The notes beneath the pieces are model-generated. The model had not been told where the DNA came from. It made no database searches and saw only the letters and a program-made list of their open reading frames with translations. Below are positions 1 through 20,729 of a stretch of 20,729 nt of DNA, piece after piece. Made by a program: the position numbers and the translations under genes. This DNA is from a virus. The DNA is taken from positions 1-20,729 of IMG/VR virus record IMGVR_UViG_3300037070_003669; one strand, written 5' to 3'. Each line of letters starts with the position of its first letter. The stretch's first letter is position 1.

Positions 1-40
1 AGAAAAATCCTTTCAGCGTAAATCGCGAGATAAAGCCCGC

Positions 41-1426
41 ATGACCCCCCAACCGTTCACCGTCGCGCATTTCCGCCGGTGGGCGTCGACTTTGGTCCTT
101 GATTCGGGGGCGGCGTGGACCCTTGAACCGTTCCAGGCGGCGTTCGTCAGGGACCTATTCGCCGGCTACTCCGAATCGTGGTTGGTCATCCCCGAGGGCA
201 ACGCCAAAACCACGTTGGCCGGCGCGCTGATCCTGTACCACGCGCAATTCAAGCGGGGGGCGTCGGTTCCGGTCGCGGCAAGCTCGCGCGACCAAGCGCA
301 GTGGTTGTATCTCGCCGCGGCGGGGTTCGTGGAGCGGTCGCCGTCAATCGAGCGGATATTCAAGTGCCAAGAGGGGTACCGCCGTATCCGGTGCGATGCG
401 GTCGGGTCGCGTATCCAAGTGTTCGCCGCGGATGACCGGACGGGCGACGGCATCATCCCGACGCTTGCGCTGTTGGAGGAGCTTCACCGGCACCGGACCT
501 TGCGGCTTTATCGGACATGGCGGGGGAAGATCGAAAAACGCGGGGGGCAGCTGGTCGCCATCTCGACCGCCGGCGAGCCCGATGGGGAGTTTGAAGAGGT
601 ACGGCGGAAAATGCGCTTGGACGCGACGACGGTGAAGGTCAAGGGGGCGCACCTTCGCGCGGCGAGCCGCGACTACGTTCTGCATGAGTACGCCGTGCCC
701 GAGGACCGGTCCCCCGACGTCATGCGCGACGTGAAGATGGCAAACCCCCTCAAAGCGATCACGGTCGCCCAACTCAAGCGGAAGTACGAATCGCCCGCCA
801 TGAACCCAGGCCATTGGCGTCGGTTCGTATGCGGGTTGCCGGCGGGGACGGACGATCAACCGATAAAGCCCGAGGAATGGGACGCCCTGCGGGTCGACAT
901 CGGAGCGGTCGAGAATGACGACCGTGTAGTTTTGGTGCCCTCGGTGGGGCATAATGCGGCTATCGCAATTGCGTCGGTGAGGGATGGTGACCGTGTAGCG
1001 GTACGGGTGGAGGTTATCGAGCCCGGTGAGGGTTCGATCCTGGTGAGGACCGAGGAACGGTTGGTGGAATTGTCGGAGCGCTACCACGTGCAGGACGTCT
1101 ACCACCCCCTCGGGGCGTTCGGACGTTCGGCCGACCTACTCGCGTCCAAGGGGCTCCCGATGGTTCAGGCGCCGCACTCGCCGGTCGCGCTCGCCGCCGC
1201 GTCGGGGACGTTTGACCGGATGCTGCGCTCGGGGGCGATCATGCACGACGGCGACCCGACCTTTCGCGCTCATGCGCTATCGGCCACGCGAAAGACGTCG
1301 GAAACCGGCGAGCGGTACGAAATCACCGACCGGGCCCGGGCGCTTGTTGCGGCGGTGTTCGCGGTGCATTTCGCGACGGCCGCTTCCCCCACCCCGACCA
1401 TCGTCCTACCGTCGGCGGTCGGATGA
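41..1426 (+). CDS. terL: Phage terminase large subunit (packaging ATPase/nuclease)
   Basis: This is the motor ATPase and nuclease that pumps phage DNA into the prohead through the portal. At 461 aa it has usual TerL length. The N-terminal ATPase domain has a Walker A-like loop at residues 50-58 (IPEGNAKTT) and a Walker B-like stretch LALLEE at 142-147 followed by LHRHR, a pattern typical of this TerL type. Both motifs deviate: Ala replaces the usual Gly in GNGKT, and Glu-Glu replaces Asp-Glu. The C-terminal RNase H-like nuclease region (about 295-450) keeps a late HDGDP segment. Around residue 301, where related proteins usually carry a first metal-binding Asp, I read VPSVGHN, with no Asp. 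The frame is open from the ATG back to the left window edge, so a longer N-terminus cannot be excluded. Its stop overlaps the portal start (ATGA). No small terminase was recognised nearby. Confidence 0.93.
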   Translation: MTPQPFTVAHFRRWASTLVLDSGAAWTLEPFQAAFVRDLFAGYSESWLVIPEGNAKTTLAGALILYHAQFKRGASVPVAASSRDQAQWLYLAAAGFVERSPSIERIFKCQEGYRRIRCDAVGSRIQVFAADDRTGDGIIPTLALLEELHRHRTLRLYRTWRGKIEKRGGQLVAISTAGEPDGEFEEVRRKMRLDATTVKVKGAHLRAASRDYVLHEYAVPEDRSPDVMRDVKMANPLKAITVAQLKRKYESPAMNPGHWRRFVCGLPAGTDDQPIKPEEWDALRVDIGAVENDDRVVLVPSVGHNAAIAIASVRDGDRVAVRVEVIEPGEGSILVRTEERLVELSERYHVQDVYHPLGAFGRSADLLASKGLPMVQAPHSPVALAAASGTFDRMLRSGAIMHDGDPTFRAHALSATRKTSETGERYEITDRARALVAAVFAVHFATAASPTPTIVLPSAVG

Positions 1427-2610
1427 AGTTCCGCGACGTGTTCCCGATGTCGGCCCCCGAGCCGGCCGCGCAATTCGAAGTGACGATACCCGCGGAAATG
1501 CGCGAAGCGATGACCGGCGCCGGGTCAATCGCGCCGCGCATCTCACGGTCCCAAGCGCTGCAAGTGCCGGCCGTTTTGCGGGCTCGGAACCTCATCGCGG
1601 GGACCTTGGCGACCCTACCGATTCATGTACGCGACAAGGAACACCGGATCGTTTCACCGACGACCCTATTCGACCAAATCGACCCCGATGTGCCCAACGT
1701 GGTCACGTATGCCAACACGTATGAGGACTTGCTGTTTGAGGGCATCTCCTGGTGGCGGGTGTTGGCGTTCGGCTGGCACGATTTCCCCGTTTCCGCAATG
1801 CACGTCGGAGCTTCACGGGTGTACGTATCGGGGTGGACCCCACCCGTGAACGGGGTGGGCCCGTCATCGAGCGGCCAAGTGTATGTGGACGGCGTACCCG
1901 TCCCCGATAACGAACTGATCCGGTTTGACTCACCAAACCCCCCGCTTTTGACCCATGCCGCGCGGGCGATCCGCTCGGCGTTGTCGTTGGACCAAGCCGC
2001 GTCCCGCTACGCGGCCGAACCGCTGCCGCTCGGGTACTTCACCCCGAAAGAGGGAACCCGACCGAACGAGGATGAAACGCTGATCACGGGGCTGTTGGAC
2101 AAGTGGGAGGAATCCCGGTCCCGTCGGGTGTGGGGTTACGTCGGGGGCGCGTGGGAAGCAAAGGCACTGCAATTCAACGCTGAGCAAATCCAGCTTGCGG
2201 AGCAACGGCAGCATGCGGTTTTGGAAATCGCCCGCGCCGCCGGGGTCGACCCCGAGGATTTGGGGGTTTCGACCACGTCACGGACCTACCAAAACTCCGA
2301 ACAACGCCGGCAGGACATGATTGACTTTACGTTCGCCCCATATCGGGCGGCGTTGGAGCAACGGCTATCCATGCACGACGTGTTGCCGCGCGGATATGAA
2401 GCGAAGGTCAATCTTGATTCCTTCCTCCGAGCCGATACCCTGGGACGCATGAACGCCTACAAGGTCGGGAAGGAAGTCGGCGCGTACACCGCCGAGGAGA
2501 TTCGCGACCTTGAGGACCGCCCGCCGCTCACCGCTGCCCAGCGGGCCGCGGCGACCCCGCCGGCGATGCTCCCCGCCGCCGCACCGATGGAGGTACCGAC
2601 CGATGGGTGA
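1423..2610 (+). CDS. Phage portal protein, HK97-like
   Basis: The portal forms the dodecameric ring at one capsid vertex, through which DNA enters and to which the tail attaches. The 395 aa length and order (directly after TerL, before the protease) fit HK97-type portals. The central and C-terminal part is characteristic: LEIARAAGVDPEDLG, then a Q-N-S-E-Q-R-R-Q-D motif, then FAPYRAALEQRLS. The closing segment around residues 345-375 (GAYTAEEIRDLEDRPPLT) is the usual portal C-terminal helix region. The last 20 residues are Ala/Pro-rich and disordered-looking. The start codon overlaps the TerL stop by 4 bases, which suggests translational coupling. No alternative function seems likely. Confidence 0.93.
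   Translation: MKFRDVFPMSAPEPAAQFEVTIPAEMREAMTGAGSIAPRISRSQALQVPAVLRARNLIAGTLATLPIHVRDKEHRIVSPTTLFDQIDPDVPNVVTYANTYEDLLFEGISWWRVLAFGWHDFPVSAMHVGASRVYVSGWTPPVNGVGPSSSGQVYVDGVPVPDNELIRFDSPNPPLLTHAARAIRSALSLDQAASRYAAEPLPLGYFTPKEGTRPNEDETLITGLLDKWEESRSRRVWGYVGGAWEAKALQFNAEQIQLAEQRQHAVLEIARAAGVDPEDLGVSTTSRTYQNSEQRRQDMIDFTFAPYRAALEQRLSMHDVLPRGYEAKVNLDSFLRADTLGRMNAYKVGKEVGAYTAEEIRDLEDRPPLTAAQRAAATPPAMLPAAAPMEVPTDG
2589..2594 (+). promoter_or_regulatory. Ribosome binding site for the protease-capsid gene
   Basis: GGAGGT lies 8 bases before the ATG at 2603. It selects this start over the ATG at 2510, which would add 31 residues of Arg/Pro-rich translation of the portal gene in the wrong frame. Confidence 0.8.
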
Positions 2611-4402
2611 GTCGATCACGTTCGTTGAGGATGAGGAAGTCGCGCAATCGTTCAAGGTGTCGCCCGAAAAACGGACGATTTCGGGGCTCATGGTTCCGTG
2701 GGGCGAAATCGCGCGGTCGGGCATGGCGGAATGGAAATTCGCAAAGGGGTCGCTTCATTGGTCGCGTGAATCGCGGGTGAAGCTGAACCTAGGGCATGAG
2801 CGCAAGGATACGGTCGGGGTGGCGGTTCGCTTGGAGGACGGCCCCCGCGGCTTAGAGGGAACGTTCAGGGTTGCACCGGGGATCGATGGCGACAAAGCGC
2901 TATCGCTCGCCGGCGAAGGAATCTTGGACGGGCTCTCGGTCGAAATCGACTTCGAAGGTTCGGGGGACGGGTGGGTGCCCGACCCGACCGACGATTCGGT
3001 GCGGTTGGTACAAAGCGCGACGCTACGGGCGTCGGCGCTGACGGGTTATCCGGCGTTCGATGATGCTCGGGTCGAGCACATCGCTGCCGCTCGTGAGGAA
3101 GGCATGAAGATGGACCTTGAGCAAAAGGGAACCACCGAAGAGGAAGGAACGGTCGCGTTCGAAGCGGCCATGGAAAAGCTGGCCGACCGGATCACAACCT
3201 CGCACGAAGCGCTCACCGCATCGCTTGCCACATCGGTCGGTGAGTCAATCGCCGCCGGCATGAAAACGGCGCTTGAGGAAATGGGACCGGCCACGCAGGG
3301 GCCCGGGGCGGTGCGCGCTTCGCGCTTCCAAGTCACCCGCGAGGAACCCGTATACCGGTTCAACGGGCTCGGGCATTCGTTGGTTCGCGACGCGTGGTAC
3401 GCGGCGCGCGAGCACGACGACGACGCAATCGAGCGCCTGAGGAAGTACCGCCAACAGTCCGAGGACATGACCAAGCTGGTGAGCGAGCAGCTGCACTCCT
3501 TCGCGCCGCAGACCACGACCACGGCCGCGCAGGTCGTGCCCCCGGGCTACCGCCCGGACCTGTACGTGACGCAGCTGCAACAGGGCCGGCCGCTTGTTTC
3601 GATGGCGTCCCAGGGCGACTTGGGCAACGCGACCCCGTTCACGGTCCCGACGTTCACGTCGGCCACGGGCGCGACCGCCGACCATGTGGAGGGTACGAAC
3701 CCCTCCGACGGTTCGTTGGCGTTCGGCACCAAGACGGTCACCCCACAGGCCATTTCTGGCCGGCTGGTTTTGTCGCGTGAGATTGTCGACGCGGCGAACC
3801 CGGCAATTGACCAAATCGCACTCGCCGCAATGCGTGAGTCCTACGCGCGGCAGACCGAAGCAAAGGTGTACACGCTGCTCAACGGTGCCAACGGCGCCGG
3901 CGGAACGATCACAACCGGGTTTGTCCCCTCGGGGGCGCAGGCGGCGACTTACGTCGGCTCCTCGGGTACTCCCCCGGCGCTCATCGCCGGGATTCGGGCG
4001 CGGCTGGCCGCGTACCCATTCAACCGGTTCGCATCCCCCAACGCGGTCGCGATGGGGCAGAACGCAACCACGATCCTCGCGACGTCGGTCGACTCGACCG
4101 GGCGCCCCATCTTCCCGAGCGTCGGCGCGGTCAACTCCGCGGGCGTGGGGACGGCCGGGTCGCAAGCGTGGATGGTGGACGGGTTGAGCTTCGTCCCCGC
4201 GTGGGCGATGACCGGGGTGGCAGCCGGCGACTCGCAAATCCTCATCCTCAACTCGGCGGATTTGTGGGTGTGGGAGTCCCCGCTGTTGACGTTCCGGTTC
4301 GAGGAAAAGCAAGGACCCGCGAACATCGAACTCAACGTGTTCGGCTACTTCGCAACGCACCTGCTGCGGCCCGTCGGGCTCTCGGGTATCCGCATCACGT
4401 AA
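2603..4402 (+). CDS. Fused prohead maturation protease and major capsid protein (HK97 type)
   Basis: A single 599 aa frame carries two head-assembly proteins that are usually separate. Residues 1 to about 165 look like an HK97-family (U35) prohead protease: SFKVSPEKRTISGLMVPWGE near the N-terminus, a His65 in LNLGHERKDTVG and a Ser112 in GILDGLSVEI as the expected catalytic His and Ser. Residues about 165-235 are charged and helical (AMEKLADRITTSHEALTASL), like the delta/scaffold region that is removed on maturation. From about 240 to the end is an HK97-fold capsid protein, with VPTFTSATGATADHVEGT, then AISGRLVLSREIVDAANPAI, and a hydrophobic C-terminus. No internal stop or in-frame RBS separating the two parts was seen. 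The start at 2603 is set by a strong RBS and overlaps the portal stop. A hairpin follows the stop. Confidence 0.9.
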   Translation: MGESITFVEDEEVAQSFKVSPEKRTISGLMVPWGEIARSGMAEWKFAKGSLHWSRESRVKLNLGHERKDTVGVAVRLEDGPRGLEGTFRVAPGIDGDKALSLAGEGILDGLSVEIDFEGSGDGWVPDPTDDSVRLVQSATLRASALTGYPAFDDARVEHIAAAREEGMKMDLEQKGTTEEEGTVAFEAAMEKLADRITTSHEALTASLATSVGESIAAGMKTALEEMGPATQGPGAVRASRFQVTREEPVYRFNGLGHSLVRDAWYAAREHDDDAIERLRKYRQQSEDMTKLVSEQLHSFAPQTTTTAAQVVPPGYRPDLYVTQLQQGRPLVSMASQGDLGNATPFTVPTFTSATGATADHVEGTNPSDGSLAFGTKTVTPQAISGRLVLSREIVDAANPAIDQIALAAMRESYARQTEAKVYTLLNGANGAGGTITTGFVPSGAQAATYVGSSGTPPALIAGIRARLAAYPFNRFASPNAVAMGQNATTILATSVDSTGRPIFPSVGAVNSAGVGTAGSQAWMVDGLSFVPAWAMTGVAAGDSQILILNSADLWVWESPLLTFRFEEKQGPANIELNVFGYFATHLLRPVGLSGIRIT

Positions 4403-4409
4403 GGGGTTA

Positions 4410-4440
4410 GGACCGGGGCCCACTTGGCGGGCCCCGGTCC
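4410..4440 (+). terminator. Perfect 12-bp GC hairpin after the capsid gene
   Basis: The arms GGACCGGGGCCC (4410-4421) and GGGCCCCGGTCC (4429-4440) are exact inverted repeats around a 7-base loop. It lies in the 55-base gap between the capsid gene and the next gene. There is no T-tract after it, so it is either a tail-less (I-shaped) terminator, a partial attenuator, or an mRNA-stabilising 3' end that lifts capsid expression above the downstream genes. Confidence 0.65.
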
Positions 4441-4457
4441 ACTTCAAAGGGGGAACC

Positions 4458-4796
4458 ATGGCCGCACTTGCAACTCAGAACCTCGGCGCCGCGGGCGGGG
4501 CGTATACCATCGCGGCCGCAGCGGGCGGCGGGGATACCGCGGAAACGGGCTACGGGGCCGGGGGTTGGTCCTCCCCGACGTTCCTGGTCGGAACGGTCGG
4601 CGCGACCCCAACCACGATCACGATTGCGGGGGTGGCCTACGGGCCGTTTACCACGCAAAACGTCGTCCTTCCGCTATCGGGCGCCGCGGGCGCCACGGGC
4701 GGGCGGGTGAACATCACCTATAACCAGGTCACGTCGGTATCGGTCGGGGTGGTTCGCACCGGTGGCGCGCTCACGGGCGTCACGTTTGGGACGTGA
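4458..4796 (+). CDS. Small head protein, possible capsid decoration protein
   Basis: This is a 112 aa protein rich in Ala, Gly, Thr and Val, with alternating hydrophobic/polar stretches that predict beta-strands (TTITIAGVAYGPF, NVVLPLSG, RVNITYNQVTSVSVGVVRTG). No catalytic motif, signal peptide or TM segment is visible. It sits immediately after the capsid gene and its hairpin, where many siphoviruses encode a decoration or head-stabilising protein. That role is inferred from position and composition only. The start is preceded by the purine-rich AAAGGGGGAA. Its stop overlaps the next ATG. Confidence 0.6.
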   Translation: MAALATQNLGAAGGAYTIAAAAGGGDTAETGYGAGGWSSPTFLVGTVGATPTTITIAGVAYGPFTTQNVVLPLSGAAGATGGRVNITYNQVTSVSVGVVRTGGALTGVTFGT

Positions 4797-4954
4797 TGAC
4801 GATGACCGAACAGGGACATTACGAAACGGTCGGGGACGTCGAAGAGTGGGTATGGGACACCCCCCCGGTCATCACCGTTCCCAAGGGCGAGTTTGACCCG
4901 CGCGACCCCGCGCCCCCCAAGGCCGAGCCCAAAGCAAAGCCGAAGGGGAAGTAG
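4796..4954 (+). CDS. 52-aa hypothetical protein with Pro/Lys-rich tail
   Basis: A short frame starts at ATG 4796 (overlapping the previous stop, TGATGA) and ends exactly one base before the next start at 4955. The N-terminal half is acidic (HYETVGDVEEWVWDT). The C-terminal half is Pro- and Lys-rich (PAPPKAEPKAKPKGK), probably disordered. There is a second possible start, ATG 4802. Small proteins with a basic tail occur in this slot in many actinophages, but no function is known to me. The tight packing on both sides is the main support that it is a gene. Confidence 0.65.
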   Translation: MTMTEQGHYETVGDVEEWVWDTPPVITVPKGEFDPRDPAPPKAEPKAKPKGK

Positions 4955-5482
4955 TTGGCCGACTTTGCCGCGGTCGCCGAGCTTGAAACCTTCATGGGGG
5001 TTTCCCCACTCGGCGCCCGCGGCACGGCCATGCTGGGCCATGCTTCGACCGCCATCCGGCTTTACTGCCAACAGGACTTGGAAGCGACCACGGGCCGGCA
5101 GGAGTCCTACGCGGGCGACCTATGGTTGGCGCGTATCGTCCTCACCCAGCGACCGGTCACCGCGGTTTCGTCGGTCACGGTCGACGGGGTCGCGTTCACC
5201 GATTTCACGTGGTCGCGTTGGGGCCACGTCACCCGCGACGATTTCACGGTTTGGGATACCGGCCCCATCCTCATCACCTACGATTCGGGTTACGCGGTGG
5301 GGTCGGACGAAATGCTCGGGGTTAAGGCCATCGCGCTAGAGGTCGCCGCGCGAGCATTGGGAGGCAACCCGGAAACCTTCGGCATGGAGTCCCAAGAGGT
5401 TCGCGGGCCGACGCCGGCGGTGTTTCTCACCACCGAGGAAAAGCTGTTCCTGAACACGTTCGCAACCGTTGCCGTGGCATGA
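4955..5482 (+). CDS. Head-tail connector (adaptor) protein, HK97 gp6-like
   Basis: This 175 aa protein starts with TTG, directly after the previous stop. It has the layout of HK97 gp6-like adaptors: an N-terminal helical segment (FAAVAELETFMGV, then TAMLGHASTAIRLYCQQDLE), a beta-rich middle with LTQRPVTAVSSVTVDGVAF and ILITYDSGY, then a helix (GVKAIALEVAARALGG) and a loop (PETFGMESQEVRGPTPAVFL). The adaptor ring sits under the portal and receives the tail. The TTG start is preceded by AAGGGGAAG. The family call rests on these recognisable segments and on gene order. Confidence 0.82.
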   Translation: MADFAAVAELETFMGVSPLGARGTAMLGHASTAIRLYCQQDLEATTGRQESYAGDLWLARIVLTQRPVTAVSSVTVDGVAFTDFTWSRWGHVTRDDFTVWDTGPILITYDSGYAVGSDEMLGVKAIALEVAARALGGNPETFGMESQEVRGPTPAVFLTTEEKLFLNTFATVAVA

Positions 5483-5757
5483 TGGGGGACGCGATGACAC
5501 TCCGAAGAGGCAAGCCCGAGGACCGGTCAAACTTCGACCGGGCCAAGCACGATTTCGAAACCGCGAAGGGCGACATCCGCTCGCACGAACGCATCGACAA
5601 CGACACCGCCAACGGCGGTTGCCCAATTTGCCACGCGCCGATGACGCTCCGCAACGAATATCGGGGCGAGCAGTCCTACCATTTCGTCGGGATTTGCTCG
5701 GCTGATCCGACCCACGACATCGAGCGGTTCGGCTACTACTCCACCGAGGGGACGTGA
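5479..5757 (+). CDS. Small Cys-rich protein (possible zinc-binding) in the head-tail module
   Basis: This 92 aa hydrophilic protein has a highly charged N-terminal half (RRGKPEDRSNFDRAKHDFE) and a C-terminal half with CPIC at residues about 49-52, a later GIC and nearby His residues, suggesting a single metal site. It overlaps the connector stop by 4 bases; ATG codons at 5482 and 5494 are alternative starts. A head-closure (stopper) protein would be expected about here, but I see no resemblance to one. No function is assigned. Confidence 0.65.
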   Translation: MMGDAMTLRRGKPEDRSNFDRAKHDFETAKGDIRSHERIDNDTANGGCPICHAPMTLRNEYRGEQSYHFVGICSADPTHDIERFGYYSTEGT

Positions 5758-5762
5758 GTTAG

Positions 5763-6236
5763 GTGGCGACATTCCAACCGTTCGGGAAGCTCCCCGCGAA
5801 TATGTTCGGCGGGGAAGCATCCGGCGATGCCGGCCAAATGGACTTCCTCTCGGATGCGATCCGGGCCACGTTGCACACGTCCACATGGACCCCGAACATT
5901 GACACCAATGAAGCGTTCGCCGATGCAACCAACGAACTCTCAACCGCCAACGGGTACACCGCGAACGGGATTGCCATTGGTACAAAAACCGTGTCATACA
6001 ACGCAACCGGCAACATCACGACGTTTGACATGGACGACACCACGGTGACGTGGACCGCGTCGGGTGGGTCGCTGGTGTTCCAGCACTGCGCCTTTCACGA
6101 CGACACCGTTTCAACCGGCCCACCCGTGAAACCGCTCATCGGATACATCGATTGCGGGGCGCAGACCATCACGACCGGGAACACGTTCCTCATCACCACC
6201 GGGGCTAACGGGCTGTTTCAAGCAACCGTGACGTAG
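5763..6236 (+). CDS. Phage structural protein of unknown role (TWTASGG-type)
   Basis: A 157 aa protein starts with GTG 5763, with GAGGGGA about 10 bases upstream. The N-terminus has hydrophobic and acidic helices (QMDFLSDAIRATLHTSTWTP). The rest is a beta-rich domain with NGYTANGIAIGTKTVSYN, DMDDTTVTWTASGG, PLIGYIDCGAQ and a C-terminal GNTFLITTGANGLFQATV. I recognise this pattern from conserved, uncharacterised proteins in head and tail clusters of many tailed phages, so a virion role is likely. Which structure it belongs to cannot be told from sequence. Confidence 0.7.
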   Translation: MATFQPFGKLPANMFGGEASGDAGQMDFLSDAIRATLHTSTWTPNIDTNEAFADATNELSTANGYTANGIAIGTKTVSYNATGNITTFDMDDTTVTWTASGGSLVFQHCAFHDDTVSTGPPVKPLIGYIDCGAQTITTGNTFLITTGANGLFQATVT

Positions 6237-6246
6237 CGGGGGGCCA

Positions 6247-8106
6247 ATGGCCCTCGCACTCACCCAGCGCGACATAACCACATCGACGTCTAACGTCGCG
6301 ACCTACAACGGCAGCGGGGCGATCACCCCCGGCGCCAACGCGCTCATTTTGGTGACGGTCACCAACACCAAAGCTTCGGCCCCCGATACCCCAAGCTCGG
6401 TTGTCGGCTACGGGATCACGTTCACCCAGATTGACGAACAGACGCAGCACACCGTCGCATCGCCCATTCAAAAGGTTTCCGTTTGGCGCGGGGTGTCGGC
6501 ATCCCCGACGTCGGCGCAGCTAACGGTCACCTTCCCCGCATCGCAGACGTCATGCTGCATCGTCGTCGATGAGTTTTCCGGGGTTCGCACCGGGGGCACA
6601 AACGGATCGTTGGCGGTCGGCACCCCCGGGCACAACGCGGCCGATTCAATCGCCGTCGGCGGCGCGCTCAACGTCCCGGCGCTCGGGGCGTTCGAATCGG
6701 GGAGCGGGGTCTATGTTTCCGCGGGGTCGAGCACGAACAACGCGGCGGTTGACGGCAAGGCGGGGATCACCCAGTCGCGCGACTCGGGCATCGGCACACC
6801 GACGAACGGGATTTTCACCGGCTACTCGCTAACGTGGTCGGACACCACCCCGGGCATCGTCATCGCTACCGCAACCAAAAATTGCGGGGTCATCGCGTTC
6901 GAAGTCAAGGTGCCGTCTACCGCGACGACGGTCGACGTATCGACCGCCGGCGCGATCACCTTCACCGGGCAAACCGTGGGGATGCGCCTAGGGCTCGGGC
7001 TCACCGCGGGGGCGATCACGTTCGCCGGGCAGCTGGTCGCGTTCCGGCAGACCCAAAACGTGGTCGCCGGCGCGATCACGTTCACCGGGCAAACGATCAC
7101 GACGACCGTTGCCACCATCGCGAGTGTTTCGACCGCGGGGCAACTCACCTTCACGGGTCAAGCGGTCGCGTTCCGCCAGACCCAAAACGTCACCGGGGGC
7201 GCGATCACGTTCACCGGGCAATCGGTGGGGGTGGTTTCCGCGCTCCCGGTCACCGCGGGGGCGGTCACGTTCACCGGCGGGGCGGTGGGGTTGCGGCAAG
7301 CGCAGGGCGTGAGCGCCGGGGCGATCACGTTCACGGGTCAACCGGTCGGGTTGTCGGTGGGGCTCGGGGTCACCGCCGGCGCGATCACGTTCACGGGGCA
7401 AGCGGTCGCGTTCCGCCAAACCCAAGCGGTCATCGCGGGATCGATCACGTTCGCCGGCCAAACGGTGAGCTTCGGCGGGGCCACGTCGGTCAATGTTTCC
7501 ACGGCCGGCGCGATCACGTTCACGGGCCAACCGACGGGGCTGGTCGTGACGGTCGCGGCGACCGCGGGAACGATCACGTTCACGGGGCAAGCGGTCGCGT
7601 TCCGCGTTGGGATCGGCTCGAGCGCGGGCGCGATAACCTTTGCAGGGCAGACCATTGGGCTCAAGGTATCGGTGGGGGCGACCGCCGGTGCGATCACGTT
7701 CACGGGCCAAGCGGTCGGGATGCGCCAAGCGCAATCGGTCATCGCGGGATCGATCACGTTCACCGGTGGGGCGATCACCATTGGCGCGGGGTCGGTCACG
7801 ATCCAAACCGGCGCGGGGCTCATCACGTTCGCCGGCCAAACCGTCGGGTTGGCGGTTATCTCCGCCGATGTTCTGATCGAAACATTCGAAGGGGTTCATA
7901 CGGGCGGGGCGCCGGCGGGCGGGGTGTTGACCTTGACCGGGGCCCAACTTGCGGGCGGGGCGCCGGTGACCCTTGAGCTTGAAACGGTCGCGGGCGCGGT
8001 CGCGGGCGGTGCGCCGGCGGGAACGGTCCTTGCCGAATCTGTTGAGGGGCCCACCGCGGGGGGTGTTGCCTCGGGGGCTATTCTGATCGAAACCCAGCAA
8101 GGCTAG
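6247..8106 (+). CDS. Long repeat-containing structural protein (possible beta-solenoid fibre or head appendage)
   Basis: This 619 aa protein has three parts. Residues 1 to about 225 form a Ser/Thr/Gly-rich beta domain (LILVTVTNTKAS, SCCIVVDEFSGVRTGG, TPGIVIATATKNCGVIAFEV). Residues 233-541 are 15 near-identical units of 20 residues (three of 23) with the core AGAITFTGQ followed by a variable strand such as AVAFRQTQ. Residues 545-614 are four units of 16-18 residues around GGAPAG. The alternating hydrophobic pattern and constant length suggest a beta-solenoid, one coil per unit. There is no signal peptide, TM or catalytic motif. It lies between head-tail connector genes, so a head fibre, spike or neck appendage is possible. 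Adhesion to host or environmental glycans is an inference. Reverse-strand open frames over the same region are shadows of the repeats. Confidence 0.75.
   Translation: MALALTQRDITTSTSNVATYNGSGAITPGANALILVTVTNTKASAPDTPSSVVGYGITFTQIDEQTQHTVASPIQKVSVWRGVSASPTSAQLTVTFPASQTSCCIVVDEFSGVRTGGTNGSLAVGTPGHNAADSIAVGGALNVPALGAFESGSGVYVSAGSSTNNAAVDGKAGITQSRDSGIGTPTNGIFTGYSLTWSDTTPGIVIATATKNCGVIAFEVKVPSTATTVDVSTAGAITFTGQTVGMRLGLGLTAGAITFAGQLVAFRQTQNVVAGAITFTGQTITTTVATIASVSTAGQLTFTGQAVAFRQTQNVTGGAITFTGQSVGVVSALPVTAGAVTFTGGAVGLRQAQGVSAGAITFTGQPVGLSVGLGVTAGAITFTGQAVAFRQTQAVIAGSITFAGQTVSFGGATSVNVSTAGAITFTGQPTGLVVTVAATAGTITFTGQAVAFRVGIGSSAGAITFAGQTIGLKVSVGATAGAITFTGQAVGMRQAQSVIAGSITFTGGAITIGAGSVTIQTGAGLITFAGQTVGLAVISADVLIETFEGVHTGGAPAGGVLTLTGAQLAGGAPVTLELETVAGAVAGGAPAGTVLAESVEGPTAGGVASGAILIETQQG
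6943..7869 (+). repeat. Fifteen tandem 60-base (three 69-base) coding repeats
   Basis: Unit starts are at 6943, 7003, 7063, 7132, 7192, 7252, 7312, 7372, 7432, 7501, 7561, 7621, 7681, 7741 and 7810. Units 3, 9 and 14 are 69 bases, the others 60. The DNA core GCGATCACGTTCAC is almost invariant, so expansion was by DNA duplication with little later drift. Units 2, 4 and 8 share a nearly identical second half (GTCGCGTTCCGCCA), and other units carry a different second half, giving a partly alternating order. Confidence 0.92.
7879..8088 (+). repeat. Four C-terminal GGAPAG-type repeats
   Basis: Units are at 7879-7932, 7933-7980, 7981-8034 and 8035-8088 (54, 48, 54 and 54 bases). They encode variants of E-x-x-x-G-x-x-x-GGAPAG-x-V-L. 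They are distinct from the preceding ITFTGQ units and end five codons before the stop. Confidence 0.75.
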
Positions 8107-8139
8107 GAAACACCCGAGTGAAGGGCGATAATCCCCCCA

Positions 8140-8451
8140 ATGGGATTCACGGCAACCAGCATGCAGAAAACCAAACTCGCGATCAAGGTCGCGGGGTTGA
8201 AAATCGCCGCCGCGTCGGGTTCGGCGGAAAACGCGGGGGCGCAAGCGGTGGCGCGGGCGATGCAAGCAAAGGCGCCGGTCGATACCGGGAAGCTCCGCGC
8301 ATCTATTCATGCCGACTCATCGAGCGCGGTTGCCGACGCCCCTTACGCGCTGTATGTAGAACCGTTCGCCGCGGCCGCGGCGATGTCGGCTGCTCACGAA
8401 GTCGAAGCGACCATGATTGCCGTGTTTCGCGCGGCGCTAGGAGGTAAGTAG
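8140..8451 (+). CDS. HK97 gp10-like tail completion / head-tail joining protein
   Basis: A 103 aa protein contains the family hallmark KAPVDTGKLRASI at about residues 43-57, preceded by a helix (GAQAVARAMQA) and followed by DAPYALYVEPF. These are the core of HK97-gp10-like neck or tail-terminator proteins, which join a finished tail to the head. Position directly before the major tail protein agrees. ATG 8140 is chosen; ATG 8161 is also in frame and would remove seven residues. The 33 bases before it contain no other feature. Confidence 0.82.
   Translation: MGFTATSMQKTKLAIKVAGLKIAAASGSAENAGAQAVARAMQAKAPVDTGKLRASIHADSSSAVADAPYALYVEPFAAAAAMSAAHEVEATMIAVFRAALGGK
8440..8445 (+). promoter_or_regulatory. 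Ribosome binding site for the major tail protein
   Basis: GGAGGT, inside the end of the preceding gene, is 8 bases before GTG 8454 and supports the non-ATG start of this highly expressed gene. Confidence 0.75.
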
Positions 8452-8453
8452 AC

Positions 8454-9101
8454 GTGACGAAGTACGCCGGAAGAGATTTGGTTTTCTACATCGCGGCCCC
8501 GAACGTCGCGGGAACCTTGACATCGGTGGCGTCAACCGACCTGTTCACGACCTCGGTCGCGCACGGGTTCGTTGCCGGCGATGCGGTGTTTTTCGGGACG
8601 CTCACCGGTGGCGCGGGGCTGGTCACGGGTAAGCGTTATTACGTCATCGCGGCGGGGCTCACGACCACCGTGTTCGCGGTTTCCGCAACGCTCGGCGGGG
8701 CGTCGTTCGATCACACCACGAACGTCACCGCCGGCACGGTCGCGAAGTTCACCGCGGTCGGCCAAGTGACGTCGCTCGGCACGGCAGGATCACAACGTGA
8801 CCTCATCGATGCATCCGCCTATGGCGATGCGTGGAAGGATTACGTTGTGGGCCAACAGGACGGGTCCGAGGTCGACGTTGAGGTCGCGCTCGACCCCATC
8901 CTTGCCGGGCATCTCGCCATGAAGTCGGCCTATAACGCTGGCGTCCCCGTGACGTTCGGCATGAACCATGCCGCGTCCACGTTCGATATCGCGTTTCCCG
9001 GGCTGGTTACAAAGTGGGCCCGCGGCGGCGACCTTGATGGGGTTATGAAGGGCGAGGGCACCGTCAAGATTCTCAACCCAGGAGTGACCGACACCCCGTA
9101 G
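8454..9101 (+). CDS. Major tail protein (tail tube subunit) with an inserted beta domain
   Basis: At 215 aa this is the tube protein expected just before the tail assembly chaperone. Residues 1-22 (MTKYAGRDLVFYIAAP) and 100-215 (GQVTSLGTAGSQRDLIDASA, DYVVGQQDGSEVDVEVALDP, GEGTVKIL) form the tube domain. Residues about 23-99 are a separate module with AHGFVAGDAVFF, GKRYYVIAAGLTTTVFAVSA and TAGTVAKF. I recognise this as a small domain found in many phage structural proteins. Placed between strand 1 and the rest of the tube fold, it is probably displayed on the tail surface. The start is GTG with a strong RBS. Confidence 0.85.
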   Translation: MTKYAGRDLVFYIAAPNVAGTLTSVASTDLFTTSVAHGFVAGDAVFFGTLTGGAGLVTGKRYYVIAAGLTTTVFAVSATLGGASFDHTTNVTAGTVAKFTAVGQVTSLGTAGSQRDLIDASAYGDAWKDYVVGQQDGSEVDVEVALDPILAGHLAMKSAYNAGVPVTFGMNHAASTFDIAFPGLVTKWARGGDLDGVMKGEGTVKILNPGVTDTP

Positions 9102-9110
9102 GAGGATGCA

Positions 9111-9476
9111 TTGGGACTTACCCGCGAACAAATCCTTGCGGCGCGCCGCGACCGCAAGCCCCATCGGTTCGAAGTCCCCGAGTGGGGCGGCGACGTGTTC
9201 ATTCGGGTGCTATCGGCGCAGGATCAAATGCAGCTGGCCGAAGGAACCGAGCAAGCCGATATGCCGGTGAAGGTGCTGGTTCATTCCTTGGTGGATGAGG
9301 ACGGCGCGCGGCTGTTCACGGATGACGATTTCGCCGAACTCGCCGCGGAGGATTGGCCCATTATCATGCGGGTGTTTCAGGAGGCGGCGCATCTCAACGG
9401 GCTATCGACCAACGAACTTGATGAGGCGATGGCGGGTTTCGTACAAGCCCCGGACGCGGCCAACTCTTCCGCGTAG
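9111..9476 (+). CDS. Tail assembly chaperone, short form (lambda gpG-like)
   Basis: This 121 aa acidic protein is thought to coat the tape measure protein and recruit tube subunits. The start is TTG 9111 with GGAGG five bases upstream; an ATG at 9106 is in another frame. The N-terminal half (REQILAARRDRKPHRFEVPE, then WGGDVFIRVLSAQDQMQLAE) and the acidic helical second half (FTDDDFAELAAEDWPIIMRV) match this chaperone type. Its last 12 codons overlap an open -1 frame that leads into the next coding segment, as in the G/GT system of lambda-like phages. It ends at TAG 9474-9476 unless frameshifting occurs. Confidence 0.87.
   Translation: MGLTREQILAARRDRKPHRFEVPEWGGDVFIRVLSAQDQMQLAEGTEQADMPVKVLVHSLVDEDGARLFTDDDFAELAAEDWPIIMRVFQEAAHLNGLSTNELDEAMAGFVQAPDAANSSA
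9434..9440 (+). other. Programmed -1 ribosomal frameshift site GGGTTTC
   Basis: The heptamer is in phase as G GGT TTC, the X XXY YYZ form in which both tRNAs can re-pair after slipping one base back (GGG, TTT). It lies 12 codons before the chaperone stop, inside the only region where the -1 frame is open (from 9425, after TGA 9422-9424). Slipping here continues into the frame ending at 9766. Confidence 0.8.
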
Positions 9477-9766
9477 CGCTCGCCCTGGGGCTGCCGGTTG
9501 AGGTGGTGGGGGAAACGATGACCGCGGGCGAACTCATTGAGTGGCAAGCATACGAACGGGTTTTCGGTTCGATACTCGTGCATGAGCGAATCGATGCCGG
9601 GTTCGCTCAAGTGTCGTTGCTACTCGCGAAAGCATATTCCGACAAAGGCGCGCGCTACTCCATGCGCGATTTCATGCCCCCGTGGTACCGCGACCTCACG
9701 GCGGATCAAGAGTTGACCAAGGGCATGGGCGAGCTAAGGGCGTTGGTGGACGATGCCAACAATTAG
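9440..9766 (+). CDS. -1 frame extension of the tail assembly chaperone (gpGT-like T domain)
   Basis: Reading from 9440 after the slip gives 108 residues, so the fused product (110 + 108) is 218 aa. The stretch just after the shift, LFRVALALGLPVEVVGETMT, is continuous and conserved-looking upstream of the first ATG in this frame (9518), which argues for frameshifting rather than independent initiation. The body (AGELIEWQAYERVFGSILVH, then RIDAGFAQVSLLLAKAYSDK) is helical, as in T domains that bind tube subunits. It ends at TAG 9764-9766, overlapping the tape measure start at 9753. Confidence 0.82.
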   Translation, partial: RTSPGRGQLFRVALALGLPVEVVGETMTAGELIEWQAYERVFGSILVHERIDAGFAQVSLLLAKAYSDKGARYSMRDFMPPWYRDLTADQELTKGMGELRALVDDANN

Positions 9767-11477
9767 CACGTTGACGGTTGAGGTCGACGCCAAAACCACC
9801 AAGTTCACCGCGGGGACAAAGACGGCGTTGGTCGGGCTCGCCGCGCTGGGGGCCGGCGCCGCGTATGCGTTCGGGCAATTTGAGGAATCGGAAAAGGTCG
9901 TTGCCCAAACGAACGCGGTCCTCAAGTCGACCGGCAACGCCGCGAACGTCACTGCGGATCAGGTCGGCGACCTCGCGACGTCGTTGTCGGAAAAGTCGGC
10001 CATTGACGACGAAGTGATTCAGTCCGGCGAAAATATGCTGCTCACGTTCAAAAACATCCGCAACGAAACCGGCGCCGGCAACGACATCTTCAATCAGGCA
10101 TCGACCGCCGCGCTGGACATGGCGGCGGGGATGGCTGCGGCATCCGGCGGCGCGGTCGACATGAAGTCGGCGTCGATCCAGCTGGGTAAGGCGCTGAACG
10201 ATCCGGTCGCGGGTATCTCGGCGTTGTCGCGGGTCGGGGTCACGTTCACCGAGCAGCAGAAAAAGCAAATTCAAACCATGACCGACGCGGGCGATACGGT
10301 CGGCGCGCAAAAGGTCATCTTGAAGGAGCTTTCCTCCGAGTTCAAAGGCTCCGCGGCCGCGGGGAAAACGTCGAGCGCGGCGATGTCGGTTGCGATGGGG
10401 AACCTTGCCGAGTCGGTCGGTGGGGTGTTGGCCCCGGCGATCAATGGGGTGCTCGGGTTGGCGACAAAGTTTTTCGGGTTCCTCACGAAGTACCCCGCCG
10501 CGCTGGTGGTCGTTGCCGGCGCGGTCGCCGCGGTCACGGTCGCGCTCATCGCGAACAACGTCGCCACGTCCCTCGCCAACTCCGAAGGCATTGTGTTCGC
10601 GGCGATCACCGCGGCAAAGACGGCCGCGACCCTTGCGATGGCCGCCGCGCATTGGGTGGCGGTCGCCGCGCTGGGGGCGGTTACCGCTGCACAATGGTTG
10701 TGGAATGTCGCCATGACCGCGAACCCCATCGGGCTCATCATCGTCGCGATTGCCGCGGTGGTCGGGATCATCGTCCTACTCGTGAAGCACTTCGGTTTGG
10801 CCGACGACATCATGCGGGTGCTCAAGGCAACGGTCGGGGTCGTGTGGGGGTTTATCAAGGCAACCATCGGGACGGTCGTGAAACTCGTTGTCGGGTATTT
10901 CAAGCTATGGATAGCGGCCATCGGGTTTGTGGTCAAAGCCGTAAGCGCCATCGCCGGCGTCGTGGGCCGGGCGTTCGCCGCGGTGTACAACGCGATCAAA
11001 AACTGGCTGGGGGCCGCGGCGCGGTTTATCACCGGGTTTTGGGCCGCGGAGATTCGGTTTTTCGCGGGGCTCGGCGGCAAGCTCGCGCGCGCCGGCGGGA
11101 AGATGTGGGGTTGGCTGGTCGACGGGGCAAAGGCTGCGGTTAACCTTGTCGTCGGGGTTATCAACCGGATGATCCAAGCCCTCAACGCGGTACAAATCCA
11201 CGTGCATATCAACCCCCCCGGCCCCGGACAAATCGACTTCGATTGGTCGGGGCTCGGCATCCCCTACGTACCGTCGCTCATGTACGGCGGCACCGTGGCG
11301 CGAACGGGGTTGGCGGTCGTGCATGAGGGCGAGCGATTCTCCGGGGTCGGCGGGGGATGGGGGGCGGTCAACGTCTATGTTTCCGGTTCGGTCATCGCGG
11401 AGCACGACCTAGCCGAAGCGGTGCAAAAGGCGTTGCTGAAATCCAAACGGCGCTCTGGGGTGCTGGGGTTGTCGTGA
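9753..11477 (+). CDS. Tape measure protein
   Basis: This 574 aa protein sets tail length, so a fairly short tail is expected. The N-terminal part is helical and Ala-rich (FGQFEESEKVVAQTNAVLKS, LGKALNDPVAGISALSRVGV, FTEQQKKQIQTMTDAGDTVG), a pattern common in tape measures. The middle has several hydrophobic segments (about residues 245-270, 285-345 and 370-400), including PIGLIIVAIAAVVGIIVLLV. The C-terminus contains IPYVPSLMYGGTVARTGLAV and VHEGERFSG, a conserved tail-tip end in this family. The gene follows the chaperone pair, as expected, and its stop overlaps the next GTG start. Confidence 0.93.
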   Translation: MPTISTLTVEVDAKTTKFTAGTKTALVGLAALGAGAAYAFGQFEESEKVVAQTNAVLKSTGNAANVTADQVGDLATSLSEKSAIDDEVIQSGENMLLTFKNIRNETGAGNDIFNQASTAALDMAAGMAAASGGAVDMKSASIQLGKALNDPVAGISALSRVGVTFTEQQKKQIQTMTDAGDTVGAQKVILKELSSEFKGSAAAGKTSSAAMSVAMGNLAESVGGVLAPAINGVLGLATKFFGFLTKYPAALVVVAGAVAAVTVALIANNVATSLANSEGIVFAAITAAKTAATLAMAAAHWVAVAALGAVTAAQWLWNVAMTANPIGLIIVAIAAVVGIIVLLVKHFGLADDIMRVLKATVGVVWGFIKATIGTVVKLVVGYFKLWIAAIGFVVKAVSAIAGVVGRAFAAVYNAIKNWLGAAARFITGFWAAEIRFFAGLGGKLARAGGKMWGWLVDGAKAAVNLVVGVINRMIQALNAVQIHVHINPPGPGQIDFDWSGLGIPYVPSLMYGGTVARTGLAVVHEGERFSGVGGGWGAVNVYVSGSVIAEHDLAEAVQKALLKSKRRSGVLGLS

Positions 11478-13333
11478 CGGTCACCTACACGGTCGAAGTC
11501 GATTTCGCTACCCCGCTCCTGGGAACGCCCGCGACGTGGACGGACGTCACGGCATACGTCCGAAATTTCTCCACCCGCCGGGGACGGTCCCACGAACTCG
11601 GGAGGATGCAAGCCGGCGAAGCGTCGGTGACGCTCGACAACCGCGACCGGCGCTTCGATCCTTCGAACACCGCCGGCCCGTATTACCCCAACGTCGTTCC
11701 GATGCGGCACCTTCGCATACGCGCCACCGAGGGCTCGACGTACGATTTGTTCCGCGGGTTTGTTGAGGACTGGGGCCAACAATGGTCCGGCCCCGCCCCG
11801 CTGGGGCTCGGGGATGCGGTGTGCGAGGTTCACGTGGTCGATGCGTTCAAAGTGCTCAACCTAGTTGACGTCGGGTCCTACCAAGCCGCGGTGTTGGGGG
11901 ATGACCCGCGCCACTACTTCCCGCTCGATGAGGGGCTGGTTGTTCCCGAGCTTGTGAACCGCGGATCATACGGTTCGGACGGCAATCTCCCAAACTTTGA
12001 ATCGACCGGCGCGACCGTCGCCGCCGGCCCGCTTTACGGCGGGGGCACGGCGATCACGGCCGGGGCAAGCGGGACGTTTACGGCCTATCAAAACTCCGCG
12101 CTTGACCCCGCGGCCAAAAAGGAATTTCTAAACCTGTGGACGGTCGAATTCTGGTTGTACAACGATTCGACCGCGACGCCGACGCAACAGCTGGTTCGTA
12201 TGACCGACGCAAACTCCAATGAGTTCGCCCATGTGGGGTTGAGCGCGACCGCGGATAAGTTGTATGTCCACCTCGCCACGGGCGCGAACGTGTTCACGAC
12301 CAACACCATCGCGACGAACACGTGGGTACATGTGGCGATGGTCCGAACCGCGATGACGAACGTGGACGTGTATACGAACGGGGTCTATCTGGAATCGATC
12401 ACCACCCCGACCCCGGACGGTACCGGGGGCGCGCTTGCGAGCATCCTCGCCGTGGGGCAATCCGCCAGCACCCGGATTGCCCACGTCGCGTTGTACACCT
12501 ACCCGCTCGCCGCGGCGCAAATCGCGACCCACTACGCGGCCAACCTCGGGACGCTGGTCCCGCAATCCGTCGATAGCGCAATCGCCGCGGTGCTTGACGC
12601 GATTGGGTGGCCGGCGGGGCTGCGGTCGCTGGGGGCTTCCACGTACATGACCCAACGCTACGAACCCACGGGGACGGCGCTCGGGACGTTGCTCATGCTG
12701 GCCGAAAACACCGACGGCGGGATTCTGTTCGCCACCGGTGCGGGGGTGTTGCGGTTCCGTTCTGCGGCCGACCTCATGGATGACGTGAGCGCCGCGGCGT
12801 CGTGGGGCGACTCTTCGGCGGAGTTGAAATATTCCGGGCTCACCTTTGCCTATGACGACGCCGACTTGTACACCGAGGTTCGCGCGACCGCCCCCGGGCT
12901 CACGGATGCGGTCGCGTCGGACGCGGGGGCCACGACGACCTACGGGCCCCGCATCCTTGAAACCGACGGGGGCATCCTGGGGGACCAAAACCAACTCAAC
13001 GACCGCGCATCCGGTTACCTCTTGCGATACAAGGCGCCGGCGCTGCGCCCCGAAACCCTGGTCGCGATCAATTCAAGCACCCAACCCACCCGGACAACCG
13101 AACTGTTTACCTCCGAGATTGGGCGTCGGCTCACGGTCACCCGCCGGCCCCCCGGCGGGGGTTCGGCCATCACCATCACGGCGATCACCGAGGGCGTGAG
13201 TTACCAGACCGTCGAGCAGCTGGCCCAAATCCGGGGGACCCTAAACTTGGTCCCCGCGTTGGATGCAATCCCGTGGATACTTGCGGATGCGACGTACGGG
13301 GTGCTCGGCTCGACGACGGACCTGGGCTACTAG
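11474..13333 (+). CDS. Multidomain minor tail protein with a LamG-like domain
   Basis: A 619 aa tail-tip protein. The start is GTG 11474, overlapping the tape measure stop (GTGA); an upstream ATG at 11357 would only translate tape-measure sequence out of frame. Residues 1 to about 145 resemble the N-terminal domain of actinophage minor tail proteins (WTDVTAYVRNFSTRRGR, AGEASVTLDNRDRRFDP, DLFRGFVEDW). Residues about 147-355 look like a concanavalin/LamG jelly-roll: HYFPLDEG, WTVEFWLYND, NTWVHVAMVRTAMTNVDVYT and HVALYTYPLAAAQIATHYA. The rest (to 619) is a second tail domain with LYTEVRATAPG and TVTRRPPGG. LamG modules often bind glycans, so host-surface recognition is plausible. The protein may replace two or three separate tail-tip proteins. 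Confidence 0.85.
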   Translation: MTVTYTVEVDFATPLLGTPATWTDVTAYVRNFSTRRGRSHELGRMQAGEASVTLDNRDRRFDPSNTAGPYYPNVVPMRHLRIRATEGSTYDLFRGFVEDWGQQWSGPAPLGLGDAVCEVHVVDAFKVLNLVDVGSYQAAVLGDDPRHYFPLDEGLVVPELVNRGSYGSDGNLPNFESTGATVAAGPLYGGGTAITAGASGTFTAYQNSALDPAAKKEFLNLWTVEFWLYNDSTATPTQQLVRMTDANSNEFAHVGLSATADKLYVHLATGANVFTTNTIATNTWVHVAMVRTAMTNVDVYTNGVYLESITTPTPDGTGGALASILAVGQSASTRIAHVALYTYPLAAAQIATHYAANLGTLVPQSVDSAIAAVLDAIGWPAGLRSLGASTYMTQRYEPTGTALGTLLMLAENTDGGILFATGAGVLRFRSAADLMDDVSAAASWGDSSAELKYSGLTFAYDDADLYTEVRATAPGLTDAVASDAGATTTYGPRILETDGGILGDQNQLNDRASGYLLRYKAPALRPETLVAINSSTQPTRTTELFTSEIGRRLTVTRRPPGGGSAITITAITEGVSYQTVEQLAQIRGTLNLVPALDAIPWILADATYGVLGSTTDLGY

Positions 13334-13344
13334 GAGGGCGTTAG

Positions 13345-13890
13345 ATGGCGTGGACGAACCCGAGGACGTGGACAACCTCCGAGGTTGTGACCGCGGCCAT
13401 GCTGAACACGCACGTACGCGACAACCTCAATTTTTTGAACACGGCCCACGGCGTATCGGTGTACAAATCCGCGAACCAAACCGTGCCGTCGGGGAACACC
13501 GACGTGGTGACATTCAACACCGAGCTATTCGATACCGATGCCTACCACGACACCGTCACGAACAACTCGCGGCTCATCGTGCCGGCGGGGCTCGGGGGCA
13601 TCTACATGATTTCGTTCAAAGCCCAGCACGACGCCGACGCGGCGAACCATAACGCCATGGGCATAAACATTCGGCTCAACGCGGCCGGGAACAACGCGAC
13701 CGGCACGTTGTTGGAAACGGTACGCGGCACGGGCCATACGAACATCGGCGGGATTCAGCTGGTCACGTACCAACAGCTATCGGCGGGGGACTACGTCGAA
13801 GGGTTTTTTATCTCGACCTCCGAGGCGCGCGACGTGACGGGGTCGGATCAATCCAATACGCGCTTCACGATGTTGCGGATGGGTGCATGA
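13345..13890 (+). CDS. Tail fibre / receptor-binding protein with C1q-like C-terminus
   Basis: This 181 aa protein begins with a conserved tail-anchor segment (RTWTTSEVVTAAMLNTHVRD, residues 7-26) that I know from many actinophage tail proteins. The remainder is a beta-sandwich-like domain (DVVTFNTELFDTDAYH, RLIVPAGLGGIYMISFKAQH, AGDYVEGFFISTS) resembling C1q/TNF-like jelly rolls that trimerise at fibre tips. It is likely the host-binding tip. GGAGGG six bases before ATG 13345 supports the start. Its end overlaps the endolysin start by 4 bases. Confidence 0.8.
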   Translation: MAWTNPRTWTTSEVVTAAMLNTHVRDNLNFLNTAHGVSVYKSANQTVPSGNTDVVTFNTELFDTDAYHDTVTNNSRLIVPAGLGGIYMISFKAQHDADAANHNAMGINIRLNAAGNNATGTLLETVRGTGHTNIGGIQLVTYQQLSAGDYVEGFFISTSEARDVTGSDQSNTRFTMLRMGA

Positions 13891-14372
13891 TGGGTGCGCC
13901 GGTATACCCGGGGATGCCACCGACCGACAAGGTTTTCGACGTCGAGCCCTGGGGCCGGATTCGCTGCGGCGGCCCGTGCAAAGACGATTACGACCGAATC
14001 GAGCGGTACGCCCAAACCCCTCAGCGCACGGTGTCGCTCCAACACGCAGCAATGGGATCGTTCAAGGCCGCGGAGCTTGCGATAACCCCCAAGTGGATGG
14101 GGAAACGGGTTCGGCGCATCCTTGTAACCGGTTCGTTGCGATCCTGCGCCGAGCAATCGGCGCTCTACCACTCCGATTCGCAGCGCTTCGCCGACCCCGA
14201 CACCACCGGGCACACCCGCGCGCTTTGTATCGACGTGGACCAAACCCAAGGGCTTTTGCCCGGGTTCCGCCGGTGGCGGTTGCGGAAAATCAATAAGGCG
14301 CTTCGGTTCCGCGATTGGCACCAAGCCCGCTCGGATGAGCCCTGGCACTACTCATTTGGGATTGAGGTATGA
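13887..14372 (+). CDS. Endolysin: M15 (VanY/D-Ala-D-Ala carboxypeptidase-like) peptidase
   Basis: A 161 aa zinc peptidase predicted to cut peptidoglycan peptides during lysis. M15 landmarks are in order: GSLRSCAEQ at 82-90, zinc ligands His109 and Asp116 in GHTRALCIDVDQ, catalytic Glu151 and third ligand His154 in EPWHYSFGIE at the C-terminus. The usual H-x-x-G-x-A-x-D spacing is kept, but the Gly and Ala positions are Ala and Cys. There is no cell-wall-binding domain and no signal peptide, so export depends on the holin two genes downstream. ATG 13890 is a possible alternative start. Confidence 0.85.
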   Translation: MMGAPVYPGMPPTDKVFDVEPWGRIRCGGPCKDDYDRIERYAQTPQRTVSLQHAAMGSFKAAELAITPKWMGKRVRRILVTGSLRSCAEQSALYHSDSQRFADPDTTGHTRALCIDVDQTQGLLPGFRRWRLRKINKALRFRDWHQARSDEPWHYSFGIEV

Positions 14373-14710
14373 CGGTGTTGGGGTTTTCCGAAAACGTCAC
14401 CGTGGCGTCTATTGCGGCGTTCGCCGTGGTGCTCGCCGCGCTCATCGGGACCGCCAACACGCTGTTTCAAAAGTGGTTCCTGAACACGCAAACCAGCGAG
14501 TTGAAACATGAGTTGGACACGGGCAACGGTCACACCGCCGGCGAATCGCTCGGGCGCATGGAGGACCTACACCGCGAAAGCGTCCGGAGGCTTGACCGAT
14601 TGGAAGTCGGATTAGCCGAACACGCGGCGGCGGGGGATGAGAAATGGGCCGAAATCCGGGTCGACCTAGTTGCGCTCGCCGCGAAGATCGACGAAAAGGG
14701 GGAAGCATGA
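14369..14710 (+). CDS. TM plus coiled-coil membrane protein of the lysis cassette (DUF2746-like)
   Basis: This 113 aa protein has one hydrophobic segment at about residues 12-35 (ASIAAFAVVLAALIG), then a charged, heptad-like region (MEDLHRESVRRLDRLEVGLA, EKWAEIRVDLVALAAKIDEK). The architecture and position between endolysin and holin match the DUF2746-type proteins of actinophages, whose exact role is unsettled: a second holin-like or lysis-timing factor is one idea. Both start and stop overlap neighbours by 4 bases. Confidence 0.72.
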   Translation: MTVLGFSENVTVASIAAFAVVLAALIGTANTLFQKWFLNTQTSELKHELDTGNGHTAGESLGRMEDLHRESVRRLDRLEVGLAEHAAAGDEKWAEIRVDLVALAAKIDEKGEA

Positions 14711-14922
14711 CCTTCACGAAGGACGACGTAAAACGGACGGTTTGGACGTTCGTCCAAGCGGGGATCGGTGCCGCGCTCGTGGTGCTCGCGGCTCAGAACC
14801 AAATGCCGCAGGACTGGACGGGGGCGAAACAGCTCGGATATGCGGCCGGCGTTGCGTTCCTCGCGGCGGGGGTCGCGGCGGTCAAAAACCTCCTCACCCC
14901 GACCGGCTCTAGGCTGAAATGA
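14707..14922 (+). CDS. Holin, two transmembrane segments
   Basis: This 71 aa protein has a short charged N-terminus (TFTKDDVKR), a first hydrophobic segment (residues about 11-30, TVWTFVQAGIGAALVVLAAQ), a short loop with QDWTGAKQ, a second segment (about 43-62, GYAAGVAFLAAGVAAVKNLL) and a short basic tail. This is the class II holin plan, and KR-T-x-x-TF-x-QA is typical of actinophage holins. It would permeabilise the membrane for the M15 endolysin. An upstream ATG at 14644 is rejected because ATG 14707 sits in the ATGA overlap with the previous stop. Confidence 0.82.
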   Translation: MTFTKDDVKRTVWTFVQAGIGAALVVLAAQNQMPQDWTGAKQLGYAAGVAFLAAGVAAVKNLLTPTGSRLK

Positions 14923-15080
14923 GCCAACCGCAACCCCAACCGGCGCCGGTCCAAGTCCTGTGTCCCGAGTGCGGCCAAATCATCGAGATTGAAGACCCCG
15001 CCGCGCTTGTTCGGGCGTTGCATCTCGTGAACGAGTGTTCGGTCCGAACCCTGTTGACGAAGACCCCCGAGGGGGGTTGA
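14919..15080 (+). CDS. 53-aa zinc-ribbon-like mini-protein
   Basis: This short frame starts in an ATGA overlap with the holin stop and ends at TGA 15078-15080. After a Gln/Pro-rich leader it has VLCPECGQIIEIEDPAALVR, where CPEC is half a zinc site, and a later Cys at residue 40. The TGA stop is embedded in a TTGACG promoter-like hexamer for the following gene. The function is unknown. Confidence 0.62.
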   Translation: MSQPQPQPAPVQVLCPECGQIIEIEDPAALVRALHLVNECSVRTLLTKTPEGG

Positions 15081-15104
15081 CGCGTCAGACCCCGGGTGTA
15101 CGAT
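15077..15104 (+). promoter_or_regulatory. Sigma-70-like promoter candidate
   Basis: TTGACG (15077-15082) and TACGAT (15099-15104) are separated by 16 bases in the only gap between the lysis genes and the small-gene block. The predicted start of transcription is about 24 bases before ATG 15135. The -10 lies within GGTGTACGATGG, a sequence that nearly recurs at 17724. This is probably an early promoter for the rightward small genes. Confidence 0.55.
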
Positions 15105-15134
15105 GGCCCTCCACTGATCGAAAGGTGAAGGGAC

Positions 15135-15392
15135 ATGCTCCGACTTACCGACAAGGGTCGCGCCGACGGCGGGCTTGTCATTCGCACCGCGCGCAAGGGG
15201 TGGGGTTGCGCGGGCAACGGTGCCGGCAATCTCACCCAATGGGCGCCGGGGTGCGGCGAGATTGACAAGGGCGAACCCTACCTAGAGTGTCTGTGGTCGG
15301 CGCCGGCGTTTCAATCGGGCTCGCGGCATTGCGTCATGTGCGCGGTCGCATTTTTCCCGGGTTGGGTTGATTTCGCGGCGGTGACCGTATGA
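15135..15392 (+). CDS. 85-aa Cys-rich hypothetical protein, possible zinc-binding
   Basis: This protein has Cys residues in GWGCAGN, APGCGEIDKGEPYLECLW and RHCVMCAV, a C-x(n)-C-x(n)-CxxC arrangement. The G-E-x-Y step followed by HCVMCA resembles small treble-clef-like proteins that are common and uncharacterised in actinophages. The start is preceded by purine-rich AAAGGTGAAGGGAC. It is the first gene after the promoter candidate at 15077-15104. Its stop overlaps the next ATG. No function can be assigned. Confidence 0.65.
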   Translation: MLRLTDKGRADGGLVIRTARKGWGCAGNGAGNLTQWAPGCGEIDKGEPYLECLWSAPAFQSGSRHCVMCAVAFFPGWVDFAAVTV

Positions 15393-15802
15393 ATTGCCAC
15401 GGCCAACGGTGGCCTAGCGCCCCGGGATCACCTTCGATCAGTGTCCGGGCCGTGGCGAAGGGCTCGGGGGGCGGGGGCACTCCTACCCCCCCGGGCCCTG
15501 AACGTCGCTTAGAGGGGCTTACAGAGCCCGCATCCGATGGACGGCGGGGCGTGACCGAACCCCTTCCTCGGGACGCTTCGCCCGTGGGGGGGTCGGGTGC
15601 CCCAGACCGCCCCCGGCCCCCCCGCCTAATCGTGGACGAATATTGCGAAATCTGTTTTGCACCGGCGATCACCCGACGGCCCGGGCGGCGCGCGCTTTGC
15701 ATGCTGCATCTCGACCTTGAGCTTGCCGACGAAGCGTGGGACGCCCACAAGGATCGTGAACAAGCTCAGGAATGGGATTTCTACCGGGACGGCCCATCGT
15801 GA
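15389..15802 (+). CDS. Cys-rich protein with long low-complexity N-terminus (start uncertain)
   Basis: Read from ATG 15389 (ATGA overlap) the product is 137 aa. Residues 1 to about 80 are Gly/Pro/Arg-rich with no fold, and their DNA contains two very GC-rich hairpins. The recognisable part is the last 57 residues, with YCEICFAPAITRRPGRRALC (a CxxC plus later Cys and His) followed by an acidic helix (LELADEAWDAHKDREQAQEW). GTG 15550 and GTG 15632 are in-frame alternatives. If 15632 is the true start, most of 15393-15631 would be a structured untranslated region. The C-terminal domain is credible; the start is not settled. Confidence 0.5.
   Translation: MNCHGQRWPSAPGSPSISVRAVAKGSGGGGTPTPPGPERRLEGLTEPASDGRRGVTEPLPRDASPVGGSGAPDRPRPPRLIVDEYCEICFAPAITRRPGRRALCMLHLDLELADEAWDAHKDREQAQEWDFYRDGPS
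15460..15498 (+). repeat. GC-rich hairpin 1 (12-bp stem with one G-T wobble)
   Basis: The arm GGGCTCGGGGGG (15460-15471) pairs with 15487-15498, with one G-T wobble and a 15-base loop. It is in the disordered part of the frame 15389-15802. No T-tract follows. Confidence 0.6.
15584..15625 (+). repeat. GC-rich hairpin 2 (14-bp stem with two G-T wobbles)
   Basis: The arm GTGGGGGGGTCGGG (15584-15597) pairs with 15612-15625, with two wobbles and a 14-base loop. It lies just before the Cys-rich domain of the same frame and ends 7 bases before the GTG at 15632. Confidence 0.6.
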
Positions 15803-16032
15803 CCTGCGCCGACTGCGGGGCGTCGGGCGTCATCACCTACGGCCGCGGGTTGTGCGCGAATTGCCAGCGCAAGGACGATATGCGCGACCGGTCGGCGTAC
15901 TTCGAACGGGTCAAGCGCGACAACGCCGAGCTTGAAGCCCGGCGGGCTCACCCCGCCGGGCGGCGCCGGCTGCGGGTGGTTCACGGTCGCGATTGGATAC
16001 AACGCCCCTACGAGTTCCTGGGGCGATCATGA
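15799..16032 (+). CDS. 77-aa zinc-ribbon protein
   Basis: The start is GTG 15799 in a GTGA overlap with the previous stop; an upstream ATG at 15772 would add nine residues. Two CxxC knuckles, TCADCGASG and GLCANCQRK, form a compact zinc ribbon in the first 25 residues. A charged helix (KDDMRDRSAYFERVKRDNAE) and a basic C-terminus follow. Such proteins may bind nucleic acid or an RNA polymerase or protein partner, but no specific role can be named. A perfect 10-bp hairpin lies inside the gene. Confidence 0.68.
   Translation: MTCADCGASGVITYGRGLCANCQRKDDMRDRSAYFERVKRDNAELEARRAHPAGRRRLRVVHGRDWIQRPYEFLGRS
15937..15961 (+). repeat. GC-rich hairpin 3 (perfect 10-bp stem)
   Basis: GCCCGGCGGG (15937-15946) and CCCGCCGGGC (15952-15961) are exact inverted repeats around a 5-base loop, inside the coding frame of the zinc-ribbon protein. 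Confidence 0.65.
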
Positions 16033-16742
16033 GGACGTCGGACAAAATCGACCAAGTCGCCGCGTCCATGTTCGCCGTGAACCGCGACATCGGGCGGAAG
16101 GGACTTCCGAGGACCGATTCAAAAGCGAAGGTCCAAACGAAATCGGGGGCGAACTACGCGTACACCTACCTATCCCTTCCGGCGCTGATCGAATATCTCC
16201 AACCGTTTCTCGAAGCCGCTCAGCTGTTCGTTGTCCAACACGAGGACCGCGACGCCGGCGGTCTGACCCATGTGGCACTCGTGACCACCATTTTTCACTT
16301 TTCGGGTCAATTCATGGAGCTTGGGCCGCTCATCATTCCCGCCCCGATGGACGCTCAGCAACGCGGGTCGGCGCTGACCTACGCGCGGCGCTATGCGCTC
16401 GCGGCGGCGTTCAATATCGCGGCGGACGAGGACGACGACGCGGCGAAGACCAAGGATTGGGGAACTCCACCCGCCCCGGCGGGTGGAACGGGACCCCCGG
16501 CGGGGGAAAACACACAAGGGGAAGGTGTGACCCAACCCGCCGGGAGTCCCACCATTCTCGACGAATCCGGTCAGGCAAGCTCGGACCAATGGGAACGGCT
16601 CGTCGCGGTGTCCGGGGGATCGCTCGTGAGGGCCGTGAACCGGCTCAACAAGGTCAACGGGACCGCGTACACGAAACAGACCGCGCAAGCCGGCGCCACG
16701 GTCGCTGAGGTCGTCGCGGCGATCACGGGGGAGGGAGCATGA
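16029..16742 (+). CDS. ERF-family single-strand annealing protein (recombinase)
   Basis: A 237 aa protein of the ERF type, which anneals complementary single strands in phage recombination, repair and end joining. Its hallmark is at residues 110-137: QQRGSALTYARRYALAAAFN, then IAADEDDDA. The N-terminal region also fits (YAYTYLSLPALIEYLQPFLE, then VTHVALVTTIFH-like strands). After residue 140 comes a Pro/Gly-rich linker with a short hairpin pair at DNA level, then a C-terminal helical segment (SDQWERLVAVSGGSLVRAVN) that may bind a partner. ATG 16029 (ATGA overlap) is preferred over ATG 15993. Neighbouring nuclease-like genes suggest a small recombination module. Confidence 0.9.
   Translation: MRTSDKIDQVAASMFAVNRDIGRKGLPRTDSKAKVQTKSGANYAYTYLSLPALIEYLQPFLEAAQLFVVQHEDRDAGGLTHVALVTTIFHFSGQFMELGPLIIPAPMDAQQRGSALTYARRYALAAAFNIAADEDDDAAKTKDWGTPPAPAGGTGPPAGENTQGEGVTQPAGSPTILDESGQASSDQWERLVAVSGGSLVRAVNRLNKVNGTAYTKQTAQAGATVAEVVAAITGEGA
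16467..16506 (+). repeat. Two adjacent GC-rich inverted repeats in the ERF linker
   Basis: CCACCCGCC (16467-16475) and GGCGGGTGG (16478-16486) are exact complements, giving about an 8-bp stem with a 4-base loop. CCCCC (16494-16498) and GGGGG (16502-16506) follow at once. They encode the Pro/Gly linker of the ERF protein. Confidence 0.5.
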
Positions 16743-16876
16743 CGGTTTTTCTGTTCGGGATCGTGGTCGGGCTCATCCTCGGGGCGCCGTTGTGGACGTT
16801 CGTCACGCTGCGCCAAGCGCGGATCGATCACCAACGGGCCATGGAATTCGCCCGACGGGTGAGGGAACGCCAATGA
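16739..16876 (+). CDS. 45-aa single-pass membrane protein
   Basis: This small frame is flanked on both sides by 4-base ATGA overlaps. Residues 2-25 form one TM segment (VFLFGIVVGLILGAPLWTFV). The rest is a basic amphipathic tail (RQARIDHQRAMEFARRVRER). The layout suggests a cytoplasmic-tail membrane protein. It could modulate lysis or exclude other phages, but nothing in the sequence decides this. Confidence 0.62.
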   Translation: MTVFLFGIVVGLILGAPLWTFVTLRQARIDHQRAMEFARRVRERQ

Positions 16877-17364
16877 GGGTCGAATTTTCCCCTGGGGAGT
16901 GGGAGCAAATCGAAGCATGCGCGCGGGCATCTCAGGACGGGGTCAATGCCGGCGCGCTCCGCGACCGGTTCGGCGGTCAAACCTTCGCCCAACGCCGGCG
17001 CGGGTTCGCGGTGGAATTCGTCGCCGCGCGCGCCTTCGGTTGGCCCGACCCCCGGCCCGGTGTGCTTGGGCGCTACGACGTGGGCGGCGTCCAAGTGCGC
17101 TCGGGTCCGCGTCCGGGCGCTCATCTTATGGTTGCGCCCGAGGATGCCTACCACGCCGACGACACCTGGCTTTTTGGCGTCGAGCTTGGCGAACGGACGT
17201 TTCAGCTGGTCGGGTGGATCACCGGCCGCGACGCCATGGTGGACCGATATTGGACGGGCCGGCTGGGGCACACCCTGCACGGTCGGGTTCCGCACGAGTG
17301 TTGGGCGGTTCCTGGCCGCGATCTTCGGCCGCTTGCCGATTTGTACCAAGGGGGGTTGATATGA
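16873..17364 (+). CDS. PD-(D/E)XK nuclease-like protein (putative)
   Basis: A 163 aa protein. Residues 44-76 show E48 in RRGFAVEFVAARAFG, D69 in GRYDVGG and Q74-V-R76 in VQVRSG, an E...D...(E/Q)x(K/R) arrangement like the PD-(D/E)XK fold. A helix (HADDTWLFGVELG) and strand (FQLVGWITGRDAM) follow, as in that fold. The catalytic E/K pair is replaced by Q/R, so activity is uncertain. I recall similar uncharacterised proteins in tailed phages. Position between an annealing protein and other small genes suggests DNA processing. The start at 16873 is fixed by the ATGA overlap; the upstream ATG at 16792 is rejected. Confidence 0.6.
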   Translation: MRVEFSPGEWEQIEACARASQDGVNAGALRDRFGGQTFAQRRRGFAVEFVAARAFGWPDPRPGVLGRYDVGGVQVRSGPRPGAHLMVAPEDAYHADDTWLFGVELGERTFQLVGWITGRDAMVDRYWTGRLGHTLHGRVPHECWAVPGRDLRPLADLYQGGLI

Positions 17365-17636
17365 ACGGCCAAGCCAACGGCGCGCCTAACGGCGCGTTCA
17401 TGGACCGGAACCCGAACCAACCAACCCCCGACCAGCTTTACCTCGCGGAGCGGTTGGGCGAGTCTTTGACCCCCGCCGCGATTGTGAAGTTGAATAAGGC
17501 CCACGGTCGGCTGAACGTGTCGGACGCCATGCGCCAGCTGCGGGGGTTCCCGCCGGCCGAGCCCGTCGAAAACGTCTACGCCTACCTCGCCACGGTGGCG
17601 GCGCTCATAGGGCAGACTCCCCCCGGGAACCCATGA
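17361..17636 (+). CDS. Hypothetical 91-aa protein
   Basis: The start is ATG 17361, overlapping the previous stop by 4 bases. The N-terminal 25 residues are Asn/Gly/Pro-rich and include a short repeat (NGAPNGAF). The remainder is helical (QLYLAERLGESLTPAAIVKL, VSDAMRQLRGFPPAE, ENVYAYLATVAALIG). No motif or family is recognised. As the last clear gene before a promoter-like region, it probably ends the small-gene transcript. Confidence 0.65.
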   Translation: MNGQANGAPNGAFMDRNPNQPTPDQLYLAERLGESLTPAAIVKLNKAHGRLNVSDAMRQLRGFPPAEPVENVYAYLATVAALIGQTPPGNP

Positions 17637-17824
17637 ACGGAATGATCGTTCCCCTAGTGCGCGTGGTGTCAGTAACCCCATCTGACGGGGGTTTGACGGG
17701 AGTGCTCCCCCGCCGGGGCTCTTGGTGTACGGTAGGCCCCGCAGCCGTTGACAAGCCGCACGGTACACCTAGGGTCGGGTGGGTGCAAACCCCCCGGCCC
17801 GTACCGTTTCCGGGGTCGGCATGA
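17633..17824 (+). CDS. Doubtful 63-aa frame over a promoter-like region
   Basis: The frame begins and ends in ATGA overlaps, which favours a gene. Against this, the codons have many more A/T third positions than neighbours, the protein has no recognisable feature, and the DNA contains a TTGACA/TAGGGT pair, a TTGACG and a GGTGTACGGT motif. It may be untranslated control sequence. Either reading leaves no other gene in 17637-17820. Confidence 0.3.
   Translation: MNGMIVPLVRVVSVTPSDGGLTGVLPRRGSWCTVGPAAVDKPHGTPRVGWVQTPRPVPFPGSA
17724..17769 (+). promoter_or_regulatory. Inverted GGTGTAC/GTACACC motif, operator candidate
   Basis: GGTGTAC (17724-17730) and GTACACC (17763-17769) are exact inverted repeats flanking the TTGACA hexamer at 17748. 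GGTGTACG also occurs at the promoter candidate at 15095-15102. This may be a shared regulator site, or chance. Confidence 0.35.
17748..17775 (+). promoter_or_regulatory. Sigma-70-like promoter candidate for the right-hand block
   Basis: TTGACA (17748-17753) and TAGGGT (17770-17775) are 16 bases apart and lie about 50 bases before ATG 17821. It would drive the zinc-ribbon gene, lytic transglycosylase, nuclease and glycosidase. Support is by motif only. Confidence 0.45.
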
Positions 17825-18003
17825 CCGCCCCCATCATGCTCGGGGTCTACTGCCGTTGGTGCGGCAAGGGCCGCATCGAGCGACCGTGGGACGTGCGCGA
17901 GGGGTTTCACTGCGCGGCGTGCGGGGCGACGAATTGGCCTCCGCTCATGTTGCATCCCGAACGATTCCCAACGGGGGGTGGTCGACCTCAGACCAAACCG
18001 TGA
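17821..18003 (+). CDS. 60-aa zinc-ribbon protein
   Basis: ATG 17821 is chosen; an upstream ATG at 17779 is in frame but lies in promoter-like sequence. Two knuckles, YCRWCGKGRIERP and FHCAACGATNWPP, give a four-Cys zinc ribbon occupying most of the protein, followed by a short Pro/Gly tail. This general shape occurs in small transcription- or DNA-associated phage proteins. No specific role can be assigned. A 49-base gap follows before the next gene. Confidence 0.65.
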   Translation: MTAPIMLGVYCRWCGKGRIERPWDVREGFHCAACGATNWPPLMLHPERFPTGGGRPQTKP

Positions 18004-18039
18004 CGGCGACCCGCTATCAAGACGCGGGCGACACCGACC

Positions 18040-18045
18040 GGAGGT
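18040..18045 (+). promoter_or_regulatory. Ribosome binding site for the lytic transglycosylase
   Basis: GGAGGT lies 7 bases before ATG 18053. It decides this start over the in-frame ATG at 17978 and places the signal peptide at the N-terminus. Confidence 0.75.
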
Positions 18046-18052
18046 GCGATCC

Positions 18053-18475
18053 ATGAAGCGGATGATGCTGGCAATGAGCTTGGCGATAATCCTAGGAGCA
18101 ACAACGATGAGCGCGGCGCAGGGATACACCGGAACGCTGTTGAAATACCCCAAGGGCCCATGCCGCGGCTTACGCGATACCCCGGAACTACTGATCCGTT
18201 GCGCGTTTAAGACCGTCGGTATCCCGGGCGAGATTCCCACGGCGCTCTATGTGGCCCAACGCGAAAGCGGGCTCAACGAACGCGCATACAACGGCATATG
18301 CGCGGGGCTGTTCCAAATGCACTTGGCGTATTGGCAGGGTCGGGTAACCGAGTTTTTGTATCGGAGCCAATTCCCGAACACGTGGCCGGCCGTCCCCGCG
18401 TTCAACGGACGGGCCAACGCCTTGGTTGCCGCGAAAATGGTAAAGCGCGGCGGGTGGGGGCCGTGGTCATTGTGA
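18053..18475 (+). CDS. Secreted lytic transglycosylase (SLT-like), with signal peptide
   Basis: A 140 aa protein predicted to cleave glycan strands of peptidoglycan outside the membrane. Residues 1-22 form a Sec signal peptide: basic MKR, hydrophobic MLAMSLAIILGAT, and a likely cleavage after SAA. The mature part has a lysozyme-like core: catalytic Glu71 in ALYVAQRESGLNERA, then CAGLFQM with the GLFQ motif at 85-88, and GGWGPW near the C-terminus. Three Cys (37, 50, 83) could form a disulfide after export. The gene is far from the holin/M15 cassette and has its own strong RBS. It could be a holin-independent lysin, or remodel the wall for entry or assembly. It could alternatively be a virion-associated enzyme, but the signal peptide argues against that. 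Confidence 0.82.
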   Translation: MKRMMLAMSLAIILGATTMSAAQGYTGTLLKYPKGPCRGLRDTPELLIRCAFKTVGIPGEIPTALYVAQRESGLNERAYNGICAGLFQMHLAYWQGRVTEFLYRSQFPNTWPAVPAFNGRANALVAAKMVKRGGWGPWSL

Positions 18476-18807
18476 ACAGGTCCCAAGCGACCAAACGCGC
18501 CGATAGGCTGTTTTCGGAACGGGTGCGGGCGGTCGGGGTGTGCCAAATCAATGCAGGTCCTACCCGGTGTAATGGCGCGCTTCAATGTTGTCACATCTTG
18601 TCGCGTCGGTATCGGGCGATACGTTGGAACGCCGGCAACGCGCTCGCAGGGTGTGCGGCTCATCATCTGTATTTCACGAACCACCCATTGGAATGGGAAG
18701 AGTTTTGCAGGGATCAAGGGGTCGCGTGGGACGCGCTCCGACGAACCGCGTTGAGCGATCCACCAATGGACCCCTTCGCGGTCATTGAGGAATTGGAGGT
18801 CGTATGA
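18472..18807 (+). CDS. HNH/NinG-like nuclease
   Basis: A 111 aa protein starting with GTG 18472 (GTGA overlap with the transglycosylase stop). The zinc and HNH-like residues are Cys24 and Cys33, CCHILSRRYRAIRWNAGNAL (His41, Asn56), then Cys61 and HH64-65 in GCAAHHLYF. This resembles the NinG/recombination-endonuclease branch of ββα-metal proteins more than the packaging HNH at the right edge. Role: nicking or resolving recombination intermediates, perhaps with the ERF protein. An upstream ATG at 18298 lies inside the previous gene and is rejected. Confidence 0.72.
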   Translation: MNRSQATKRADRLFSERVRAVGVCQINAGPTRCNGALQCCHILSRRYRAIRWNAGNALAGCAAHHLYFTNHPLEWEEFCRDQGVAWDALRRTALSDPPMDPFAVIEELEVV

Positions 18808-19670
18808 CGTGGGCCGATGATGCACGGGCTGCAATCGTGGCGGCCGAACAGCTGCTCGATGTGGCGGCGGCCGAAATTGCCGATTTGCAAACCGAGTTGG
18901 CTGAATGCAAGGCGGCGAACGATCACCCACCGGAAGCTCGAAGCGTATTGGGCTTCGCCGGCCCCGACCCGACCGGCAAGGCTCGGGTTTTGCGGGTGTA
19001 TCTCAACCCGGGCGACCCCTTCCCAAAGCCGGCCCCAGGGGTGTTGCATTTCGTCACGTACAAGGGCCCCAGCGATCACGCGCAACGGGCGAGCGAGGCA
19101 AAGGCGTATGCGGCCCCCTTGCTGCTCGGGTTTCACCATGAGCCCGAGGGCCCAGGGGGGCCCGATTACACCCCGACCGCGTACAAAGCCCATTGGGTGA
19201 CGCTCACGGCCGAACTCAAAAAACAGGGCGTGGCGAACGTCCGAACGGTGTGGGTGATGATGGCGGCGAGCTTTACCGGAAGCGCAAGCGATCACGCGAA
19301 CGCCTATTACCCCGGCGACGGGTTGGTGGATGTCGTCGGGGCCGATGGTTACGATTGGTGCGGGTGCAAAACGGGGGGTACGGGCTATGCATCCGGCGCA
19401 CATCGGGGCTTTGCCACGGTGTTCAAGGGAACGCGCGATTTCGCAAAGGCCCACGGCAACAAGCCCGTTGCGATAGGTGAGTTCGGTACCCCGCAGCGCA
19501 AGGACGGCAACGAATCGGAGCGCGTCGCATGGATCAATGACGCCGTCGCGGTTATCAAGGCCGACCCGAGTTTCGTTGCGGCGTGCTACTTCCAACACGG
19601 CATGCCGGCGTTTGCTTGTGAATGGACCCTGAAAGGCGCAAGTTTGGACGCATACGCTGCGGCATTGTGA
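18804..19670 (+). CDS. GH26-like glycoside hydrolase with N-terminal helix
   Basis: This 288 aa protein begins with a helix of coiled-coil type (residues 5-38, IVAAEQLLDVAAAEIADLQT). Residues 45-288 look like a TIM-barrel glycosidase of GH26 or a related clan: Glu113 in LLLGFHHEPEGPGG as acid/base, VRTVWVMMAASF and YYPGDGLVDVVGADGYDWCG as barrel strands, and Glu226 in VAIGEFGTPQ as nucleophile. Substrate cannot be read from sequence; mannan-like, capsular or other surface glycans are possible. There is no signal peptide, so it is either released on lysis or attached to the virion through the N-terminal helix. Start and end overlap or abut neighbours. Its location among nuclease and small Cys-rich genes, not tail genes, is unusual. 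Confidence 0.75.
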   Translation: MTWADDARAAIVAAEQLLDVAAAEIADLQTELAECKAANDHPPEARSVLGFAGPDPTGKARVLRVYLNPGDPFPKPAPGVLHFVTYKGPSDHAQRASEAKAYAAPLLLGFHHEPEGPGGPDYTPTAYKAHWVTLTAELKKQGVANVRTVWVMMAASFTGSASDHANAYYPGDGLVDVVGADGYDWCGCKTGGTGYASGAHRGFATVFKGTRDFAKAHGNKPVAIGEFGTPQRKDGNESERVAWINDAVAVIKADPSFVAACYFQHGMPAFACEWTLKGASLDAYAAAL

Positions 19671-19681
19671 AAGGGGAGGTC

Positions 19682-19882
19682 ATGGCAAAGGTGCATTTCG
19701 AATTGGCCCCGTTTGGGCGGGCGGTCTGCGGCAAGGAAAACGTCGACACCACCAAGGTCACCGACGAAGTGACGTGCGAGGCATGCAGGGATACCGAGGC
19801 ATACATAGGGCATCTCGACTATGCGCCCCTGCCGGATGGCGAGGAACGGCCTAGGGGGATGCAATCCCCGGGCGAATCGTGA
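19682..19882 (+). CDS. 66-aa Cys-rich hypothetical protein
   Basis: The N-terminal sequence MAKVHFELAPFGRAVCGKEN, followed by VTDEVTCEACRDTEAYIGH, forms a single Cys plus CxxC, a pattern I know from uncharacterised small actinophage proteins. ATG 19682 is chosen, with AAGGGGAGG immediately upstream; GTG 19667, which overlaps the previous stop (GTGA), is equally possible and adds five residues. The Pro/Gly-rich end is disordered. No function is known. Confidence 0.6.
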   Translation: MAKVHFELAPFGRAVCGKENVDTTKVTDEVTCEACRDTEAYIGHLDYAPLPDGEERPRGMQSPGES

Positions 19883-19925
19883 GGACCGACGACCTATCCC
19901 CCGGCGCAGGACCGGGCAGAGGAAC

Positions 19926-20330
19926 GTGGGGGACGGGGAAAAGGGCACCAAGGCCCGCGAGGCTGACGAGAGTGCCGCCCCGTCCCCCACCCCTCCTGAG
20001 GATGTGATTAGGGGGCCTTTTGAGGCGACCATCCAGGCGATGATGGACGAACGAGACACAACGGTTGCCGACCTTCGCACCGAACTAGACCGGATGAAGG
20101 CAGAACGGGACGAGGCGCTGCGTGCGCTGGCTGCGGCACAAACGGCGATTCGGGAACTGCCAGTCATCACGGACGAGATGGAAGCCGAACTAGAACAGGT
20201 GAAGGCGGAACGGGACGCGGCGCTTGCCTTGTTGCGGCAGTGGGTGGCGCTGCTCGGTTTCGATGACGCCGTGACGGCGGATACCTGGGCGTTTCTCCAA
20301 GCCCTCACCCCCCAGGAGGACAAGGGATAG
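19926..20330 (+). CDS. Coiled-coil protein of unknown function (start uncertain)
   Basis: From GTG 19926 (AGAGGA just upstream) the product is 134 aa. After a disordered acidic leader, residues about 35-110 form a long coiled coil with an internal repeat: LDRMKAERDEALRALAAAQ and LEQVKAERDAALALLRQWV. The C-terminus is hydrophobic (LLRQWVALLGFDDAVTADTW, then AFLQALTP). ATG 20040 is an alternative start. It lies directly before the HNH gene, in the slot where a small terminase might be expected, but I see no helix-turn-helix. A small-terminase or scaffold-like role is therefore only a guess. Confidence 0.55.
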   Translation: MGDGEKGTKAREADESAAPSPTPPEDVIRGPFEATIQAMMDERDTTVADLRTELDRMKAERDEALRALAAAQTAIRELPVITDEMEAELEQVKAERDAALALLRQWVALLGFDDAVTADTWAFLQALTPQEDKG

Positions 20331-20334
20331 GGGC

Positions 20335-20340
20335 TATTAT
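20335..20340 (+). promoter_or_regulatory. Candidate -10 (TATTAT) for a leaderless HNH/late transcript
   Basis: TATTAT ends six bases before ATG 20347, so the predicted transcription start falls at or next to the A of the start codon. No -35 match and no RBS were seen. Leaderless mRNAs are common in actinobacteria, so this could be the late promoter leading into terminase. Confidence 0.4.
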
Positions 20341-20346
20341 CGCCGC

Positions 20347-20729
20347 ATGAGTCGGCGCGTATGCCCGTCGTGCGGAATGGTGGGATGCACGGACCACGGG
20401 CGACGACCACCGAGCCCCAACCGAGCAGCATGGGGTGCCGAGCACCAACGCCGGCGCCGGCAAATGGTGGAGGGGATACAAGCGGGGCGTATCCCAGCGG
20501 TGTGCGCTCGGTGCGGCAAGGGCCCACGGCACAACGATCCATGGGAAGCCGGCCACGTCCATGCCGTTGCCCTGGGGGGTGGCCCCGAGGTACGTCCCGA
20601 GCATCGGTCCTGCAACCGGCGCCATGGGGCCCAGCTGAAACAGGCCCTCAAAAAAAGGGCCATAGAAAAAAACGCCGCCCAACGAATTGAAGCGACGGTT
20701 TTTTCCCTGAACGCTCGCGCGCTTCCTCT
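20347..20729 (+). CDS. HNH endonuclease, 3' end cut by the window
   Basis: A short HNH nuclease of the kind that lies next to terminase and assists packaging cleavage. From ATG 20347, 127 complete codons are visible with no stop. The N-terminus has CPSCGMVGCTDHG; the HNH core is VCARCGKGPRHNDPWEAGHV, then HAVALGGGP and RPEHRSCNRRH, i.e. two CxxC-type metal ligands, the first catalytic His, and the closing H-x-x-CN. The final part is Lys-rich (LKQALKKRAIEKNAA). If the right edge were joined to the left, this frame would continue into the terminase frame without a stop. The true end is not in the window. Confidence 0.82.
   Translation, partial: MSRRVCPSCGMVGCTDHGRRPPSPNRAAWGAEHQRRRRQMVEGIQAGRIPAVCARCGKGPRHNDPWEAGHVHAVALGGGPEVRPEHRSCNRRHGAQLKQALKKRAIEKNAAQRIEATVFSLNARALP

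Follow-up and report, generated by a model that had tools for sequence, protein, structure and literature searches.

A soil-phage gene in a 20,729-base virus record (the window, by which we mean the whole stretch of DNA analyzed) encodes a protein with 15 tandem TGQ repeats. We propose that this protein is probably the shaft or adhesive part of a virion-borne adsorption fiber and that its gene lies in an exchangeable cassette with a phrog_644 gene. The relevant features of the window are:

4955..5482, + strand: head-tail adaptor (phrog_442); PHROG match, context
5763..6236, + strand: phrog_644 partner gene, 157 aa; phrog_644 match at E=8e-17, proposed fiber anchor or adaptor
6247..8106, + strand: TGQ-array protein gene, 619 aa; open reading frame, repeat count, and family searches
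6247..6939, + strand: N-terminal beta domain, residues 1-231; leave-one-out HMM
6943..7869, + strand: 15-unit TGQ array, residues 233-541; core count, predicted three-stranded beta-solenoid
7063..7131, + strand: unit 3, 23 aa; core spacing
7432..7500, + strand: unit 9, 23 aa; core spacing
7741..7809, + strand: unit 14, 23 aa; core spacing
7888..8103, + strand: C-terminal tail with AGGAPxG / EGPxAGG motifs; by eye, low AF2 confidence
8140..8451, + strand: HK97-gp10-like tail completion/neck gene; Pfam/PHROG match, context
8454..9101, + strand: major tail protein; Pfam/PHROG match, context

The reading frame at 6247-8106 is uninterrupted and contains 15 [ILV]TF[AT]G[QG] cores, spaced 20,20,23,20,20,20,20,20,23,20,20,20,20,23 aa apart. 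This bears out the layout of the original prediction, in which units 3, 9, and 14 are 23 aa long and the other 12 are 20 aa long, and the protein is a TGQ array, i.e., tandem 20-aa units with a T-x-TGQ core. Shuffling the residues of the protein (20,000 trials) gave a mean of 0.01 cores and a maximum of 2. The AGAITFTGQ core is strongly conserved, as had been noted, while the rest of the unit has diverged; "near-identical" was too strong a description for units whose mean identity is 56% (aa) and 62-64% (DNA). The best-matching pair, units 8 and 13, reaches 87% identity, and most pairs fall below 78%. Near-invariance of the core DNA was likewise overstated, as the exact 12-mer GATCACGTTCAC is present in 8/15 units; a ninth copy, at 6414, encodes ITFT in the N-terminal domain outside the array. 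The reported partly alternating order of unit types was not significant (lag-2 test, p=0.20), and we rejected a higher-order alternating structure, the signal for which was weak (lag-5, p=0.04 uncorrected). A second contig (L001) carries the array gene unchanged, with one difference across 13.8 kb, so the array is not a one-off assembly artifact.

For 13/15 units the nearest relative lies within the same array, and the units have synonymous codons in common at 60% versus 44% expected, from which we infer a lineage-specific origin. An earlier suggestion of recent repeat expansion thus holds in part: within-lineage expansion is supported, and the divergence of the units contradicts "recent". Variation in length and phase, also suggested, found no support. 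The number of units is the same in the window and the near-identical L001, and length differences between near-identical marine arrays amount to a few residues at most (281/283, 569/572), with few close relatives sampled. Units of 60 and 69 nt are multiples of three and cannot shift the frame, so gain or loss of a unit would alter length only and not switch expression. Within this small sample of close relatives, the window array shows neither mark of a phase- or length-variable surface protein.

The layout is not new, contrary to the original prediction. A degenerate pattern of two T-x-TGQ cores 20 aa apart matched 63 viral contigs, nearly all of them true arrays, which places TGQ arrays in about 60 viral contigs other than the window; a pattern scan of genome contigs gave a single prophage-like match, in a Hyphomicrobium MAG. 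The reading frame and core residues are conserved across dozens of these phages. The array is named in no library or paper that we found (Pfam, PHROG, NCBIfam, literature), and a literature search for the repeat motif returned no papers. The window protein matched no Pfam, PHROG, or NCBIfam family above threshold, with no enzymatic or binding domain recognized, and tblastn against 50,697 phage records gave no matches. When the array, the N-terminal domain, phrog_644, and a marine array were compared with PDB sequences, nothing useful emerged, and searches around the gene detected neither an RNA family nor a promoter. The window protein belongs to a widespread, uncatalogued set of probable repeat fibers.

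Outside the array, a leave-one-out HMM built from 8 homologs recovered the N-terminal domain of the window protein with E=7e-19 (Z=100,000). Homologs of this domain are either fused to TGQ arrays, as in soil phages L080, L058, and L092, which share the architecture of the window protein, or encoded by a separate gene near the array (L085, L088, L099, L025). The same HMM did not detect GMA1 gp28 or MiniFlayer gp8. The C-terminal tail resembles, by eye, the tails of L085, L103, and a protein of phage L003 with a different repeat.

The full-length AF2 model was poor (mean pLDDT 58.7), reaching pLDDT 75-93 over residues 1-110 only, and a fold search with it was uninformative. A monomer model was also made of window units 4-13, for which AF2 was given 20 in-register homolog rows from other phages. 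This model has pLDDT 75.8 and pTM 0.70, with pLDDT 82-92 over units 4-7, and places three short strands in each 20-aa unit, at TFT, VAF, and NVT. The strands recur every 20 aa, in agreement with the earlier proposal of a beta-solenoid with one coil per unit, and the array is probably a narrow three-stranded solenoid of this kind, subject to the caveat that repetitive input can lead AF2 to over-predict solenoids. Foldseek of the array model against the PDB gave no significant match (E at least 0.08), so the predicted coil per repeat has no significant counterpart among solved solenoids; the top neighbors were mostly solenoids and tailspikes, none significant. The best viral fold match was a predicted phage protein (E=6e-4). 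The beta-helix tailspikes LKA1 gp49 and HK620 also display beta-solenoid architecture on virions, which in the window protein is predicted; unlike it, they have irregular coils and enzymatic grooves, with no sequence relation and a fold match that is not significant. The phi29 head fiber gp8.5 is likewise a repeat-built fiber, but going by the title of a PNAS 2011 paper cited in PMC12796354, it is a supercoiled helix-turn-helix and not a beta-solenoid.

The phrog_644 gene of the window is 62-85% identical in 18 other contigs. We counted arrays within 8 kb of close phrog_644 loci that had at least 1.5 kb of downstream sequence. A TGQ array was present near 14/14 such loci versus 0/22 control loci, downstream of phrog_644 in 13 and just upstream in one (L101). 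These represent ~13 independent loci, since L102 nearly duplicates L103 and the window has its twin in L001. Four remote phrog_644 homologs had no TGQ array.

In L080, L058, L092, L025, and L088, phrog_644 is 73-80% identical to that of the window, and the portal and major capsid proteins (MCP) have no or almost no similarity. The downstream adhesins vary among phages while phrog_644 stays conserved: the L092 cassette carries a BD-FAE esterase, and those of L080, L090, and L099 carry pectate-lyase-type beta-helix look-alikes (by eye; no Pfam match among those tested). These comparisons show phrog_644 and a solenoid-type adhesin to be an exchangeable cassette that appears to move between unrelated phages. 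In the sister phage L003, the major tail protein is 80% identical to that of the window, phrog_644 is absent, and the slot holds a protein with a different repeat: the slot changes by replacement of the gene instead of by variation in length or phase.

The slot protein of L003 (6454-7827, 457 aa) has nine QAG-x-LFAP units with a period of 20 aa, which include variants of 25 and 23 aa. Its EGPxAGGxASG tail is similar to that of the window protein, and it appears to be a second, unrelated-looking type of 20-aa array. Its N-terminus is similar to that of the window protein by eye; it failed the N-domain profile test, and we claim no homology. In L080, the neighbor of the TGQ gene encodes a small protein with GxYSPxxxIAG repeats (4179-4553), a further short-period array within a cassette.

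Adsorption is the best-supported role for the array because of the adaptor and tail-fiber neighbors of marine arrays and the MiniFlayer adsorption module described below, and this linkage agrees with the surface appendage that had been predicted. Directly 3′ of marine TGQ arrays lies either a BppU_N gene (L026, L046, L050, L070, L082) or a gene for a GP4 gp77-like fiber-tail adaptor (L028, L040, L051, L072). Among ten ~105-aa genes adjoining marine arrays, nine match a fiber adaptor, L069 being the only one that does not, and tail-fiber or fiber-assembly genes adjoin the arrays in L039, L050, L070, and L072. Marine TGQ-array proteins (L026, L028, L050, L051, L072) and EBPR siphovirus 2 gp72 have 20-21-aa T-x-TGQ repeats and adjoin fiber-adaptor or tail-fiber genes. 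They differ from the window protein in their N-terminus (some start MLGFGPLAAAPLA) and in a GSFTLTGQ-type core, and we found no phrog_644 partner for them. The window array is flanked by phrog_644, which has no Pfam match, and the HK97-gp10-like gene, with neither BppU_N nor gp77. Since BppU_N/gp77 adjacency is seen in nine marine loci and not in the window, it is not required for TGQ-array fibers.

The satellite MiniFlayer (OQ357865) offers a related arrangement. Its "hypothetical" gp6 is a phrog_644 homolog between the MCP and head-to-tail adaptor genes, in a block that its discoverers called a putative adsorption module, and its virion was described with short tail fibers (PMC10690885). As in the window, the phrog_644 homolog in gp6-gp9 follows the MCP and precedes a large protein with short-motif repeats, ahead of the head-to-tail adaptor. 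That protein, gp8, differs in having LamG domains and a VxPMxGSG repeat and no TGQ array; it is a possible neck-binding fiber of the satellite. Among cultured phages, we found none that combines phrog_644 with a TGQ array.

Such a fiber could sit on the neck, head, or tail. It may be a neck/collar or head-attached fiber that, like a neck passage structure (NPS), aids adsorption from the neck or capsid, a reading we consider possible while leaning against it. The cassette lies between MCP/adaptor and neck/major tail protein genes in the window, L080, L025, L088, L090, and L097. The array of L088, L090, and L097 is directly followed by a gene for a phrog_442 head-tail adaptor that matches nearly the whole profile. 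The lactococcal NPS of the 936 group and TP901-1 follow the same logic: the collar at the head-tail connector is a head/neck-associated adhesion device that keeps a conserved N-terminus and swaps CBM, beta-helix, or esterase-type ends (PMC6669499). By sequence, phrog_644 would correspond to the conserved attachment part and the varying adhesins to the swappable distal modules. However, NPS combine a BppU-like N-terminus and a coiled-coil stalk in one protein, whereas the window has a separate phrog_644 and a beta-solenoid array. Neither the window protein, including its N-terminal domain, nor phrog_644 matches BppU_N, and we therefore term the window protein NPS-like and not a member. Operon position is also not virion position, and close relatives of the repeat and its partner lie in tail-gene regions, so the claim of a head or neck fiber as opposed to a tail fiber is not established; in MiniFlayer the partner lies between capsid and adaptor genes, yet the virion has tail fibers.

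A more specific proposal, speculative and in our view unlikely, is a mobile, hitherto undescribed neck or head adhesion device in which phrog_644, itself a collar or docked on one, bears interchangeable beta-solenoid fibers, so that unrelated soil phages could exchange surface-binding rods as a two-gene cassette. Its fibers would be TGQ arrays and possibly other 20-aa repeats, e.g., the QAGxLFAP array of L003. The window phrog_442 adaptor matches profile positions 84-236 only; it apparently has no N-terminal extension of the kind present in its counterparts in L088, L090, and L097, where a collar might dock on that extension.

Also rather unlikely is a standard fiber of the tail tip or tail side whose gene was relocated upstream of the neck genes. 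It would account for the tail-fiber, tail-fiber-assembly, and fiber-adaptor neighbors of marine arrays and for the short tail fibers of MiniFlayer. In Gordonia, Tsukamurella, and Mycobacterium phages, homologs of phrog_644 also occur after the tail genes, adjoining minor tail proteins; in the Gordonia isolates Gibbles and Sixama they lie ahead of minor tail proteins or of large proteins near lysin genes, with Gibbles gp36 directly 5′ of a minor tail protein gene. Against this, placement of the cassette between head and neck genes is seen repeatedly, and the usual place for such genes in the window is already occupied by a minor tail protein (11357-13333) that has a LamG/ConA-like, lectin-like domain and by a further candidate receptor-binding gene (13345-13890), whose 181-aa product resembles C1q/TNF-type receptor-binding heads by eye and has no Pfam match.

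We consider it improbable that the gene is non-virion cargo encoding a secreted or cell-surface adhesin or a matrix-binding protein. As modules, both the N-terminal beta domain and the solenoid are generic and resemble those of secreted adhesins, and the L092 cassette esterase has an apparent signal-like N-terminus (by eye), but the window protein starts MALALTQRDITTS with no evident signal peptide, its gene lies among same-strand morphogenesis genes, and its relatives adjoin fiber adaptors. As an explanation of the repeat region, disordered filler or an artifact of assembly, which the low confidence of the full-length model might suggest, is very improbable given the same array in an independent contig, a confident in-register prediction, and the conservation of frame and core residues in dozens of phages.

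Under the adsorption-fiber reading that we prefer, each of the 15 stacked TGQ units would form one coil of a narrow, three-stranded beta-solenoid rod, which would measure ~7 nm per chain at the usual rise of 4.8 Å per coil, with the N-terminal beta domain acting as a joint or adhesion module. The phrog_644 protein, encoded immediately upstream, may attach the fiber to the particle, as their linkage suggests. The two would be exchanged as a cassette, often beside polysaccharide-active or beta-helix genes, and swap or divergence of the adhesin, not repeat-number switching, would tune host range or surface binding. This suggests what TGQ arrays and phrog_644, both abundant and unannotated types of phage gene, may do, and it yields the testable rule that phrog_644 marks an adsorption cassette. 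If it is true, many capsid-to-tail "hypothetical proteins" of soil phages could receive an adsorption-device annotation, and short, regular solenoids could offer simple natural rods for study.

Several further observations concern the window and one relative. At 2510-4402 of the window, an S78-like prohead protease and the major capsid protein are fused in one ORF. A weak GH26-like glycoside hydrolase match lies 3′ of the lysis region (18804-19670; E=5e-5, above the cut-off). In L025, a 1165-aa protein (1878-5375, − strand) contains TGQ units along with LAGxGAFAA-type repeats and, internally, a copy of the N-terminal domain, an apparent case of modular shuffling; its N-terminal region resembles a G8/beta-helix domain by eye.
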